Source: Bdellovibrio sp.
GTDB taxonomy: Bacteria; Bdellovibrionota; Bacteriovoracia; Bacteriovoracales; Bacteriovoracaceae
Length of the DNA: 64,000 bases
Direction of reading: 5' to 3'
NCBI GenBank assembly: GCA_016187935.1
Contig: JACPIU010000014.1
Location: 62,001 to 126,000, forward strand
The notes beneath the pieces were generated by a model. It searched no databases. It was not told where the DNA came from and saw only the letters and a list, made by a program, of their open reading frames with translations. Position numbers and translations under genes: made by a program. Shown here one piece after another: positions 1-64,000 of this stretch (the stretch's first letter is position 1; the number at the start of each line of letters is the position of its first letter).

Positions 1-63
1 ACAAAATTGCACCAAGAGTTCGCAGGGTTGGCCATGAATGAGGTGGCACGAGATTTGAATTGA
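1..63 (+). CDS. 3' end of an upstream gene (partial)
   Basis: Frame 1 is open from the first base to a TGA at 61-63, giving about 20 residues that end in NEVARDLN. A hairpin-like sequence follows directly, as expected for the end of a gene. The fragment is too short to assign a family, and the open frame could be chance. Confidence 0.35.
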   Translation, partial: TKLHQEFAGLAMNEVARDLN

Positions 64-68
64 AGGAA

Positions 69-107
69 GTGCTCCCGGACATTCGTCCAGCACGGGGGCC
101 TTTTCTT
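69..107 (+). terminator. possible terminator after the partial gene
   Basis: GTGCT and AGCAC pair, and GGAC pairs with GTCC around an ATTC loop, leaving a CCC bulge on one side. A G-run and then TTTTCTT follow. The bulge makes this weaker than a textbook intrinsic terminator. Confidence 0.35.
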
Positions 108-140
108 AAGATAAACGTATGGTCGACAAGGAGTGGGCCT

Positions 141-1559
141 ATGAGCATGAAGCACATGAAAATCAAATGCAGTTGTTTGTTCTTTGGTATGATTCTGTTT
201 TTGTATGGTTGCAATAGTTCCGAGACCTCTTTAACGACGGCCCCACCGAATGAAGGTGGAATCAGCGAAATCCGGCCTGAAGAAACGGGCCATATCAAAT
301 CTCTCATTTCCAACACCGGCGTGGAATGGGTGGGTGAGATTGATTCCGTGATCGCTAAAGGCGCCATCCAGGCCTCACTGAAACGTATCTTTAATAATCC
401 TAGTAATCCTGAAGAACAGAATAATACCAACGACAATGGAGATGACGACTTTAATGTGGAAGAATTCAAACAGGACTTTCCCAGAGTGATAAACTTGCTT
501 ATGGCCAATGGAATGCCAGAAAACGGTGGCATGACATATCGGCCGGAAGCGCGTGTGTGTGGAGAAATTCTGGCCAAGAATCATCCCGCCGCATGTGAAG
601 AGGCGATGGCAAGAATAACCTTTTTTCATTCTTCCACCCAGGAGTTCCATGGCACGATCATCGCCAGGTTCGATAACTACATTCCCTTCATCATCGAGTA
701 TCGGGCCAATAGTTTTGAGATCAAACTGAGTGCTCAGAACATCCGGGCGATGATTGTGGAAATTGACAAAATCGAGCAACGGAATGGGGGAGAGGCAATG
801 GAGGTCATTCCGGAGTTAAGCGGCGCTTTAAACTTGAGTTTTAGCAAACCCAATACTGCACAATTGGGCCTTCAAATCATCGTTGATCAAGCTTTGCGGG
901 CCTATTTTCAAGTCTATGATGGTGAAGTCGATATTAACATTGCTGCGTCCGCCTCTCCCATTGCCCAACTTAGCTTAAACAAAGTTTCGCGTTTGATATC
1001 TTTGGATGTTGATGTCACAGCAATCGACGCCAAATTTCCCGTAAATGGCGAAGAGGTGCAAGGGGACAGCACCAAACGCTTCTGGTTGGAGGCAAGCGGA
1101 CTGGCGGGTAAAGTCATTTGGAATGACGCTGAAGAAAAAATTATTTTTGATAATATCCGCATGGCCGCCACCGGCATGTGGCGTTTGAATGTGGACGATG
1201 AACCGGCCTTAGAATTGTCCTTTGAACCGATAAGCACCGTACTTACAACCAGCGGGGAGAGATTGCATGTGAAAGTACCCCAATCGATTTATTTTTACGC
1301 CCAATTGTTCCCATCCAATCTGACCGATGCAGAGGGAAGTCTTACAATCTCTGCCCAGGCAGAAACGGAATTGGAAATTTTCACAGTTTGGCAAGATGGA
1401 AGCTCAAACGATCATTACACTGTTCTTGCCGGATCAGTGCATGTCCAAGGAACGGGCGATTTGCTGGGAGAGCTGCTTCGTCTTCCCGGTGAGATGTTTC
1501 GTGAAAGTGATACCAGTGATGCCGAAGATGAGAAATTCCCTTTCGTGGCCATTGAATAG
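141..1559 (+). CDS. exported lipoprotein of unknown function
   Basis: This is a 472-residue protein starting at ATG 141, chosen because AAGGAG lies 7 bases upstream; an in-frame start at 60 has no comparable site. The N-terminus has a basic n-region, a hydrophobic stretch and a lipobox (FLYGC), so the mature protein should begin at that Cys and be lipid-anchored. A low-complexity Asn/Asp/Glu stretch follows at roughly residues 90-115. The remainder looks like alternating beta-structure, and no enzyme motif was recognised. Transcription appears to end at the strong hairpin just downstream. The lipoprotein call is sequence-based; the function is unknown. Confidence 0.78.
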   Translation: MSMKHMKIKCSCLFFGMILFLYGCNSSETSLTTAPPNEGGISEIRPEETGHIKSLISNTGVEWVGEIDSVIAKGAIQASLKRIFNNPSNPEEQNNTNDNGDDDFNVEEFKQDFPRVINLLMANGMPENGGMTYRPEARVCGEILAKNHPAACEEAMARITFFHSSTQEFHGTIIARFDNYIPFIIEYRANSFEIKLSAQNIRAMIVEIDKIEQRNGGEAMEVIPELSGALNLSFSKPNTAQLGLQIIVDQALRAYFQVYDGEVDINIAASASPIAQLSLNKVSRLISLDVDVTAIDAKFPVNGEEVQGDSTKRFWLEASGLAGKVIWNDAEEKIIFDNIRMAATGMWRLNVDDEPALELSFEPISTVLTTSGERLHVKVPQSIYFYAQLFPSNLTDAEGSLTISAQAETELEIFTVWQDGSSNDHYTVLAGSVHVQGTGDLLGELLRLPGEMFRESDTSDAEDEKFPFVAIE

Positions 1560-1571
1560 CGAGCATGCTCG

Positions 1572-1608
1572 TAAGATCACCCGTACTAGAACGGGTGATC
1601 TTACTTTT
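1572..1608 (+). terminator. intrinsic terminator of the lipoprotein gene
   Basis: A perfect 13-bp stem (arms at 1572-1584 and 1591-1603) with a 6-base loop is followed by CTTTT. It overlaps the stop codon of the convergent YaiI-family gene. Confidence 0.78.
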
Positions 1609-2065
1609 AAAATTTGAGGAGACTCAGGATTTTGTTAAAGGCATTGGCAAAGCGTTCTTTGTCTTTTGCACTAAATGCCTCTGGACCGCCTGTTTCCACG
1701 CCACTGTCCCTGAGTTCTTTCATAAAATTTCGCATGGAAAGTCTCTCGTGTACATTTTCTTCGGTGTAAATTTCTCCCCGCACATTGATGGCCGTGGCCT
1801 GTTTTTCCACGATCAAGGCGGCAAGGGGAATATCGGCGGTGACGACAATATCGAAGGACACAACGTTGGCCGCGATGAAACTATCGGCAACATCGGCGCC
1901 TGCTTCCACTTTGACAAGTTTGATCAACGGACTTTGAGGAACGAACATGGAACTGTTGGCAACCAACACCACTTCAAGCTGCAAGCGTGCAGAGGCCTTA
2001 AAAATCACTTCCTTGATGACCTTCGGGCAGGCATCGGCATCGATCCAAATGGTAGGTTTTTTCAT
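1607..2065 (-). CDS. YaiI/YqxD family (UPF0178, DUF188) protein
   Basis: The 152-residue protein has the full length of the UPF0178 family. Visible hallmarks are the N-terminal WIDADACP motif, VTADIPLAA near residue 80, a following RG motif, and a Gly-rich segment before a C-terminal helix (ETGGPEAF). The family has a PIN-like fold with conserved acidic residues, and its biological role is not settled. It is convergent with the upstream lipoprotein gene and appears monocistronic. Family assignment is confident; activity is not. Confidence 0.92.
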   Translation of the reverse strand: MKKPTIWIDADACPKVIKEVIFKASARLQLEVVLVANSSMFVPQSPLIKLVKVEAGADVADSFIAANVVSFDIVVTADIPLAALIVEKQATAINVRGEIYTEENVHERLSMRNFMKELRDSGVETGGPEAFSAKDKERFANAFNKILSLLKF

Positions 2066-2268
2066 GCAGAAAGATTTTAGTATGCATAACGTGAAGAGGC
2101 GAGTAGGGTACGTGCATATCTGTCTTTGTTTTTATCAAGTCATTGAAATTATTTAAGCAGATTTAAACTTAACACTGAATTTGCTTATTAGTTTTACATT
2201 AAGAAAAATTCCCCAAAAAAATAAAAAAGTTTGTCACAACTTAGTGACATTAATTCATAGGAGTATTT

Positions 2269-2571
2269 ATGAGTAAAAAACTTTATGTCGGTAACTTAGG
2301 TTATGGCGTAACCAATGAGACCTTAACAGAAAAATTTGCCGAATTCGGCAATGTTGATTCGGCCAAGGTGATTGTGGATCGCGATACAAATCGCAGCAAA
2401 GGATTTGCCTTTGTGGAAATGTCGACTGTTGCAGAGGCGCAAAGTGCTATTAAAGGTCTGAATGGAACTGAATTTGACGGTCGTCAGATGAATGTCTCTG
2501 AAGCCAAGCCACAGGCACCACGTGAAAACAATTCTCGCGGTGGATTCGGTGGCGGAAGAAATCGTTACTAG
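2269..2571 (+). CDS. RRM-domain RNA-binding protein
   Basis: A 100-residue protein with a single RNA recognition motif. RNP2 is LYVGNL (residues 5-10) and RNP1 is KGFAFVEM (about residues 44-51); the aromatic residues that stack on RNA are present. A Gly/Arg/Asn-rich tail (residues 85-100) resembles the short tails of bacterial cold-inducible RRM proteins. The start has TAGGAG 6 bases upstream. The roughly 200-bp AT-rich upstream region could hold a long 5' leader; it includes a small inverted repeat, GTCAC and GTGAC, 6 bases apart near 2234-2249. The protein probably binds single-stranded RNA in the cytoplasm; targets are unknown. Confidence 0.95.
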   Translation: MSKKLYVGNLGYGVTNETLTEKFAEFGNVDSAKVIVDRDTNRSKGFAFVEMSTVAEAQSAIKGLNGTEFDGRQMNVSEAKPQAPRENNSRGGFGGGRNRY

Positions 2572-2676
2572 TTCGAAGTTCAGGTAACGGAGCAAGGAGA
2601 AGCGTCGAAGTGATTTTTGGCGCACTCCTTAGTGCCGGCAAGCTTTCTCACTTTGTAAGCTGACTGTATTAGTTGG

Positions 2677-2707
2677 CTTTAAGACGTGCGGTCTTAAAGT
2701 TATTTGA
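2677..2707 (+). terminator. possible terminator downstream of the RRM gene
   Basis: CTTTAAGAC and GTCTTAAAG form a perfect 9-bp stem around a GTGCG loop, followed by TTATTTG. It lies about 105 bp after the RRM stop codon. The T-tract is short. Confidence 0.5.
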
Positions 2708-2835
2708 CCATCTTCGTTGGCATGATCAAACCACATTTCAAGTCATTAAGTGGGTAAGATACGCTTTCTAGTAATAAACAATAAATTCATGGACAATAAT
2801 TATGGTGTGATCACTGACTGGTGAGGGCCACAGTA

Positions 2836-5319
2836 ATGACAATAAGACATTTAGCTCTATGGAGTTGCTTATCCTTATGTGTCTTGTTTCCTCATTACCG
2901 CACTTTCGCCCATCCCCATGGGACACCAGTTCGCGGGAGCATTGTGCTGGATCAAGAATCGCGCTTTTCTCGCAATAAAGGCGGTTATGGATATATCGCT
3001 TCTTCCGAAGCAGAAGCTGTTGCGAATATGAGCTTTGCCTGCACACAACAGAATCAGAATTATTATTTCCAATGTTTTTCCCATGGCCTGAGGTTGCCTG
3101 AATCGTGGTTCGATACTTACACCCCCCAATATTTGCAGCCTATTGTTCTTCAGCGTTTGCGTGAGCATATGGTTGAAAAAATCATTCACGAGCGTGCCGC
3201 TCTCTCGACAACCCGAGGAAATTGGCCGACCTCCTTACCTTCTGCCTGTATGTCGCCTTCATCCGGTTATGATGGAGGAAAGAGTACTTCTCCGGCCGAA
3301 TCTGGGCGTTTACTGGCCTTGCATAACTCTCTTCCCACCACTATTTATTCTCCCGTCCAGTTAACTGCTCTGGGAACGGCGCTGGCCGAGGCCAAAAAAA
3401 GCAATGATCCCGTCAAAGTTGCACGCGCAGAAAGAAACCTGGATCGGGCCAATAAATTTAATTCTTCCGTTAATTCGCTCAGCTCAGGCAATATTGTGCG
3501 CGCTCTGACTCTGCATGATCAATTAAGTCAGGCCAAAAAATGGTTTTGTGCACAAACAACAGATAACCACAGAAATACCTGTATTGACCTCACCAACCAA
3601 ACCGATCGTATCAAAGATAGCTATCCCATTCTTTTTCAAGGCAGCAGCAGTGATGTCGATGCCCGCTTAGGGGCGATTCGCAATACCTTGTATGATGTTC
3701 TGGGGGCCAAATCGGGGTCTGGTTCGGAAGCACAGAGGAGGGCGGCAGGAAAAGCGGCCTATAATTCCCATACTCGCTTTCGCTCCTATAATCTGGATTA
3801 TGATTCCTTTGCTTTTCAAAATTTTGAAGCTGCCATGTCTCAAGCGGTTAAGGAGGCCAAGGATGCTTCCAATAAACCGGAGGGTGATCGTTCTGGTAAG
3901 GAGCGACGTTTGGCCCAGGCCTTCGCCGGGCTAGATCAAGGACTTGCAACCCTAAAAGACAACTACAAAAGAGACATTGAAAGCTCAGGCTTGAGCAATA
4001 TATGCAGTTTAACGCTCAATGATTTTTTCACAAAATATCCCAATGTGGTTCGCCAGGCGATGGCCGATTCGCCACGTGATCAACAGGCCTTGATGAAGTT
4101 AGTATATTGTCAATCAGGCCATTCCCGAAGCTTGGATATGACGCCTCAATGCCATGGAGTCACAAGTACCAATACTGCGGATGCCCGCGTGGTTTCGGTA
4201 AATAGACAGGCCGCCACTTACCCTTTTTTCTCAGCAACGAAATACAGTATTACTTACCCAAACACACCAGTTAATGCTGCTCCCACACTCAGAATGTCGG
4301 TGGATTTTCCCACTTCCATTAGACCGAGAGATAAATTCAACGAGTATCTTGCCCAGATGCAAAAGAATGTTAATGATTTTTATAATTGCTCGGCCGATAC
4401 ATTGAAAGATGCGAGTGGTGCACGGGTTAGTCACATCGGTCCGATCACCACAGGCTTCTTCGCCTTTGGAAATGGTGAGGTGGCCGATCCTGACAATCAA
4501 GAAACTGTCCAACGCAAATGCCCTCCCCATCCGGGAATGCCGAAGGTGAATTTTGAAATAACATTTGTGCCCAAATTCCTTTGTACGCCTTCAGATAAAC
4601 ACGACTGTCAAAAAAACGATTCCATCCCTGAACCCAAAATGGTGGTCCACCAGTGCTATAATGCTGAACTTAAAAAACACGCCACTGATTGCGCTAAGGT
4701 GCGGGAACATGCCCTGAAGGAATGTGGTAAACGTGTCAAGCAAGTTGTGGCCACTGGCATGAGCAATGCTAACGCCGATGCAGTGGAATTCGACGACTAT
4801 CTTACTAATGCCATTTATCCTCTTTCGGCACAAACAATGAGCGTGAGTTTTTGGACGCAAAACCATTGTGCTGAAAGAAAAATCACGACGCCGGTAAGAC
4901 AAGTATCAGAGTGCGCCAGCATCAGCGATGATTGTGATAAAGATGCCTGTATGGCCCAGGCCCTTTGCCGAATGCCACAGATAAAAATAGGGACACGGAC
5001 TTGTTGGACCGAAGATACAATGGCCAAATACTGCGATGGACGTTTGCGCACAGACGGACAGCCTCATCCCGCCAAACCAGCGGGGCATCCTGATTTTAAT
5101 CGTCAAGATGCTGGCAACCTCACTCCCAGCACGACGCTGACCACCTTCGTTCACGAGATTGGCCATGCCATGAGTACGGATGACGAATACCAAGATTCAA
5201 GATATCCTTTCTTGCCACAAGGGGAGCACGATTCCATTTGGAACTCCGGAGGTGGTGACGATGGTCGTATTTACCCCAGGCATATCAATAAAATTCTCGA
5301 ACCTGGAAGTTGCCCATGA
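2836..5319 (+). CDS. secreted metzincin-like zinc metalloprotease homologue, copy 1
   Basis: An 827-residue exported protein. ATG 2836 is preferred over GTG 2821 because GAGGG lies 8 bases upstream and the protein then opens with a clean signal peptide (MTIRHLALWSCLSL). The zinc-binding signature HEIGHAMSTDDEY starts at residue 773, near the C-terminus, and fits HExxH followed by Asp six residues later. The Gly usual in the metzincin helix turn is Ser here, and the expected Met-turn position reads DSIWNS, so activity may be altered. The long Cys-containing N-terminal part is unlike any family I recognise. It is clearly paralogous to the protein at 24463-26691: shared anchors are GYGY..SSEAEA near the N-terminus, an ERAALS/QRAAIS motif, QDAGN before the zinc helix and a C-terminal Cys-Pro. 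The next gene overlaps it by four bases. Exported metalloprotease homologue is likely; substrate unknown. Confidence 0.72.
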   Translation: MTIRHLALWSCLSLCVLFPHYRTFAHPHGTPVRGSIVLDQESRFSRNKGGYGYIASSEAEAVANMSFACTQQNQNYYFQCFSHGLRLPESWFDTYTPQYLQPIVLQRLREHMVEKIIHERAALSTTRGNWPTSLPSACMSPSSGYDGGKSTSPAESGRLLALHNSLPTTIYSPVQLTALGTALAEAKKSNDPVKVARAERNLDRANKFNSSVNSLSSGNIVRALTLHDQLSQAKKWFCAQTTDNHRNTCIDLTNQTDRIKDSYPILFQGSSSDVDARLGAIRNTLYDVLGAKSGSGSEAQRRAAGKAAYNSHTRFRSYNLDYDSFAFQNFEAAMSQAVKEAKDASNKPEGDRSGKERRLAQAFAGLDQGLATLKDNYKRDIESSGLSNICSLTLNDFFTKYPNVVRQAMADSPRDQQALMKLVYCQSGHSRSLDMTPQCHGVTSTNTADARVVSVNRQAATYPFFSATKYSITYPNTPVNAAPTLRMSVDFPTSIRPRDKFNEYLAQMQKNVNDFYNCSADTLKDASGARVSHIGPITTGFFAFGNGEVADPDNQETVQRKCPPHPGMPKVNFEITFVPKFLCTPSDKHDCQKNDSIPEPKMVVHQCYNAELKKHATDCAKVREHALKECGKRVKQVVATGMSNANADAVEFDDYLTNAIYPLSAQTMSVSFWTQNHCAERKITTPVRQVSECASISDDCDKDACMAQALCRMPQIKIGTRTCWTEDTMAKYCDGRLRTDGQPHPAKPAGHPDFNRQDAGNLTPSTTLTTFVHEIGHAMSTDDEYQDSRYPFLPQGEHDSIWNSGGGDDGRIYPRHINKILEPGSCP

Positions 5320-6155
5320 GGAGATCATTTGTGAAACTAATACTTCTAGGTCTCTTCATGTTTTTCGCCAACGGACTTACCGCTGCGGTGGACTTGGGGG
5401 GAAAAGATATTCATATTTCTTTTGTGAAAAATACCAAACGATCGGCCTTCGCCGAAGATAATGAGTCTTTTCAGGTCGATTTTGACCGCAAAGTGACTTG
5501 GGTTAACGGCCCATGGGGGTTGTCACAAAACGCAAACTGTACCAATGAGGCGGGAGAGAAAATTGGTGATTTGAGCGACGCCGAAGTCAAAGTCTTGGCC
5601 CAGGCAGCGATTGAAGCTATTTTATCATTGGAAAAAGACCCGGAGAATACGGCCCCTCAGGCGAGCAGACCTGAAAATGCCCAATCCACCACTCTCAAAG
5701 TGTTGGTTGGAGAAGATATTTATTCTGTTCGGGTGCATACCTCCAATCCGCAATATCAAAAATTTCTCGATGTTTTAGAAACCTATCAGGAAAAATTGCG
5801 CATTCACTCACTCATTCGCATGCAGGGTCAAATGACAAAAAACGGGGATTTAAAAGTTGTCTTTTCATACTTTGGTAAAAAACCCTTTCATCTTATCATT
5901 CCCAAGAAGGCGGGTGAGGCGTTTCGCCTCGGAAATGCGCAGTTGGAATATCTTATTGCTCCAACACGTGAGGAATTTGTACTCAGTTCAAAGTCCAAAC
6001 GTTTGGAGCTAAATTTTAAACTTAAAAAAAATGCAGAAGCATTGGGAAAGCAGATACAATACTCCAATCGTCTTATTCTGCATCATGTGCCCAACGACGC
6101 TGTCAAAGGACAACTTCCCCCTACGGTGCTCAATCTGTGCAGTGATTTGCAGTAA
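5316..6155 (+). CDS. exported partner protein of metzincin cassette 1
   Basis: The ATG overlaps the upstream TGA (ATGA), giving 279 residues with an N-terminal signal peptide (MRRSFVKLILLGLFMFF...). An alternative GTG at 5331 has a better-placed GAGGAG and would still leave a signal peptide. No known domain was recognised. The C-terminal half resembles the protein at 26731-27597: each has G-K-(K/N)-P followed by two beta-strand-like segments, an (A/V)(P/R)T(R/K) motif, a basic segment and a final Cys-containing tail. Because both copies directly follow a metzincin-like gene, the protein is probably a dedicated partner (inhibitor, chaperone or co-secreted subunit). That role is inference from context. 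Confidence 0.72.
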   Translation: MRRSFVKLILLGLFMFFANGLTAAVDLGGKDIHISFVKNTKRSAFAEDNESFQVDFDRKVTWVNGPWGLSQNANCTNEAGEKIGDLSDAEVKVLAQAAIEAILSLEKDPENTAPQASRPENAQSTTLKVLVGEDIYSVRVHTSNPQYQKFLDVLETYQEKLRIHSLIRMQGQMTKNGDLKVVFSYFGKKPFHLIIPKKAGEAFRLGNAQLEYLIAPTREEFVLSSKSKRLELNFKLKKNAEALGKQIQYSNRLILHHVPNDAVKGQLPPTVLNLCSDLQ

Positions 6156-6166
6156 AATTAGCTAAA

Positions 6167-7153
6167 CTAGTGTGCCACCAATTCGGATTTTAACTGCGCA
6201 ATATTGACGAAAGGATAATAGTCTAAATCCTTCTGCGCCTTCTTTTGCGAGAAGTAATGTCCTTTTGCCAGTTGGAGGGCCACAAAGCGAGTCATGGGTG
6301 GGTCCTCTTCAAACCTGCCTTGAAAGGAATAAACTTTTTCAAAGATATGGCCGGCATTATAGGCCAACGAGAACGGAATGCTTTTTTCGATGGGCCCAAC
6401 GCCGATTTCCACAAAAATATCGTTTAAAAATCTCCACAAATTGACAGGAGATTCTTGGCCTAAGAAATATGATTCTCCGGAGATGGGACGGCCTTGCACC
6501 AGTTTTTCTAAGGCCAGAAGATGTGCTTTGGCGGCATTATCCACATGGATGATATCGACTAAATTTTCACCGTTTCCAACTTTCTTCAGCCGGCCTTGGA
6601 TATGCGCCTTAAGCAGTCTTGGAAATAAATTTTTATCGCCGGGACCTAGGATCAGGTGAGGACGCAACGATACAGTTTTGATGGAATCTTTTTTCCGGCC
6701 TTCTTGGATAACATACTTTTCTGCCAGAGCTTTGGTGGCACTGTAGTGATTGAGATACTTCTTGGGATAGGCAACGGTCTCATCAGCACCGCACAGGTCT
6801 TCATGGCCGAAAACAACACTCGGAGAACTGGTAAAAACCAAGTAGCTCACACTTTGCTCTTTCATGGCCTTGATGAGTGTTTGCGTGCCGGTGACATTGG
6901 TTTTGTAAAAATCTTCATAACGCCCAAAAACACCGACTTTCGCGGCAGTATGGATGACGGCATCAACACCGTTTAGAGCTGCCTTGAGCCCGAGCTCATC
7001 GCCCAAATCAACTTGATGGCATTCCACATGCATGGCCTCAAGCTCCGGGTAATGCTGGCGTGACAGAGATGAAACCTTGTGCCCTTCTTTTTGCAACATA
7101 GTGACGATGCGCTTGCCAAGAAATCCACCACCACCTGTTACCAATACTTTCAT
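6167..7153 (-). CDS. oleD: OleD-type 2-alkyl-3-oxoalkanoate reductase
   Basis: A 328-residue extended short-chain dehydrogenase. The nucleotide-binding motif is TGGGGFLG (residues 7-14), TSSPSV marks the catalytic Ser region, and YSATK is the catalytic Tyr-xxx-Lys. In the ole pathway this NADPH-dependent enzyme reduces the 2-alkyl-3-ketoacid made by OleA to the beta-hydroxy acid. Size and position, last gene after oleA-oleB-oleC, match characterised ole clusters. The start has GGAGAGG upstream, and it begins 13 bases after the oleC stop. Family identity as an extended SDR is certain; the OleD assignment rests on context. Confidence 0.9.
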   Translation of the reverse strand: MKVLVTGGGGFLGKRIVTMLQKEGHKVSSLSRQHYPELEAMHVECHQVDLGDELGLKAALNGVDAVIHTAAKVGVFGRYEDFYKTNVTGTQTLIKAMKEQSVSYLVFTSSPSVVFGHEDLCGADETVAYPKKYLNHYSATKALAEKYVIQEGRKKDSIKTVSLRPHLILGPGDKNLFPRLLKAHIQGRLKKVGNGENLVDIIHVDNAAKAHLLALEKLVQGRPISGESYFLGQESPVNLWRFLNDIFVEIGVGPIEKSIPFSLAYNAGHIFEKVYSFQGRFEEDPPMTRFVALQLAKGHYFSQKKAQKDLDYYPFVNIAQLKSELVAH

Positions 7154-7166
7154 TTCATCCTCTCCA

Positions 7167-8864
7167 TTAGTAGATCTTTGAAAATTTTCCGCAAAACTTC
7201 TCGGATAGTTTTTGTCGATCTATTTTTATATTATGTCGAACATCCACCGGCATCTTTTTTACGTACACAAAGTGACTGACCTGACGGGCCTGGGGATTTC
7301 GAGCGGAGAATTCAAACAAGTGCTTTTCAAATTTTTGGGCATCTTTGCGACACAACTTTTTACCATCAGTACGTTCAATCGCTAAAGTTGGAACTCGCTC
7401 TCCCTTCGGATTACGCGCCCAAATCAAGGCACAACGTTGAACCTCTGGATGATCATTGTACGTTGCTTCAACGGTCTCTGTCGATATGAGAGCACCACAA
7501 GCGTCCAATCGATGCTTTTTTCGACCCATAAACCATAAGAAACCATTCTTGTCCAAATACCCGAGGTCTCCCATGCGATGCCAAAATCCATGGGCGGTAT
7601 GAACTCGGGATAATTCTGTCTCTTCGCTTTGGAACAAATACTCGCTGGTGGCAACCGGGCCTTTCACGCAGATTTCACCCGGTTCGCCAGGCAGGAGTGT
7701 GGGAAGCTCTTGAGCTTGTGTGAAGACCTCGTCAGTGATGGGAATAATGGCGATTTCGATGCCCGGAGCAGGCCGTCCGACACAGGTCCCTCGGCCTTCG
7801 AAAATAAGAGTAGAAAATTGCCGGAGTATTTCTTGCCCGCTAATGCAGGCCACAGGTAGGGCCTCGGTGGCACCATAAGGTGTGTAAGTTGTGCCTTGGG
7901 GAAGGAGGGGGGCCCATTCACGATGAAGTCGCAAGCTAACCGGGGCACCAAACAGTGTCAGAAATTTCAAATGAGGAAACACCATTCCATGATGACGGGC
8001 GTGGCGGGCCACCTTTTCCCAAATCGCCGGTGAGCCGGCGGCAAAGGTGGCCTGACTTTGAACTAAATCACGCGCTACGGCTTCAGGATTGCAGCGTGCT
8101 GGGCCTCGTGGGTCAATTTGGGTAATACCACTTTGCATCCCAAGGCAAAGAGTAAACATGGAAAAAAGAGGAAAACCGGGATAGTCGCGATCATGCTCGG
8201 TAAGGCCGAATAGCTCGCGCAAATTTAATGTTTGATGCCAGAAGATGCTATGGGTGTAGGGGACAGCTTTGGGAATCCCTGTGCCCCCAGAGGTGTAGAG
8301 GATGGCGGCCAAGTTGTCATCTTTGGCCCAGGGCAGTTTGGCCACTTCCAAGGGGGACGCTTCCGGAAAATCTTCCAAGCAAGGGAGATCAAGTGCAAAA
8401 GATTTTTTACTGGTAATCGAGAGTGTGAGGGAGGCGAATTCTTCACTATAAAAGCGCGAAAACCAGATCGCGATGGGCTCGGCGATGATAATTTCTGGTC
8501 TTAAAAGTTTTACCGCTTTTAAAAATTCTCCCCTGGGCATGGAGGGATCGATAAAAATAGGAATAATTTGGAGACGAAACAAAGCAAAAATTAGAGGATG
8601 GAAATTAAGCGAGGGACGCAGAAAAATCAGTGCTTTCTGATGAGGGGTAGCACCCAGATTGATCAATGCCGATGTCATCCCGCAGGCCCGATGATAAAGT
8701 TCCGCGAAGGTACATGCTGGTTTGTCTGGAGAGCGATAATCCACCAACGCGACTTTATCCGGATGTTGCAAGGCCCAAAATTCCAGCATTGACCAAACCT
8801 GTTGCTGTTTGTTGGCTTGGAGAAATTGCTGGAAATTATTTTCCAACGAAAAACTGCGATTCAT
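7167..8864 (-). CDS. oleC: OleC-type beta-lactone synthetase (AMP-ligase superfamily)
   Basis: The 565-residue protein has the adenylate-forming enzyme motifs: a P-loop reading YTSGGTGIPKAV (the usual SGSTG carries Gly for Ser here), YGATEALPV at the A5 position, and GDLGYLD near residue 425. The C-terminus, MPVDVRHNIKIDR, matches the RHN.KI segment typical of OleC. Known OleC proteins adenylate the beta-hydroxy acid and cyclise it to a cis-beta-lactone. The start lies inside the end of oleB (29-base overlap), suggesting translational coupling, with only a weak ribosome site. Confidence 0.9.
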   Translation of the reverse strand: MNRSFSLENNFQQFLQANKQQQVWSMLEFWALQHPDKVALVDYRSPDKPACTFAELYHRACGMTSALINLGATPHQKALIFLRPSLNFHPLIFALFRLQIIPIFIDPSMPRGEFLKAVKLLRPEIIIAEPIAIWFSRFYSEEFASLTLSITSKKSFALDLPCLEDFPEASPLEVAKLPWAKDDNLAAILYTSGGTGIPKAVPYTHSIFWHQTLNLRELFGLTEHDRDYPGFPLFSMFTLCLGMQSGITQIDPRGPARCNPEAVARDLVQSQATFAAGSPAIWEKVARHARHHGMVFPHLKFLTLFGAPVSLRLHREWAPLLPQGTTYTPYGATEALPVACISGQEILRQFSTLIFEGRGTCVGRPAPGIEIAIIPITDEVFTQAQELPTLLPGEPGEICVKGPVATSEYLFQSEETELSRVHTAHGFWHRMGDLGYLDKNGFLWFMGRKKHRLDACGALISTETVEATYNDHPEVQRCALIWARNPKGERVPTLAIERTDGKKLCRKDAQKFEKHLFEFSARNPQARQVSHFVYVKKMPVDVRHNIKIDRQKLSEKFCGKFSKIY

Positions 8865-9771
8865 GTGTACGATCCGTGGTTGAATGTTCTGATATCGTTA
8901 AAAAGTCTTTTACCGCTGTGATGACGGCATCGGGAGCATCTTCCAAGACGTAATGGCCGGCATCTTCTAAGTAAAATGTTTTTGCTTTGGGCACCAATTT
9001 TAACCAACGTTCAAAAAAATGACGAGTAAAGCAAAAATCACGCCCACCCCAAATAAATAAAAAAGGTGCCGCAATCTGGGGTATGGAGCGCTCAATAGCA
9101 TTTAAAATTTGGCGAGTGGGGTGGTTAGTTTCCATGGGAATGTCTCGCACAAAAGCATGAACGCCGATTCTATCGCGGTAGCTCCCATAGGGCAAAAGAA
9201 GCCCTTTTTTTACCAGGTGATTCAAAGGACGCGTCACTGCCATGGAGGTTGCCGGCCAGGCAAAAAGATTGAATGCCCGTACCATGATGTTTCCCAGGAT
9301 TGGTAGACGACAGAGGGCTATTTGCCATGGAATGTTGGGGTCAACAAAGGCGGCGGTGTTCATCAAAATGATTTTGTTGATTCCCAGATGATGTTCAGGC
9401 GCCAATGTGGCCACACCTGTTGCGATAGCACCACCCCAGTCATGACCAATCAGCGTGCATTTTTTGATTCCCAGGTGATGAAGGAGTTCAAAAACATTTG
9501 TAATATGTTTTTCAAGCGAGAGTTCTTCATAGGATTGTGGACGATCGGATAAACCCATGCCTAGATTATCGATGGCGATCACCCGGTAATTTGATTTTAA
9601 CTGGGAGATGACTGCGCGATAGTAAAAGGACCAGGTGGGATTGCCATGCAAGGTCACAATGACGTCTCCTTGACCTTCATCTACGTAGGCCAGTCGCTTG
9701 CCGGAGGAGAGTTGGTGAGCATGGATTTGATAAGGAAACAAAATTTTTAGTTCTTGGGGAATGACCAGCAT
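8836..9771 (-). CDS. oleB: OleB-type beta-lactone decarboxylase (haloalkane dehalogenase-like alpha/beta hydrolase)
   Basis: The start at 9771 (311 residues) is chosen because GGAG lies 7 bases upstream; a longer open frame runs into oleA but has no such support. It is an alpha/beta hydrolase with the oxyanion motif HGNPTWS (residues 42-48), the nucleophile elbow GHDWGG with Asp111, and the late catalytic His in DAGHY. An Asp nucleophile with HGNPTSS-like flanks is the haloalkane-dehalogenase type shared by OleB. Known OleB removes CO2 from beta-lactones to leave a cis-olefin. It sits 14 bases after oleA and overlaps oleC. Confidence 0.9.
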   Translation of the reverse strand: MLVIPQELKILFPYQIHAHQLSSGKRLAYVDEGQGDVIVTLHGNPTWSFYYRAVISQLKSNYRVIAIDNLGMGLSDRPQSYEELSLEKHITNVFELLHHLGIKKCTLIGHDWGGAIATGVATLAPEHHLGINKIILMNTAAFVDPNIPWQIALCRLPILGNIMVRAFNLFAWPATSMAVTRPLNHLVKKGLLLPYGSYRDRIGVHAFVRDIPMETNHPTRQILNAIERSIPQIAAPFLFIWGGRDFCFTRHFFERWLKLVPKAKTFYLEDAGHYVLEDAPDAVITAVKDFLTISEHSTTDRTHESQFFVGK

Positions 9772-9785
9772 ATTATCTCCATTTC

Positions 9786-10811
9786 CTACCAAATGATTTC
9801 CAGAAAGGAACAACTTAATCCACTGCCAATACCCAGAAGACAGCATCGATGACCTTTTTGCAGACGACCACTCATGTTTAAATCCCATAAAGTCAAAGGC
9901 AAGGCGACGCTTCCGGTATTCCCAAATTGCGGATAAGTGCGATGCGTGGGGGTATTTTTCAATTCCAAAATATTCATAATTTTTTCTTCGTGGGCCACAC
10001 CCACTTGGTGTCCCAGGGCCCAATCTATATTTCTCCGTTCAAGCCGGGCCTGGTGCAAAAAATTTTGGAAGGTGATGGCCGCCAGTTCACATCCCGCATG
10101 CAGCAGGGCCTCGGAGTCGGTTTTCATATTGAGCGAGTCAGGAGTACCATCGCCTTGACAAAGATGGGCATGGCGTCCTTCCGTCATGGTGATCGAATTT
10201 TTTACCAAGTGAGGTGTGGAAGCAAGGTCCTTATGGGTGAGCACAAGCGCCACTCCGGCCGAGCCAATGGTTAAATTGGCCATAAGGCCTTTCAACTGTT
10301 CTTTGGTTAAATGAGGATTTTGATTAACTTGCTGAATGGTCTGAAATAAAAGTGGTCCGGAATTTTCGCCCGATACAATTAGGGCGGTTTTTATGGCACC
10401 GGCCTCGATCATTTGACCTGCCACTGAGATGGCATTGATGACACTTAAGCAGGCATTGGAGAGATCGAAGGCCATGCATTTAACATCAAGTCCTAAGTTT
10501 CCATGAATGTTCATGGCGGTGGAAGGTTCCAGTTGATCGCGGCAAACCGAGGCATTAATAAGAAGATCTATGGATGGCAGGTGTACTCGTGACAGTAATT
10601 TCTTTGCCGCCGTCGTGGCAATTTCTGAAGGTTTTGTACCGACTGGCCAATGGCCTCTTCGCTTAATTCCGGTAAAGAGTTCCAATCGCCCCACGCTCAC
10701 CTTGAGACGTTGATAGGTGGAGGCGATTTTTTCTTCCAGTTCTTCAGACGAAATGAAATCAGGAGGCAGAACGCACTCAATATCCAGCAGGGCGGTGTGG
10801 TTAAAGTTCAT
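9786..10811 (-). CDS. oleA: OleA-type thiolase-fold head-to-head condensing enzyme
   Basis: The 341-residue thiolase-fold protein matches OleA in length and active-site layout: Cys121 in DLSNACLS, His268 in GHQVG, Asn298 in FGNTGS, and Glu95 in RDQLEPS, the position of the glutamate that deprotonates the second substrate in OleA. Known OleA joins two fatty acyl-CoAs by a non-decarboxylative Claisen condensation to a 2-alkyl-3-ketoacid. KAS III (FabH) is the main alternative, but the oleBCD neighbours and the Glu favour OleA. It overlaps the upstream FAD oxidoreductase gene by 11 bases. Confidence 0.92.
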   Translation of the reverse strand: MNFNHTALLDIECVLPPDFISSEELEEKIASTYQRLKVSVGRLELFTGIKRRGHWPVGTKPSEIATTAAKKLLSRVHLPSIDLLINASVCRDQLEPSTAMNIHGNLGLDVKCMAFDLSNACLSVINAISVAGQMIEAGAIKTALIVSGENSGPLLFQTIQQVNQNPHLTKEQLKGLMANLTIGSAGVALVLTHKDLASTPHLVKNSITMTEGRHAHLCQGDGTPDSLNMKTDSEALLHAGCELAAITFQNFLHQARLERRNIDWALGHQVGVAHEEKIMNILELKNTPTHRTYPQFGNTGSVALPLTLWDLNMSGRLQKGHRCCLLGIGSGLSCSFLEIIW

Positions 10812-12207
10812 TGGGGACCTGCATTTGGTGAGAAGTTGGTTTAAAGAGATAGAGGTTGGCCATCGAGATTCCGCTCAACAAGGCCCCCACGACTCCAAGA
10901 AACCCCTGATCTGTTCCAATTAAAAATAAATTGGAGAAAGGAGTTGCGCCATTTTTAATTTTATGAGGGGAGCCATAGACCGCTCCGGCCTGATGGCCAG
11001 TGTATCGCTCTACCGTCAGCGGAGTGAAGACATCATGAAAGAGCAGTCTGGTGGCATCAACACCGTAATTTTTGCTCAAAAGGGCCAGCCCCGCCTCTTT
11101 CACATTTTCTTTTTCCTTTCGATAGGCCTGCGGGGATAAGTTTTTCCATAAATCATAGTTGGCCGGGTGAGTGATTCGAACAACCGTTTCCTTATACTCA
11201 CAATCGGTATAATTGTTTGGAAAGCAAATCACGGCACTTTCTTTATCAAAGAGCATTTCGGGCCGGTGATATTGTGCGCTGGCATGCCCGGAGTAAAAAG
11301 CAATAGTGGGCGATTGAGCCGCCGTTAGGGAATCGAAGACAAAAATGGCTTCGGTAAAAGACATCCTCCCGATAGGGGCGAGGGCGTTATTTTTTTTTGT
11401 AAGTTGCCATGTCTCGTTTTGGCCGACGGAGCTGAAAATCATGGTCGCCTGCCATGTTTCGCCATCTTTGAATTCTAGGGATTGAATGCAACTTTGGTTA
11501 TCATGATGGAGGGCCTTAACTTCTTTCTTGAAAAAAATTTCTCCACCCAGCATTTTGAAGCGCTCAAGCAAGAGATCAATAATCGTTCGCACGCCACCCA
11601 GAGGACGGGCGAATCCTTCCTGATAAATGGCCTTAAACATAATGGCAAATTGGCCAAAGTCCATGTCGTCTTCACAGGCAGAGCCATAGATCAACAGTGG
11701 CCACAGAAGCATCTCGATCAAATTTTGATTATTAAAAAAATGAGTCAGCTCTTGCCGGGTACTTATAAAGGGACGTTCAAGATCGGTTTCATTAAATTGC
11801 GATAAATATTCTATCAGGCCATGAAGCCCCCTGATTTCATCGGGAAACAGACGTTCCACAGATGTGATGAGATCCTGCTTATTGTTGGTAAAGTTTATCT
11901 CGCCAAAGGGAAATTGGATGCTTGAAAAGCGTTGCTCTTTTAATTGCAAGCGATCATAGGGAATACGCAGCTGTTTGCATATTTTTAACAGCGGACGATT
12001 TTTCTCGCCCAGTCTGGCGAAGTTGGTGAGAGCGTGCAGTCCTACATCAAACTGTCTTTTGCCCCTCTGATAATACGAGTTAAGTCCGCCGGCAATAGTG
12101 TGGCGTTCAACAATTGCAACATTTTCATGGCCCAACATTTTGGCGCGAATACCGGCCGCAAGGCCCGACATCCCGGCGCCAATGATGACAACATCAAATT
12201 GTGGCAT
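10801..12207 (-). CDS. CrtI/CrtISO/retinol-saturase-like FAD-dependent oxidoreductase
   Basis: A 468-residue flavoprotein. The dinucleotide-binding motif GAGMSGLAAG begins at residue 10, followed by VERHTIAGGLNS, and the C-terminus carries the FAD-contact segment LFLIGTDQGFLGVVGALLSG. These are features of the phytoene desaturase / carotenoid isomerase / retinol saturase group. The start at 12207 is taken over a longer frame because it lies just after the ACP stop and directly before the flavin motif; no strong ribosome site is visible, so coupling is likely. Placed between the ACP and oleA, it probably desaturates, saturates or isomerises an acyl chain of the ole product. That role is inference, and such a gene is not part of the minimal oleABCD set. 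Confidence 0.85.
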   Translation of the reverse strand: MPQFDVVIIGAGMSGLAAGIRAKMLGHENVAIVERHTIAGGLNSYYQRGKRQFDVGLHALTNFARLGEKNRPLLKICKQLRIPYDRLQLKEQRFSSIQFPFGEINFTNNKQDLITSVERLFPDEIRGLHGLIEYLSQFNETDLERPFISTRQELTHFFNNQNLIEMLLWPLLIYGSACEDDMDFGQFAIMFKAIYQEGFARPLGGVRTIIDLLLERFKMLGGEIFFKKEVKALHHDNQSCIQSLEFKDGETWQATMIFSSVGQNETWQLTKKNNALAPIGRMSFTEAIFVFDSLTAAQSPTIAFYSGHASAQYHRPEMLFDKESAVICFPNNYTDCEYKETVVRITHPANYDLWKNLSPQAYRKEKENVKEAGLALLSKNYGVDATRLLFHDVFTPLTVERYTGHQAGAVYGSPHKIKNGATPFSNLFLIGTDQGFLGVVGALLSGISMANLYLFKPTSHQMQVPNEL

Positions 12208-12211
12208 GGGG

Positions 12212-12460
12212 TTACTGTTTAAATTTTGGCGTGAGATAATCCACACAGCTCTTGAGGGTGGCCAATTTTGTGTAGTCTTCTTGAGGGACGTCGATTTTAT
12301 GGCGCTTTTTTAGTTCCATGACGATATCCAAAAAATCCATGGAATCTAAATCGAGCTGCTCACGCAAGGCCAGTTCATCATTGAGTCCTGTGACGTCCTG
12401 ATCCATGGCAATATCAGCAATGATCGCCAAAACGGCATCGCGCACTTGTACCTGAGTCAT
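12212..12460 (-). CDS. dedicated acyl carrier protein
   Basis: An 82-residue ACP starting at 12460, supported by GAGGAG upstream; a longer frame lacks such a site. The phosphopantetheine attachment motif is LDLDSMDFLD with Ser40, followed by the helix that docks ketosynthases. It lies 13 bases after the KAS gene and 4 bases before the FAD oxidoreductase start. The pairing with a KAS and separation from any complete fab cluster suggest it carries chains for this pathway rather than bulk fatty-acid synthesis. Confidence 0.92.
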   Translation of the reverse strand: MTQVQVRDAVLAIIADIAMDQDVTGLNDELALREQLDLDSMDFLDIVMELKKRHKIDVPQEDYTKLATLKSCVDYLTPKFKQ

Positions 12461-12473
12461 AATTTCTCCTCTT

Positions 12474-13709
12474 CTATAGGGTTTGATATTTTTTAACAAT
12501 TAAGGCCGAATTGATTCCCAGCATTCCAAAAGAATTGTTCAGAATGGTTTTTACTGATGCCTGCACGGGAGTATCTAAAACCAATGTGGGCAGGGCGCAT
12601 TTAGGGTCCAGTTCCTGGATGCCATGACAGCTATGCACCAATCCATCTTCAAAGCTTCCCAAATTTCCCGCCAGCTCTAAAGCGCCTGCGGCACCCATGG
12701 CATGGCCAATAAAACCTTTGGTACAGTTGATCTTTGTATTGGGAGAGGCGCCGAATAAACCACCTACAGCTTCGCATTCTTGGATATCGCCCATCTGGGT
12801 TCCAGTGGCATGCATGTTGACGATATCAATATCCGCCGGTGTCATATCTGCATGTTTCATTGCCTTGCTCATGCATTCCACTTGTCGTTCGGTTAAGGGC
12901 AGAACGAAATCGGCGGCATCCGAGTTGCAGTGATAACCGGCAATTTCAGCATAGATTGTGGCCCCGCGTTTTAAGGCATCGCTCAAGCGTTCCATGACAA
13001 AAATGGCCCCTCCTTCTGACACTACGATACCATTGCGATTTTTATCCAGCGGTCGTGTGGCCATGCTGGGATCATCATGGTGACCTAAGGCCCCTTGGCT
13101 GGCAAAGGCGGCAAAGATTCCGAAGGTTCCCGTACTCTCTGAAACACCGCCTGCCAAGGCCACATCAATTTCGCCTAAGGCCAGCATTTGAGCACCTTGG
13201 ATCGGCCCGAGATTTCCCGCCGCACAGGCGGCCCCGATGGTATAGTGGGGGCCGGTGATTTTTAAATTTAATGTAACTTCACCAGCAGGATTGTTCGCCA
13301 CAGTTCGAGGATTGTGATGATGGCTCCAGAGAGAAACATCCTTATTGTGCAGATTATAGAGTTCATGAATTTCATTTTCCGTTTCGACGTTGCCGTGTTC
13401 GGTGACACCGAGATAAACACCAATCCTAGAAGTATCCAGCGTGTCCATTTTCAAATCGGCATCTTTTAAGGCCTCATGGGCACAGTAAATGGCAATGGCG
13501 CCGGCGCGCGTGCCTCTTTTGCGCATCTTCTTGCTTTGATAGAGAGTTTCTTCGAAATTACAGCGTCCCATGGCCACTTTTCCCATGTGGCGAATTTCTT
13601 GATGGGTAATGCCTGATTTTCCGGCCAGTAGATTCTGGCGGAATTCATTAACACTATTACCTAAAGGGCAAGTAAGGCCAATCCCGGTAATGACAATTCG
13701 TTCCTTCAT
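12474..13709 (-). CDS. beta-ketoacyl-ACP synthase (KAS I/II type)
   Basis: A 411-residue ketosynthase of FabF length. The active-site Cys162 lies in GAACAAGN, His300 in NMHATGTQMGD, Lys331 in CTKGF and His336 in GHAMGAAGA, so the Cys-His-His set plus Lys is complete. The Ala/Cys flanks differ from the usual TACA, suggesting a specialised KAS like those in polyene or polyketide-like clusters. It elongates ACP-bound chains by decarboxylative condensation. AAGGAAG lies ahead of the start, and the regulator gene ends 2 bases upstream. Confidence 0.93.
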   Translation of the reverse strand: MKERIVITGIGLTCPLGNSVNEFRQNLLAGKSGITHQEIRHMGKVAMGRCNFEETLYQSKKMRKRGTRAGAIAIYCAHEALKDADLKMDTLDTSRIGVYLGVTEHGNVETENEIHELYNLHNKDVSLWSHHHNPRTVANNPAGEVTLNLKITGPHYTIGAACAAGNLGPIQGAQMLALGEIDVALAGGVSESTGTFGIFAAFASQGALGHHDDPSMATRPLDKNRNGIVVSEGGAIFVMERLSDALKRGATIYAEIAGYHCNSDAADFVLPLTERQVECMSKAMKHADMTPADIDIVNMHATGTQMGDIQECEAVGGLFGASPNTKINCTKGFIGHAMGAAGALELAGNLGSFEDGLVHSCHGIQELDPKCALPTLVLDTPVQASVKTILNNSFGMLGINSALIVKKYQTL

Positions 13710-13711
13710 AT

Positions 13712-14467
13712 TTACTTCCTTGTTTCCATTTGGGAGTTACGGAGAGTATGCCCAGCAACTCGCCCGATACCATCAATGAGTTTGTGGGCAATGCTATTTT
13801 TAGGAATGCTATTCGACATTTTTTTTGCTTGGGCGAGACCTTGAGTCAAGAGGTTTAAGGCCTTGGGGAATCTATGTACCAGTTCTGCATAAAAATCTTT
13901 CAAATCTAAATCCACCACTTCGATGACGAAATTCATGACCGCTTCAGCGATTTGGCAGGTTAAAATGATGGAGCGCAATCTCAGCACTCTCGGCCGCATT
14001 TCATCATCTCCCCGTTCTTTGGCGAGCGCCAAGAGACGTTCCGCCATCTTGCGAAAATCCACCACTTCTTTCTGTTCCCTTTTTCTAAAAACAGTAGCGG
14101 CGATGCTCAAGCTATCTTCTTTGGCCTGATGCAATCGTTGTCGCCGGGCCTCCTGCCCCGATATCCTTTGGGCCTCAGCACTAACAAAATTGTTCGTTGT
14201 GCCCAATTTCTGTCGGGTATCCCGAGAGGTGATGGTTTCTACCGCCCCAAAGTGGGTAAGGGAGCGGAGTGCATTACTAACAGCGCTTTGCGAAAGACCC
14301 AAGCGTTCTTCAATTTGCTCGCTCGTGAGAGGAGTATTAGAAAGAACCAGTAAACCGTAGACTGATCCTTCGATTCGCTTGAGGCCGATTTGTTCCAGAA
14401 AGTTCTCAAACTCCGGAAGATAGGCGAGAAATTCTTGGTTTTCATCCTTTTCACTGATGACCGACAT
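13712..14467 (-). CDS. GbsR/MarR-type winged-helix transcriptional regulator
   Basis: A 251-residue protein, first gene of the ole operon. The start at 14467 has AAGGA about 9 bases upstream; a GTG six bases earlier is closer to the site than normal. Residues about 25-95 form a winged helix-turn-helix with the recognition segment GLSQSAVSNALRSL, as in GbsR-like regulators. A long helical C-terminal region (residues 105-250) probably forms a dimer or ligand domain. It likely autoregulates the ole operon by binding the 14468-14600 intergenic region. The ligand is not evident. Confidence 0.82.
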   Translation of the reverse strand: MSVISEKDENQEFLAYLPEFENFLEQIGLKRIEGSVYGLLVLSNTPLTSEQIEERLGLSQSAVSNALRSLTHFGAVETITSRDTRQKLGTTNNFVSAEAQRISGQEARRQRLHQAKEDSLSIAATVFRKREQKEVVDFRKMAERLLALAKERGDDEMRPRVLRLRSIILTCQIAEAVMNFVIEVVDLDLKDFYAELVHRFPKALNLLTQGLAQAKKMSNSIPKNSIAHKLIDGIGRVAGHTLRNSQMETRK

Positions 14468-14600
14468 AACCACGATTCCTTTTGAGCAAAAATAGAAGGA
14501 TTCCGTTTATTACATTTATGAAATATTCGAGATACAGTAATGGAGGGCCTTAATTGTGTCTAGAGTAATTTTCTCAAAAAATCCAACTCAATGAAGTAAA

Positions 14601-15135
14601 TTAAAGAGTCAGGGTGAAATTGTCGGGCAAATGGAAGTCCGCTTTGGGGCCGGTATGCTGGAGGGCCCAGTAGCTCTTTTTCTCGCCCCCCTTTTCCTTG
14701 GTTTGGATTACTGCAGAAAGACCTGCCTTGAGTGGCCCATCGCTGTCATTGAAGAGTTTGAAAGACTTGGGGCGACTGAGCAAATTGGATATTGATTCTC
14801 TCAATGCCATCAAACTCCCTCATATCTCTGCGATAATCCGTAAAATGATAGGCATTCCAATCTCCATTTGGTGCAAAATTAAATTCCAAATACTGCGAGG
14901 AATGGGAGTCTTTGATAAAAAGCTCAAAACAAGTCATTTCCCACAGCCCATTCTGCCTAGCGGGAAGGCGGGAGTTATTTGTGTCAACCATTATGCTTTG
15001 CACGTCACCTGTGACCCGATACAAGGCATGAAGGCATAATTCCTTTTTGGTCACTATGCCATTCACGCTCATATTGGTCTGTCCCTTCTGGAAAGGGAAA
15101 AGCGCAAACCAAGGCCCAGGTTTTATCTCTTGCAT
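14601..15135 (-). pseudogene. DOMON-like protein gene interrupted by a frameshift
   Basis: Two adjacent minus-strand frames together make one DOMON-like protein. The N-terminal part (from ATG 15135) contains WEMTCFELFI and YLEFNFAPNGDWNAY; the C-terminal part contains YWALQHTGPKADFH. The frames join at a G-run at 14769-14772 (CCCC on the coding strand): removing one base restores a continuous protein through SPKSFKLFN. DOMON-like domains bind haem or sugars in related proteins, though the role of this stand-alone form is unclear. Either the gene is newly broken or the homopolymer length is a sequence error. The start lies one base after the slipin stop, so it belongs to that operon. Confidence 0.68.
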
Positions 15136-15136
15136 T

Positions 15137-15880
15137 CTAGTGTGAAACAAGTTTTGTTAAAAAATCGATGGGTAATGGGAAAAAAGTGGTTGATTTTCCT
15201 TCACCACTGGAAATTTCTTTCATGGTATCGAGATAGCGTAAGATGATGGCACTTTTGTTTTGATCGAGAATGCTGGCGGCTTCGGCCAATTTTTTGGCGG
15301 CGTCCAATTCACCTTGGGCGGAAATAATTTTGGCCCGCTTGTTCCTTTCGGCTTCGGCCTGTTTCGCCATGGCACGTTGCATTTCAATCGGTAAATCGAT
15401 GGCCTTGACTTCAACCGCACTCACCTTGATTCCCCAAGGGCCGGTTTGTTCATCTAAGATGTGTTGCAGTTTGACGTTGATGGTGTCCCTCTGTGAAAGA
15501 ATTTCATCCAATTCAAATTGTCCAATGACAGAACGAAGAGTGGTCTGGGCGATCTGACTGGTGGCATGACTAAAATCTTCCACCGTGATAATGGATTGTT
15601 CGGGATTTGAAACGCGGTAGTAGACAACGCCATTAACTTTTAAGGTCACGTTATCGCGCGTGATAATATCTTGCGATGGCACGTCCATGGTGACGGTTCT
15701 TAAATCAACTCGTACCATTTTTTCAATTCCAGGAATGAGAACAATCAGGCCAGGCCCGCGCACACCGGTGAAGCGTCCCAAGCGAAAAACTACCGCGCGT
15801 TCATATTCTTTAATTATTTTGAGAGTATTAAAAAGGAGAATGAAGAGAAGGATGAGAAACGGTAGTGATAGACCTAACAT
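15137..15880 (-). CDS. slipin / stomatin-like SPFH membrane protein
   Basis: A 247-residue SPFH-domain protein. One N-terminal hydrophobic segment (residues 2-18) is followed by [13 protein letters not shown], the SPFH core (residues 20-185), an Ala/Glu/Lys-rich coiled coil with [12 protein letters not shown], and a C-terminal helix. Such proteins oligomerise in the inner membrane and organise microdomains. The upstream NfeD gene is its classic operon partner, whose protease domain cleaves the hydrophobic C-terminus of stomatin-like proteins in archaeal examples. CAGGAG precedes the start. Confidence 0.94.
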
Positions 15881-15926
15881 GCTAAACTCCTGGTGACGGT
15901 TATTGCGGCAAATGGTAACAATTTAT

Positions 15927-17258
15927 TTAGAATTCCACAAACAGATCATCGGCCCTTTGGGATATGATTTTCACCTTATCACCGACTTTATGAGGATTTT
16001 GCGAAAGTCCATTCCAAATTTCACCATTGGCCTTTAGGGAATAACAAAAAAGACCTTCTGTTGTTTTATCTCGCACTTCTAAGATCACTCCTTCGGCCCC
16101 CCTTAGATCATTGAAGTGTGCGATGTGCTTCTTATTTTTTTTCCAATCTCGAAAGAGAAAATATCCCATCAGCGCCAGGAAACTCCCTATTGCCAATGCG
16201 ATACTGAGAATGACTCCTGTTCCCAGTTGAATATAAGCATTATCAGTGCGAAAGAGAAAAAGGGAGCCGGTGATCAACGCGGCCAATCCAGCAATCGAGA
16301 GAAGGCCATAACTGGTGATCCAAATTTCCAGTAGAAATAAAATAAAACTAAGCAAAATAAGTCCCATGCCACCCCAGTTTACTGGAAGCACTTGAAATCC
16401 GATGGCGGCGAACAATAAGAAAATTGCTCCAATACTGCCGGCCAAAAAACCACCTGGCGCCTGCATTTCAAAGTACAGCAAGGCCATGCCTAAAATAAAT
16501 AAAATATAGGCCAGTTGCGGATTGGCCAGGATATTGAGTAGTTTTTGTCCGAAGTCCATCTCATATTTCGTGATGACCGGGTCTGTTGCTTCGAGGATGA
16601 ATTTTTTGCCCTGGATTTCTATGGAACGTTTATTCAGCGCCAGGCACAATTCTTTTATCGAATTAGTGATGCCGTCGATCAGGCCATTTTTTTTTGCTTC
16701 ACTGGCAGGGAAGGAAGATGCCTCGGAAACCATTTTGGCAAAAAGTTGCGAGTTGCGATGGCGGGCGGTTGCCAATCCTTCCACCAGGGCCACCAAATCA
16801 TTGACGGCCTTGCTGCGCAAATCTTTTGAATCGAGATCTTTACCCAGTTCCACTGGTGTGGCCGCGCCGATGTTGGTGCCGTCAGACATAAATAGTAAAT
16901 GGGCCCCACTGGCAATGATGGCCCCGGCCGAGGTGGCGGACGCTCCTTCAGGTGTGACCCAAATAACGATGGGTAACTCCGAGCGACCAATCAAGGTCAG
17001 AATATCTTTGGTGGTACTGATCAAACCGCCGGGAGTGTTTATTTTTATGAGAATTAATTCATGAGAATCGTTATGGGCAACTTTAAAGGCGTTGTCGAGG
17101 TAGTTGAGAGTGGCAGGATTGATGCTGCTATTTATTTCCAATTCCAAAATACGTTTTATTTCCAAGATGCGTTCCCCCTCTGAAGAGAGTAGAGCAGGTG
17201 GAGACAACAGATTCCACAAGGCGAGAACAAGGTAGACGAAAGCGGATAAGTTCCTCAT
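15927..17258 (-). CDS. NfeD-family membrane serine protease (long form)
   Basis: A 443-residue long-form NfeD. An N-terminal signal/TM segment is followed by a ClpP-like serine protease domain (about residues 35-230) with TPGG near residue 77 and the nucleophile region EGASATSAGAIIASG; the likely Ser is near 108-110, with Lys151 as a plausible base. Four or five TM helices span residues about 240-370, and a C-terminal OB-fold (NfeDC) domain closes the protein. It sits 46 bases before the slipin gene in one operon, the standard STOPP arrangement, and is divergent from the guanine deaminase-like gene with only 27 bases between. Confidence 0.94.
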   Translation of the reverse strand: MRNLSAFVYLVLALWNLLSPPALLSSEGERILEIKRILELEINSSINPATLNYLDNAFKVAHNDSHELILIKINTPGGLISTTKDILTLIGRSELPIVIWVTPEGASATSAGAIIASGAHLLFMSDGTNIGAATPVELGKDLDSKDLRSKAVNDLVALVEGLATARHRNSQLFAKMVSEASSFPASEAKKNGLIDGITNSIKELCLALNKRSIEIQGKKFILEATDPVITKYEMDFGQKLLNILANPQLAYILFILGMALLYFEMQAPGGFLAGSIGAIFLLFAAIGFQVLPVNWGGMGLILLSFILFLLEIWITSYGLLSIAGLAALITGSLFLFRTDNAYIQLGTGVILSIALAIGSFLALMGYFLFRDWKKNKKHIAHFNDLRGAEGVILEVRDKTTEGLFCYSLKANGEIWNGLSQNPHKVGDKVKIISQRADDLFVEF

Positions 17259-17288
17259 AATAATATTTTCCTAAGGAGTAATCTTATG
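17256..17288. promoter_or_regulatory. 27-bp divergent spacer with a shared ribosome-binding palindrome
   Basis: The start codons of nfeD (minus, 17258) and the guanine deaminase-like gene (plus, 17286) are 27 bases apart. CCTAAGG at 17270-17276 is a near-palindrome: the plus strand reads AAGGAG ahead of one gene, and the minus strand reads TTAGGA ahead of the other. There is no room for two promoters here, so promoters probably lie inside the opposite coding sequences. Confidence 0.55.
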
Positions 17289-18593
17289 GCCCAAGGAAGG
17301 CCAACACTTATCCTCTGTGATCTCATTAATCCCGTCAATGACCGTACAGCATTATTAGTACGTTCGGCAGGAATATTGATTGAGTCAGGGCATATTAAGC
17401 GCATTTATCATCACGTTTCTAATGGCCTGCAAAAGGAAATATCCAAAAAAGGTGAAGTGCTTGATCGCACTGGCTTGCTTGCCATGCCCGGTTTCTTTGA
17501 TTTGCATTTTCATTGGGTGCAAGAGCACGTTTGCCTGATGCCCAAAGATTCTCTTCTCACTTGGCTCAAAAACTATACCTGGCCCTTAGAAAAAAAATTT
17601 TCCAATCTTAACTTCGCCAAGAAAGAAGCTGCGCATTTTCAAGAAAAACTACTCAGAGTAGGGACTTTGGGGGGGGCCAGTTATGGCTCAGTTCATGGCC
17701 ATACTGTCGGACTAGGTCTCAATAAGTTTCTGGGGCATTTTGTAGTCGGCAATGTCCTCATGACGATGAATTCTCCTTCTTATTTGTTGCAATCTGAAAA
17801 AGAGGCCCAGGTCTTGACTGAAACCCTCGCGGCCCGCTATCGAAAGCGCTACGCTGTCACGCCACGTTTTGCTCCTACAGTTCATCCCTCCACCATGATG
17901 AAGGTCGCTTTGATGGCCAAACGATATAAAACTTTCGTGCAAACTCATTTGTGTGAGACAAAAGAAGAGGTCAGCTATGTTCTCGATCTCTACAGACATT
18001 TCCCCGAATTTCGGCATATAGAATCATACGCCGAAATTTATGGGCGCACGGGAATTTTGGGTCCGAGAACTATCGTGGGACATGGAATTTATCTTTCTGC
18101 TACGGATATCAAATGGCTGTTAAAAACTAAATCTATTATCGCCCATTGCCCGACCTCCAATGCGCCTATCCGGGAACAAGGGTTGGGCTCAGGCCGTTTT
18201 GATTTATTACAAGCAGATCAGAAGGGACTACGTTGGGCCTTGGCCTCAGATGTGGGAGGGGGGCCATATTTGTCGATGTTTGATGTCATTCACAGCTTTG
18301 TTCGTCAGCAGAAGACCACAGGACGGGCAAATTATACTCGTGGGCTCTATCGTGCTACCGCTGCTGGGGCGGGTTTCCTTGGTGTGGGTAATCAGGCCGG
18401 GCAACTACGTTCGGGTTATCAGGCCAATTTAATTTTTGTTCCCACTCCGAAAAGGCGTGGTGGTGAAGAGGCCGAAGATGTTCTTCGTAGAGTTATCGAT
18501 CGCAAGTTGGTGGAGCGTGAATCCTTTAATCATCTGGTGGCCGAGACCTGGTGGCAGGGTAAGCCGGTTTTTAGCATGCTCGGTGCAAAATAG
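17286..18593 (+). CDS. guanine deaminase-like amidohydrolase
   Basis: A 435-residue metal-dependent hydrolase. Metal-ligand motifs are DLHFHW (HxH, after PGFF), QTHLCET, VGHGIYL and the late Asp in ASDVGGG. HCPTSN followed by GSGRFD, and then SMFDVIHS, are close to the signature of guanine deaminases, which convert guanine to xanthine and ammonia. AAGGAG lies 7 bases before the start. It is divergently paired with nfeD and appears monocistronic. Another amidohydrolase substrate (chlorohydrolase-like) cannot be excluded from sequence alone. Confidence 0.78.
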   Translation: MAQGRPTLILCDLINPVNDRTALLVRSAGILIESGHIKRIYHHVSNGLQKEISKKGEVLDRTGLLAMPGFFDLHFHWVQEHVCLMPKDSLLTWLKNYTWPLEKKFSNLNFAKKEAAHFQEKLLRVGTLGGASYGSVHGHTVGLGLNKFLGHFVVGNVLMTMNSPSYLLQSEKEAQVLTETLAARYRKRYAVTPRFAPTVHPSTMMKVALMAKRYKTFVQTHLCETKEEVSYVLDLYRHFPEFRHIESYAEIYGRTGILGPRTIVGHGIYLSATDIKWLLKTKSIIAHCPTSNAPIREQGLGSGRFDLLQADQKGLRWALASDVGGGPYLSMFDVIHSFVRQQKTTGRANYTRGLYRATAAGAGFLGVGNQAGQLRSGYQANLIFVPTPKRRGGEEAEDVLRRVIDRKLVERESFNHLVAETWWQGKPVFSMLGAK

Positions 18594-18666
18594 CCTAACT
18601 TATTTGAATTAATAGGAAGTTAAAAAAATATAGAACTGAAATCCGTTTATAAATGAATTTTAGTGG

Positions 18667-18672
18667 TATAAT
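18667..18672 (+). promoter_or_regulatory. candidate -10 element for the small XRE gene
   Basis: A perfect TATAAT preceded by GTGG lies 44 bases upstream of the XRE start in a very AT-rich region. No good -35 element is visible at the usual distance. Confidence 0.35.
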
Positions 18673-18715
18673 TGTTTTATTGACGCAATAAATGTTCTTT
18701 TAATGAGGATAAGTT

Positions 18716-19027
18716 ATGGGAAATAGGAGTTTTAAAAGTATCGCGCGTTTGATTCGGGCCAAACGTCAAAATCATCCTCAAAAATTTTCGCAGTCCGAAT
18801 TATCGCATTTATTGGGTTACAAGAATGGCCAGTTTATTAGCAATGTTGAGCGAGGGCTATGTAATATTCCTCTCAAAATGTTGTGGAAAGTTTGCGAAAT
18901 ATTGCATATTGGTCCGCAAGAAATGAAACAGGCCATGATCGTGGATTTTGAAATAACCCTTGAGAACTATCTTTCGCGTGCCAATAAAGAACCCATAAGC
19001 GGAGATGCGATGGCCGAGGGCCAGTGA
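18716..19027 (+). CDS. small XRE-family helix-turn-helix protein
   Basis: A 103-residue protein with an N-terminal Cro/C1-type HTH (about residues 8-65): FSQSELSHLLGYKNGQFISNVE is the helix-turn-helix, with VERG and IPLKMLWKVCEIL completing the fold. The remaining C-terminus is short and acidic. GAGGAT lies ahead of the start. It stands alone, with no recognisable toxin partner beside it; the next gene runs towards it. Probably a DNA-binding regulator with unknown targets. Confidence 0.82.
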   Translation: MGNRSFKSIARLIRAKRQNHPQKFSQSELSHLLGYKNGQFISNVERGLCNIPLKMLWKVCEILHIGPQEMKQAMIVDFEITLENYLSRANKEPISGDAMAEGQ

Positions 19028-19040
19028 TCTTCGAACCGGC

Positions 19041-19562
19041 TTAAAGACCTTTGTATTTCTTATAATCGTCCATGTTTCCTATTGATTCCTCCGTATCACT
19101 TTTGTAGCTAACCTGTTTTTGCCCTTCAGTGATATGAGGGTGGGGATAGGGACCTTCATCGATAGGTATATGGTCATTTTCTTCCTCATCCTCGCTGTTA
19201 AGTTGATTGATTTCGGAAAAATCCATATCGAGGTCTAAGGAATCATATTTTTTCTCGAGCAAAATGCGCTGTGGTTCAGGCAGATTGTCTTCAAAATGGC
19301 GCCATTCACGGAGTGTCCGATAGAAATTATCTTCTAAACGGTTCCGCTCCCGATCGTCATTGCGATAGTAATACTCAAAATACTTTCGACGTGCATCCAA
19401 ATGAGTTTCCATTAATTTTTCATAGCGCTGAACGACTTCGTCAAAATTCATTTTGTTCTGACCGGACATTACTTGAGCGTTTCGGTTTGCGTGCGGGCGT
19501 CCGTGCTTGTGCCGACGTCGCTGGTGACGGCGCGCGCGTTGATGAAAATCATCTCGACCCAA
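19041..19562 (-). CDS. hypothetical charged protein
   Basis: A 173-residue protein with a TTG start at 19562, chosen because a full AAGGAGG lies just upstream; an internal ATG (about residue 32) lacks this. The N-terminus is Arg/His-rich ([14 protein letters not shown]), the middle is a helical, coiled-coil-like segment of alternating charges (residues 37-100), and the C-terminus is acidic and probably disordered. No family or signal peptide was recognised. The bipolar basic/acidic design would suit nucleic-acid or protein binding, but this is speculation. It is divergent from malate dehydrogenase. Confidence 0.72.
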
Positions 19563-19675
19563 GGTGCCTCCTTCAGATTAAGTTATGGCGAATTATCAGG
19601 TGCCATGGTAAAAATTTATACACTAATTTTAATATGATTGTATCAGTTTTTTCGCCATTAAAAAGGAGAACTACT

Positions 19676-20665
19676 ATGTCCAAGAAAAGAGTTAAGGTTG
19701 CCGTAACAGGAGCTGCCGGTCAAATTGGTTACGCTCTACTGTTTAGAATTGCCAGTGGGCAGATGTTCGGTCCGGATACTGAAGTTGAGTTACAATTGCT
19801 CGAATTAGAACAGGCCATGAATGCCTTAAAAGGCGTGGCGATGGAGCTGGATGATTGCGCCTTTCCCCTTTTGAAAAACATTGTTTGCACCAGTGATGTC
19901 AACGTTGCCATGAAAGATGTTAACTGGGCCATTTTGGTCGGCTCAGTACCGAGGAAAGATGGGATGGAGAGAAGTGATCTCCTCCGCATTAATGGGGGAA
20001 TTTTCACTGTGCAAGGAAAGGCCATTGCACAGAATGCGGCAAAAGATGTGCGCGTATTCGTAGTTGGGAATCCTTGCAATACTAACTGCCTAATTGCGAT
20101 GAATGCCGCAAAAGATGTTCCAAAAAGTCGCTTTTTTGCCATGACTGCACTTGATGAGAATCGTGCCAAAACCCAGTTGGCCCAGAAAGCGGGTGTGCCC
20201 GTAACCGACGTTACCAATATGACGATTTGGGGTAACCACTCTGCAACCCAGTATCCCGATTTTTATAATGCTAAAATCATGGGTCGTCCTGTGACAGATA
20301 CCATTAAGGATCAGGAATGGCTTAAGACCACCTTCATCGAAACAGTTCAAAAGCGTGGCGCTGCCATTATTAAGGCACGGGGATTATCCAGTGCTGCTTC
20401 TGCTGCCAATGCCGTTATTGATGGAATCTATAACTTAACTCACGATACAGCTCCGGGACAAACTTTCTCGATGTGTCTCGCTTCCAATGGTGAGTATGGT
20501 GTTGATTCTGGTCTTATTTTCTCCATGCCCTGTCGAATGGAGAAGGGTGAATTGAAAGTGATAACCGGGATTGTTCTGAATGACTTCGGGAAAGAAAAAT
20601 TTCAGAAGACGCTCGACGAGTTGCGAGGTGAGTACAAAGCGGTAAAAGAACTTAATCTGCTCTAA
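19676..20665 (+). CDS. mdh: malate dehydrogenase
   Basis: A 329-residue NAD-dependent malate dehydrogenase of the MDH type 2 family. The start at 19676 has AAAAGGAG upstream; a much longer frame reaching 19271 is an artefact. The nucleotide-binding loop is [11 protein letters not shown] (residues 11-21), the substrate Arg segment is [13 protein letters not shown], the NAD site includes GNPCNTN, and the catalytic His lies in [11 protein letters not shown]. It interconverts malate and oxaloacetate in the TCA cycle. A strong terminator follows, so the gene is monocistronic. Confidence 0.97.
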
Positions 20666-20674
20666 TAGTGGATC

Positions 20675-20701
20675 AAAGGCCCCTCGTGAGAGGGGCCTTT
20701 T
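20675..20701 (+). terminator. intrinsic terminator of mdh
   Basis: AAAGGCCCCT and AGGGGCCTTT form a perfect 10-bp stem around CGTGAG, ending in a TTTT run, 10 bases after the mdh stop. Confidence 0.88.
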
Positions 20702-21103
20702 CAAAACGGTGTCGCCCACCAGGGCAATCGCATATGACATCGCATTTTTGAGATACTGTCCTCAGTTGCCCATTTTTCAAGGAGGACATGTTGCGGCCGA
20801 AGGCGATCAGTCCGCTTTTTTTCCTGTTAAGGCACATCCCTATTTTCGATCTTCATCGATGATTTGAAAATTTCATTTGAGCAAACGCCAAATCCCTCAT
20901 GGATGGCAAGTTTTATAAACAATATGCAGCATTCCCATGCTTAAACTAATATTTCTTATAGACCCATCAGGTCAATTGAGTTTATAAGGCGGAATAGCAC
21001 CATTAATTATCTAAAAGCTGTAACTATTTGAAAATTAATGTTTTTATGTTAAAATTTGTAAACTTTAGTTGAATTTATTAATGAATTAGGCGATCATATA
21101 TCC
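20702..21103. other. 400-bp AT-rich spacer without a convincing gene
   Basis: No open frame of useful size is present. AAGGAGG at 20779-20785 precedes an ATG at 20788 that could encode 24 residues (to 20862), but the spacing of two bases is too short for normal initiation. The right half is strongly AT-rich and probably contains the promoter of the toxin-antitoxin pair. Composition differs from the flanking mdh gene. Confidence 0.5.
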
Positions 21104-21583
21104 ATGAATTCAGCAACTCTTGCAACCCTTATGAAAGCGCGTAATCTAACACCCTCCCAAATTTCAGAGAAGGTAGGAGTGAGCCGTCAGGCGCTCTCAA
21201 AATGGTTGAATGGGCAGAAGCATGTACAGATTAGGAGCGATCATTTGCAAAAACTTGCTGAGCTTTTTCACGTATCGATGGAAACTTTTATGAACCCTCT
21301 TCCTGCTCTTGAGAACACTCATGCCCGTGAACTTGAAGCAACTTTGAATTGGGATAGACTCTATCCTTCTGCTTTAGAAATGCTTTTGGCAGTCAAAAAA
21401 TGGGAACCCCAAGCTGTGGCCAGATTAGTTCAAACTTATGGTTTGGTAACTTCTGCTCGAATTGTTGGTGACAGATCAGCACTTTGGGATCGCTATCCTT
21501 ATTATAAAAAATACATCCATCCTGGGATTCGCAAAGTTCTGGATCAGGTGTGGGAGCAACAATGGAACCAGACCTCAAACTAA
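21104..21583 (+). CDS. XRE-type antitoxin/regulator of an AbiEii-like pair
   Basis: A 159-residue protein. Residues about 5-65 form a Cro/C1-type HTH (LTPSQISEKVGVSRQALSKWL). The C-terminal part (residues 75-150) has RLYPSALEMLLAV and ARLVQTYGL, probably the toxin-neutralising region. Its stop overlaps the toxin start by 22 bases, so the two are co-translated, with the antitoxin made first. By analogy with AbiE-type systems it should repress its own promoter in the AT-rich region upstream. It is XRE-type, not the usual AbiEi fold. Confidence 0.78.
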   Translation: MNSATLATLMKARNLTPSQISEKVGVSRQALSKWLNGQKHVQIRSDHLQKLAELFHVSMETFMNPLPALENTHARELEATLNWDRLYPSALEMLLAVKKWEPQAVARLVQTYGLVTSARIVGDRSALWDRYPYYKKYIHPGIRKVLDQVWEQQWNQTSN

Positions 21584-22296
21584 GCAGACAGGTCCTCTCT
21601 GCCCCTTTGAGAAGGGCCATCGAGCACGTTTTCTCACAAAATCTCCAAGGATGTGTTTTGGTAGGGGGCACTGCAATCGCGGGTTATTACGCCGGACATA
21701 GAAAGTCCGATGATATGGATCTTTTTACTAAAGACGCAGCTGCTCAAATTGCCACAATCAAGGCATGCCAGTCACTTACTCAGCTTGGGGCACAGCTCGC
21801 CCCGCAACAGCAGACGCCCAGCTATTACAAGGCAACATGTACATTTGATGGCCATATTTTCACTATCGACATCGTCCTGGATGCCCACCTCCATCAGGTA
21901 GGACACACCATCCGTCTCGAAAATGCAGTGGTGGTGGCCGATCTTTCGACTCTGCTCAAAATGAAGGCGTCGACTCTTATCAGTAGGTGCAGCGAAAAAG
22001 ATCTTTATGACATCAAATGGATTTTAGGCGAGATGCCTGAGGTCACTATCAACGATCTCCTGAAATGGGCCTTGGAGATGGACCCTGGTGCCACACCAGA
22101 ATCCCTTTACACTGTCGTTGCCAGCACGGTCCTCCGAAAGGAAGCTTGTGATTTTTCTCTTTCTTCTGAAATTACTCCAGAGCAGATATACAAAGAACTT
22201 AGGCAATTCAAAAAAGAACTTGCAAAGTCCATTGAGGACGCAATTAATAAAAAACCACTTCCTCCTCTTGGTAAACTTTTTCGCCTGCTAAAGTGA
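21562..22296 (+). CDS. AbiEii/AbiGii-like nucleotidyltransferase toxin
   Basis: A 244-residue protein from ATG 21562 (GGGAG 5 bases upstream; an in-frame GTG lies 12 bases earlier). The nucleotidyltransferase signature is GGTAIAGYY followed by RKSDDMDLF, giving the GG(T/S)...DxD arrangement, and a later KEKD-like motif reads RCSEKDLYDIKWIL. Related AbiEii/MenT proteins transfer nucleotides to tRNA or other targets and block growth, and some give phage defence. It pairs with the upstream XRE antitoxin. The target here is unknown. Confidence 0.83.
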   Translation: MEPDLKLSRQVLSAPLRRAIEHVFSQNLQGCVLVGGTAIAGYYAGHRKSDDMDLFTKDAAAQIATIKACQSLTQLGAQLAPQQQTPSYYKATCTFDGHIFTIDIVLDAHLHQVGHTIRLENAVVVADLSTLLKMKASTLISRCSEKDLYDIKWILGEMPEVTINDLLKWALEMDPGATPESLYTVVASTVLRKEACDFSLSSEITPEQIYKELRQFKKELAKSIEDAINKKPLPPLGKLFRLLK

Positions 22297-22344
22297 CGAA
22301 TCAGGAACCTAGGCCAATTGCCCACTGCCACGGGCGATGTTCCT

Positions 22345-22779
22345 TTACATCGAAGTTTTCTTTTCGCACTTATATGCAATACCTTCCAAATTTTCTTGCT
22401 TGCATTTATATCCACCAAGTTTAATCAAGAGAGTATCAGCGTCTAATTTACGCGCTCTCCTTTCCATGGCCTCAATAATTATTTCACAATTTCTGGCAAC
22501 TTTAATTAAACTCTCACCTCTGTCGGCCCTAACAATAGCTATTTTTTGACAATTTACGATGTCATTCTCTTCAAATGTTCTTCTAACAGCAATCTGTTTT
22601 TTTTCAGCGATTTTCTCACTTGTGGAATCATAATCCGTAGTATTTAGAAAAATAAATGGGATATTTCCAAACGTAATTGCCGTAGTATCGGCCATGGCCA
22701 AGCCATTTATGAAGGATAAAATTGACAGTATTTGGATGACAATCTGTCTGCCACGAGCAAGCACGGATTGAACACACAT
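22345..22779 (-). CDS. small exported protein, possibly DUF4156-like
   Basis: A 144-residue protein with an N-terminal hydrophobic signal (QIVIQILSILSFINGLAMA). The C-terminal half has a Cys-containing pattern, NCQKIAIVRA...ARNCEIIIEAM, then ARKLDADTLLI and a final GIAYKC. This resembles the 'A..LGAd.lv...g.AY.C' pattern of DUF4156/RcsF-like periplasmic proteins, but that link is weak. A G-rich AGAAGGGGGG precedes the start. It ends close to the toxin gene, facing it. Confidence 0.62.
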   Translation of the reverse strand: MCVQSVLARGRQIVIQILSILSFINGLAMADTTAITFGNIPFIFLNTTDYDSTSEKIAEKKQIAVRRTFEENDIVNCQKIAIVRADRGESLIKVARNCEIIIEAMERRARKLDADTLLIKLGGYKCKQENLEGIAYKCEKKTSM

Positions 22780-22926
22780 TTGGCCCCCCCTTCTAGAGAT
22801 CGCTATAACATTTACTCGAATATTATAAACCCATTCTTTATCACTGTCTTAAGAGGATTTGCGATGTATCTAATTTGTAGATCGATATATTGTCAATAAT
22901 TCAATAATTAAACTCGCTCAACCTCT

Positions 22927-22935
22927 GCTATAAGA
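22927..22935 (+). promoter_or_regulatory. candidate extended -10 promoter for the 22979 gene
   Basis: TGCTATAAG, an extended -10 type element, lies 44-52 bases upstream of the start codon. The region before it is AT-rich; no consensus -35 element is seen. Confidence 0.4.
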
Positions 22936-22978
22936 CGCCAGACTTTTAAACGAAACCATTTTTTGGGAGATAATATTT

Positions 22979-24250
22979 ATGAAAACAACAATGAAAATTT
23001 TGGCCCTGGCCACTTTTACCGCCACCAGCGCCCTAGCGGCCGATGGAAAATTGGGATGCGACAATGTCCTCGATCTTAACGATTACAAAGGACAAACTTA
23101 TTTAAACTTCATGCAAGAAACCGTGAAGCCGATGATGGACCAATACGCCACTAAAGGTTATCAGTTAAAAGGCGCTGCTGAGGTTAAGAGCGCTCTTCGT
23201 AATGTGAGTTCTAAAGTAAAAAATAAAGCGATCGAAAGCGTGGGTGGTGACGTCAATGCACTCTACCGATTGGCCGGTGAAATCGAAGGCGAGACAGTGA
23301 CGCTTTATGATCTTCCAAACTTAATCGGCGAGCATGCTCCTCGTGGTGCCGATCGTTTTACCTTGTCGACCTTTTTTGGTCTGGTCAGTTGCGGTGGCGT
23401 AGTCATTCAGTATGCCCCAGAAAACTTGGCCTACAATATTCATTACGGCACTGGCGAAAACAAGATGGATGAACGAACTGGTCGCAGTTTTGGTGAGGGA
23501 CCTGTCCGCTCGGCCGACGATGCCTCGGATAAAAATTACCTGCAAGACCTGGAGGAATTTGTCCTGAAGTATGAAGACTCCATGCAGTCCTTCTACAGGA
23601 CTCTGATTAAGGCCCTGGCCAATAGCGACACCTCGGATTTTTCAAAAATCGCGCCTTTCGGCCAAACACTGTTGACTGATTTCTTGGCGGTCTACACTGC
23701 CGAACAGGCCCGCAATCTTATGGACGGCCGTATCAGCTTGCATTGGGATGCCGCTCTTTTGGAAGTAACTTTGCTTGCCGCTTTCCATGCCGGCCAAGAC
23801 GAAATCACCTTGTTCTATAACGATCCTACTCAAAATAATGAATTGGTATTTACCAACAGCGTATACAACCAGGCCCCAGGATGTGAAGGCAGTGTTCGCG
23901 GAAAAGAGCGAAGCGCACGCCTCTATGATTACTGGCAATTTAGTAGAAACCCAGACCCATCAAACTGTCGCCGTAGCGGAATTAATTTGACCAAAGATGC
24001 TTTCCGCACTTTGGGTGAAACCATCACCGAATTCGAGCGTGAGAAACATCCTGAGTTGGTTGAGCGTTTGGAGAATCATTTCGGAGTTGAATCCACTAAA
24101 AATATCTTCAAGTCTCTAAGTCAATTCTTCATCAGCGCCGATGCCAAGTCAAAAGTCGGAACTCGCGAGAGCAACGAATTAGCTGAAGACGTCGCGGCCT
24201 TCTTATTACAAGTTAAACGCGACGCTCGCACCATTACCCGTTCGATCTAA
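22979..24250 (+). CDS. secreted protein of unknown function
   Basis: A 423-residue protein with a classical signal peptide ending at about residue 20 (ALAA followed by DGKLGC). The mature part is mostly helical with a few Cys residues (around residues 26, 140, 301 and 324), and no known domain was recognised. GGGAG lies upstream of the ATG, and the codon use (many frequent codons) suggests good expression. It precedes the second metzincin cassette on the same strand with a 212-bp gap, so co-regulation is possible but not shown. Confidence 0.78.
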   Translation: MKTTMKILALATFTATSALAADGKLGCDNVLDLNDYKGQTYLNFMQETVKPMMDQYATKGYQLKGAAEVKSALRNVSSKVKNKAIESVGGDVNALYRLAGEIEGETVTLYDLPNLIGEHAPRGADRFTLSTFFGLVSCGGVVIQYAPENLAYNIHYGTGENKMDERTGRSFGEGPVRSADDASDKNYLQDLEEFVLKYEDSMQSFYRTLIKALANSDTSDFSKIAPFGQTLLTDFLAVYTAEQARNLMDGRISLHWDAALLEVTLLAAFHAGQDEITLFYNDPTQNNELVFTNSVYNQAPGCEGSVRGKERSARLYDYWQFSRNPDPSNCRRSGINLTKDAFRTLGETITEFEREKHPELVERLENHFGVESTKNIFKSLSQFFISADAKSKVGTRESNELAEDVAAFLLQVKRDARTITRSI

Positions 24251-24462
24251 AAATTAAAAAAGTCTCTGATCTGAAAAAGAGTAACAGATAATCGGCTTTG
24301 CCATAGGACGGCCGGAAGCCTGACAGCACTATATGCCACAAAAAAAATCTTCTAAATACGTAAGCTACTGAATTCATGAGGGCAAAATTTACATCTAGGA
24401 TAAATGGACAAATGTTCATTACAATATTTATGGGGTATCGAGCAAGATTGGGTGAGTTCTTG

Positions 24463-26691
24463 ATGCAAAAATTTGTAATAGTAACCTTTCTGTTGCGTTC
24501 ATGGGGACTTCCTTTATATTTTTTTTGTATTTCGCCAATAGTCCATGCTCATTCCGACAGTGAGCCGCCAGTGGATTTTGTTCCGGGAATTCCCAATGGT
24601 GTCGAGCAAAATAGGGCCGGATATGGGTGGCTTAATGCCTCAAGCGAAGCTGAGGCGGATTCGCTCTTTCGACAGGAATGTCCGAGGCCCGATGCCTCGG
24701 GAAATGTTCCCATTTGCATCCCTAGGAATTCAGTATTAGAAACGGCATATCGTCTTGCAGACAATAATTTAGAGCTTGCGTTCACACGCATGGCCCAGGA
24801 AAATGCCTATGAGTATCTTATTTTACAAAGGGCCGCTATTTCACCAGGACAGCCTGCTTGGGATTCTCCTACTTGCCTGGCGTCCAATCCAAAACTGGCA
24901 AAAATGCGAGACGATCTCAACGTCATTAAAAGTAAAAATGGGATGGAGCTTAATGCCTTTATCAGGGAACTTGGTACCAAGATAAAGGCCATTACCGACC
25001 GACCGGAAACTTCCTGGACACCCGATGAACGCACCCAACTTGCAGAAATGAAAAGACAGCATCTTTTGGCGATTAAGTTTCGGGCGGTCAAAGAATCAAC
25101 GCGCACAGATCGCATGGCACAGGCCTTGCTCGTTGATAAGCAATTGGGCTTGGCCCAAAACAGGAGTTGTGGTTCCGTCGGGATTCCGCGTAAATGTATG
25201 AGTATTAAAAGAAATCGCGATAGAATTCGACAGGCCTTTCCATCGGTTTTTGCCGGTGCTTTGAATGAGCTCGAGGCCTTTGCCAATGATGATCAGAGGC
25301 GAAAGTGGGAGCAAAAAGAGGTCACTGCGGAGTTGGCAGGACTGGTCCGCTGTGGCACCACCCCTTTTTCTCGTTTTGAAAAATCAATCTATCAGATGAT
25401 GGGCCACAACGGTGCTCCCAACCCCATTCCCGGCGCTGGTACTGGCTCGGGTACAGGTACGGGTTATGGATGTGCGAGTACCGAGCAAAACACCGCCGCC
25501 ATCGCTCGTGGGCAGAGCATTGTTGCCACTGCTTTTGCCAAAGATGATGGCTATCCCAAAATTGTTTCTCAAAACAGTGATGGCAAAGGTGCGTACACTT
25601 TGGCGCGAGAAGCGGCCTTTGATGCCGTTCGTGGTGTGGGTACACCTCCTGGTTCCCCAGTTGATAGTCGAATGAAGAATGCTTATGATGATTTTTCTCA
25701 GGCGGCCCGTCAGATGCTCCATGTCCAGGAACTGACTGCCGCTAATCAAATGGGTAATTTGTGTTCGCGTAATAGTCTGAAGGCCATTGCTCAATTTCAA
25801 CCACAGGCGATTCGACAAACCATCTTGGATCAGAACGAACCAGGTTCCCGCGAAGGATTGACCAGACTCATGTGTAAAAATGGCATTATGGAAAGGTTTC
25901 AGGCCAATGACCAAAGCTTGGATTGTAGTGGCGTTTCCGGAGACCCCTCTCAGGCGAATGGGATGACGGTAAATCGCACGAATTATAACCTCCCTTTTTC
26001 CAGTAATTCGAACTATAAGCTAAAAACTCTGCCGGATGGATCATTGGAAGTTTCTACCAAGATCAACTATCGTTTTTCCTATGATCCCTCGATTGATCCT
26101 TCTTCGGCATCCTATGCTGGTGATGCCAATGTACCGGAAGCTGCACGAAAAAATGAGGAACAACAAAAAAACGATTTCAAGAACAATACCAGCTCATGGG
26201 TGTCCCAGTCCACGGCATGGTATGATAGTATGACCAGCAAGGTCTCCGATCCTAAAGTGAAATTTAGAATTGAGCAATGCTTGGAATGCCCGGATTCGGA
26301 TACTCCACGAGTCTCGGTTTCGCCATGCTATCGGCGGGTCAAGCCAAGAAATTTTGATACGGATTTCCCACCTCTTACTCCAGGTGGTCCTTCACGTTTT
26401 GATAAGCATCGTTGCTGGTATAAGAATGGAGTTAATAAATCACCTAATTGGCAGGATGCAGGGAACTTTACCACGACAATGCCGCCAAGGACCATTATGC
26501 ATGAAACCGGACACAACCTGGGGTTACCAGATGAATATACTGCCGACTATTACCCGGCCACGCCATTAGGCGAAAATGGTGCTCTAAGTTGCAATTCTAC
26601 CATGGCCAGTTCTAATGGTAGTTGCCATACTTTGTATGCAAGACATTTGCTACAAATAACCAGACCATCGCGAGTTTGCCCTAGACCATAA
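24463..26691 (+). CDS. secreted metzincin-like zinc metalloprotease homologue, copy 2
   Basis: A 742-residue exported protein starting at ATG 24463 (GGTGAG 6 bases upstream; a longer frame to 24376 places a hydrophilic stretch before the signal peptide). The zinc helix HETGHNLGLPDEY begins at residue 680 and fits the metzincin consensus HExxHxxGxxD exactly, with Asp as third ligand. The downstream CNSTMASS is a plausible Met-turn. A short Gly-Thr-Ser-rich linker lies near residue 325. It is paralogous to the 2836-5319 protein along much of its length, with the same partner gene downstream. This copy has the better-preserved active site. Substrate unknown. Confidence 0.78.
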   Translation: MQKFVIVTFLLRSWGLPLYFFCISPIVHAHSDSEPPVDFVPGIPNGVEQNRAGYGWLNASSEAEADSLFRQECPRPDASGNVPICIPRNSVLETAYRLADNNLELAFTRMAQENAYEYLILQRAAISPGQPAWDSPTCLASNPKLAKMRDDLNVIKSKNGMELNAFIRELGTKIKAITDRPETSWTPDERTQLAEMKRQHLLAIKFRAVKESTRTDRMAQALLVDKQLGLAQNRSCGSVGIPRKCMSIKRNRDRIRQAFPSVFAGALNELEAFANDDQRRKWEQKEVTAELAGLVRCGTTPFSRFEKSIYQMMGHNGAPNPIPGAGTGSGTGTGYGCASTEQNTAAIARGQSIVATAFAKDDGYPKIVSQNSDGKGAYTLAREAAFDAVRGVGTPPGSPVDSRMKNAYDDFSQAARQMLHVQELTAANQMGNLCSRNSLKAIAQFQPQAIRQTILDQNEPGSREGLTRLMCKNGIMERFQANDQSLDCSGVSGDPSQANGMTVNRTNYNLPFSSNSNYKLKTLPDGSLEVSTKINYRFSYDPSIDPSSASYAGDANVPEAARKNEEQQKNDFKNNTSSWVSQSTAWYDSMTSKVSDPKVKFRIEQCLECPDSDTPRVSVSPCYRRVKPRNFDTDFPPLTPGGPSRFDKHRCWYKNGVNKSPNWQDAGNFTTTMPPRTIMHETGHNLGLPDEYTADYYPATPLGENGALSCNSTMASSNGSCHTLYARHLLQITRPSRVCPRP

Positions 26692-26730
26692 ACGATTGGT
26701 TGTATTTAGCGAGAGAAATAAGAGAAAACT

Positions 26731-27597
26731 ATGTCTGTTCAAAAAATAATCCGAAAAAGTTTTATCATTTTCTGTGGTATTTTTCAGTTCATTGGCTTGG
26801 CCGAAGCAAAAATGATCTTGGTACCGGCCAAAATTGATTTCAACAAAACTATGGCCGGTTTTGTTTATTCCCATACGGAGCGATCGGTGAATGGGAAGAA
26901 AATCGGATTATCCGCACGACTGATGCCCAATGGATATTTGTATGTCAGTGGAATTTACATCGGGGAAACCTTTGATGCCTGTTCGGGGCGAGGTGGTAAT
27001 GCTGCGGTTGTTTTGGATGTTGCCCAGAGAGAAAATCTGATGAAAATGGCCTTGCAAAGTTATAATGAAAATCAACAATTATCATCAAAAGAGGAGAGAG
27101 GAGCTTACGAGACGGGCCCGCAGTTGTCGGTTGAGTTAGGTCAAGACATGGGGAATACGACTCTGAACAATATCGGTACACAAACAGATCTTTTTCAAAA
27201 GGAATTGGCGACACTCATGCAGAAAGTGTTCGATGATGGGAGATCGCGAACTCACGGATTGGAAATTTCACTCGCTTTGAAAAAGAATCACCTCCAGTTT
27301 ACGCTCACGAATATCGGTAAAAACCCAGCTGTGATCATGCTGCCTGAAGATGCTTCAACCCATTTTTTCTATCGAAAAACGGAAGATGAGTTGGTAGGTC
27401 TCCAATATGCAGTTCGACCCACCAAGAGAGTTATCAAACTCCAACCGAAGAAAAACTTCAGAGTTATGCTCATTAAGCCGACGACAGGGAATTTGGATAA
27501 AATTGTTTTTGTCTATGACAATATGGCCGATGTCTATCATGATGATCCCGCAATGGTGTCTTCGCCTAAAGTCCAAATTTGTGCCGGCCTAAAGTGA
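26731..27597 (+). CDS. exported partner protein of metzincin cassette 2
   Basis: A 288-residue protein with an N-terminal signal peptide (SFIIFCGIFQFIGLAEA), beginning 39 bases after the metzincin gene. No known domain was recognised. Its C-terminal third aligns by eye with the partner in cassette 1: GKNPAVIMLP against GKKPFHLIIP, then YAVRPTKRVIKL against YLIAPTREEFVL, and a Cys-containing tail. The mature protein looks beta-rich. Conserved pairing suggests it binds, folds or inhibits the protease; this is inference. Confidence 0.75.
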   Translation: MSVQKIIRKSFIIFCGIFQFIGLAEAKMILVPAKIDFNKTMAGFVYSHTERSVNGKKIGLSARLMPNGYLYVSGIYIGETFDACSGRGGNAAVVLDVAQRENLMKMALQSYNENQQLSSKEERGAYETGPQLSVELGQDMGNTTLNNIGTQTDLFQKELATLMQKVFDDGRSRTHGLEISLALKKNHLQFTLTNIGKNPAVIMLPEDASTHFFYRKTEDELVGLQYAVRPTKRVIKLQPKKNFRVMLIKPTTGNLDKIVFVYDNMADVYHDDPAMVSSPKVQICAGLK

Positions 27598-27622
27598 AGT
27601 GAATCTTTCATCCTTCGAGTTC

Positions 27623-28069
27623 TTATTTATTCGGCTGGGATTTTTTCATCCACACAAATTCGCGGGCCAGAATCACCCAGTCATGGGTACTGCGAATGAC
27701 ATTCTGATCGTTTCGGAAACATTTCACTGTTTGTGTGGTTCCTAGCGTATGCCGCAAGCGTAACTTCTGGCCGCAAGGGCCTTCTTCCGAGGTTATCGTG
27801 CTTTGAGATAAAGTATGTTCTATACCTTTGGTAAAGTAGGCATATTCTCCTGATGTTAAATTCGAAGTTTCAATGGCGGTTGATCCTTGAATCAGTCCTA
27901 AACGATAGATTTTCTCTCCTTCAGGGCGTTCGTGAATGGAAAGAATAATGCCAAAAGATTTATCGTCCTCCATATCGAGAATTCTCTGCTCTGCCAAAGA
28001 CAGTTCATCACGTGGCCAAGACTCGCTTATCCAGAAGCCGAGAATGAATGTGAGCAAGCGGAGTTTCAT
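27623..28069 (-). CDS. small exported protein of unknown function
   Basis: A 148-residue protein with a short N-terminal signal-like segment (MKLRLLTFILGFWISES). Two Cys residues (in EGPCGQKLRL and VKCFRN) may form a disulphide. Its start overlaps the stop of the upstream 371-residue exported protein by four bases, so the two are co-translated. It converges on metzincin cassette 2. No family recognised. Confidence 0.7.
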   Translation of the reverse strand: MKLRLLTFILGFWISESWPRDELSLAEQRILDMEDDKSFGIILSIHERPEGEKIYRLGLIQGSTAIETSNLTSGEYAYFTKGIEHTLSQSTITSEEGPCGQKLRLRHTLGTTQTVKCFRNDQNVIRSTHDWVILAREFVWMKKSQPNK

Positions 28070-29181
28070 GGTTTTTCATTAGCTCCAATATTGGCAGGAC
28101 ACAGAAGGGCCTTATGTGCGAAAGGTAAGCTGGACAAAGCATTTATTTGATTTTTCATTTGCAAAAAAGCTGCTTGATTGCTCGGTTGCTGTTGGTAAGC
28201 GCAAGCGTAAAGGGCCTCAGGATAAGTGGTTAACAAGCGAAGCTCTGGAGCGTTCAATTGACGGATTCCGAGCGAGTTTAGATTTTGTATTAAACGCCAT
28301 TTTTGATAGGCCTTAGAGGCATCGAAATTGGGAGGCAAAGGTCCGAGTTGAACGAGGGCCTGTTGTTGTTGTTCAGGAGAGGCTTCCTTGAAAATCGTTT
28401 GTGCAAACAAAGATGCAACCAAGACATTAGGCAGAACAGAAAGAGCAGGGCAGACCATGAGCAAATTATTTTCTGATTCAACACCAATGAAAAAGGGATT
28501 CAAAGCGCAGCGAGGATCTTGGGAGAGAATCCGAACTTCCTTCCTGCTTTGTTCTGTACCTAGAATTTTTTTTTGTTCATCGAAGAAAAGTTTTGACAAT
28601 ACTTGTAAGCGTGGCAAAGGGGCCGGCGTGGCGGTTTGATTTCGGGAATCCAGTCGCATCATGATCTGATCAAGCGACAGACCGGCCTCCATGTCGCGAG
28701 AAATATGATTGCTTAAAGTTTGTGCATTCCCATTGGTGGAACGGGAAAAAAAAGGTGCTAATACCCCGGTGGGAAGGGCCCCAATAACCGAAGAAGGGGG
28801 TAAATATAAAATGGCCGGATTGGCGTTATGGAAAATATGACAGTCAAAGGTGAGTTCTTCAAACGAACATGATGTCCAGAGATGGGGGCCTTGAGAGGGA
28901 AGATGGAGAATATAGGGTGGAGGTTCGATGCGGGTTTTATCAGTCGTGGGATTTAATTCACAATGGTTGGGTGCCGGTAAACCAATGAGAGAAAAGGCTT
29001 CCCGCGATTCCACAAAGTAATTAACAATAAAATTTTGGAGTGTGGTGGGTTTTTGTTGGGCCATGGATGTCGAAGAGAGAAAAAGAGCAAAACATCCGGC
29101 GATTATGAGACCTAATATACGTCCCAGGCGTCGAGTCCGCAGGCCAACGTCCTGGATATAGATTGTTGCATTTCTAAGCAT
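28066..29181 (-). CDS. exported protein of unknown function
   Basis: A 371-residue protein with a long N-terminal basic region and then a signal helix (ILGLIIAGCFALFLSS) ending near SMAQQ. Paired Cys residues occur at intervals (NHCELN, TSCSFEE, FDCHIF, PRCALN, MVCPAL, YACAYQ, LLCPAN), suggesting a disulphide-rich periplasmic protein. GGGAG lies 8 bases ahead of the start. It forms an operon with the 148-residue gene that follows. No family recognised. Confidence 0.74.
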   Translation of the reverse strand: MLRNATIYIQDVGLRTRRLGRILGLIIAGCFALFLSSTSMAQQKPTTLQNFIVNYFVESREAFSLIGLPAPNHCELNPTTDKTRIEPPPYILHLPSQGPHLWTSCSFEELTFDCHIFHNANPAILYLPPSSVIGALPTGVLAPFFSRSTNGNAQTLSNHISRDMEAGLSLDQIMMRLDSRNQTATPAPLPRLQVLSKLFFDEQKKILGTEQSRKEVRILSQDPRCALNPFFIGVESENNLLMVCPALSVLPNVLVASLFAQTIFKEASPEQQQQALVQLGPLPPNFDASKAYQKWRLIQNLNSLGIRQLNAPELRLLTTYPEALYACAYQQQPSNQAAFLQMKNQINALSSLPFAHKALLCPANIGANEKP

Positions 29182-29293
29182 AGAAATTCTCCCGTAACGC
29201 CTTATCGGTCATTGGTGGAGGCTTGATCAGTTTATTGGAATGGGGGGCATTGATTGTTTAACTCGGGAAAAAGTTGCTGAGTGTTTTCAAGAT

Positions 29294-29444
29294 TGTCGTC
29301 GGGCATCCTGCCCTCCGCCCTTCGGGCAGCTATGCTGACTTTTTTGGCCGTCATGGCCAAAAAATGTCGTCGGGCCCCTGCCCTCCGCCCTTCGGGCAGC
29401 TATGCTGACTTTTTTGGCCGTCATGGCCAAAAAATGTCGTCGGG
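29294..29444 (+). repeat. palindromic intergenic repeat cluster A (two units plus a third start)
   Basis: Two direct units of about 70 bp (29294-29364 and 29365-29434) are followed by the first ten bases of a third (29435-29444). Each unit begins TGTCGTCGGG, contains GCCC-TTC-GGGC and CAGC-TAT-GCTG mini-hairpins, and ends in a perfect 10-bp hairpin with arms TTTTTTGGCC and GGCCAAAAAA around GTCAT. Relatives occur at 53042-53326 and, inverted, at 59411-59555. Short open frames here are by-products of the repeat. Confidence 0.9.
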
Positions 29445-29450
29445 AAATTG

Positions 29451-29486
29451 GCAAAGGCCTATTGGGGGAGCCCAATAGGCCTTTGC
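29451..29486. repeat. perfect 16-bp inverted repeat next to repeat cluster A
   Basis: GCAAAGGCCTATTGGG (29451-29466) and its exact complement (29471-29486) flank a four-base loop, GGAG. No T-run follows on the plus strand, so it is not a standard terminator there. It abuts the truncated third repeat unit and lies in a 360-bp region without genes. Confidence 0.85.
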
Positions 29487-29511
29487 TAGCTCAAGAAAGG
29501 AGTGAGAGAAA

Positions 29512-29529
29512 CTTTCCCCTCAGGGAAAG
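29512..29529 (-). terminator. possible terminator of the small lipoprotein gene
   Basis: CTTTCCC and GGGAAAG pair around CTCA. Read on the minus strand it follows the 60-residue lipoprotein gene by 13 bases and is followed by TTTCTCT. Confidence 0.5.
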
Positions 29530-29542
29530 ATGGTAAATAATT

Positions 29543-29725
29543 CTAGTTTCGATTCCGATACACCATAGGCACTCGCAAGTCTACTTTCGCACTGCTATCT
29601 GCCTTGGCCTGAGCATCTCCGCTACCCGCGCTTCCTTGCGGGGCAGTTGAGCAAGATGTAATCAGGAAGATGAGGAAAAAAATCAAGAAAATGTGTCGAG
29701 TAGTCGTTGTCATTTGAGTGTTCAT
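29543..29725 (-). CDS. small lipoprotein
   Basis: A 60-residue protein starting at 29725, where AAGGAGG sits 5 bases upstream; a longer frame lacks this. A strongly hydrophobic signal (HIFLIFFLIFLI) ends in the lipobox LITSC, and the mature chain is about 35 residues of Ala/Gly/Ser/Lys-rich sequence ending in VYRNRN. It is probably anchored to a membrane. Function unknown. Confidence 0.78.
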   Translation of the reverse strand: MNTQMTTTTRHIFLIFFLIFLITSCSTAPQGSAGSGDAQAKADSSAKVDLRVPMVYRNRN

Positions 29726-29961
29726 CCAGGCCTCCTTGCCATGATTCACTTACTATTCTTATAATGCCAATTCTGTGCCAACTTGTGAGCTGGGTAAATT
29801 TTGTTATCGAGCGCTTCAGGCACCCCAAAGTGGCAAAAAATGCCGGAATTCGAGTTAAAATGTTAAGCGTAGATGAAAAAGTGGTGCCTGTTTGTCGTCA
29901 TCAATGCTACCACATGAAAGGCTGGGCCCAATTTGCGCCCATATCCTGACTTTATTGGCCA

Positions 29962-30420
29962 TCAATTGGCGCGTTCGGCCCGGGCCTTTTTGATTAATTG
30001 AAAATAGTGAGTTTGTTCCTTGATATCCAAGGGGCGTATTCCTTTAACATTTTTTTTCTTTATGCCTTTTACCCGAATGAGTTCATCGACGTGGCGAAGT
30101 TTTTTGCAGATAGAAGTGGCCAAAGTGTAGAGCCAAAGAGGAAATTGCTTTTCCAATTCCTTCACGGGAATGCGTACCAATTCGCAATCTTGTGTCGCAA
30201 TGACGGTTGCCGATCTTGGCCTTCTATCAAAGAAGGACATCTCACCGAAATACTCTCCTTTCTCAAGATAGGCGAGGGGTGTGATCTGACTGCCTTTCAG
30301 TACGCAGACCAGTAGCTCGCCCTTGTGAACGAAATAAAGATCATGATCGAATTCTCCTTCCAGACAAAGCACCTCGTCTTTTTTAAGTTCATGGGAGAGT
30401 GGACCGGAGAGATCGGACAT
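29962..30420 (-). CDS. cyclic-nucleotide-binding-domain protein
   Basis: A 152-residue protein consisting almost entirely of one cNMP-binding domain (residues 8-120). The phosphate-binding cassette GEYFGEMSFFDRRPRSATV contains the conserved Glu and Arg. There is no HTH domain, so this is a stand-alone sensor rather than a Crp-type activator; the basic C-terminus (KGIKKKNVKG) may contact a partner. AAGGGGG precedes the start. It follows the SGNH-like gene by 21 bases in an operon. The ligand, cAMP, cGMP or other, is not known. Confidence 0.88.
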   Translation of the reverse strand: MSDLSGPLSHELKKDEVLCLEGEFDHDLYFVHKGELLVCVLKGSQITPLAYLEKGEYFGEMSFFDRRPRSATVIATQDCELVRIPVKELEKQFPLWLYTLATSICKKLRHVDELIRVKGIKKKNVKGIRPLDIKEQTHYFQLIKKARAERAN

Positions 30421-30441
30421 GGAAAACCCCCTTGCGCGATT

Positions 30442-31569
30442 TCAGATATTGAAGATTTTTTTCAGCTTTTCCTTGAGTAGATTTGAAGCCAATTTAAAAT
30501 AGACATCTTGTGGAAAGGTGTCGTTTAAAAAAAGTGCATCTTTACCATATTGTCCATTCACCAACAGATCAAAATCCACCAGTGTTTGGCCGAATTCTTG
30601 TGTTAGATGCCTGGTGATTCCATTGAAGACCGGATGTGTTCTCCATAATTCGCAATCAAACGCCACCGATTTATAGAAGGCGTCTTTTGCCAGTGCCAGC
30701 TGTCCTGATTCGCGTGCCGCTTTTCCCAACATAAATTGTATATTGGCATTGCCGGGGAGTGTATTGGCAATCGGGACAAGAATATTGAAGGCCTCCTTAT
30801 AGTTCCCCTGTTCAAAGAGGTCTTGAATTTTAACTTCTTCTGTCATGGTGGTCGCCGTGATCATATCGGAACAGACTTTTTTGGGTTGGACCTCCAAATT
30901 AATGGGAGAAGTTAACATGATGACAGAACTCTCATGCTCTCTCGCCAAAGTATGCAGTTCACGCATTTCACTTTCAAAAAGTTTGAATGATAGCTTGAGA
31001 AAGGATAATTCCTCATGGCCTTGCTGGAAAGTAACTTCCTCTCGTTGAACTTTGCTTTCTCCCAAGAGGACATATTGGGGATGTGTATACAGAACTTTAC
31101 TGGTGAAAGGCATCGTCATGATCAATGTGGCGATCTTAGGATTACTGAAAAGTTTAAAATTGAGCATTATTTTACTGTAATCTTTGATATCGAATTTATT
31201 TTCAAATCCTTCCTCGGAGCCTCCCAGATAGATAATAACTTTAGGCCAATGGGAGAGGTGCTTGAGTCGTGCCAAGGTTCGGTGGAGTCCTTCTCCCTCC
31301 ACGGCCCAGGTATGAAATTTAAGAGGTATTCTTAGATTGCCAGATAAATCTTGGATGAGTGCGGGCATGAAACGGGCGAAGCTTATCGCCATACGATCTC
31401 CCACAAGGAGGATATTGGCATTTTCGGCCTCACTTCTATCATTTGGCGCAGGGACATTAATGAGGTAGGGATAAGGAATAATTTGAGTAGGGGCATTGCG
31501 AGCACTATAGAAGAACATTCCCAACGCAATGAGCAATGAACTCACAAGAATGACAATAAATTTTTTCAT
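30442..31569 (-). CDS. membrane-anchored SGNH-like protein with C-terminal TPR region
   Basis: A 375-residue protein from ATG 31569 (an N-terminal signal anchor follows; a longer frame overlaps the divergent gene). After a membrane segment (residues 2-20) a Rossmann-like SGNH fold is suggested by ANILLVGDRMA at the block I position, but the catalytic Ser of GDS is Arg here, and the block III motif reads LGGSEE. A TPR-like region follows (about residues 255-320; FEQGNYKEAFNIL, then AARESGQLALAKDAFYKSV). It is therefore probably a non-catalytic or divergent SGNH protein facing the periplasm. It is operonic with the cNMP protein. Confidence 0.66.
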   Translation of the reverse strand: MKKFIVILVSSLLIALGMFFYSARNAPTQIIPYPYLINVPAPNDRSEAENANILLVGDRMAISFARFMPALIQDLSGNLRIPLKFHTWAVEGEGLHRTLARLKHLSHWPKVIIYLGGSEEGFENKFDIKDYSKIMLNFKLFSNPKIATLIMTMPFTSKVLYTHPQYVLLGESKVQREEVTFQQGHEELSFLKLSFKLFESEMRELHTLAREHESSVIMLTSPINLEVQPKKVCSDMITATTMTEEVKIQDLFEQGNYKEAFNILVPIANTLPGNANIQFMLGKAARESGQLALAKDAFYKSVAFDCELWRTHPVFNGITRHLTQEFGQTLVDFDLLVNGQYGKDALFLNDTFPQDVYFKLASNLLKEKLKKIFNI

Positions 31570-31626
31570 AGACCTACTTGGCTTTATTGTAGCTGAAATT
31601 TTTGATAGATGTACATGTGAGGTAAC

Positions 31627-32829
31627 ATGAACCGGCATATTAATCGACCTGAGCTTTTAGCTCCCGCTGGAAGCTTGGAAAAACTCCACGTCGCCGTCCA
31701 ATATGGGGCGGATGCGGTTTATTTATCAGGACAGGCCTTTGGGCTGCGACAGGCATCTGACAATTTTACTCTGGAAGAGCTTAAGCAAGGTCTGTCTTTT
31801 TGCCATCAAAACAATGTTAAGGCCTATATTACCCTCAACTCCCACTTTCATGGCGATGATTTTCAACAATTGGATTCTTTTCTTAAGCTGTTGGTAAAGG
31901 ATGGTGCTGATGCTCTTATTGTGTCGGACCTTGGTGTTCTCAAGTTCGTTCATCCTTATGGCATTCCCATTCATCTCTCCACTCAGGCCTCTTGTTTAAA
32001 CAGCGAAGCTGCCCGTTTCTGGAAAAAGATGGGTGTTAAAAGATTGATTATGGGCCGGGAAGTTACCTTGCTTGAGGCCAAGACAATCAAAGAGCAAGTA
32101 GGTCTTGAAGTGGAACTTTTTATTCATGGTTCGATGTGCATGTCCTATTCTGGCAATTGTGTGATTTCCAATTTCACTTCGGGCCGTGACAGTAATCGAG
32201 GCGGATGTGCTCATAGCTGTCGTTTTGAATATTCTCTCGATTTACGCGATGGCGGCAGAGAAACTAAAACTTTTTTCATGAGTTCCAAAGATTTAAATGG
32301 TCTTGAGCTTCTCCCTCTATGCCTTGAATACGAAATCGACTCTCTTAAAATCGAAGGCCGGATGCGTGGCCCTCTTTATGTCGCGACTATGTGCAAAGTT
32401 TATCGAGAAGCGCTGGATTACGGCCCAGCACCACCTATGCTATGCCAGAATTGGAAGGCGCGTTTGGAGAAAACATCACATCGTGAATACGCCCAGGGTA
32501 GCTTACTTTGTCGCGCCGGTGAGGAAAGTATCTATGACCAGAGGGAATCGGAGGAGAATCCTTATCCCTTTGCAGGCACTATTTTGGAGGTGGTACCTGA
32601 TCAGCATATTTTACTCCATGCCAAAACAGCGCTTTCACCCGGGGATACTATTGAGATTTTAACTTTCCAAGGAAATGACATCAGTATCACCCTTGATCAA
32701 CTTTTTTCTATCGACAATCACCCGATAACCCGCTGTCGTCCTTCATCGGTGATCAAGCTGCCTTATCGTTCAGGGGTAACCGCCAAGATGATTGTCCGCA
32801 AAGTCTTACCTGTCTCGGAGCAAGCATGA
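31627..32829 (+). CDS. U32 family protein, TrhP/YegQ/YrrO-like
   Basis: A 400-residue member of peptidase family U32. It begins with PELLAPAGSLEKL; the hallmark segment has ELFIHGSMCMSYSGNC (Cys171, Cys178) and NRGGCAHSC (Cys194, Cys198), likely iron-sulphur ligands, then SSKDL and KIEGRM. The C-terminal beta-barrel-like part (from about residue 315) is the TrhP-type extension. TrhP proteins hydroxylate U34 of certain tRNAs using prephenate; other U32 proteins act in ubiquinone or 23S rRNA hydroxylation. It overlaps the next gene by four bases. U32 membership is certain; the tRNA role is likely but not proved. Confidence 0.93.
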   Translation: MNRHINRPELLAPAGSLEKLHVAVQYGADAVYLSGQAFGLRQASDNFTLEELKQGLSFCHQNNVKAYITLNSHFHGDDFQQLDSFLKLLVKDGADALIVSDLGVLKFVHPYGIPIHLSTQASCLNSEAARFWKKMGVKRLIMGREVTLLEAKTIKEQVGLEVELFIHGSMCMSYSGNCVISNFTSGRDSNRGGCAHSCRFEYSLDLRDGGRETKTFFMSSKDLNGLELLPLCLEYEIDSLKIEGRMRGPLYVATMCKVYREALDYGPAPPMLCQNWKARLEKTSHREYAQGSLLCRAGEESIYDQRESEENPYPFAGTILEVVPDQHILLHAKTALSPGDTIEILTFQGNDISITLDQLFSIDNHPITRCRPSSVIKLPYRSGVTAKMIVRKVLPVSEQA

Positions 32830-33965
32830 AGACTTCATTATCGATCTATAATCAGCAGGCCTTGCGTGAGTATCTGGCCCTAGGCAAGCATGAGTTCGAT
32901 CAGGTCATTCTCCATGTGAAAGGTCTTTCGCGTGTAGGGAGTATTTCTCTTGAAGAGGTGGCTTCCCAAAAAAATCTGCCTGCTTCAACAAGTTTGGTTT
33001 GGGATATTCTGATGCCGGAATCTGAGTTTCAAGAAAAAAAACAATTGTTTGATATGGCCCGGACTCGATTTTTGCATAAGTTGAATTGGCGGGTGGTGGA
33101 TATGGGGACCATTCATTACCTCATCAATTGTAGTCCACCAGTCAATCTTGAGTTCGATGCCACCACCGGGTTTCATAATAAAATCGCCCTAACAACTTTG
33201 CAGGAGTTTGTTGGATCACCTTTGAAAAAAATGATTCTTTCGTTGGAATTACCTGAAGCGGAACTGCGTGACATTCATGCTGACCTAAAAACACCCACTG
33301 AAATTTTAGTCTTGGGACCGATTCCTCTTTTTTATACTCCTCGGCACCTCTTGAGGCGGTTTGATACTGATCGGGCCTTGGGGAAAAGTGAGGAAACACC
33401 TCACAATGGATTTGTGATTGAGGATAACATTCAGGGCACTTTTATGTGGTTACCCAAGGAACTCTTCCTGCTTGATCACCTGGATGAAATCGCCGACACA
33501 GGAGTGGAATGGGTACGCTTTGACTGTCCTTTGATCTGGGCGCTGGAAGGAGCGAAAGTCGTTCGTCGATTTAATGAGGGCCAAGCCGCTTGGAAGACCG
33601 AGGCCACTCTCTTAAAGAAGAAATATGAGCGTCCTACCATTAAAGGTTTTTTTAAGGCCAATCGCACCAATGCTCTTTTCCCAAAATTAAAAAATCAGAT
33701 ATTGCGAAATAAAAATTGCCAATGGGTCGCCGATGTTATTGACCTTGAGAAAGATCGTTTTATGGTTGTGCAGCTTAAGCGGGAAATGAAATTGGGAGAT
33801 ACATTGGCCATGCATACTCCCGAGGGACGGGTGAGTCCTGTTCAGGTTCGTTTTCTCAAGAATTCCCTGGGCCATGACATTTCTGAGGCCTGGCCGGGCG
33901 ACGTCGCAATTATTCCTCATGTTCGCGGAGCCTGTGTCGGGAGCCTGCTGGGCCGTGAAGTTTGA
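32826..33965 (+). CDS. U32-like partner protein lacking the cysteine cluster
   Basis: A 379-residue protein starting in the stop codon of the U32 gene (ATGA). It keeps U32-like landmarks such as VNLEFDATTGFHNKIAL, LSLELPEAEL and ILVLGPIPLFYTPRHLL. A C-terminal barrel-like section (VADVIDLEKDRFMVVQLKR) recalls the TrhP extension of its neighbour. The HG.MC and NRG.C Cys motifs are absent; the few Cys residues are scattered. U32 genes often occur as pairs (YrrN/YrrO, UbiV/UbiU), so it is probably a heteromer partner that has lost the metal site. A strong terminator follows. Confidence 0.78.
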   Translation: MKTSLSIYNQQALREYLALGKHEFDQVILHVKGLSRVGSISLEEVASQKNLPASTSLVWDILMPESEFQEKKQLFDMARTRFLHKLNWRVVDMGTIHYLINCSPPVNLEFDATTGFHNKIALTTLQEFVGSPLKKMILSLELPEAELRDIHADLKTPTEILVLGPIPLFYTPRHLLRRFDTDRALGKSEETPHNGFVIEDNIQGTFMWLPKELFLLDHLDEIADTGVEWVRFDCPLIWALEGAKVVRRFNEGQAAWKTEATLLKKKYERPTIKGFFKANRTNALFPKLKNQILRNKNCQWVADVIDLEKDRFMVVQLKREMKLGDTLAMHTPEGRVSPVQVRFLKNSLGHDISEAWPGDVAIIPHVRGACVGSLLGREV

Positions 33966-34017
33966 GTCATTAGCAAAAATGATGAATAACGATTAAGAAC
34001 ATTAATTTGTTACAAAC

Positions 34018-34052
34018 GTGTGTCGGTCATGACTGGCCGGCACACTTGTTTT
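34018..34052 (+). terminator. intrinsic terminator after the U32 pair
   Basis: A 12-bp stem with two G-U pairs (arms 34018-34029 and 34034-34045) and the loop TGAC is followed by TTGTTTT. Confidence 0.8.
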
Positions 34053-34165
34053 CCTGCCAAGAGCTGAGTACGCATCTAATTTCATCGATCAATGCAATCC
34101 TTTCATTCATCCGTAACCGATGCTATAATTTATTTTCGATTCAAAATAGCAAGAGTGTATTAACA

Positions 34166-34381
34166 ATGAGATTGAAACTTCTCGCAAAATTCTTTTTCTT
34201 GGCCCTCATGATTTCCTCATGTGCCAATGTCAAACAAATTGATCGTGGACGTTTAACTTCCAAAATCATGCAGTTGGACCCGACCCCTCATGAATCCATC
34301 TTTTTAAATGAGGTGAATTCTTTCCGCGAAGGTGCCGCAGGTGGTTCCAGTGCAGTGGGAGGTGGCTGTGGATGCAATTAA
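34166..34381 (+). CDS. DUF4266-type small lipoprotein
   Basis: A 71-residue protein starting at 34166. The signal peptide ends in the lipobox MISSC, and the chain closes with the Gly-rich, double-Cys tail GGGCGCN typical of DUF4266 proteins. The conserved FLNEV...FREGA segment is present. It overlaps the DUF3570 gene by 14 bases. DUF4266 proteins co-occur with DUF3570, ApbE and a thioredoxin-like protein, as here. The C-terminal Cys-Gly-Cys might bind a metal or interact with the thioredoxin; that is inference. Confidence 0.88.
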   Translation: MRLKLLAKFFFLALMISSCANVKQIDRGRLTSKIMQLDPTPHESIFLNEVNSFREGAAGGSSAVGGGCGCN

Positions 34382-35531
34382 ACAGATAAGGCAGGCCCTC
34401 CTTCAGTCAGCTTTTATATTACTGATCTTGTTGCAGAAAACATATGCCAGTGGAAAAGATAAAATCAAATTCTTATTTAATTTATTTGGCCAGGAAGGCA
34501 AGGAAGGGAAGCAAGTTTACGATGACAGCGGGAACCAGAATCTCGCAGTGTTTGAGCCCATGATTTTTGTTGAGCATTGGATTGATGAAAAAACTAATGT
34601 CAATGCTCACTTTATCTTTGATGTCTGGACCGCAGCTTCCGATACACGTCTGGATGGCAATTCCGGAGCAAGCGGAGATGGAATTAAAGGGCAGACTCGC
34701 ATCGCAGGGAAATTGGCCTATGGACACCAGGAAAAATCCCATGCCTGGGCGACAAATTTGGGAATCTCAAATGAATATGATTATCGTTCGTTAAATTTTG
34801 GCGGTAACTACACACAAAATTTTGCGCAGGATAATTTTTTTCTTTCGCTGTCTCCTCAACTTTTTTTGGACCAGGCGGCGAGCTATGATGTAGAACGTGC
34901 CACGACCAACGAGTTTAAGGGGCGTACGATTTATTCTCTTGATCTTTCGGGGAGCCAATTTATTACCGCTTCCGATATCCTGAATGTCGGATATACCTAT
35001 ATTGGTATGCAAGGAATGCTCAACAATATTGCCAACACGGTTAAAGTTTTAAACAATACAGCAGATCGTTTTTCTCGCACAGGGGAGAGATTGCCATCTT
35101 CCCGGAAACGCCATGCCATCTATACAAAATATGTTCACGCCTTTTCCGATGAAACAGCACTTTATTTAAATTATCGTTATTATACCGATGACTGGAAAAT
35201 TATGGCGCATACTTACGAAATCAATCCTCGTTTTAGTTTGAACGAAGGTAATCGATTTTTGATGTTCTCATATCGCTTGTATGACCAGAAAGCTTCCCAA
35301 TATTATGCCGATCAATTTTCTTCCGCCCGGCCGCTTATGACCAGCGACTCAGATATGGACACCTTGACCGCCCATCGTTATGGAGTTCATTTTTCGCAAA
35401 TTTCTGAACGGGAAAGAATTTTCAATATCAAGATTGAAGATTTGGAATATACCAGTGCTGTGTACTATTCCCAAAGAAGCAATGGGCTTAAATATGCGGC
35501 AGTTCAGTTCGGGGTTGGGACGACTTTCTGA
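34368..35531 (+). CDS. DUF3570-type exported beta-barrel protein, candidate flavinylation target
   Basis: A 387-residue protein from GTG 34368, with GGGAGG 5 bases upstream. A signal peptide (ALLQSAFILLILLQ...YASG) leads into a long beta-strand-rich sequence ending in Phe, as in outer-membrane barrels. Near the start of the mature domain are two tandem motifs, DVWTAAS (residues 85-91) and DGNSGAS (residues 96-102), both fitting Dxx(S/T)xA(S/T), the pattern around Thr/Ser modified by ApbE. The ApbE gene directly follows (TGATG overlap). It may therefore be an outer-membrane protein carrying covalent FMN, an inference from motif plus neighbourhood. Confidence 0.86.
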   Translation: MDAIKQIRQALLQSAFILLILLQKTYASGKDKIKFLFNLFGQEGKEGKQVYDDSGNQNLAVFEPMIFVEHWIDEKTNVNAHFIFDVWTAASDTRLDGNSGASGDGIKGQTRIAGKLAYGHQEKSHAWATNLGISNEYDYRSLNFGGNYTQNFAQDNFFLSLSPQLFLDQAASYDVERATTNEFKGRTIYSLDLSGSQFITASDILNVGYTYIGMQGMLNNIANTVKVLNNTADRFSRTGERLPSSRKRHAIYTKYVHAFSDETALYLNYRYYTDDWKIMAHTYEINPRFSLNEGNRFLMFSYRLYDQKASQYYADQFSSARPLMTSDSDMDTLTAHRYGVHFSQISERERIFNIKIEDLEYTSAVYYSQRSNGLKYAAVQFGVGTTF

Positions 35532-36511
35532 TGAAGCCAATCATGATGAGCGAGAAGCATATGGGCGGAATATGGAGCATCCAATGCTACCCTGCTCATT
35601 TCCAAACTGTTGAATATGTAAGAACACAGATCTCGAAGGCCTTTGCCGAAGTCCATCGCTTAGAAACACTCCTGACTGATTTTTGTTCCTCCCCGTTTAA
35701 CGAGATCAACGCCCAGGCCGGGATAGAACCAGTGTCTGTGTGCCGTGAAATTTATGATCTTATCGTTTTGGCGTTACAATTTTCAGAAGAAAGTCATGGT
35801 GCCTTTGATATTTCTTATGCCAGTGTGGGAAGAATTTGGCGACAAGCGCGCGCCGATCAAATGGCACCATCTAGAGAAGAAATCAATAAGCAGCTTAAGT
35901 GGGTAGATTATAGGAAAATCATTGTGAATTCCCGCGAGCAAACAATTTTCCTTCCCCATAAAGAAATGCGTATCGGCCTTGGAGGTATTGGCAAGGGGTA
36001 TGCTGTTGATCAGGCCTACAAGCTGCTCAAGGAAAATGGTCTTTCTAATTTTGCAGTTAACGGTTCAGGTGACATTCGATGTACCTCTGCAGAAAACGCC
36101 CCTCGGCCCTGGCGTATGGGAATTAGAAACCCATTTTCGAAGAGTCATGAGGTCATGATGGGAATTTTGCAAATCCAAGAAGGGGCGGTGGCCACTTCCG
36201 GTGATTATATTAATTATGTTTTGATTGATGGCAAAAAATATCACCATATTATCAATCCATTAACTGGCCTACCAGGATTTGGTTCGGTAAGCTCTACAAT
36301 TCTCAGTTCCACCGCTCTTGAGGCGGATGTTACCGCCACTATTGCCATGGTCAAGGGTCATCGTTTGGGACTTGAATACTTAAACCGAAAAAAAATGAAA
36401 GGGATGATCGTATCAGATTCAGGCCAGGTGTTTATGTCCGACGAGGCGTTAAAGCAAATTGAGAAAGACACCAGGATAATTTCGCACCAAAGGGAGAATG
36501 TCAGTGCATAG
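35531..36511 (+). CDS. apbE: ApbE family FAD:protein FMN transferase
   Basis: A 326-residue ApbE-family protein. Motifs include GAFDISYASVGRIW, LGGIGKGYAVDQ (FAD site), NGSGDIR, GDYINY and HHIINPLTG, and the metal-binding Asp in EADVTATIA. ApbE transfers FMN from FAD to a Ser/Thr in Dxx(S/T)xA(S/T). Unlike most ApbE proteins it has no signal peptide or lipobox: the sequence begins MKPIMMSEKHMGGIWSIQ, already close to the start of the conserved domain. Its start overlaps the DUF3570 stop, and the thioredoxin-like gene follows with overlap. Confidence 0.93.
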   Translation: MKPIMMSEKHMGGIWSIQCYPAHFQTVEYVRTQISKAFAEVHRLETLLTDFCSSPFNEINAQAGIEPVSVCREIYDLIVLALQFSEESHGAFDISYASVGRIWRQARADQMAPSREEINKQLKWVDYRKIIVNSREQTIFLPHKEMRIGLGGIGKGYAVDQAYKLLKENGLSNFAVNGSGDIRCTSAENAPRPWRMGIRNPFSKSHEVMMGILQIQEGAVATSGDYINYVLIDGKKYHHIINPLTGLPGFGSVSSTILSSTALEADVTATIAMVKGHRLGLEYLNRKKMKGMIVSDSGQVFMSDEALKQIEKDTRIISHQRENVSA

Positions 36512-36965
36512 GAAAATGAAAAGAATCTATGGTCTTATGTTCAGCATCATATTTTTAAACTATCCGGTGTTGGCAGGCACTTTTAGTTATACCAGCTTCA
36601 GCCTGCCCCTCTTTCAAAGTGAAGAAACTTTCATTTCCGAACAGCACGTAGGTAAAAAAATAGTGGTTATCAATTTTTTTGCTTCATGGTGCAGCTCCTG
36701 TATACAGGAACTGCCTGAATTGAGGGCCTTAAAGGAGAAATATTCAGGGCCCGATTATTTATTCATCGCCGTCAATGCTGGTGAAAGCGATAGTGTGATC
36801 AAGAAGTTTTTGAAAAAATATGCCTTTCCATATTTGATCGTGAAAGATCCCGAGCGTCTGATTTCAAAGAAATTGGGTGTTGATGAACTTCCTCGCACCA
36901 TCGTCATTGACCGAACCGGGAAAATTATTTTTGATGGAAATCGCCCTCCAAGCTCAATACCGTAG
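36504..36965 (+). CDS. TlpA-like thioredoxin-fold exported protein
   Basis: A 153-residue protein from GTG 36504, with GGGAG 7 bases upstream (ATG 36498 is too close to that site). A signal peptide (YGLMFSIIFLNYPVLAG) is followed by a thioredoxin fold with NFFASWCSSCIQELPEL, a redox-active WCSSC site, and the cis-Pro region DELPRTIVID. It should act in the periplasm as a thiol-disulphide oxidoreductase. The overlap with apbE makes it the fourth gene of the DUF4266 operon, where it may keep the DUF4266 cysteines reduced. Confidence 0.9.
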   Translation: MHRKMKRIYGLMFSIIFLNYPVLAGTFSYTSFSLPLFQSEETFISEQHVGKKIVVINFFASWCSSCIQELPELRALKEKYSGPDYLFIAVNAGESDSVIKKFLKKYAFPYLIVKDPERLISKKLGVDELPRTIVIDRTGKIIFDGNRPPSSIP

Positions 36966-36971
36966 TGGTGG

Positions 36972-37436
36972 TTATACTTTGGTAGAGAGGAAGATGGGCA
37001 GTGTCATCTGCTTGAGCTGATCAAGCAATGATTCGATATCATCAATGTGACGATCTTCATCTTTTAAAATCTCTTCCAGCATTTCTCTGGTGGCAAAATC
37101 ATTGACTTCTCCAGCAAGATGAATGGCCTTGTTATAGGCAACAATGGCGATTTCTTCTGTGTGATGGTCATTGGCCAGTTGCTTAGGCACATCCGCACCA
37201 ATATTAATCTGCCTCAAATTGCTGACTATTGGAATCCCTTCGAGAAAGAGAATACGTGCGATGAGCTTTTCAGCATGCATCATCTCTTGCATGGCCCTTT
37301 TCTCAAAATTCTCATGCAGCTTGGTATAGCCCCAATTATGCGCCATCTCAGCATGGACCATATATTGATTGATTACGGTAAGTTCATCCGCCAGGAGGGA
37401 GTTGAGAGATTCAATTAACTTGTGATTACCTTTCAT
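36972..37436 (-). CDS. bfr: bacterioferritin
   Basis: A 154-residue bacterioferritin starting at 37436, with GGAG 8 bases upstream. Ferroxidase ligands appear as Glu18 (ADELT), Glu51 and His54 (EMMHAEKLI), a Glu near 95 (HHTEE), and Glu and His in KDEDRHIDD near 127-131. Met52, the haem ligand, is present. It stores iron as a 24-mer. It is convergent with the thioredoxin-like gene and monocistronic. Confidence 0.96.
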   Translation of the reverse strand: MKGNHKLIESLNSLLADELTVINQYMVHAEMAHNWGYTKLHENFEKRAMQEMMHAEKLIARILFLEGIPIVSNLRQINIGADVPKQLANDHHTEEIAIVAYNKAIHLAGEVNDFATREMLEEILKDEDRHIDDIESLLDQLKQMTLPIFLSTKV

Positions 37437-37644
37437 CGTTGCTACTCCATTGTAAAAGAATGATGCAATCGGCGCACTATAACAGAGAAATTCATTTGCT
37501 TCCAAATTTGTCCATAGACAAATGATTAATAGAACACACCGTGAGCACTATCATGGAGCAAAATGATCAAAACCAGTGATGGTGACTAATCTTAGCTAAC
37601 ATTTTGTAGTGAAAATAGTTATGATAGGGCGAAAGGAGCGAAAG

Positions 37645-39531
37645 ATGTTTCGTGAGATATTTAATTGCGTTCCTGAAGCGATATACGTCATTGATTTATC
37701 CGCTGAGGGAGTCCCCGGTCTGTTCATTAAAGTTAATGACGGGGCCTGTAAAATGTTAGGGTATTCACAGGAAGAATTTCTGTCGATGTCGCTTAAAGAC
37801 CTTTATCCTGGGAAAAATTTAAAAGATCACGAGATTTTATCACCAGAGTTGCTTTCGAAGGGCAAATGGCAGGAAGAGGGGCATCATATTGCCAAGGATG
37901 GCACAAGCATTGCTGTCGCAGTCAATGTCCATATGCTCAACATAGATCATTGCAAGCGTTTAGTTGTCATCGCGCGAGACATCACCGATCGTTCTCGCGC
38001 CCGTGAGCTCTTGCAAGAAAGGGAATACTTTTTTAGAGAATCACAAAAGGCCGCATTAATAGGTTCTTACAAAACTGACTTTATCAAGGGATTTTGGGAA
38101 TCATCTGAAGTTCTCGATCAGATTTTTGGCATTGATCAGAGCTACAATCGAAGTGTTCAAGGATGGCTCGAATTAGTTTATCCCGATGATCGAGAAATGA
38201 TGGCGCAATATTTGAACGATCAGGTCATAGCTAAACGGAAACCTTTTAACAAAGAATATAGGGTTATACGTAAATCAGATGGTGAAATGCGATGGGTGAA
38301 CGGTTTCGGGCAAGTCACTTTTGACAATAATGGCAATATTCTTTCAATGATCGGCACCATCCAAGATATCTCTGAGCGCAAGAAAGTCGAGGAGGAAAAA
38401 CTTAATATCCAGACCCAGCTCATCCACTCATCCAAGTTGGCTTCGATCGGAACTCTGGCGGCAGGCGTGGCGCATGAAATCAACAATCCGCTGGCGATTA
38501 TTTCGGGCTATGCGGAAATTATGAAGCAAAAATGCAAAGAACTTTGCCTGCAAGGTGATACTGAGTTGATACAAAAAATTATTAAGGCAAGCGCCAGAAT
38601 TGCCGAGATTGTCAGCGGCCTAAGAACTTACGCCAGACAGGATAGTGAAACGGTCGATGATATCGATCTCCATGTCTGTATCAATGAGACCTTATCGCTC
38701 GTTAAAGGTATCTATGAGAAAGAAAACATTAAAATAGAGACTCATCTCAATGCCATGGATTTTATATTGAAAGCTAATATGGGAAAGCTGCAACAAGTAA
38801 TCCTTAATATTCTTGGAAATGCCAAGGACGCCTTGGATAAAAGAAAGAATGGCCTTATCACAATTACCACTCAAAATAATCATGATGATTTACTTCTCAT
38901 AATTTCGGATAATGGCTGTGGAATTCCAAAGCCATTGATCTCGCAAATATTTGATCCATTTTTTACCACCAAAGAACCAGGGAAAGGTACTGGGCTTGGC
39001 CTATCAATTTGTCATACAATCATCACCGCTTTTGGCGGTTCGATAAACGTAGAAAGTGGGCCAAATATCGGTTCTTCATTTAAGATTCTTCTGCCTAGCA
39101 ATCGGAATATAATGCCAGCGAGTGAAAGGATTTTACATCTTAACGAAGAACATTGTTTTTCAGGAAAGGTGCTCGTCGTTGATGATGAGGAGAACATTCG
39201 AGATATTCTTGCCGTTCATTTATCTTCATTGGGTTTCATTGTCGCCTTGGCCGAGAATGGCGAAAGTGCCTATCACATGATTTTAAAAAATCATTATGAT
39301 TATGTTATCACTGACATGCAAATGCCGCGAATGAACGGCGATGAATTACTTCATAGAATAAAATCAGAGAAGCGTGCTGACAGGACTAAATTTCTGGTTA
39401 TTACCGGCCGTCCTTTTGCGGAATATCCCTTGGAACTGAGACAATCCTTGGAAGGCACAGTTGACGGATATATTTCCAAGCCTTTTCAAAAACGTGACTT
39501 AATCAACTCGTTTAAATCAATTATGAAATAA
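37645..39531 (+). CDS. PAS-PAS hybrid sensor histidine kinase with receiver domain
   Basis: A 628-residue protein from ATG 37645, preferred because AAGGAG lies 6 bases upstream. Domains in order: PAS (about residues 5-120), PAS with PAC (about 135-255), a HisKA helix with GVAHEINNP (His277), an HATPase domain with [17 protein letters not shown] and [10 protein letters not shown], and a C-terminal receiver (from about residue 507) with VDDEEN and phospho-acceptor Asp557 in VITDMQMP. There is no membrane segment or signal, so it is a cytoplasmic sensor. No response regulator gene sits beside it. The PAS ligand is unknown. Confidence 0.95.
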
Positions 39532-39565
39532 TTTTTCTCACAGATTTGGTCGATACACTCGATGC

Positions 39566-41470
39566 TCAGGGGGCGTGGGACTGCACTTGTAAGTCAGATC
39601 GGGCGAATTCGGGAAGGATTTCCGATGGAGTCCCAAGGTGATGGATTCGACCCTGCTGAAGCCACAGGACTCTATCACAGGATTCGATCGTGGATAGCCG
39701 ATGGGCAATGATGATTTGAGTCTTATGCTTGAAGATTTTTTCTGTCGCCCGTACCATAATCTCTTCTGAGCGCGGATCAACCGAACTTGTGGCCTCATCC
39801 AAAATCACGATCGGTGCATTTTGAACTAAACATCTGGCCATGCACAAAAGCTGTCGTTCACCTAGTGAGAGATTTCGACCCTGTTCTTCGACGGGATGAT
39901 CAAGTAGTTTCAGATAATCGGCTTCTGATGATCCCTCAAATAAGAACTGCACTTGGGCCAAGGCATGGGCCAGCTCGCGGTCAGTATGTTCTCCTTTCAT
40001 CGCCAGATTGGCCCGGATATTTCCAAGAAAGAGAGCGGGGGACTGAGTGATATAGGCCATCTGTTGACGATAATGCGACAGTGGCAAGAATCCAGGAGCA
40101 GGAGGCCCTTGCTTATCGCTTAAGTCCGCCGCCAGACCTCCGACCTGGATATTTCCTTGCATCAGAGGATAGAGGTGAAATAAGGCCTGGACCAGGCTGG
40201 TTTTCCCACTCCCGGTGCGTCCGATAATCCCTAAACGTTCTCCCGCCTTTACATCGAGATTGATTCCACAGAGCACTGGCCGCATATCCTCACTATAGCG
40301 CATCCACAGGTCGCGTATCTTAATGTCGGTTCCCTCTATAGACGGAGGAGAGGCGAATGTTGCTTCTTTTGGATGGCCAGTCTTAAAGCTGGCGGATATA
40401 GGCAAGCGTTCACCTGGCGCTAAGGGCATGCGAAGATATTCTTCCATTCGTTCAAGTCCTGTCATGGCCTCTTCGAATTGCCCAAGCCATTCGAAGAATG
40501 CCTGAAGGACATTCACGGCCAAACCAAAATAGGCGAAGGCGACTCCGAGGGCACCCACACTTAATCTTCCATGTTGATGTGCCCAGGCGCCAAACAGTCC
40601 GAGTGCTAAGAAGGGTACTGCCGTGGCAAAACTCATTGACAAGGAAAAACGGGTGAACACAGTCATCGCCGAGCGACGTTGAGTTAAGTAAGCATCATTA
40701 AGATGGGAAAAGCGTTTTTGGAAATTAGCTTCTTTACCATAGGCCCTGATCACACCGCGACCTTGTGCAGTTTCCGCGAAATGCGCAATACTGGGTGATC
40801 GTTTCAGAGCGGTTTCCCGTCGCGCCTTACGCAGAGACTCTAGATTAAGTCGATAGGCCATATAGTTGAGTGCCGCCATGCCAAGCCAGAAAGGAAGCAG
40901 CCAGATATTGGCCAGAGCAATCAGGACCGTCATGGAAAGAATATCAAAGATGAGTCCAAGAAATTCCGCCAAGGGGCCGCCAAAGATTCTGAAAACATTG
41001 TTGTAGTCGCTTGAAAAGCGGGTGACCACTCGACCGGCAGGGGTGCGGTCAAAAAAGCTGATGGGTAATCGGGAAGTGCGCATGGTGGTTTCATCATAAA
41101 TACTGCTGACAGCATCAGCAGAAATTCTGGAAATGGCGATGCGGAAAATGGCCGTAAGAATCAACCCGAGGGCCGTGGCCAAGGCCAACAGGCCCAAAGG
41201 TCCCGAGTGACTGCCTCCCAAATATTGTAGAAACTCTGGCATGGGACGGCAGGGATTAGGGGACACGCACAAGGAATCTACCCACAGGCCCACAAGATTG
41301 GCGTTACTCAAAAGGGCGGCACGACCTAATAGACCAAGAATGAGAAAGCAGAGAGTTCGGCCGATGAATGGTCTATAGGCCTGAAATAAAGTGTTGAGCA
41401 CACTTCGAGTATAACGTCCTTTAAAGCGCGTTTCTTGGGCCATGAATTGACTTTGAGCAACCGACGACAT
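39566..41470 (-). CDS. ABC exporter subunit 2 (ABCC/MRP-like, active site consensus)
   Basis: A 634-residue half-transporter with an N-terminal membrane domain (about residues 35-335) and one nucleotide-binding domain. Walker A is GRTGSGKT; the signature reads LSLGERQ (variant of LSGGQ); Walker B is IVILDEATSSVD with the catalytic Glu, then the His of IAHRLSTI. These details resemble NBD2 of ABCC/MRP proteins. Its start shares an A with the stop of the upstream subunit (TAATG), and GAGGAG precedes it. It probably forms a heterodimer with that subunit; the substrate is unknown. Confidence 0.93.
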   Translation of the reverse strand: MSSVAQSQFMAQETRFKGRYTRSVLNTLFQAYRPFIGRTLCFLILGLLGRAALLSNANLVGLWVDSLCVSPNPCRPMPEFLQYLGGSHSGPLGLLALATALGLILTAIFRIAISRISADAVSSIYDETTMRTSRLPISFFDRTPAGRVVTRFSSDYNNVFRIFGGPLAEFLGLIFDILSMTVLIALANIWLLPFWLGMAALNYMAYRLNLESLRKARRETALKRSPSIAHFAETAQGRGVIRAYGKEANFQKRFSHLNDAYLTQRRSAMTVFTRFSLSMSFATAVPFLALGLFGAWAHQHGRLSVGALGVAFAYFGLAVNVLQAFFEWLGQFEEAMTGLERMEEYLRMPLAPGERLPISASFKTGHPKEATFASPPSIEGTDIKIRDLWMRYSEDMRPVLCGINLDVKAGERLGIIGRTGSGKTSLVQALFHLYPLMQGNIQVGGLAADLSDKQGPPAPGFLPLSHYRQQMAYITQSPALFLGNIRANLAMKGEHTDRELAHALAQVQFLFEGSSEADYLKLLDHPVEEQGRNLSLGERQLLCMARCLVQNAPIVILDEATSSVDPRSEEIMVRATEKIFKHKTQIIIAHRLSTIESCDRVLWLQQGRIHHLGTPSEILPEFARSDLQVQSHAP

Positions 41471-43107
41471 TAGATCATCTCCTCTTCCGGCGTGGAAGTG
41501 TCATTAAGCGATTCAGATTCCGGTGTGGAGGTCGAGACCAGCCCAGTTAGAGTTTCTTTAAGGATGAAACTGCGAAAGGCCGGTGATTGTGCCAGGAGAT
41601 GCTGGTAAGTGCCTTGCATGGCGATCTTTCCCTCTTGCAGAAATAAGATGCGATCGCAGTGAGGAAGAACGGCCGTTCGGTGAGTGGCGATCAGCCGAGT
41701 GTTAAGGCGCCAATCACCCAACAGAAGATGATGCAGAATTTTTTTCTCCGTATCCACGTCAACCGCTGAGAGACAATCATCCATAATGATGATTGGACGG
41801 TGGGTGAAATGTGCCCGGGCAAGTCCGATGCGTTGACGTTGTCCTCCGGACAAGTTGACTCCGCGCTCTCCGATTTCTGTCATGAGGCCTTCGTGGAGAT
41901 GTTCTTCCTCAGGATTGAATTGTGAGGGTCTGAGGGAATCATGCACCTTTTGGTTATTTATTCGCGCCGGTTCATTGTATTCAAATTCCACGTTCTCCAA
42001 AAGTGTGGCACTGATCATGATGCTCTCTTGGGGAACAAAGGCCATTCGTCTTCGCACCTCTGGGGAATCTGGTCCGGTGGTATTTACGCCATCTAAGGCG
42101 AAGCGTCCGAAGGTTGCCCCTACCATCCCCACCAGTGATTGCAGCAACATTGATTTTCCGCTTCCAACTTCCCCCACGATTCCCACCAATTCTCCCGGCG
42201 CCACGACCAAGTCAATATTTGAAAGCAATTGTCGACCTTGGATATTGAGGTTCAAATCGCGAACTTCTAAGGCAGTATTTAATATCGGTCGCTCAGGACT
42301 GTTGGGAGCGATAACTTGAGGTAGAGTTAAAGGAACATTAAAAGCATTTTGCAAGCGTCTGATGGAAGATAAGGAATCGAGTATGATGACCAAGGCCCAG
42401 GGAAGCTGGCGCAGAGGACGTGATAGAAAAACTCCCACGATCCAGAGGAGTGAGAGAAGTTCTCCAGCACTTGGAGGCGTCTGGGCCCCACGCAAGTTCA
42501 AGAGCAGCAAGACCGCCATAATATTCAGCAAATAAGTTGAGCTGCCGGCGAGTGTGTTCATCAATTGACCGTTGGTCACCATGCCCTCCAACCAAGAGGC
42601 CACCGCCGGAATGCCATAAAGAGCGTTCAGGGTTAGCGGAGCGATCAAAATGGGAAAGAGCATGGATAGTCCGAAAGACAGCGCTTGATCTATTATGGCG
42701 GCAGCTCCCGGAACATCCACCGCGAATAGCGAGACGGCTTCACCCACCGGACGGTGCGCGAGAAAACCTCCGGGACCTTCCAATACGCGATGATAGAGCG
42801 CATCTCCGATCTTTTTTTGCGAAATAAGCGATTCTCGGAAGGTGATCCAGACATTGAGTTGTATTAAGAATTGCGAGAGCAACCCCAAAAAGAAGGCGGC
42901 CAACAAGGAGGTGATGATCGGGTGACCAGACAAGAGTGCATCGACAAAATGTTTTTGATAATAGGGGGAAAGTACGCCGGTAAAGGCCGAGGCCATGGCA
43001 CAGATTAAGACCAGAAGGCGCCACTGCCAGCGTTCCAACCACAGATGCTTCCAAAGATTGATAGTGAGGTCCTCTCTCTTTTGCTCGCTCAAAGGGTATG
43101 CTCCCAT
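41470..43107 (-). CDS. ABC exporter subunit 1 (ABCC/MRP-like, degenerate catalytic site)
   Basis: A 545-residue half-transporter. Walker A is GEVGSGKS and the signature LSGGQRQ is intact, but Walker B ends IIIMDDCLSAVD: Asp replaces the catalytic Glu, as in NBD1 of ABCC proteins. The membrane domain seems short: the stretch between DVPGAA and IRRLQNAF is about 125 residues, against roughly 190-200 in my recollection of ABCC proteins, so part of the TM4-TM5 cytoplasmic loop may be missing. A TTG at 43092 with GGGAG upstream may be the true start. A C-terminal Ser/Thr/Glu tail follows the NBD. Confidence 0.9.
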   Translation of the reverse strand: MGAYPLSEQKREDLTINLWKHLWLERWQWRLLVLICAMASAFTGVLSPYYQKHFVDALLSGHPIITSLLAAFFLGLLSQFLIQLNVWITFRESLISQKKIGDALYHRVLEGPGGFLAHRPVGEAVSLFAVDVPGAAAIIDQALSFGLSMLFPILIAPLTLNALYGIPAVASWLEGMVTNGQLMNTLAGSSTYLLNIMAVLLLLNLRGAQTPPSAGELLSLLWIVGVFLSRPLRQLPWALVIILDSLSSIRRLQNAFNVPLTLPQVIAPNSPERPILNTALEVRDLNLNIQGRQLLSNIDLVVAPGELVGIVGEVGSGKSMLLQSLVGMVGATFGRFALDGVNTTGPDSPEVRRRMAFVPQESIMISATLLENVEFEYNEPARINNQKVHDSLRPSQFNPEEEHLHEGLMTEIGERGVNLSGGQRQRIGLARAHFTHRPIIIMDDCLSAVDVDTEKKILHHLLLGDWRLNTRLIATHRTAVLPHCDRILFLQEGKIAMQGTYQHLLAQSPAFRSFILKETLTGLVSTSTPESESLNDTSTPEEEMI

Positions 43108-44285
43108 ATCACGAAAACTACCTCAAGACCGCCATTTTGAAAAGGCCGAGTGAGAACGACCCGATATGATTTGGATTTAGCAAATTTAGAGGCCCGACCC
43201 CATTCCGCCCCTTGGCACCAGTCTTTGGGAATAATGAGACCCATGAGGGTGGGAGTATAACGCTCTATCAGAGCGATCAACAACTGCAGAAGGGTGATAG
43301 GGCCCATGCTCAGCCGCACGCCATAAGGTGGATTGACGATCAGGAGAGTGGGGGGAAGAGTTTGCAAGCGAGTCATCGCGGGACTTTGAAATAAATCTCC
43401 TGTAGAGGAATCTAAAAGATGGTGTTCAATTAAAGGGGCCAAGTTGTGACGGGCCGCTGCCAGTGCCTTGGGGTCTATATCGCGATAAATGGTGTGGGAA
43501 AATAAAAATTCATTGTTAAGCTTTGGAAGCGGTCGAGAGAGGTTTTTCTTAAAATATTGATAGGCAAAGGGCCGATCAAGGGGATGATTGATGGCCCATG
43601 CTTCACTTAAAAAAACTCCACTACCACCCATGGGGTCAATAAGGACAGGTTTGTCATTAAGTTTGTTTTGTTGCAGAAAAAGGGCGAGAAGGGCCGCGGC
43701 CAAATTTTCCCGAATGGGAGCTTGCAGGACATATCGTTGCACTTTCATGGATCGGAAGTAGAGTGGTTCGCCACTTGTATTGAGACTCCATTGACAATGA
43801 TCATCATAGAAATCCACATATAAATCTGGTGGTGGGAGAGTGCTATCCCCTTGCGCAAGCAGCGCTTTGCTTGGCGGATAAGCTTTGAAATAATCCTGCA
43901 GTCCCTTGCTTATCGATTCCTCAATGCGACCAGTGTGAAGCATGCGCGATTTTTTTGCCGTAACGTGTATTTTAGGCATTTTACCCAAAAGAAAAGGAGT
44001 CCATGGGAAGTTCTGAGTTTTCTTGTAAAGTTTAGGGAAATCGCGGCAACGAAATTTCTCTAAACGTAACAGAACACGGGTCGGAATGCGCAACAAATGG
44101 TTGAGAATAAGGCCAATATCGAGAGGAAGTTCAAGCTCCAGTCCACCTTTACTTTGCTTGATGTCGGCCACACTATACGAGAGCGCATTTAAGCGATGTC
44201 GCAGCTCTGTCTGGGCGACATCCTCAAAACCAAGTGGCACAACAATAAAAAAAAGAGAATTTTTTGAATCCCTTATGGTATGCAT
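43089..44285 (-). CDS. THUMP-domain RNA methyltransferase, RlmL-N-like
   Basis: A 398-residue protein. The N-terminal FFIVVPLGFEDVAQTEL and a THUMP-like domain (about residues 50-180) precede APIRENLAAALL and a Rossmann methyltransferase domain with DPMGGSGVFL (SAM site), DIDPKAL.AAR.N and the catalytic motif NPPYGVRL. This order is that of the RlmL N-half / Trm14 / UPF0020 group, which makes N2-methylguanosine in rRNA or tRNA. The stop overlaps the first ABC subunit. Its start is 16 bases from the divergent RsmI-like gene. The exact RNA target is undetermined. Confidence 0.9.
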   Translation of the reverse strand: MHTIRDSKNSLFFIVVPLGFEDVAQTELRHRLNALSYSVADIKQSKGGLELELPLDIGLILNHLLRIPTRVLLRLEKFRCRDFPKLYKKTQNFPWTPFLLGKMPKIHVTAKKSRMLHTGRIEESISKGLQDYFKAYPPSKALLAQGDSTLPPPDLYVDFYDDHCQWSLNTSGEPLYFRSMKVQRYVLQAPIRENLAAALLALFLQQNKLNDKPVLIDPMGGSGVFLSEAWAINHPLDRPFAYQYFKKNLSRPLPKLNNEFLFSHTIYRDIDPKALAAARHNLAPLIEHHLLDSSTGDLFQSPAMTRLQTLPPTLLIVNPPYGVRLSMGPITLLQLLIALIERYTPTLMGLIIPKDWCQGAEWGRASKFAKSKSYRVVLTRPFQNGGLEVVFVIWEHTL

Positions 44286-44301
44286 GAAGTTATTGTAGTA
44301 G

Positions 44302-45036
44302 ATGGCTTATATGAAAGGGCAGTTATTTTTAATTCCTACACCCATCGCACCAGGACAGAGGCTGGAGAGCAGCGCGCATGACCTATTGCTAAAAGCTTGG
44401 ATGCAAGATCAGGAATCTTCTCTTTTCTTAATTGAAACTCCTAAAGCAGGTCGGGCCCAATGGGCCCAGTTTGGATTGCCCCGTGAAGCTATTCCTCATT
44501 TGATGGCCTACAACGAACAAACTCGCCAAGAGCTGTTGCCTATCCTAATCGCAGCACTCTTGCAGGGGAAAAAAGTTTATTTGATGACAGATGGAGGTCT
44601 GCCGGCCTTTATGGACCCAGGCGCTGAATTGGTTCGATCCTGCCATGAGCGAGAAATTCCCGTGCGATCCACTCCTTTTTGCAACAGCGTCCTTCTGGCC
44701 TTGGCCCTTTCCGGACTTTGTCATCAGCAGTTTATTTTTGAGGGTGCTTTGCCACGAGAAAGTGAGGACCGTTTGCGGGCCTTACAACAGTATTGGCATC
44801 AACCCTCGACTGTGGTTATTCTCGATGCTCCCTATCGCCTGCCCAAACTGTTGCAAATTCTGGTGCAAATAAGTTTAAGCAGCGGTGTTCACCGCGAGCT
44901 ATTTTTGGCGTTAGATCTGCAAAGTGATGCGGAGCGACACATGCTATGTTCTAGTCGAGATCTCTCATCTCTCCAGAAGGAATTAAACAATAAATATGAA
45001 TTTATTTTAGTCATCGGCCCTATTGGTTCGAAGTGA
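44302..45036 (+). CDS. SAM-dependent methyltransferase of the tetrapyrrole-methylase fold (RsmI-like)
   Basis: A 244-residue protein. It shows the fold's landmarks LFLIPTPIAPG near the N-terminus, LMTDGGLPAFMDPG (SAM-binding loop) and TPFCNSVLLALALSG. This organisation is shared with RsmI, which 2'-O-methylates C1402 of 16S rRNA, but the N-terminal loop and the length differ, so it may be a paralogue with another RNA target. ATG 44311 is an alternative start. Its neighbour is also a likely RNA methyltransferase. A terminator follows. Confidence 0.84.
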   Translation: MAYMKGQLFLIPTPIAPGQRLESSAHDLLLKAWMQDQESSLFLIETPKAGRAQWAQFGLPREAIPHLMAYNEQTRQELLPILIAALLQGKKVYLMTDGGLPAFMDPGAELVRSCHEREIPVRSTPFCNSVLLALALSGLCHQQFIFEGALPRESEDRLRALQQYWHQPSTVVILDAPYRLPKLLQILVQISLSSGVHRELFLALDLQSDAERHMLCSSRDLSSLQKELNNKYEFILVIGPIGSK

Positions 45037-45061
45037 CCTATTAAAATCTAGAAACGCCATG

Positions 45062-45090
45062 CATAATCTGTAAAAAGATTATGACGTTTT
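45062..45090 (+). terminator. terminator before the mevalonate operon
   Basis: CATAATCT and AGATTATG form an 8-bp stem around GTAAAA, followed by ACGTTTT. Flanking AAACG and CGTTT may lengthen the stem. Confidence 0.6.
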
Positions 45091-45132
45091 AAGGCCTCTT
45101 GTGTTAGAAGCCTATGCCGATATCAACTGTGG

Positions 45133-46233
45133 ATGAATTTAATGAGTTCCGATATAATGTCGAAAAACCCCTTGAATGGCAGAAAATTTGAGCACTTAGA
45201 TAAGGCCTTCGATGCTCAAGTACGGGTTGATTCAAGACCAAATTGGCATCAGGAACTGACGATTGATTACGAGCCTCTTCTTGCTCCACATCCCAATATT
45301 GAAGCAGAGATAGCAAACCCCACCCATCAGTTGAGTTTTTTAGGAAAAAGTTTTCATTTTCCTTTTTGGATTTCCAGCATGACCGGGGGAATTGGTCCAG
45401 CACGTCATATCAATCAAAATTTGGCGAGAGTGGCGGTTGAATTTGGTTTAGGCATGGGATTGGGTTCTTGTCGCCCTCTTCTCGAAGATGATCAGTACTT
45501 CGATGATTTTAATCTCCGACCAATCTTAGGGCCCGAGCGATTGTTTCTGGCCAATATTGGTATTGCCCAAATTGAACAGCTCCTGGCGGTCAATGAGATC
45601 GAGCGCATCCATGTTGTCGTCGAACGTCTCAAGGCCGATGGGCTTATTATCCATGTCAATCCTTTGCAGGAATTTTTTCAACCGGAAGGGGATCGAATTA
45701 ATCGCGCTCCCATTGATGTATTGGAAGAATTTCTCGAAAGCGCGCCTTACCCCGTGGTGGTGAAAGAAGTTGGGCAAGGAATGGGGCCTCGAAGTCTGCG
45801 GGCCTTAATGAAATTGCCTCTTGCCGCTATCGATTTTGCCTCTTTTGGCGGTACCAATTTTACAAAGTTAGAATTGAATCGAGGCACCTATGGAGCAAAA
45901 TCAAGCTATCATGATTTTGCTCTCGTAGGGCATACCGCCTATGAGATGGTTGGTATGGTAAAACAAATTGAATTGGAAAAGAGCATAGCGTCCCGACCAC
46001 AATATATAATTTCTGGTGGTATTAGTTCGGTTTTGGAAGGTATGCCATGCCTGGCAGCACTGCAAGACCGTGCAATTTTGGGAATGGCGAAATCTTTTTT
46101 AAACCATGCCATGGGAGGTTATGCAGAGTTGCAGAATTTTGTACGGACGCAAGTAGGAGCTTACCTGTTGGCCTGTCATTATCTTCATTATAGCGGCCAA
46201 TTTATCTCTCCAGTTAAAGGGAGTCTCCAATGA
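45133..46233 (+). CDS. fni: type 2 isopentenyl-diphosphate delta-isomerase
   Basis: A 366-residue FMN-dependent isomerase. The motifs KFEHLDKAF near the start, SMTGG, HVNPLQE, VKEVGQGM and FGGTNFTKLE match IDI-2. It interconverts isopentenyl and dimethylallyl diphosphate using reduced FMN, the last step after mevalonate. It leads the mevalonate operon, and its stop overlaps the mvaA start by four bases. The start codon is uncertain: ATGs at 45133, 45142 and 45157 are in frame and none has a strong ribosome site. Confidence 0.95.
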   Translation: MNLMSSDIMSKNPLNGRKFEHLDKAFDAQVRVDSRPNWHQELTIDYEPLLAPHPNIEAEIANPTHQLSFLGKSFHFPFWISSMTGGIGPARHINQNLARVAVEFGLGMGLGSCRPLLEDDQYFDDFNLRPILGPERLFLANIGIAQIEQLLAVNEIERIHVVVERLKADGLIIHVNPLQEFFQPEGDRINRAPIDVLEEFLESAPYPVVVKEVGQGMGPRSLRALMKLPLAAIDFASFGGTNFTKLELNRGTYGAKSSYHDFALVGHTAYEMVGMVKQIELEKSIASRPQYIISGGISSVLEGMPCLAALQDRAILGMAKSFLNHAMGGYAELQNFVRTQVGAYLLACHYLHYSGQFISPVKGSLQ

Positions 46234-47585
46234 ACCTCAATTTACCGGGACAAATACAGGTCGAAGGATTTTCCAAATGGAACAAAGTGGAAAAGATTGA
46301 GTTCTTGGCCAAGCATTTGGAGCAAAACGTAAATTTGCCTGCTCAGAATTTTTCCCAATTGATACAAAGTTTTTGGCATTCAGATGCGGAAGCACAGAAA
46401 ATCTTTGATGAATTTTCTGAAAATACTATTACTAACTTCTATTTCCCCTATGGTGTAGTCCCAAATTTTCTTTTAAATGAAAAACTCTATTGCGTACCCA
46501 TGGTGATTGAGGAAAGTTCAGTGGTTGCAGCCTGTTCAAAGAGCGCTAAGTTTTGGCGCAAGCGTGGCGGTTTTCACGCTACAATCATCAGTACTGAGAA
46601 AGTCGGCCAAGTGCATTTCTATTGGGAGGGCAATCCTCAGAAATTGCAAAGTTTTTTTGCCGATAGGAGAGAGGAGTTATTGGCCTTTGTAGCTCCAATT
46701 GCCAGTAGTATGCAGGCCCGTGGGGGAGGTATCAAATCTCTAGCTTTGCTTGATAAGACATCCGAGGATCCCGGTCTATATCAACTCTTTTTGACCTTTG
46801 AAACTTGCGATGCCATGGGGGCCAATTTCATCAATTCCATCCTTGAAGCGACCGCGCAACGCTGGAAAGAGATGGTATCGGATGCCCAGGAATTTGTTGG
46901 AAGTGAAAAATCTCTGACTGTGATTATGTCCATTCTTTCGAATTTCACTCCTAACTGTCGTGTGCGTGTGAATGTCCAATGTCCCATTGACCAGTTGGAT
47001 GATGGAACTCTTGGAATGACTCCCAAAGAGTTTGCCCTTAAATTTAATAAGGCCATCAAGATCGCCGAATTAGATGTTTATCGTGCGACCACTCACAATA
47101 AAGGTATTTTTAATGGCATTGATGCTGTTGTCCTGGCAACTGGAAATGATTTTCGTGCCGTCGAAGCCTGCGGCCATGCTTATGCATCGGAGAGCGGCCG
47201 GTATCGTTCACTCAGTCACTGTACCCTTTCCGAAGGGCTTTTTACTTTCTGGCTTGAGATTCCTATGGCCCTTGGAACAGTTGGAGGTCTTACAGGTCTT
47301 CATCCACTGGCGCGAGTGTCTTTGGATTTGTTGCATCAACCCAGTGCTGAGAAGTTAATGCAAGTTGCGGCCAGCGTCGGATTGGCCCAAAATTTTGCCG
47401 CCTTAAGGTCTCTCGTAACTACTGGGATACAAAGAGGGCATATGCGTATGCATCTGATGAATATTTTGAATCATCTCGAAGCCAATGAGGAAGAGCGTGG
47501 GTTGGCAAAAGAATATTTCGCCGATCGAGTCGTATCTTTCAAGGCGGTTCGCGAACTCTTAGCTTCGTTGAGGAACTATCAATGA
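46230..47585 (+). CDS. mvaA: class II-like hydroxymethylglutaryl-CoA reductase
   Basis: A 451-residue HMG-CoA reductase. Landmarks are PYGVVPNFLLN, VPMVIEESSVVAA (catalytic Glu), DAMGANFINS (cofactor-site motif), THNKGIFNGIDAV (catalytic Lys), ATGNDFRAVEA (catalytic Asp), and a C-terminal GIQRGHMRMHLMNIL carrying the catalytic His. The QRGHM lid region is the bacterial class II type. It reduces HMG-CoA to mevalonate. Four-base overlaps on both sides show tight co-translation within the operon. Confidence 0.95.
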   Translation: MNLNLPGQIQVEGFSKWNKVEKIEFLAKHLEQNVNLPAQNFSQLIQSFWHSDAEAQKIFDEFSENTITNFYFPYGVVPNFLLNEKLYCVPMVIEESSVVAACSKSAKFWRKRGGFHATIISTEKVGQVHFYWEGNPQKLQSFFADRREELLAFVAPIASSMQARGGGIKSLALLDKTSEDPGLYQLFLTFETCDAMGANFINSILEATAQRWKEMVSDAQEFVGSEKSLTVIMSILSNFTPNCRVRVNVQCPIDQLDDGTLGMTPKEFALKFNKAIKIAELDVYRATTHNKGIFNGIDAVVLATGNDFRAVEACGHAYASESGRYRSLSHCTLSEGLFTFWLEIPMALGTVGGLTGLHPLARVSLDLLHQPSAEKLMQVAASVGLAQNFAALRSLVTTGIQRGHMRMHLMNILNHLEANEEERGLAKEYFADRVVSFKAVRELLASLRNYQ

Positions 47586-48670
47586 AGGAAACAATCACCG
47601 CATTGCCCGTAGCGCTTCAAAATGGTCAAGACCAATTGGCGACCATTTTAGAAAATGACTTAGTTAAAAAAGTAATGCCTAATGGAAATGACCAACATTA
47701 CTATGGTCATGGGAAATTGCTTTTGTCGGGTGAATATTTTGTGCTGGATGGGGCCTTGGCCTTAACGGTCCCTGTTCGTTTTGGTCAAACGCTAACGGTT
47801 GATTATCGACCATCGTATAATCCACTCCTTACCTGGAAAAGCTATGATGTAAATAAATCATGCTGGTTTGAGGCCCATTTTGAATTTTGGCGTTTTCGTT
47901 GTGTCGATGAAAATCCTTCTCCTGAGGCATTACTCTTGCAAGAAATTTTTCAGCAAGTACGGCGACAAAATCCTCACTTCTTAAGAGATGAAGTGGATGT
48001 GTTGGTGGAAACGAACTTAGAATTTCCTCGGCACTGGGGATTGGGATCGAGTTCAACGCTCCTTTATAACATTGCTCAGTGGGCCTATATTTCACCCTTT
48101 GAATTAATGTTCAATACCATTGGAGGCTCGGGTTATGATATCGCCTGTGCTCAATCAAATGGTGCGATTCTGTTTCAAAATAAAGATAAAATCCCTTTTT
48201 GGGCGCCTGTGAATTTTGATCCTTCCTTTCAGGATCAATTGTTTTTGTTATATTTGGGACAAAAAGCTTCGACTAGAGAAGGTGTGAGGCAATTTAGAAA
48301 GAAATATTATAACCAAAACAAAATCATACCCTTGATCAGCGAATTGACTCAGGCCATGACTGCCGCAATGTCATTGGATGTTTTCTCTCAGGCCCTTCGT
48401 CATCACGAGGAAATCGTCGGTGCCGTGCTTGATCAGGTGCCTCTTAAACAGCAACTGTTTGATGATTATTTTGGCGAGATTAAATCTCTCGGGGCATGGG
48501 GAGGAGATTTCGCTTTAGTTACCGTCCCTGCCAATGGAAAGTCACAGACCGAAGCCGTGAATTTGGCCCAACGCTATTTTAGACAAAAAGGGCTTGGAAT
48601 TTTCATTCCCTATAGTGAAATTATTTTAGCAGAGCATAAGTTAGAAGGCGGGCATGGGCCGATTCAATAG
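47582..48670 (+). CDS. GYDIA-type GHMP kinase of the mevalonate operon
   Basis: A 362-residue GHMP-superfamily kinase. The N-terminal GHGKLLLSGEYFVLDGA, the ATP-binding loop WGLGSSST (residues 152-159) and the motif GGSGYDIACAQ (residues 181-191) define the GYDIA group. Its position between HMG-CoA reductase and the decarboxylase, with a second kinase later in the operon, suggests it is the phosphomevalonate kinase. That is inferred, since no other candidate is in the operon. The stop overlaps mvaD by 17 bases. Confidence 0.88.
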   Translation: MKETITALPVALQNGQDQLATILENDLVKKVMPNGNDQHYYGHGKLLLSGEYFVLDGALALTVPVRFGQTLTVDYRPSYNPLLTWKSYDVNKSCWFEAHFEFWRFRCVDENPSPEALLLQEIFQQVRRQNPHFLRDEVDVLVETNLEFPRHWGLGSSSTLLYNIAQWAYISPFELMFNTIGGSGYDIACAQSNGAILFQNKDKIPFWAPVNFDPSFQDQLFLLYLGQKASTREGVRQFRKKYYNQNKIIPLISELTQAMTAAMSLDVFSQALRHHEEIVGAVLDQVPLKQQLFDDYFGEIKSLGAWGGDFALVTVPANGKSQTEAVNLAQRYFRQKGLGIFIPYSEIILAEHKLEGGHGPIQ

Positions 48671-49808
48671 TTTGCAATCGGAAATTTCTTGGGACCATGC
48701 TATGGTTGAACGCCCTATCTCGGGTGAGATGACCTGGCAAGTGCCATCTAATTTGGCGCTCGTCAAATATTGGGGGAAAGTAGGTCATCAATTGCCAGGC
48801 AATCCTTCGTTATCCTTAACTTTGCGCCAATCGGTAACGGTACTCGAAGCTCACTTTTCTTTTGATCCCCAGACCCATCAGGATTTGGCTTCCCTGTGGA
48901 CCTTCCAATTCAGTTCTGACGAGAATAATTCGATGTCATTCGGAGGGAAAATTTTTCAGCATCTTGAGATCATGTCGAAATACTATTCTTTTTTACGCAA
49001 AACAAAATTGATACTGAAATCTCATAATACCTTTCCGCACAGTGCTGGGATTGCCTCTTCGGCTTCTGCATCCTTGAGCATTGCTTTGCTGGTCGAGGGG
49101 CTGGCAACCCTGATTCGAGGTGAAGATTTGAATAGTGCCATGAACGATCAGATGTTTTTACGTCGAGCTTCTTTTTTGGCCCGTTTAGGTTCTGGAAGTG
49201 CCAGCAGATCAGTTTTTCCCATAGGAGCATTATGGGGTGCATGTCCGCTTTCTAAGACAAGCTCGGACGAATGGGGTGTTGGGGTCGAAGATGAGTTACC
49301 TTATTTGAGAACTGTTGAGGATATGATTTTGATAGTTGACCAAAGGAAAAAAAGAATTTCCAGTAGAGAGGGGCATGAGTTAATGGATACTCACCCTTAT
49401 CGGAAAGAGCGATATGCAAGGGCCGGTGAGCGTCTGAACCTTTTATGGCAGGCGATTAAGAGTGGGAAAGGGACTGACGATTTTCATCGCATTGGTGTCT
49501 TGATTGAAGCCGAGGCACTCGATTTGCATTCACTGATGATGTCCTCTACACCTCCAGTGGTTTTAATGTGCCCTGATACTTTGGCCATCATTTTGGCCTT
49601 ATGGGAATGGCGAATGGACTCTAAGGCCCCAGTCTATTTTACTCTGGATGCCGGCCCGAATATTCATCTGCTCTATCCAAAATCGACAGCAGCAGCAATG
49701 GTTGAATTTAAAAAAATTTTGAAAGAGAAGAATTTACTGCCACAACAGATCATTGAGGATGGAGCAGGTCAAGGCCCTCAACTGTTACTTTTTAAAATAA
49801 AACAATAA
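48654..49808 (+). CDS. mvaD: diphosphomevalonate decarboxylase
   Basis: A 384-residue GHMP-fold decarboxylase. SNLALVKYWGK followed by NPSLSLTL at the N-terminus, HNTFPHSAGIASSASASLS (ATP loop) and LGSGSASRSVF are the classical mevalonate diphosphate decarboxylase motifs, and the catalytic Asp probably lies in the late TLDAGPNIHLLY. It converts mevalonate diphosphate to isopentenyl diphosphate. ATG 48702 is an alternative start nearer the conserved part. It is fourth in the operon. Confidence 0.95.
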   Translation: MGRFNSLQSEISWDHAMVERPISGEMTWQVPSNLALVKYWGKVGHQLPGNPSLSLTLRQSVTVLEAHFSFDPQTHQDLASLWTFQFSSDENNSMSFGGKIFQHLEIMSKYYSFLRKTKLILKSHNTFPHSAGIASSASASLSIALLVEGLATLIRGEDLNSAMNDQMFLRRASFLARLGSGSASRSVFPIGALWGACPLSKTSSDEWGVGVEDELPYLRTVEDMILIVDQRKKRISSREGHELMDTHPYRKERYARAGERLNLLWQAIKSGKGTDDFHRIGVLIEAEALDLHSLMMSSTPPVVLMCPDTLAIILALWEWRMDSKAPVYFTLDAGPNIHLLYPKSTAAAMVEFKKILKEKNLLPQQIIEDGAGQGPQLLLFKIKQ

Positions 49809-49817
49809 AGGTCAATT

Positions 49818-50744
49818 GTGATTGGGCTTCGTAAGTTTTCAAGTAAGATATTGCTCTTTGGTGAGTATAGTATCATTAAAAATTCTATGGCCCTGGCCAC
49901 TCCCTATCGTATTTTTGAAGGTCAATTGAAATTTCGACAGCAGGAAGATGCCTCAAAAAGTAGCGTTGATTCTGAGTTAAGGGCCTTCGCTTCCTATTTG
50001 CGTGAGCTTAAAAATAAGAAGGCACTACAGGCCGCCTTAGATATGGACACGCTTGAATTTGATATCGGCCAAGGCCTGTTCTTTGAATCTACCATTCCCC
50101 AAGGATTTGGAGTGGGGAGTAGTGGAGCTTTATGCGCCTCCATTTTCGATGTGTATCAGCGGGATAAGAACATCAATCAAAGTACGGACTTACTGGTATT
50201 GCGAGAGATATTAGGACAGATGGAGGCCCATTTTCATGGGGCCAGTTCTGGTCTCGATCCCTTGATTTGCTATTTGGATAAGCCTCTCCTGCTTTTAGAT
50301 AAAAATACTATTGAAGTTGCCAGGCTGCCAGTTTATGGCCAAGGCCGAGGTGGTATTTTCCTTTTGAACACCCACCGACCGCGTCGCACAGAACCCCTGG
50401 TGCATTTGTTTTTGGAGAAATGTAAAGACCGGTCCTATTTAAATCATGACCTCCTGGCCCTCATCAATGCTACCAATAGTTGCATTCATGCTTTTTTAGA
50501 AGGCAATGTCGGACCGCTATTGGAAAATTTTAAAAAGTTATCGGAGGTACAGTTTGTGAGTTTAAGACCGATGATCCCTGGTCTTTTTCAAAACTTATGG
50601 CAAAAAGGATTAGAGGAAGAAAAGTTCTTTCTCAAGTTATGTGGAGCTGGTGGCGGTGGTTTCTTGTTGGGTATTACCCACGATTTCAAAGTTGTTCGCG
50701 AGGCCCTGATCGGCCAGGAATTTCGTCCCATCTATTACTTTTAA
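49818..50744 (+). CDS. mevalonate kinase-like GHMP kinase
   Basis: A 308-residue GHMP kinase with a GTG start preceded by AAAGG. Motifs are SSKILLFGEYSIIKN at the N-terminus, the ATP loop GFGVGSSGA (residues 96-104), HGASSGLDP with the catalytic Asp near residue 148, and the late KLCGAGGGGFLLG. These fit mevalonate kinase, which makes 5-phosphomevalonate. It ends the operon 10 bases after mvaD, and its stop overlaps the convergent crotonase gene by four bases. The division of labour with the GYDIA kinase should be treated as inferred. Confidence 0.9.
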   Translation: MIGLRKFSSKILLFGEYSIIKNSMALATPYRIFEGQLKFRQQEDASKSSVDSELRAFASYLRELKNKKALQAALDMDTLEFDIGQGLFFESTIPQGFGVGSSGALCASIFDVYQRDKNINQSTDLLVLREILGQMEAHFHGASSGLDPLICYLDKPLLLLDKNTIEVARLPVYGQGRGGIFLLNTHRPRRTEPLVHLFLEKCKDRSYLNHDLLALINATNSCIHAFLEGNVGPLLENFKKLSEVQFVSLRPMIPGLFQNLWQKGLEEEKFFLKLCGAGGGGFLLGITHDFKVVREALIGQEFRPIYYF

Positions 50745-51589
50745 GCGTGCAAATTTCTAACTTTATTGACGACATCTTCCGCAGACAAATATTGCGCTTT
50801 TTTACCATTTAAGGTGGCCTGAATGCCTGTTTTCCAATCTTGCAGGTGATGAGCGGCCCGGCCGAAATTACGCTCGACCGCCAGTCCTTCCTCAAACGAC
50901 TTGCGTACAAGTTCAAGCATGGCACGTTTTGCCTGGATTCTTGCCACAGGAGATTGGGCGGTAATCTGCTCTAAAAGTCCTTGCATGATTTGATCCCGTT
51001 CAATTCTGTTTGAGTATAATTCAAGCACCAGTCCTTGGTTTTTTAAATCATCGGCAGTGAGCGGATGTCCAGAAAGGCACAAATTGCGAACTAAAAAAGG
51101 TCCGATTAAAGTGGAAAGTAACCCGATTCCTCCGCTACTGGGAACAAGTCCTTTTTGAAGGTGATCAAAATGCAGGTGGCAGGTATTCCGTGCCACTCTG
51201 ATATCGGCCAAAAGGGCCAACTCTGCGGCAAAATCTTTGCCACCTTCACCAAGGTCGTAAATGATAGTTTGAGGGAGAAAAAAGGCGGCATAGATAACCC
51301 TTTGCAGCCGCTCTTGAAATACCCTTAGTTCTTCCAGAGACATTTGTGTTATCTGGGCCAAGTTTGCCCCGCTGGCAAATTTTCCAGTTTGTGATTGCAT
51401 CACGACAGTGGAAATTTCGATGTGGTTAGTTAACCACGTCCAAATCTGTTCCAGTTCTAACACATTTCCTGGTGTTAGCTCTAAAGCCGCACTGCTCGCT
51501 GCAGACGGCGAAATCCACAGAGTTTTCGTTTCTTTGTCTAGATTTAATTCAAAGTGAGTAAGTGAAAGGAGATTTGTCACGACAACCAT
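50741..51589 (-). CDS. enoyl-CoA hydratase/isomerase (crotonase) family protein
   Basis: A 282-residue crotonase-fold protein. The oxyanion-hole region reads KFASGANLAQI, the second motif GEGGKDFAAELALLADIRVA replaces the usual G-A-GG-x-x-L, and KGLVPSSGGIGLLSTLIG gives the third. A C-terminal helix (SPVARIQAKRAMLEL) is typical. It may hydrate or isomerise an acyl-CoA. A GTG at 51580 with AAGG upstream is an alternative start. The substrate cannot be inferred; the gene is separate from the mevalonate operon it meets tail to tail. Confidence 0.85.
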   Translation of the reverse strand: MVVVTNLLSLTHFELNLDKETKTLWISPSAASSAALELTPGNVLELEQIWTWLTNHIEISTVVMQSQTGKFASGANLAQITQMSLEELRVFQERLQRVIYAAFFLPQTIIYDLGEGGKDFAAELALLADIRVARNTCHLHFDHLQKGLVPSSGGIGLLSTLIGPFLVRNLCLSGHPLTADDLKNQGLVLELYSNRIERDQIMQGLLEQITAQSPVARIQAKRAMLELVRKSFEEGLAVERNFGRAAHHLQDWKTGIQATLNGKKAQYLSAEDVVNKVRNLHA

Positions 51590-51614
51590 CCTTGGTTATG
51601 GCATTTCCCGTTTT

Positions 51615-51656
51615 ATTATTGCTTAAGACCATCCATTGGATTTAAGCAACAATAAT
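51615..51656. repeat. imperfect inverted repeat upstream of the crotonase gene
   Basis: ATTATTGCTTAA (51615-51626) pairs with TTAAGCAA-C-AATAAT (51642-51656), with an inner ATCC/GGAT pair. No T-run follows in either direction. It lies 26-67 bases upstream of the crotonase start and could be an operator. Confidence 0.55.
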
Positions 51657-51776
51657 ATATCTTGCATGAGGAAGAGGGGCCTGTCAAAGCCCCAACAATA
51701 ATTGGTCGCGATGATCGGTGACAAATTTGAGAAGTCGATTAATTTTTTGCAAGTACTGGATTTGTTAGTGGTGAGG

Positions 51777-52715
51777 TCAGTGGCTATCGATTTCACTTAA
51801 ATAACGTTCTGCACGTATTGCTGCTTGACAACCTGATCCTGCCGCCGTGATCGCCTGTCTATAATAACTATCTTGAACGTCGCCCGCAGCAAAGATACCT
51901 GGGATATCGGTTTCAGGCGTTCCATTCACTGTTTTGATAAAACCTTGGTCATCAAGTGCCAATTGGCCTTGCAAAAAACGAGTGTTGGGGGTATGGCCGA
52001 TGGCCATAAAAAGACCATCGGTTTTGTGTAATGTACTCTCTTGCGTGAGCAAATTGGTGAGCATAATTGCGGTTAAACCATTCTGATCGTATTTTAATTC
52101 AGTCACGGTAGTGTTCATCAGACATTCAATTTTTGGATTCTTTTTCAGCCGTTCCTGCATAGCTCTGGAGGCACGGAACTGATTGCGACGGTGAACCAGA
52201 TAAACCTTCGAAGCAAACTTGGTCAGAAAAGTGGCTTCCTCCATGGCGGTGTCTCCGCCACCAACCACATAGACGATGCGGTTTTTATAGAAAAAACCAT
52301 CACAGGTGGCACAGGCACTGACTCCTTTTCCAATTAACTCTTGTTCATGTGGGAGCCCCAAATATAAAGCGGTGGCACCTGTAGCAACAATAACCGTTTC
52401 AGTTAGATATTCTTGACCAGCATCATCAAAGATTTGGAAAGGTTTGTGCTTAAAATTTACTCGATCAACTTTTTTGCTTAAGTATGTGGCCCCGAAGCGC
52501 AGCGCTTGCTTGCGCATATTCTCCATTAATTCTGGGCCAGAAATACCGTGCTCAAATCCCGGGAAATTTTCTATTTCTGTTGTCGTAGTAAGCTGTCCGC
52601 CGGGTTGGATGCCTTCAAAAATGAGAGGATTAAGGTTGGCCCGCGCAGCATATAGAGCGGCAGTATGCCCTGCAGGTCCCGAACCAATGATGATGAGCTT
52701 AGACTGTTTTGTCAT
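51777..52715 (-). CDS. trxB: thioredoxin reductase
   Basis: A 312-residue low-molecular-weight thioredoxin reductase. The FAD motif GSGPAGHTAALYAAR (residues 11-25), the redox pair Cys135 and Cys138 in ACATCDG, the NADPH site VVGGGDTAMEEA and the C-terminal AAGDVQD are intact. It transfers electrons from NADPH to thioredoxin in the cytoplasm. Its start overlaps the end of the small upstream gene by 17 bases, so they are co-translated. Confidence 0.97.
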   Translation of the reverse strand: MTKQSKLIIIGSGPAGHTAALYAARANLNPLIFEGIQPGGQLTTTTEIENFPGFEHGISGPELMENMRKQALRFGATYLSKKVDRVNFKHKPFQIFDDAGQEYLTETVIVATGATALYLGLPHEQELIGKGVSACATCDGFFYKNRIVYVVGGGDTAMEEATFLTKFASKVYLVHRRNQFRASRAMQERLKKNPKIECLMNTTVTELKYDQNGLTAIMLTNLLTQESTLHKTDGLFMAIGHTPNTRFLQGQLALDDQGFIKTVNGTPETDIPGIFAAGDVQDSYYRQAITAAGSGCQAAIRAERYLSEIDSH

Positions 52716-52938
52716 CTTCCACTTCTTCTTTCATTTCTTCGACTGGTTTTACTTCCTCTTCTTGTTGCTGAACCTGCTTTTTGATGGCTTCAGGACGATC
52801 ATCGTGGTCGGAATGCAATTGGTAGTAGGCCCTAACGGACATAAGTTCGCTGGGGTTTGGAGCACTCCTAGTGGTTTGAAAGACCTCTTCGGTTATAGTG
52901 CATTTATATTCATAGAAGCGTTGAAATTTCTTTTTCAT
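52699..52938 (-). CDS. small charged protein co-transcribed with trxB
   Basis: A 79-residue cytoplasmic protein. The N-terminus (FYEYKCTITEEVFQTT) and SVRAYYQLHSDHDDRPEAI look like a compact conserved core, and the C-terminus is Glu/Lys-rich. AAGG precedes the start. Its stop lies inside trxB. No family is recognised; the pairing with trxB and the single Cys in a C-T-I-T context may hint at redox or stress, but that is weak. Confidence 0.68.
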   Translation of the reverse strand: MKKKFQRFYEYKCTITEEVFQTTRSAPNPSELMSVRAYYQLHSDHDDRPEAIKKQVQQQEEEVKPVEEMKEEVEDDKTV

Positions 52939-53041
52939 GGCAGTAGGCCTTTGAGACAGAGTTTTAATGTACGTACGATTAAGAAGTTATGGCCGCGGTA
53001 GGTAAAAAAGTCAACCTAAAGCACAGGGCATAGGCAAAGGT

Positions 53042-53326
53042 TGTCGTCGGCCTCCTGGCCTCCGCCCTTCGGGCAGTTTTGCTGACAATTTTGGGATGTC
53101 ATGGCCAAAGTTTGTCGTCGGCCTCCTGGCCTCCGCCCTTCGGGCAGCTTCGCTGACAAAATTGGCCGTCATGGCCAATTTTTGTCGTGGGCGGATCTGG
53201 TGTTTGTCCTGTGGGGAGGTTTTGCTGACAATTTTGGGACGTCATGGCCAAAGTTTGTCGTCGGCCTCCTGGCCTCCGCCCTGCGGGCAGCTTCGCTGAC
53301 AAAATTGGCCGTCATGGCCAATTTTT
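53042..53326 (+). repeat. palindromic intergenic repeat cluster B (four direct units)
   Basis: Four direct units of about 70 bp start near 53042, 53113, 53183 and 53256, each with a TGTCGT(C/G)GG head, a GCCC-TTC/TGC-GGGC hairpin (weaker in the third), a CAG(C/T)...GCTG hairpin and a terminal GGCC hairpin. Units 1 and 3 end in an imperfect hairpin (ATTTTGGG...GGCCAAAG) and units 2 and 4 in a perfect one with arms AAAATTGGCC and GGCCAATTTT. No convincing gene lies inside; open frames on both strands are repeat artefacts. Confidence 0.92.
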
Positions 53327-53408
53327 GCCGATTTCCTCGTGGGTGATTTGGAAATTAGAATAGATAGAGTGCTTATATGCTTGAAAATAGAATGAATGAT
53401 TGGAGGAC

Positions 53409-54977
53409 ATGATTATTAAATTTTTTGTTCTTTCTTTTATATTCTGGGTTGGCGGTCAAGTTTGGGCCTTTGAGTTAGTTAAAGTCTTGGAGGTAAGTAC
53501 TTCTGGGCGATCATTGGTTGTCGATCGTGGGTATTTGGAAGGTGTGCAGTTAGGGGAATTTGCCAGATTTATTGTTCAAAAAGGTGAATTGGAAAATCCT
53601 AATCTCTCCAATGTTGCTTTGGGTGAAGCAGTCCAAGTGCAAGATAACCAGTCGATCTGGTTTTTGCATGAGATCGATAATGCCTCTGTTATCAAAGTGG
53701 GCGAACAAATGCTGTACGCTCGGGCCAATGATGTTTTGGAAGGTCGACGTCCATTTAAAACTTTAAAGAAGATCATTCTGGCACCAGCTCAGAAAATACC
53801 CGAAAAGTATGCTGATGAAAAACGAGATGCCAAGTCACGTGAGGAGCAAATGGATTCAGACTTGGTATTCATGGAAAATGATTACGAGAAAAGTCATACC
53901 ATTAAAGAACAAGAGAAGGTTAAGACGGCCGATCTCATGGTGACAGAATTTGAGGAGACCAGTAGCGAAAAGCAAACGCGATATGTGGAAGCTGCTAACA
54001 AGGAATTATCGGAAGTAAATATTGAAGGCAAAGGTAAGCAGATCGATTCTAAAAAATTTGAAGAACGGGAAAAAAAGGCACAATTAAACAGTGTGGTTGA
54101 TCACGATATTAAAAAAATAAATTCTCAAAAAAATGGTCTTAAAGGGCTATATAACGAGCAAAGACCTGATCCCGATAACCGTTGGTTGCGAGAAAAAATT
54201 GTCGAACAATCGATTTATGATGAAGTGCGAGAATCAAAAAAACTGGATGAGATTGTTCATCCTAGGATTTATAAAAAGGCCGAACATGGAGGCGATTTTT
54301 GGTCTGCCGACATGTCAGATGAGCAATTGCGTCGCTATTTTGTCACCAGTGGCTTGGCCAAGGAAATTACGCGCAGAAAACTGGCGCTTGAAAATCGTGA
54401 AGGAAATGAAATTTTGGTGCGGATTACCCGCGGTGCCTATGATAATTCCGATTCTCAAGATAGCAATTATCGATCACTGTATAATGCTCTGGAGATTGGC
54501 TATGAATATCATCTCATGCGGACCTCCAAACTGTTACAACGCTGGTCAGTCGGCCTAGATTATCAAAAAGGTCTGGGGAATTACGACGTCGGCCCGCAAA
54601 ATGCACGGGTGGAAGAAACCGCGTTTAAGCTGGCATTGCACCTTTACCTCTACAATTTGCCTTCCTCAGTTAAGGCCTATTCTTGGTTTATTGGTTCAGC
54701 ACTTCGAACTGGCTCGGCGACCGTTACCGGGGCCGCTTTTGCCAGGTCCTATGATTATCAGTTAATGGGTTATGAATATGGTCATATCGGAGTGAAGTAT
54801 CGTTTTTATAGCGGTGATGACTATGATGATGTTTTTAATCTGGGTATCGGCGCTTTGGCACAAGTGGCGGTGGAGCAGGCGAATTATAGGACTAAGGATA
54901 CTTTGAATAATAATATTGATGGCACATTTTCGACCTATGATTTAAAATTTTCATTAGGGTTGACCGTTCTTTTCTAG
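53409..54977 (+). CDS. exported beta-barrel-like protein with charged linker
   Basis: A 522-residue protein from ATG 53409 (GGAGG just upstream). A signal peptide (IIKFFVLSFIFWVGGQVWA) leads to an N-terminal domain (residues about 22-115: VLEVSTSGRSLVVDRGYLEGV, SIWFLHEID) shared with the next gene. Residues about 120-310 form a long, strongly charged, helical linker rich in Lys and Glu. The last 190 residues alternate as beta-strands and end FSLGLTVLF, the terminal Phe seen in outer-membrane barrels. It may anchor in the outer membrane and reach across the periplasm. No known family. Confidence 0.8.
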   Translation: MIIKFFVLSFIFWVGGQVWAFELVKVLEVSTSGRSLVVDRGYLEGVQLGEFARFIVQKGELENPNLSNVALGEAVQVQDNQSIWFLHEIDNASVIKVGEQMLYARANDVLEGRRPFKTLKKIILAPAQKIPEKYADEKRDAKSREEQMDSDLVFMENDYEKSHTIKEQEKVKTADLMVTEFEETSSEKQTRYVEAANKELSEVNIEGKGKQIDSKKFEEREKKAQLNSVVDHDIKKINSQKNGLKGLYNEQRPDPDNRWLREKIVEQSIYDEVRESKKLDEIVHPRIYKKAEHGGDFWSADMSDEQLRRYFVTSGLAKEITRRKLALENREGNEILVRITRGAYDNSDSQDSNYRSLYNALEIGYEYHLMRTSKLLQRWSVGLDYQKGLGNYDVGPQNARVEETAFKLALHLYLYNLPSSVKAYSWFIGSALRTGSATVTGAAFARSYDYQLMGYEYGHIGVKYRFYSGDDYDDVFNLGIGALAQVAVEQANYRTKDTLNNNIDGTFSTYDLKFSLGLTVLF

Positions 54978-54987
54978 CTGAGTCGGG

Positions 54988-56109
54988 ATGGACCGTATGG
55001 ATAAGTGGATTTGTCGGTTATCGCAATGCCTATGCCTCATCATCATCGCACTAAGTGGTGTGTCTGCATTAGCTCTTGAAGTGGATGAAAAGCTCACGTT
55101 GCGGATATTGAATGTTTCCAATTCCAAGAAAACAATATTGATCAATCGAGGCCTTGAAGATGGGTTGGCGGTTGGTGATCATGCTAAATTCTATCTGACG
55201 ACGGGAATCGTCTGTCGAGGTGTGATCGTCAAGACTTCGCCATCGCGTTCAATCTGGAGTCTCTATAGAGTCGTTGATAACGAACAGCTGGCCTTAGACA
55301 AGGTTATGAATCTAAAAATATCGTCTCCTGTTAAGCTGAGTCAGGACAAAACTAAAATGCTCTCTCAGGATAGTTCAAGTGAGCCTGTTGGAATTCCTCT
55401 CGCACCGGGAGCGGAAGATGCCGTTGCCGATAAGAACTTATCGAGTGAGGACAAAGAGGATTTGGCCAAGATATCCCCTGAATCTGCACCGGCCACCAGC
55501 GTTGAGGAGCTGCCGGGGCTAGCACGCGAGAAATCACTTGAAGTATGGGGGATTATGCATTTTTCCGGTCTCTCTGCTTCGCAGGATGCAGGATCACAGG
55601 GGACATCGTCTGGTAGTGATTCTGTGCTTGATTTTTCCATTGGTATTGAAAAATATTTTATTGATCGGAAACTCTGGTTACATAACCTTACTATTCAATT
55701 TTTAATCCATTACTCCAGTCGCAAAACAATCGGTTTGGGTGGCACCGAAATGAGTCTGACAGCTTATGAATATGGTGGTGGTGCGAGTTGGCATTTTTGG
55801 GCCGATCCTTTTGCCTATGGCAAGCCCATCAGTTTTATCAATGCCAATCTAGGTTTAGGGAGTACACAAGAATATTTCGCTCAAAGTAGTGGTTCAGTTA
55901 CCAGCACGGGTGAAACTTTAACCGGAAAATCGAGTTTTTTTTCTGTAGGAGCAGGTTTGAAATATTATTTGGCACGAGGATGGGGATTTCGCATGCTGCT
56001 TGATTACTATCGACGTGCTGAGCAGTACTCTATTGAAGGTGAAGATACGGATTATTCTAAAGTCGTAACCGGCCCCCGTTTGATGGTGGGCATTTCCTAT
56101 CGTTGGTAG
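54988..56109 (+). CDS. exported beta-barrel-like protein, relative of its upstream neighbour
   Basis: A 373-residue protein with a signal peptide (QCLCLIIIALSGVSALALE). The N-terminal domain (RILNVSNSKKTILINRGLEDGL, then SRSIWSLYRV) matches that of the 53409 protein. A shorter Ser/Glu/Ala-rich linker (about residues 112-180) precedes a beta-strand-rich C-terminus ending GISYRW, typical of outer-membrane barrels. It begins 10 bases after the upstream stop, so the two form an operon that arose by duplication. ATG 54997 is an alternative start. Function unknown. Confidence 0.8.
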   Translation: MDRMDKWICRLSQCLCLIIIALSGVSALALEVDEKLTLRILNVSNSKKTILINRGLEDGLAVGDHAKFYLTTGIVCRGVIVKTSPSRSIWSLYRVVDNEQLALDKVMNLKISSPVKLSQDKTKMLSQDSSSEPVGIPLAPGAEDAVADKNLSSEDKEDLAKISPESAPATSVEELPGLAREKSLEVWGIMHFSGLSASQDAGSQGTSSGSDSVLDFSIGIEKYFIDRKLWLHNLTIQFLIHYSSRKTIGLGGTEMSLTAYEYGGGASWHFWADPFAYGKPISFINANLGLGSTQEYFAQSSGSVTSTGETLTGKSSFFSVGAGLKYYLARGWGFRMLLDYYRRAEQYSIEGEDTDYSKVVTGPRLMVGISYRW

Positions 56110-56112
56110 AAT

Positions 56113-57282
56113 TCAATCTTCTCTACCCATATCATCTCCGCGATTTTCTGTACCATAGTGTTGAAGAAAATTTTTTTTGTACTCTATGAATTTATTTTCC
56201 AGAATGGCAGTTCGAGCATTGATTGCCATGGTCCGATAGAAGGCGATGTTATGAGTTGTGGCCAGGATGGCGGCCAAGATTTCATTGCTATCAAAAAGGT
56301 GTTTTAAATAAGCGCGTGAGAAGTTTTTACACACATAACAGTCACAACTGGGATCAATGGGATAAAAATCTCGCCGATAATTGCGATGACGGATGCGAAG
56401 GCGACCACGAGTGGTGTATAGGGTACCGCCACGGGCATATTTAGTAGGAATAATGCAATCGGACATATCGATCCCATATTCCCAAATCATGAGGAGATCT
56501 TGGGGATGTCCGACTCCCATGACATAGCGAGGTCGGTCCTTCGGCATGAGAGGGGCGGTATACGAAACTGCCTTTTCCATGAGATCTGGACCTTCACCCA
56601 CCGAAACCCCTCCGATGGCGTAACCCGGCAGATTTTTAGAGCAGACTTCTTCAACACATCTTTTGCGGTGGTCATCATAAGTGCCGCCTTGAATGATCCC
56701 AAAAAGAGAGCAATCCGGTCTTGACCAGGCCTTGACGCAACGATCAAGCCAGCGATGGGTGCGTGCAATGGATTTTTCAACGTAGGCCGAGGTCGCGGGA
56801 TAGGGGATACACTCATCAAAGGCCATCATAATATCTGAGCCGAGAGATTCTTGGGTCATAATAGAAATTTCAGGCGATAACAGAACCGTTTTACCTTCTA
56901 AATTTTTAAATTCGGCACCTTCTTCTTTGATGCTTTTTTTTTGCAAGCTGAACACTTGAAATCCACCCGAATCTGTCAAAATGCTCCGGGGCCATGCCAT
57001 GAATTTATGAAGACCTCCGGCCTTTTTAATTAACTCAGGCCCTGGGGTGAGGTAAAGATGGTAGGTGTTGGATAAAATAATTCGAATATCCTGATCAATC
57101 AGCTCACGCGGTTGGAGTGCCTTAATTGCAGCATGGGTACCGACAGGCATAAAAACAGGTGTTGGGATATCACCATGAGGCGTATGAATGATGCCGGCGC
57201 GAGCGCCACAATTTTTATCTTCATGGAGAAGTTCAAACTTGAAATGTTCACGATTTTGTTGCTGAATATTTTCTATGCTCAT
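56113..57282 (-). CDS. tgt: tRNA-guanine transglycosylase (queuine/preQ1 insertion)
   Basis: A 389-residue bacterial Tgt. The catalytic Asp104 lies in LTDSGGFQVFS; GIIQGG and the YAIGGVSVGE loop bind the base; DCIIPTKYARGGT holds the second catalytic Asp; the zinc site is CDCYVCKNFSRAYLKHL. It exchanges guanine at tRNA position 34 for preQ1 on the route to queuosine. Its start overlaps the FHA-RDD gene's stop by four bases. queE, an earlier step, is elsewhere in the window. Confidence 0.97.
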   Translation of the reverse strand: MSIENIQQQNREHFKFELLHEDKNCGARAGIIHTPHGDIPTPVFMPVGTHAAIKALQPRELIDQDIRIILSNTYHLYLTPGPELIKKAGGLHKFMAWPRSILTDSGGFQVFSLQKKSIKEEGAEFKNLEGKTVLLSPEISIMTQESLGSDIMMAFDECIPYPATSAYVEKSIARTHRWLDRCVKAWSRPDCSLFGIIQGGTYDDHRKRCVEEVCSKNLPGYAIGGVSVGEGPDLMEKAVSYTAPLMPKDRPRYVMGVGHPQDLLMIWEYGIDMSDCIIPTKYARGGTLYTTRGRLRIRHRNYRRDFYPIDPSCDCYVCKNFSRAYLKHLFDSNEILAAILATTHNIAFYRTMAINARTAILENKFIEYKKNFLQHYGTENRGDDMGRED

Positions 57283-59387
57283 AATTTATTGAACTCATCC
57301 AAGGTCTTCTGCCAGATTTTAACCGCCACTTTGTCTTTAGGTTTTGGAGGAACTAGCTTTTTCCAACGATTATGCAAAAAAGTTTTTGCCTCTTGCCAAC
57401 TCTTGCTCACTGCCCCCGCGGCTTCGGTTTTCACCGCTGCGTTCTTCAGCATTTTCATGGCCGCAGTGACTCGTTGAATATCGGCCAGGGTTTCTGTATT
57501 TGGCGGTTCGAGCATGTAATTCATCATGAACAAAGTTGATTCCGGGAGGGTGATTGGCGTCTGTTCCATGATTTTCATTTCTTTCTTGAAGCGCATGGTT
57601 CGTAATATCTTACTGACAATGCTAATAGCAAAGCCAGCTGATTCTTGATTGTGCTCAAGGATGAAGGAAGGAAAAGATTGATCGAGATTCCAAAGGAAAA
57701 TATGATTTTGCTCCTTCAGCTCACTTTCTCTTATGGCCCACATGTCGGTTTTGCCTGTGGGGAGGCGGAAAACTTCCGGTCGTCCCTGTAGATGAAATTG
57801 CTCTTTTAATTGTTGGCGCAATTTTGTCAGACCGTAGGTAAAAGGACCGAATTCCAGAGTGTAATCAAGGTAATTATCCAATCGGATTGAGAAGGCAAAG
57901 CCTAAAATAGTATCGTGCAAGAGATGATCGCCGGGAGAGTTTTTACTTATATTGGGATGAAGAAATGGCAGAATGGGATTTGCCAGAGGGAAATGGGCAA
58001 AGGAAAAGGCCGGGGGAATTGCGCGTTTGATTCGAATTTGTTGGTTCTTTTTAACATCGATAAGAAGTAACGTTGACTCGGCTGCTTTCTCTGGATTCAT
58101 GAGTGGTAGTATGATGAGATCCGGATCTTTTGGTAATTCCAAGGCCGCCGAAAAAAACAGCGACTCGAGTTTTACCGTGCCAGCTGGGGTCTGACGGACG
58201 GGAGGTGTACTGACTTGCCAAGGTCCCTCCCAAAAATCAGGGTCTAAAAAGAGGGCAGAGATAGGGGCCAAGATCGCCACCAATGGCACGATTAAAAAGG
58301 TTCCGAGAAATCTTCTGACCGCGCTTTTCGAATACGGATGTGAAGCGGTTAAAATCTCCTTTAATGTTCGCAGACCAACAATGGGAAGCAATTCGCCGAT
58401 GACCGTGGCACAAGATAATGGCCAGAAGAATAAACGCCCGATGGCCTTCAGACGTTTGATTACAAATGAATCATCCGTTTCAATACCAATCAGAACATGT
58501 CCAAATGATGATCCAGCAAGCAGATGTGAAAGGACTTCTAGTGTCATAAAAGCCAAGATAAACGCCAAGAGCTGTGTTGATAACAATTCTTGCAACAAGA
58601 TCAGATGGTTCTTAAAGTTTGGATAGAGAGTCATAAGGGCGGAAATTTTTTGGGATAAAACTTGCATTAGAAATGTCAGTTCGGCATTTTCAAAAACCAA
58701 AGCATCCATTTTTTGCCATGGTAAAATTCCAAAGAGTACGAGATAGATAAGTCCCAGAGTTCCAGGTAGGCCAAAGGCCCTGAGAATAGGACCGGGCGGG
58801 GATGGATGAGTGGAAGCCTTGGGTTTGTAATGTCCTTGTTTCGGGAGTTTTTTGTCGCTCTCCTTTGTTGATAACGAGGTGTTCGCTTTGTTTCTTGTAA
58901 AGAGAGCTTTTAATTTACCAAAAAATCCCCGTTTCGCGGATTGCTCCTGCTTGTTCTTTTCCAATTCATCCTTGTATTGAAGAATGCTTTTAACATTCGT
59001 CTTGGGAGTCTCCAGTTCATGCTCTTCGACTTCATCACGACGTATGATGATGTCTAGTTGACCCATGACGAGTTTGTCACCCTTGTCTAGAATATACATT
59101 CTTCCAGGTGCCAATTCTTTGCCATTGAGCTGTGTTTCGGGTGAGAAATTATGCATGCTCAAAACACCATTAGCGATGCGAAAAATGGCATGTTTTGCTA
59201 ACAGTCCACGTCCTTTAATTTGAACATCGGCATTTTCATGTTGGCCCATGACGAGTTTGCCACGCACTTGAATTCGCTGGGGAGGAGAGTCGGGAATACG
59301 GACATCCAAGAGATAAACGACTTGTTTACCTCCTTCTTCGGTACCTGAAAAATCCAACGGATCGTCTTCTGTTACTTTTTTAACCAT
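57279..59387 (-). CDS. FHA-domain and RDD-like multi-pass membrane protein
   Basis: A 702-residue protein. An FHA domain (about residues 35-115: KLVMGQHENADVQIKGRGLLAKHAIF) suggests binding of phosphothreonine peptides. A basic linker follows, then hydrophobic segments (about residues 200-370) with an RDD-like part (SSFGHVLIGIETDDSFVIKRLKAIGRLFF), and a C-terminal soluble region with a beta-rich and helical make-up ending at residue 702. It is in one operon with tgt (four-base overlap), an unusual pairing with no obvious functional link. It is flanked by an inverted repeat cluster upstream. Confidence 0.82.
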   Translation of the reverse strand: MVKKVTEDDPLDFSGTEEGGKQVVYLLDVRIPDSPPQRIQVRGKLVMGQHENADVQIKGRGLLAKHAIFRIANGVLSMHNFSPETQLNGKELAPGRMYILDKGDKLVMGQLDIIIRRDEVEEHELETPKTNVKSILQYKDELEKNKQEQSAKRGFFGKLKALFTRNKANTSLSTKESDKKLPKQGHYKPKASTHPSPPGPILRAFGLPGTLGLIYLVLFGILPWQKMDALVFENAELTFLMQVLSQKISALMTLYPNFKNHLILLQELLSTQLLAFILAFMTLEVLSHLLAGSSFGHVLIGIETDDSFVIKRLKAIGRLFFWPLSCATVIGELLPIVGLRTLKEILTASHPYSKSAVRRFLGTFLIVPLVAILAPISALFLDPDFWEGPWQVSTPPVRQTPAGTVKLESLFFSAALELPKDPDLIILPLMNPEKAAESTLLLIDVKKNQQIRIKRAIPPAFSFAHFPLANPILPFLHPNISKNSPGDHLLHDTILGFAFSIRLDNYLDYTLEFGPFTYGLTKLRQQLKEQFHLQGRPEVFRLPTGKTDMWAIRESELKEQNHIFLWNLDQSFPSFILEHNQESAGFAISIVSKILRTMRFKKEMKIMEQTPITLPESTLFMMNYMLEPPNTETLADIQRVTAAMKMLKNAAVKTEAAGAVSKSWQEAKTFLHNRWKKLVPPKPKDKVAVKIWQKTLDEFNKL

Positions 59388-59410
59388 AAAATAATTTACT
59401 CTATCTTCTC

Positions 59411-59555
59411 AAAAATTGGCCATGACGGCCAATTTTGTCAGCGTAAGCTGCCCGAAGGGCGGAGGCCAGGAGGCCGACGGCAAACTTTGGCCATGACGTC
59501 CAAAAATTGCAACGAAACTGCCCGCAGGGCAAAGACCAGAACTGCCCCAAAGGGA
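59411..59555 (-). repeat. palindromic intergenic repeat cluster C (two units, inverted)
   Basis: Read on the minus strand, a divergent unit (59555 to 59485) with an imperfect terminal hairpin is followed by a standard unit (59482 to 59411) with perfect arms AAAATTGGCC and GGCCAATTTT. The divergent unit shares CTGGT.TTTG.CCTG and TTTTGG.ACGTC features with the third unit of cluster B. The cluster separates the FHA gene from the DEAD-box gene. Confidence 0.88.
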
Positions 59556-59645
59556 CATGCAGGTAAGATTGGTGGAATAGGGGAAAATCCCTTACAATAG
59601 ATGGCAAGATAACCTGATCAATATCCATCTAATCTAAAGGCCTGA

Positions 59646-60959
59646 ATGGAAGCAACAGAACGAAATACGAGAGAATTTCCTGCCAAGAACAGCTTTGCGG
59701 AATTAGGCTTACGCCATGAATTGATTGCGGCCCTGGACGAATTGAAGATCCAAACGCCGACAGCGATTCAGAGCAAGGCCATCCCTACCTTTTTGGCAGG
59801 TCGTTCATTCTTTGCTCTTGGGCAAACAGGAACCGGAAAAACGTGTGCCTATGCGCTTCCCTTATGCCAGTTAATCAAGACCCAGGAAGAACAAGAGGGA
59901 ATTGGTCAGGGACCCTACGCTGTCATTGTTGTCCCGACGAAAGAGTTGGCCGTGCAGGTTGTAAAAGTATTCAAATCACTTACTCATCATCTCAAACTCA
60001 AAGTGAGACCCCTTGGAGGTGAGCGAGCTTCTATAGGACAGGTCTTGCGGGAGAATCCAGACATCATCGTGACAGTACCTGGAGTGTTGACCAGTCTGGC
60101 CGGCCACAAGCATCTGTTTCGTTTTATCATCATTGATGAAGCTGATCAGGTTTTGGAGCCTTGCTTTAAGGAGGAGTTGAGCGCATTCTTTGCGAAGCAA
60201 AGCCATCCACTATTGCAAATTGTTTTTTTCTCGGCAACCCTGCATCCTGATCATCGTGAGAGAGGACAACAGTATACTGGGAAAAATATTTCCGAGTTTA
60301 TTCAAGATGGCAGTGCCCATCGTACTCAGATTCAAATTAAGACCTTTAACATTGAACTTCTTGAAGCTGAAAAGATCGATCTTATACCACACTTCATGAA
60401 GCGCGAGGGTTCTGGGAAAGGAGTTATTTTCATTAATAAGAAGGAAGTGGCTAAATCGCTTTTTGAAAAAATTGAAAGCGCTGTGACCGGTCGGGAATTT
60501 TTCTTGCTCCATGGTGACTTAGATCACAAGACTAGGAAACAGGCGATTAAAGCTTTCCGGTCCTCTCAGAACGGAGTCGTGGTGGCAACTGATATTCTGG
60601 CCCGTGGGATGCATTTTCCTGGATTAGAATGGGTTTTGAATTACGATCTCCCGTTTGAAGCCTCTTACTATCTGCATCGCGTAGGTAGAGTGGGACGTGA
60701 AGGTGAAATCGGTCGCGCCTATAATTTTATTACCCCACGGGATCAGGCCTTAATCGCTAGAATCAATGAATCCATTAAGTCTCAGAATGCTCTCCCTTTA
60801 GATTTTTTGAGAATTAAAAAGATGAAAGTCACCCCACCAAGATCGGGATCACGTCCAGAGCGAAAGAGGGCCGGATTTGCCAGCGAGAAACGGCCCAAAT
60901 TGACTAGAGGTCCGGGTAATATTAAGAGAAATGCGCTTAAGCGAAAACGGAGATCATAG
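59646..60959 (+). CDS. DEAD-box ATP-dependent RNA helicase
   Basis: A 437-residue DEAD-box protein. The Q motif (TPTAIQSKAIP), motif I GQTGTGKT (residues 59-66), motif Ia PTKELA, DEAD (164-167), SAT (196-198), ATDILARGMH and motif VI HRVGRVGREG are present; the usual Thr in motif VI is Val. A basic C-terminal tail (from about residue 400) likely binds RNA. It unwinds RNA in translation, decay or cold stress. The small lipoprotein gene follows 7 bases later. Confidence 0.95.
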   Translation: MEATERNTREFPAKNSFAELGLRHELIAALDELKIQTPTAIQSKAIPTFLAGRSFFALGQTGTGKTCAYALPLCQLIKTQEEQEGIGQGPYAVIVVPTKELAVQVVKVFKSLTHHLKLKVRPLGGERASIGQVLRENPDIIVTVPGVLTSLAGHKHLFRFIIIDEADQVLEPCFKEELSAFFAKQSHPLLQIVFFSATLHPDHRERGQQYTGKNISEFIQDGSAHRTQIQIKTFNIELLEAEKIDLIPHFMKREGSGKGVIFINKKEVAKSLFEKIESAVTGREFFLLHGDLDHKTRKQAIKAFRSSQNGVVVATDILARGMHFPGLEWVLNYDLPFEASYYLHRVGRVGREGEIGRAYNFITPRDQALIARINESIKSQNALPLDFLRIKKMKVTPPRSGSRPERKRAGFASEKRPKLTRGPGNIKRNALKRKRRS

Positions 60960-60966
60960 TTTGCAT

Positions 60967-61410
60967 ATGTGGAACAGATTTTTGGTTATGCGTAGTCAAT
61001 TTATCATTGTTAGTTGTTTGATGTTGGGAATTTTGTGCTTTGTTGCTTGCACTAAAAAAAATGTGCCTGTCGATAAAATTGCTATGCTCAAAATGGCCCA
61101 AGATTATGATCCTACGGTGAAACCAATTTTACCCAAAGACCTAAGCAGTGGGATTCGTTGCAAAAAAGAAAATGGCGATTTTATCTATGGTGAAGGATGT
61201 GTGACGGGGTTTCAGGTTCAAGTCGGTCCATTAGAGATGGATGTGATTGAGTTTCAAAGTGAAGAGCTGGCCAGGTTGGAGGCCCTTCGTTTGGATCAGT
61301 ATTTTTATAAAAATTGGGTATTCGATAATGTGACAAATGAACCTATTCTGGAGCATTTTGTAAAAAATGCCTTTAGCGCTCGCCGGCCAAAAACAGAGAT
61401 CACTAAATAG
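60967..61410 (+). CDS. lipoprotein of unknown function
   Basis: A protein of about 147 residues with a signal peptide and lipobox (ILCFVACT). The mature domain has two Cys residues (IRCKKE, EGCVTG) that could pair, and a helical C-terminus (EELARLEALRLDQYFYKNW). ATG 60967 is taken, though 60988 is also possible; neither has a strong ribosome site. It follows the helicase closely and may share its transcript. Confidence 0.72.
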   Translation: MWNRFLVMRSQFIIVSCLMLGILCFVACTKKNVPVDKIAMLKMAQDYDPTVKPILPKDLSSGIRCKKENGDFIYGEGCVTGFQVQVGPLEMDVIEFQSEELARLEALRLDQYFYKNWVFDNVTNEPILEHFVKNAFSARRPKTEITK

Positions 61411-61433
61411 TAGATTGTGCGCAAAGAGCAGAT

Positions 61434-61883
61434 CTAACGGGCCATCCTTTCTGTGAGTGTTTGGCCGAAACTTTTTGATCGCTTCAAGATAAAGTTATTT
61501 TGTTCATCCATTTCTGCTGATTCTTTACAATTAATACAAAGTTCGGCCGTAGGGCGGGCCAATAAGCGCTCAAATGATATTTCTGAATCGCAATCCTTGC
61601 ATAATCCAAAGGCCCCTTCTTTGATTTTCTCGAGGGCAAGATTGATTTTTTTTAGATAAAAAATTTCTCGACTTTTAAAGCGCAGTTCATGCGCGACTTG
61701 AACGTTGGCGCAGGCCTCATCCACAGGATCGCTAAGTTCACTTCGATCGAGGTGATATGTATTGAGGGTATCTACCTTTTGATCAATTTCGTCTCGCATG
61801 GTTAAGCGTTCTTTGTCGGCCAAAAGTTTAATCTTAATTTGCTCAACTTGCTTATCTGTCAGATAAGAATTGGCCCTCTTCAT
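61434..61883 (-). CDS. DksA/TraR-type zinc-finger protein
   Basis: A 149-residue DksA-like protein. An N-terminal coiled coil (about residues 10-95) includes a DPVDEA motif comparable to the acidic coiled-coil tip of DksA, and a C4 zinc finger follows (CKDC and CINC). DksA enters the RNA polymerase secondary channel and works with ppGpp to set rRNA and stress transcription. GAGGGGG lies ahead of the start. It is convergent with the lipoprotein gene. Confidence 0.92.
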   Translation of the reverse strand: MKRANSYLTDKQVEQIKIKLLADKERLTMRDEIDQKVDTLNTYHLDRSELSDPVDEACANVQVAHELRFKSREIFYLKKINLALEKIKEGAFGLCKDCDSEISFERLLARPTAELCINCKESAEMDEQNNFILKRSKSFGQTLTERMAR

Positions 61884-62068
61884 GCGCTTACCCCCTCACG
61901 GTGATTGATTAATAAATCTTCGGCATATTTGCGATTTTCTGATGTCAGATTACAAAACTGACACCTGCCCGACAACCTTTCTTTCAGGAAAAATATCTAA
62001 CATAAGATTACATTTGTATTCTTGTCCAGTTTAGCAAAGGTGCTGATTTTAGAGGGAATTTTAAAAAT

Positions 62069-62416
62069 TTATGGATGTAAGTCCTTAAGGCAGTAGGGGC
62101 ATAAAATGAAAAATTGTCGGTCAAAACTCTGATGACAGATATTACACTGACAAAGCAACTCGAAATCTTCAAGGCCATTTTCCCCTAGGACAAAAACATC
62201 TGGTCGCAGGGCCAAGATAGTTTGAGGGTGGGCAAACCAAGTATCGGGGCAGGTGGGGTGGGCCTTAAATTTTCCGGGTGTAACATTGTTCTTTGGTAGA
62301 ATCCGCACCTTGATCTCCTGACTCGCAGAAGATCCGACAAGGGGTAGTCCAGCAGCATTGGTTAAAGTTTTAAGTTGTTCGTAAATAGCATTTGGGTTGT
62401 GTGGATCTTTTTTCAT
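62069..62416 (-). CDS. small zinc-ribbon-like hypothetical protein
   Basis: A 115-residue cytoplasmic protein. The C-terminal third has two CxxC pairs (CQCNIC and CPYC) about 15 residues apart, a likely zinc ribbon. The N-terminus (MKKDPHNPNAIYEQLKTL) is hydrophilic. AGGAAG precedes the start. Family unknown; the ribbon suggests protein or nucleic-acid contacts. Confidence 0.68.
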   Translation of the reverse strand: MKKDPHNPNAIYEQLKTLTNAAGLPLVGSSASQEIKVRILPKNNVTPGKFKAHPTCPDTWFAHPQTILALRPDVFVLGENGLEDFELLCQCNICHQSFDRQFFILCPYCLKDLHP

Positions 62417-62545
62417 ATCTTCCTGTTTTTAATGATGAGACATTGGTAAATTTTCTTCAAGATGGGAAAAGATGATGCGGCGCTATTTGCTTGAGTGTTT
62501 CAGACCCATTGCATTAATGATGTGATAATGGTATTTGCCGGTACT

Positions 62546-63277
62546 ATGACTCAGCGTTTGAATAATCTCTATCTTAACTCCATCTATTGCGCGACGGAAG
62601 GAGAAGGTGCGCTCATCGGCCGACCACAGATTTTTGTGAGAGTGCAAGGGTGTGCCTTAGGGTGTGTTAATTGTGATTCAAAGGATACTTGGGAGTTTGG
62701 GGTAAATCCTCCATGCCATGTCGATGATGCTCTTGGGCGGATTTCTGCCCTGGCCAAGCAAGGGTTAAAACGCGTCTCAATTACTGGTGGTGATCCGCTT
62801 CATCCAAAGCATACTCCTGGTGTTTTACAGTTAGCGCGTGAGCTTAAGTCGCGAAAATTCTTTATTTCTCTTGAGGCATCAGGCACGAGGATTGTGCATG
62901 AGATTTTTGATCTCATAGATTTTATTAATTTTGATTTTAAACCACCGAGTACTAAGATAGATCGCGCATTTGAAAATCAGGCCCAACTTATTATTGAGCT
63001 GGCACAGCAGTATCCTGGTAAATTTCAGATTAAGTCAGTGGTTCAAGATGAGCGAGATTTTACCATCGTTCTGAAGGCCTATAATTTTGTACTAGAGAAA
63101 TTAGGTCACTATGTGACTTTCGACTGGTGTTTAACACCCGTCTACAATCCTGGGGAAGCATTTCCTCAGGAACGTTTTAAGTTGATCTTACAGCTCAATG
63201 AAAATTCAGGTGGAGTTTTTCGTGTGATTGGTCAGCAACACAAATGGGTCTACGGCCCTGACGAAAAACAGGTTTAG
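62546..63277 (+). CDS. queE: 7-carboxy-7-deazaguanine synthase (radical SAM)
   Basis: A protein of about 243 residues. The radical-SAM cluster motif CALGCVNC (CxxxCxxC) follows SIYCATEGEGALIGRPQIFVR, the QueE N-terminal signature; ITGGDPLH and FDFKPPS are also characteristic. It ring-contracts 6-carboxytetrahydropterin to CDG in queuosine synthesis, upstream of Tgt, whose gene is at 56.1-57.3 kb. Start choice (62546, 62528 or 62495) is uncertain because no strong ribosome site is present. It is divergent from the zinc-ribbon gene. Confidence 0.93.
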   Translation: MTQRLNNLYLNSIYCATEGEGALIGRPQIFVRVQGCALGCVNCDSKDTWEFGVNPPCHVDDALGRISALAKQGLKRVSITGGDPLHPKHTPGVLQLARELKSRKFFISLEASGTRIVHEIFDLIDFINFDFKPPSTKIDRAFENQAQLIIELAQQYPGKFQIKSVVQDERDFTIVLKAYNFVLEKLGHYVTFDWCLTPVYNPGEAFPQERFKLILQLNENSGGVFRVIGQQHKWVYGPDEKQV

Positions 63278-63343
63278 CAGGTCTTGAAAAAAATCTGTTA
63301 TATCCTTCAACGCCCAAGAAAATCAAAATTCGAAGGATAGTTT

Positions 63344-64000
63344 TTAATTCAAACGTAATGGTGTTGTGCCCTGAGATGGTTCAATGGGTTTTCTGATAGA
63401 CAGCTTTTCTCCTGCACTTTTGCCCAGACGATGTGCCATGGGATCTACTTTGGAACTGGAAAAACTGGCGCGCAGACGTGGATAGGCCCTTTCTTTATGG
63501 AATTGGAGATTGTGCTCAAGAGCTATGAGATCCTTTGAAGATACAGAAGACGAAGGGGAGGCGCGTAGAGCGCTGAGATTTTTTTGAGTCAGACCTTGTC
63601 CAATACCAGTGAAAAAAGAATTTTTTTGTCGTAAACCATGCAGGTTGGGATTTTCTTCCATGGCCTTTCGCCATAGGATTTCCATTTCGCGATCTAAAAA
63701 TGTTGCAACATAATGGGCCATTTCAACATTGGCATAAGGACCGACAGCTTCGAGATAGACGCCATCTTGACCAAGACTGAAACACAAGGCCACCTGAAAA
63801 CTATTGAGGGCCTCATAGATAGCACGCATTTTGGCATTATTTTTTTTCGAAAAGAGGATACGTTTGAGAAAAGTTGTTTCCTGATCGAATCCCTTCTTTT
63901 CCTTAAGCAAATCTAAGTTATGTTGGATAATCAATTGATTAGCTTTGATGGTTGCAAGCTCTGCCTCATGACGATTAGAACTGGAAGCGAGTTCCAGCAG
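63344..64000 (-). CDS. DUF2786 / DUF7168-type protein (5' end outside window)
   Basis: The minus-strand frame is open to the window edge: the part before the apparent TTG start at 63934 continues as LLELASSSNRHEAELATIKANQ, the helical DUF2786-like segment, so the gene is truncated at its 5' end. The next region (SLGQDGVYLEAVGPYANVEMAHYV, then FFTGIGQGL) resembles the DUF7168-type domain often attached to DUF2786. The C-terminus is Ser/Arg-rich. The function of this family is not established. Confidence 0.75.
   Translation of the reverse strand: MLELASSSNRHEAELATIKANQLIIQHNLDLLKEKKGFDQETTFLKRILFSKKNNAKMRAIYEALNSFQVALCFSLGQDGVYLEAVGPYANVEMAHYVATFLDREMEILWRKAMEENPNLHGLRQKNSFFTGIGQGLTQKNLSALRASPSSSVSSKDLIALEHNLQFHKERAYPRLRASFSSSKVDPMAHRLGKSAGEKLSIRKPIEPSQGTTPLRLN

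Follow-up and report, generated by a model that had tools for sequence, protein, structure and literature searches.

Recurring pairs of a secreted metzincin-like protease and an exported partner protein in Bdellovibrio sp. and its relatives

Two protease-partner cassettes in the window

The window, a 64,000-nucleotide stretch of Bdellovibrio sp. (assembly GCA_016187935.1, contig JACPIU010000014.1, positions 62,001 to 126,000), carries two cassettes, A and B, each with a gene for a large exported metzincin-like protein and, downstream of it on the same strand, a gene for a smaller exported partner. The features, in window coordinates, are as follows.

2836-5319, + strand: cassette A protease, exported metzincin-like protein of 827 aa, ATG at 2836, ORF open from a GTG at 2821
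5152-5190, + strand: cassette A zinc site, HEIGHAMSTDDEY, located by alignment; the motif glycine is replaced by serine and the Met-turn is SIW, not SxM
5316-6155, + strand: cassette A partner, exported, 279 aa, with a predicted Mago-like domain and a mainly beta C-terminal domain
24463-26691, + strand: cassette B protease, exported metzincin-like protein of 742 aa (771 aa from the first ATG, at 24376)
26500-26538, + strand: cassette B zinc site, HETGHNLGLPDEY, located by alignment; Met-turn STM about 20 residues further on
26731-27597, + strand: cassette B partner, exported, 288 aa, after a gap of 39 bases

The zinc site of the cassette A protease was found to lie near its C-terminus, and the last residue is cysteine; its signal peptide reads ...RTFA before the predicted cleavage and HPHG after it, and the ATG of the partner overlaps the protease stop as ATGA (5316-5319). 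A preliminary description of this DNA had claimed two paralogous cassettes, and the ORFs, lengths and motifs were found to be as claimed. BLASTP aligned the last 79 aa of the two proteases (38%, E=2e-10), with further, weaker matches N-terminal, at GYGxxxSSEAEA, and mid-protein, and it also matched the two partners (E=5e-4, 20% identity). The partners also have profile similarity; their shared anchors had been placed in the C-terminal halves, and this similarity is real but spans the whole partner. As six more paired copies were found in the same genome, and the alignments held invariant columns (29 for the proteases, 5 for the partners), the kinship of A and B goes beyond chance.

Copies in the genome and pairing across the phylum

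Both window cassettes are real, but they are not the only two: searches with both proteins, together with reading of the flanks, revealed at least eight protease-partner cassettes in the genome of origin (4.4 Mb, 99% complete), with all eight of the long paralogues paired.

Own-genome cassettes: A and B (window), C (C1), D (C34), E (C7), F (C9), G (C8) and H (C15)

The partner had been described as directly following the protease, which holds for A and B; it was found downstream in six of the cassettes but upstream in D and E, and upstream also at L051, L055, L057, L061, L158 and L159, adjacency being kept despite these order flips. A second copy of the partner lies 1.6 kb from cassette F, and a ninth relative in this genome (L020; 245 aa, with little beyond the catalytic region) stands alone. 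Extra partner paralogues were also observed near a cassette with no second protease (L017, 6457-7239; L060, 1926-2675).

At thresholds chosen for strong matches, proteases of the present kind (type I) were found in nine of 129 genomes of the family, of which eight held both genes, one the protease only and none the partner only, and the partners in these 129 genomes nearly always adjoined a protease. With a laxer threshold across 369 genomes of the phylum, more partners were found in G070, G330 and G359, each beside a metzincin, while that in G337 sits at a contig end. A contig scan with the single B protease sequence gave no match.

The large protein does not routinely occur without its partner, which was adjacent in about 26 of the 31 evaluable type I proteases (the sampled genomes being partly incomplete, the contig-end copies L177, L178, L179 and L183 only partly evaluable, and several of the profiles made from loci later scored with them). 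The five evaluable exceptions were three full-length type I proteases without a partner (L056, L157 and L181), L160, whose genome has a partner on another of its contigs (L161), and L162. In G067, a single type I protease and a single partner are both kept, on separate contigs. L179 was dropped as a solo copy, as it lies at a contig end; the 165-aa ORF upstream of it is not a partner. Short metzincins of 245-300 aa were found without a partner (e.g. L020, L070, L090 and L092), and two short proteases lacking the large helical region described below were found with one (L180, 274 aa; L182, 377 aa).

The pair had also been proposed to be co-evolving, and the protease and partner trees did correlate, both over 22 pairs (r=0.94, Mantel p=2e-4) and over the eight pairs of the genome of origin (r=0.92, exact p=0.0015); cassette duplication alone would yield part of this correlation. 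Aside from the pair itself, the genes common to different cassette loci were essentially those of orthologous loci, and this near-absence of other genes shared by non-orthologous cassettes, together with the changes of gene order, points to selection for the pair. Partner divergence outpaced that of the protease (slope 1.27), as in cassette G, where the partner was 50-58% identical to its orthologues and the protease 62-77%. Such faster divergence is common for protease inhibitors.

The protease

The zinc site common to the large proteins is HExxHxx[GS]xxD, with the zinc residues H, E and H present in all 28 aligned type I members and the third ligand an Asp in 27 of them (Glu in L058). Serine replaces the motif glycine in A and a few other members, and the Met-turn SxM keeps its Met in 25 of the 28, the exceptions being window A (Trp), L164 (Arg) and L157 (Leu). 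About nine cysteines are conserved (B positions 102, 114, 167, 463, 500, 517, 651, 680 and 768 being nearly or fully invariant). The AlphaFold2 model of the B protease (pLDDT 79.5, pTM 0.80; 771-aa numbering) has a helical region at about 90-510 and a mixed C-terminal catalytic domain at about 516-771, ordered as strands, a helix (594-620), strands, the zinc helix (704-714) and a C-terminal helix (755-767), a predicted order of elements that would fit a metzincin. The motif, the Met-turn and this predicted order thus speak for assignment to the metzincins, as first made in the preliminary description, but a whole-chain Foldseek search with the B protease, in which the helical region dominated, gave no structural match at E<=0.001.

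With signal peptides called by a simple hydrophobicity script and by eye, histidine was the first residue after the predicted signal-peptidase site in 24 of the 26 members with an aligned N-terminus, as well as in L163 and L183 and in the upstream reading frame of L064, and this mature N-terminal histidine was absent from the solo proteins L056, L181 and L162. An N-terminal histidine, as predicted for the type I proteases, is likewise found in histidine-brace proteins. The type I relative in L162 (3342-4826), which has no partner, has its first zinc histidine replaced (LEEVGH) and is, from its sequence, probably catalytically dead. In L064 (4215-5931), a type I protease is split over two overlapping frames, representing a frameshift or a sequencing error.

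The partner

An AlphaFold2 model of the partner made from 29 members (pLDDT 87.6, pTM 0.81) shows strands-helix-strands-helix followed by a mainly beta C-terminal domain. By Foldseek, the first domain matched Mago nashi (PDB 1p27; E=1.5e-5, prob 1.00, TM 0.56 by target length, 13% identity), which has the same order of strands and helices. Mago is a component of the eukaryotic exon junction complex, and we take the likeness of the modelled domain to be one of fold only, not of homology. Foldseek matches to MHC class I were rejected (TM about 0.17). No protease inhibitor came up among the Foldseek matches of the partner, and none was reported by the tools used here to have the predicted fold of the partner's first domain.

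Partners have a cleavable-type signal with no evident membrane anchor and, by inspection, no lipobox. Cys77 and Cys277, otherwise nearly invariant, are both lacking in L180 and L182, a joint loss as expected if the two form a disulfide. The lack of conservation among mature N-termini speaks against insertion of the N-terminus in the manner of AprI or TIMP.

A second, wider group of metzincins

Within the family, 16 of 48 genera carry a second group (type II; zinc site HEVLHLLGLxDEY), which was also found elsewhere in the phylum, in other families, with relatives in Bacteriovoracaceae, Halobacteriovoraceae and Bdellovibrionales. Long type II members almost always have an exported partner of about 200 aa, tandem type II proteases often stand two to a single partner, some loci have extra partners, and short catalytic-only metzincins are usually solo. 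The match between type I and type II protease profiles was confined to the surroundings of the zinc site, while the partners of the two types, possible homologues, matched by hhalign in register over the Mago-like domain (E=2.9e-4, probability 41%). One locus of G002 (L055, 1721-4473 and 4477-7775) carries two pairs tail to tail, one of type II and one of type I.

Relation to known families and systems

No family in Pfam, NCBIfam or PADLOC was found above cut-off for protease or partner, in agreement with the earlier view of a two-component system outside known families, and a PDB sequence search did not exceed its cut-off either, the only matches being sub-threshold ones at the zinc site. The best score among peptidase profiles was that of TIGR03296 (E=3.6e-6, 27.1 bits against a cut-off of 110.8), and matches of the proteases to M7 and M6 stayed under the Pfam cut-offs. 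Snapalysin (M7) and the M6 peptidases have a like zinc site, HExxHxxGxxD, but the match is limited to that region, and the present proteases fall below every curated cut-off and have a large helical region. The partner showed no match to the snapalysin inhibitor (PDB 4hx3), nor to any metallopeptidase inhibitor family in the Pfam, NCBIfam and PDB sequence searches. Emfourin, an inhibitor of M4 proteases, was also considered; Pfam gave no such family for the scanned proteins.

Secreted metzincins with a partner gene alongside are known from Mep72-BamI and AprA-AprI, as in the present cassettes. The Mep72 and BamI genes of Pseudomonas aeruginosa are adjacent, and BamI, which complexes Mep72, relieves the toxicity of this protease in E. 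coli (PMC4334185); AprA-AprI is a further adjacent metzincin-partner precedent discussed there. BamI is described as partly unfolded, whereas the present partner is confidently predicted as a two-domain protein, and the NCBIfam Mep72 model gave no significant match (best E=0.17, to the solo L020 only). Mtz-Tim of Listeria and related Firmicutes likewise consists of an adjacent secreted metzincin and second exported protein, consistently paired (PMC8235301), but Tim, which the metzincin cleaves, is predicted to be TIMP-like and in Listeria is a lipoprotein (PMC8235301), unlike the present partners with their Mago-like first domain and no lipobox. The same study associates Mtz-Tim with mobile elements, phages among them (PMC8235301); the B protease had no tblastn match in phage and plasmid collections, and so there is no evidence here for a mobile element. 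The prey-lytic protease Bd2269 of Bdellovibrio is a subtilase and does not belong to the present metzincin family (PMC12546842). The cassettes would thus be of a known kind of arrangement (a metzincin and an adjacent inhibitor), with neither side matching a known family above cut-off.

Possible roles of the partner

With moderate confidence, amounting to an even call, we infer that each cassette encodes a secreted metzincin-type zinc endopeptidase and a dedicated exported partner that would bind it as inhibitor or escort. The protease would pass the inner membrane by its Sec-type signal peptide, loss of which would expose the N-terminal histidine, and the mature protein would comprise a large Cys-rich helical region and then the C-terminal catalytic domain. 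The co-made partner would most likely bind it in the periplasm, keeping it inactive or escorting it until outside the cell, and such restraint would spare the envelope of a predator with many such proteases. In their working, the cassettes may on our best reading resemble AprA-AprI or Mep72-BamI, to which no sequence relation was detected.

This reading draws on the pairing, the export signals, the co-divergence, the faster evolution of the partner, the missing partner beside a broken zinc site, the adjacency kept through order flips, the retention of both genes in G067 and the frequent sharing of one partner by tandem type II proteases, as well as on the precedents of Mep72-BamI (tested), AprA-AprI and Mtz-Tim. 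The solo short metzincins and the solo full-length L056, L157 and L181 argue against both inhibitor and escort; inhibition in particular is disfavoured by a partner fold unlinked to protease inhibitors, and an inhibitor could be needless if the helical region by itself imposed zymogen latency.

A protease-specific foldase or secretion chaperone, serving folding, disulfides or outer-membrane passage, would not need to inhibit the mature enzyme, and the conserved cysteines and large helical region of the protease would suit such a partner, as would the near-strict pairing of long proteases where many catalytic-only short ones are solo, and the service of tandem proteases by a single partner. We nevertheless consider it unlikely, as partners also stand beside the short L180 and L182 proteases, their signal is of the cleavable type with no evident anchor, and full-length proteases do occur solo. 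Just as improbable is a partner that acts as permanent subunit or as targeting factor, conferring substrate or surface specificity on an active extracellular complex: export of both proteins, the two-domain partner with its mainly beta C-terminal domain and the fast divergence of partners are consistent with it, but the stoichiometry is not fixed, with type II proteases often two per partner and extra partners at some loci. That adjacency is merely inherited through cassette duplication, the products being functionally unlinked, would by itself give matching trees but is highly improbable given the order flips, the occurrence of pairs in several of the phylum's families and the separate retention in G067.

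The cassettes form a recurring, compact and co-diverging protease-partner set, suited to pair-by-pair expression and assay. Should the partner prove inhibitory, metzincin inhibitors would gain a new fold class, and its many natural cognate pairs would serve studies of specificity; as a foldase or subunit, the partner would be a new kind of secretion partner. Predatory bacteria of the Bdellovibrionota carry many secreted hydrolases, and to our knowledge how they avoid self-damage is largely untested. A Bdellovibrionota-wide metzincin arsenal for prey digestion, in which cognate partners of Mago-like fold would restrain the proteases and the mature N-terminal histidine would chelate the catalytic zinc until release, is a distinctly doubtful proposal, and we know of no description of this latency mode for metzincins.

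Neighbouring genes in the window

Directly upstream of cassette B, an exported 423-aa protein is encoded (22979-24250) that has no Pfam match; none was seen at the other cassettes. An AbiEii-like nucleotidyltransferase (21550-22296; Pfam E=2e-8) adjoins a 159-aa ORF (21104-21583), and the two (21104-22296) are a possible type IV toxin-antitoxin pair. On the - strand, at 6167-10811, four overlapping or adjacent genes were annotated as 3Beta_HSD, AMP-binding, alpha/beta hydrolase and ketoacyl-synthase III/thiolase-like, which is presumably the make-up of an OleABCD olefin cluster.

Follow-up and report, generated by a model that had tools for sequence, protein, structure and literature searches.

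Four-hairpin tandem units of a Bdellovibrio sp. genome are copies of a phylum-wide non-coding element that may be mobile and aimed at tRNA genes

What are the approximately 70-bp repeats that recur at three loci of this Bdellovibrio sp. contig, and how did they come to be there? A sequence-only reading had placed such units, with common heads and hairpins, at 29.3, 53.0–53.3, and 59.4–59.6 kb of the window (the whole 64-kb stretch analyzed here, C48:62001–126000 of a 48-contig, 4.40-Mb draft genome) and had taken them for a REP-like family. The units were indeed found at these positions. They were 70–71 bp each and followed one another head-to-tail with a spacing of 70–73 bp, and their general order was a head (TGTCGTCGG), the hairpins H1, H2, and H3, the trinucleotide GAC, and a terminal hairpin, H4. 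H1 had the form GGCC-TCCT-GGCC or GGGC-ATCCT-GCCC, H2 the form GCCC-TTC-GGGC, and H3 the form AGC-TTC-GCT; H4 was AAAATTGGCC-GTCAT-GGCCAATTTT or a variant of it. The complete window units folded into all four hairpins or most of them.

The first array (29294–29434, plus strand) consisted of two units. Unit 1 (29294–29364) had the head TGTCGTCGG and the complete fold, comprising H1 GGGC-ATCCT-GCCC, H2 GCCC-TTC-GGGC, H3 AGC-TAT-GCT, and H4 TTTTTTGGCC-GTCAT-GGCCAAAAAA (29340–29364). Unit 2 (29365–29434; H4 at 29410–29434) had the same anatomy, with 68 nt identical between the two, and was directly followed by a leftover head, TGTCGTCGGG, at 29435–29444. The second array (53042–53325, plus strand) contained four units: one with a damaged H4 (AATTTTGGGA/GGCCAAAGTT; 53042–53112), a complete one (53113–53182) with H4 AAAATTGGCC-GTCAT-GGCCAATTTT at 53158–53182, a decayed one in which H1 and H2 were broken (53183–53255), and a second complete one (53256–53325; H4 at 53301–53325) having 97% identity with 53113–53182. 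The third array (59408–59550, minus strand) paired a complete unit (59408–59478; H4 at 59412–59436) with a decayed one carrying damaged arms (59479–59550), and some 25 nt separated the H4 of the complete unit from the start of the downstream gene for a 702-aa protein (57279–59387, minus strand). In the folds of the 29.3- and 53-kb arrays, the right arm of one H4 could also pair with the left arm of the following H4, so that H1–H3 were enclosed. A weak, decayed ninth copy (14134–14214, plus strand; E 6.8e-4 for the genome) fell within a minus-strand ORF (13712–14473) for a TrmB/MarR-like regulator, where it occupied codons 87–114, perhaps as an in-frame insertion.

The head sequence TGTCGTCGG occurred eight times in the window versus 0.20 expected from shuffles; five of the eight occurrences were at unit starts, and one was the leftover head at 29435. 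This excess, together with the covariation test described below, ruled out chance palindromes as the source of the units. The genes adjoining the window arrays were ordinary, encoding a cyclic-nucleotide-binding protein, a pyridine nucleotide-disulphide oxidoreductase, a DEAD helicase, and other proteins without a Pfam match. Carriage by phages or plasmids was likewise discarded, as the 29.3-kb array had no phage match and the 53-kb array no plasmid match; in addition, strict patterns found no exact match among viral contigs.

The claim that the repeats have been changing in a compensatory manner was examined in 18 aligned, distinct units from this genus, for which we set the structure ourselves (360 pair cells). 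Standard pairs filled 93.1% of the cells, compared with a mean of 80.6% after shuffling (none of 500 shuffles as high) and 26–56% when the partners were slid. The covariation score was 0.292 versus 0.119 in shuffled alignments (0/500 as high) and 0.10–0.11, at most 0.108, with partners slid by one column. The number of pairs changed on both sides (8 versus 6.6 shuffled; 89/500 as high) was, as a measure alone, not significant. These two-sided changes were located in H1, H3, and H4, and none was in H2. Thus, the GCCC/GGGC stem of H2, which had been cited as maintained while its loop changes, lent no covariation support; instead, H1 covaried too (GGGC/GCCC versus GGCC/GGCC). Regarding the terminal hairpin, its arms did differ between loci as proposed (TTTTTTGGCC/GGCCAAAAAA at 29.3 kb versus AAAATTGGCC/GGCCAATTTT at 53 and 59 kb), but perfect pairing did not extend to every unit, since those starting at 53042, 53183, and 59479 carry damaged arms.

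We also compared pairing across genera in 28 elements, whose arms were cut by eye because MAFFT failed to register the 4-nt and 5-nt H4 loops together. The decayed or truncated units (53183, 59479, C2b, C2c, C47, window 14134, and C30 of sister species G002), the near-identical array mates (29365, 53256, C39b, and C39c), and copies added to the collection later were not part of this set. Pairing was found in 253/267 cells of H4 versus a fraction of 0.52 with arms swapped between elements, in 75/75 cells of H3 versus 0.70, in 63/64 cells of the plain type of H1 versus 0.76, and in 32/33 cells of its internal-loop type versus 0.63. None of 20,000 swapped-arm controls was as high in each case over all rows, although H1 was weak within the genus on distinct arm pairs (1667/20,000). 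Since cutting by hand favors pairing, the alignment-based genus test is the firmer of the two. The second H1 type, present in other genera, reads NNN-TMC-GC-ATCCT-GC-TMC-N'N'N', and its outer three pairs change together. Wobble pairs were rare (G.T in 2/301 cells and A.C in 2/301), and therefore pairing at the DNA level is favored. Loops were maintained while stems varied: TCC (GGA on the opposite strand) was present in 37/40 H1 loops, and TC[AC] in 30/31 H4 loops read by eye. Both tests thus bore out a repeat family with pairing kept by paired changes, and hence selection on folding.

A BLAST search of this genome with one unit as the query yielded 17 matches (E 1e-3 or better). The covariance model R1, trained solely on 19 units from this genus, identified 16 clear units at eight genome loci (E 5e-8 or better), seven of them in the window; this figure is a count and no test, as the matched sequences had trained R1. 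The array on C39 is partly masked by a run of N. Two BLAST copies were found in each of the sister species G001 and G002, and 56 of the 58 genomes searched had none; a pattern scan of genome contigs with near records left out gave no match. When R1 was run over 129 genomes of the family, 13 matched, and this genus-only model reached other genera with E-values of 6e-15 (G006), 1e-9 (G081), and 2e-9 (G101). A broadened model that included relatives, R2, matched 19 of 129 genomes of the order (a number equal to the family's) and, at E 1e-4, 60 of 368 genomes and 34 of 181 genera of the phylum; the E-values of both models are approximate. A further R2 match in the window, at 37819 (E 0.004), is within a coding region and looks like a chance match. 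The heads were TGTYGTCGG-like within the genus and varied in other genera. The window unit is one copy of a phylum-wide non-coding element of about 70–110 bp with the order H1-H2-H3-H4, in which the loops are kept and the stems change. Rfam had no match in the window, and at 15 element loci its gathering score was reached by tRNAs and by no element. Our literature search, whose scope most subscription journals lay outside, found no report of these repeats.

Several copies had unusual surroundings. A 55.9-kb contig of genome G065 (C48; L230–L232) carries four copies and has genes resembling those of a mobile replicon, among which DnaB-like, nucleotidyltransferase-like, and WYL-like proteins were recognized by eye. 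Other copies are inside hexamer microsatellites such as CTGTTC repeats (G101 L139–L144 and L242, G139 L214, and G008 L216).

Judged by the genome sequences searched, the family is both phylum-wide and often linked to tRNA genes. We assembled 74 copies, consisting of all 34 R2 order matches outside the genus and G101, the copy on G001:C154, and 39 from families outside f1 and f6, chosen among the matches listed; the window-type units, G101, and f6 were kept apart. In this set, part of which was thus chosen among the matches listed, 40/74 copies followed a tRNA or tmRNA gene on the same strand by no more than 700 bp, no copy (0/74) had any other arrangement within that distance, and 34/74 were not behind a tRNA. 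As a rough expectation, the 700-bp stretches behind 40 genes make up <1% of a 3.5-Mb genome. Twelve gene types had copies: Arg, Ser, Pro, Met, Glu, Gln, Gly, Trp, Ile, Cys, Val, and tmRNA. Among these copies from the matches listed, a copy of the 3′ end of the element's own tRNA abutted H1 in 37/40 (score of at least 9), compared with 7/800 shuffled flanks, and was complete in 15/40, mostly with 19 or 20 nt. The complete copies start at T-loop position 57 or 58 in standard numbering, and positions 58–76 are typical of tRNA-linked elements. The 5′ half of the T-arm of the same tRNA was often found before H4, for example GCCTGTTCA for Gly and GGGAGTTCA for Arg. The typical order on the tRNA strand was accordingly the tRNA gene, a terminator-like hairpin, remains of the T-arm 5′ half, H4-H3-H2-H1, and the tRNA 3′-end copy. 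Since the T-arm 5′ half precedes H4 and the 3′-end copy adjoins H1, the element occupies the T-loop of an incomplete tRNA copy.

The window differs from this arrangement: it contains no tRNA gene, its units have no tRNA tail, and window-type loci had no tRNA nearby. In this genome, 21 tRNA regions gave no model match better than E 0.037; G001 retains a copy at tRNA-Pro. In G101, 1 of 15 examined copies (of 18 matches) was behind a tRNA, and in f6, 0/24; like the 34/74 copies above, these speak against a tRNA link. With no tRNA nearby and ordinary neighbors, the window arrays look like a dispersed, tandemly amplified state of the element. Further repeats were noticed at some tRNA loci. At tRNA-Thr-CGT of this genome (G000 C32; L182), 24 nt of the 3′ end plus the 3′ flank recur 193 bp downstream, with hairpins that match neither model. 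At L201, L203, L146, and L237, a second long inverted repeat of about 100–150 bp, enclosing other sequence, comes immediately after the tRNA and precedes the element, and at L204 (G120 C10) the tRNA-Cys 3′ end, terminator, and hairpins are repeated in tandem.

Comparisons between loci and species gave signs of mobility. Genome G353 has two copies, behind Gln-TTG and Gln-CTG, that are identical over about 110 bp except at two places; the tails show precisely the differences between the two tRNAs, and the flanks are otherwise unrelated. Copies are present at Cys in G120 and at Glu in G121, while their congener G136, a single contig, has no 3′-end copy at either gene. Most of 80 bp of the tRNA 3′ flank was duplicated as well in G120 (score 78/80) and G353 (69/80) and about half of it in G287; of 17 other loci tested, 12 showed no flank copy above the shuffles. 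Conversely, at tRNA-Met of G322 and G050, element and tail are nearly identical and the spacer and outer flanks have diverged, which reflects either selection for function or recent copying. For the window arrays, the only empty-site comparison is a partial one at 59.4 kb: in G002, the promoter of the 702-aa gene retains a diverged H4 plus GTCAGC, the rest of the two units being absent, and in nzgw164 neither H4 nor GTCAGC was recognizable at this locus.

We favor, with a probability of roughly 0.55, a small hairpin-encoded mobile element that targets the T-loops of tRNA genes and that, within this genus, would have colonized intergenic positions and undergone tandem multiplication. Such an element would move without encoding a protein, its folded DNA form being recognized by a putative recombinase acting in trans, and would insert into the T-loop of a tRNA. 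The surviving insertions would be those that also duplicated the tRNA 3′ end and flank, thereby restoring a working tRNA. In this genus, in f6, and in G101, copies would have moved from tRNA genes to intergenic sites, in part to positions just behind terminator hairpins. Copies directly behind a strong hairpin made up 10/23 in f6 (versus 2% in the control) and, among the first or single units of this genus, 3/11 at a lower cut-off (control 2.6%) and 1/11 at stricter ones. At such sites, units may multiply head-to-tail because each H4 presents a similar hairpin end, and tandem duplication would then keep the units of one array alike.

An alternative that we consider unlikely, though the strongest of those weighed, is a functional structured RNA that is read through behind tRNA genes, folds, and receives its tRNA-like 3′ end from tRNA maturation, after the model of the rtT RNA of the E. 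coli tyrT operon. Kept loops on varying stems would suit such an RNA, as would the near-identity of element and tail at tRNA-Met of two species with diverged flanks, but the latter may reflect recent copying. Since AGGA loops occur on the tRNA strand in H1 and often in H4, CsrA could bind, and an RNA sponge for CsrA is possible on the basis of these loop motifs. The csrA gene was present in 17/19 element-bearing genomes searched (13/13 of high quality), but CsrA is common, so that its presence discriminates little, and the H4 loops of this genus have no GGA. Moreover, G.U-type pairs are almost absent on both strands, a terminator-like hairpin separates tRNA from element in most loci inspected, presence varies among congeners, and no Rfam family matches the element. 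A second alternative is a terminator or 3′-end stabilizer cassette, in which H4 would act like a terminator with a T run and tandem units would reinforce termination. H4 is a palindrome of A-tract, G+C stem, and T-tract, and a terminator-like hairpin often precedes f6 copies. Nevertheless, a terminator would serve no purpose between divergent genes, the location of two of the three window arrays, and neither H1–H3 nor the isoacceptor-specific tRNA tails are explained. We consider this explanation improbable, and a terminator-only view was rejected as a misfit with divergent promoters and tRNA tails.

Less probable still are two readings of the head and of H4. H4 could be an operator or promoter module: a regulator would bind the palindrome TTGGCC-N5-GGCCAA, which would overlap with a −35 box and be followed 18 nt later by a −10-like box. 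Solitary H4-like palindromes lie upstream of genes (G000 C31:138204 and C3:67580; G002 C1:136347); by eye, TGN and a TATAAT-like hexamer come at a constant distance after these palindromes and after the units at 59408, C2, and C12, and the H4 at the 702-aa gene is retained, diverged, in G002. Elsewhere, however, the H4 arms vary freely, and such a box is absent after most copies. With up to one mismatch, TTGGCCN5GGCCAA occurs 81, 60, and 66 times in the genus genomes versus 8–22 times in six others; several isolated matches that we inspected read like coding sequence, and the palindrome alone was dropped as a genome-wide operator. An extended −10-like box 18 nt after TTGGCC was observed at window 59408–59436, L102, L110, L097, L071, L009, and L017, which suggests promoters built on H4 at these sites. 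The other reading, prompted by the GTCG head, was that the units are REPs or REPINs mobilized by a RAYT (Y1) transposase. They are short intergenic palindromes with a GTC head, and the genus does encode Y1 transposases: Pfam Y1_Tnp (PF01797) had one match in this genome and four in G002. Yet each of the five genes has, at its borders, exact 13–22-bp inverted repeats unlike the unit, and neither TGTCGTCGG nor an R2 match was present at the five loci; on these grounds a RAYT origin was rejected. In addition, the head is not kept outside the genus, and the copies are few (16), arranged head-to-tail, and built of four hairpins each. These RAYT-like genes (G000 C18:36075, L039; G002 C1:818798, C1:501573, C21:235633, and C1:623292, L040–L043) form a separate repeat system, several of their terminal inverted repeats having GTGCCA in common.

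Small folded mobile repeats of intergenic regions are known; the new part is the tRNA T-loop habit. With less confidence than for the reading we favor, we propose that the family represents an unlisted class of mobile elements: protein-free hairpins of about 100 bp that would insert into the T-loops of many isoacceptors, duplicate the 3′ end of the target and thereby spare the tRNA, occur phylum-wide, and in some lineages escape into intergenic regions and form tandem arrays. A number of the copies beside tRNA genes may by now be conserved RNA genes whose end resembles a tRNA. If this is true, a hairpin-only element uses essential tRNA genes as its target and yet leaves them intact, and repeats that resemble unrelated REPs in different genera have a common origin. 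Because the tails match their isoacceptors, the insertion step can be put to a test. Known systems share parts of this picture. CGTC-tagged REPs have a CGTC or TGTC head, a 4–5-nt loop, one 8–9-bp stem that usually starts in AT, and a CCA tail; most form head-to-head dimers, and no dedicated transposase has been found for them (PMC3733652). Our units are likewise short palindromic repeats with 4–5-nt loops for which no dedicated transposase was found, but they have four hairpins, a 4-bp H1 beginning with G+C, head-to-tail arrays, and a tRNA link. The CGTC/TGTC head resembles that of the genus units, where it is unpaired; in other genera it is not kept. GTAG REPs and REPINs with RAYT are likewise non-autonomous, folded, and intergenic, but our units have no GTAG head and the RAYT-like genes of the genus bear other ends. 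Elements that tyrosine recombinases integrate into tRNA or tmRNA genes have the same T-loop junction and direct repeat of the tRNA 3′ end; they are kilobases long, whereas the present element is about 100 bp and one family serves many tRNA types with tails matching the target. The rtT repeats of the E. coli tyrT operon are tandem units behind a tRNA gene, and each of them includes some 19 bp from the 3′ end of the tRNA; to our knowledge, their origin is unexplained. They resemble the tRNA-linked relatives, not the window units, in having a tRNA 3′-end copy behind the gene (37/40 among the matches listed). Unlike them, the present family has one hairpin core common to many tRNA types and genera, is found away from tRNAs too, and has no Rfam match; if our reading is true, it offers a natural comparison for the rtT repeats.
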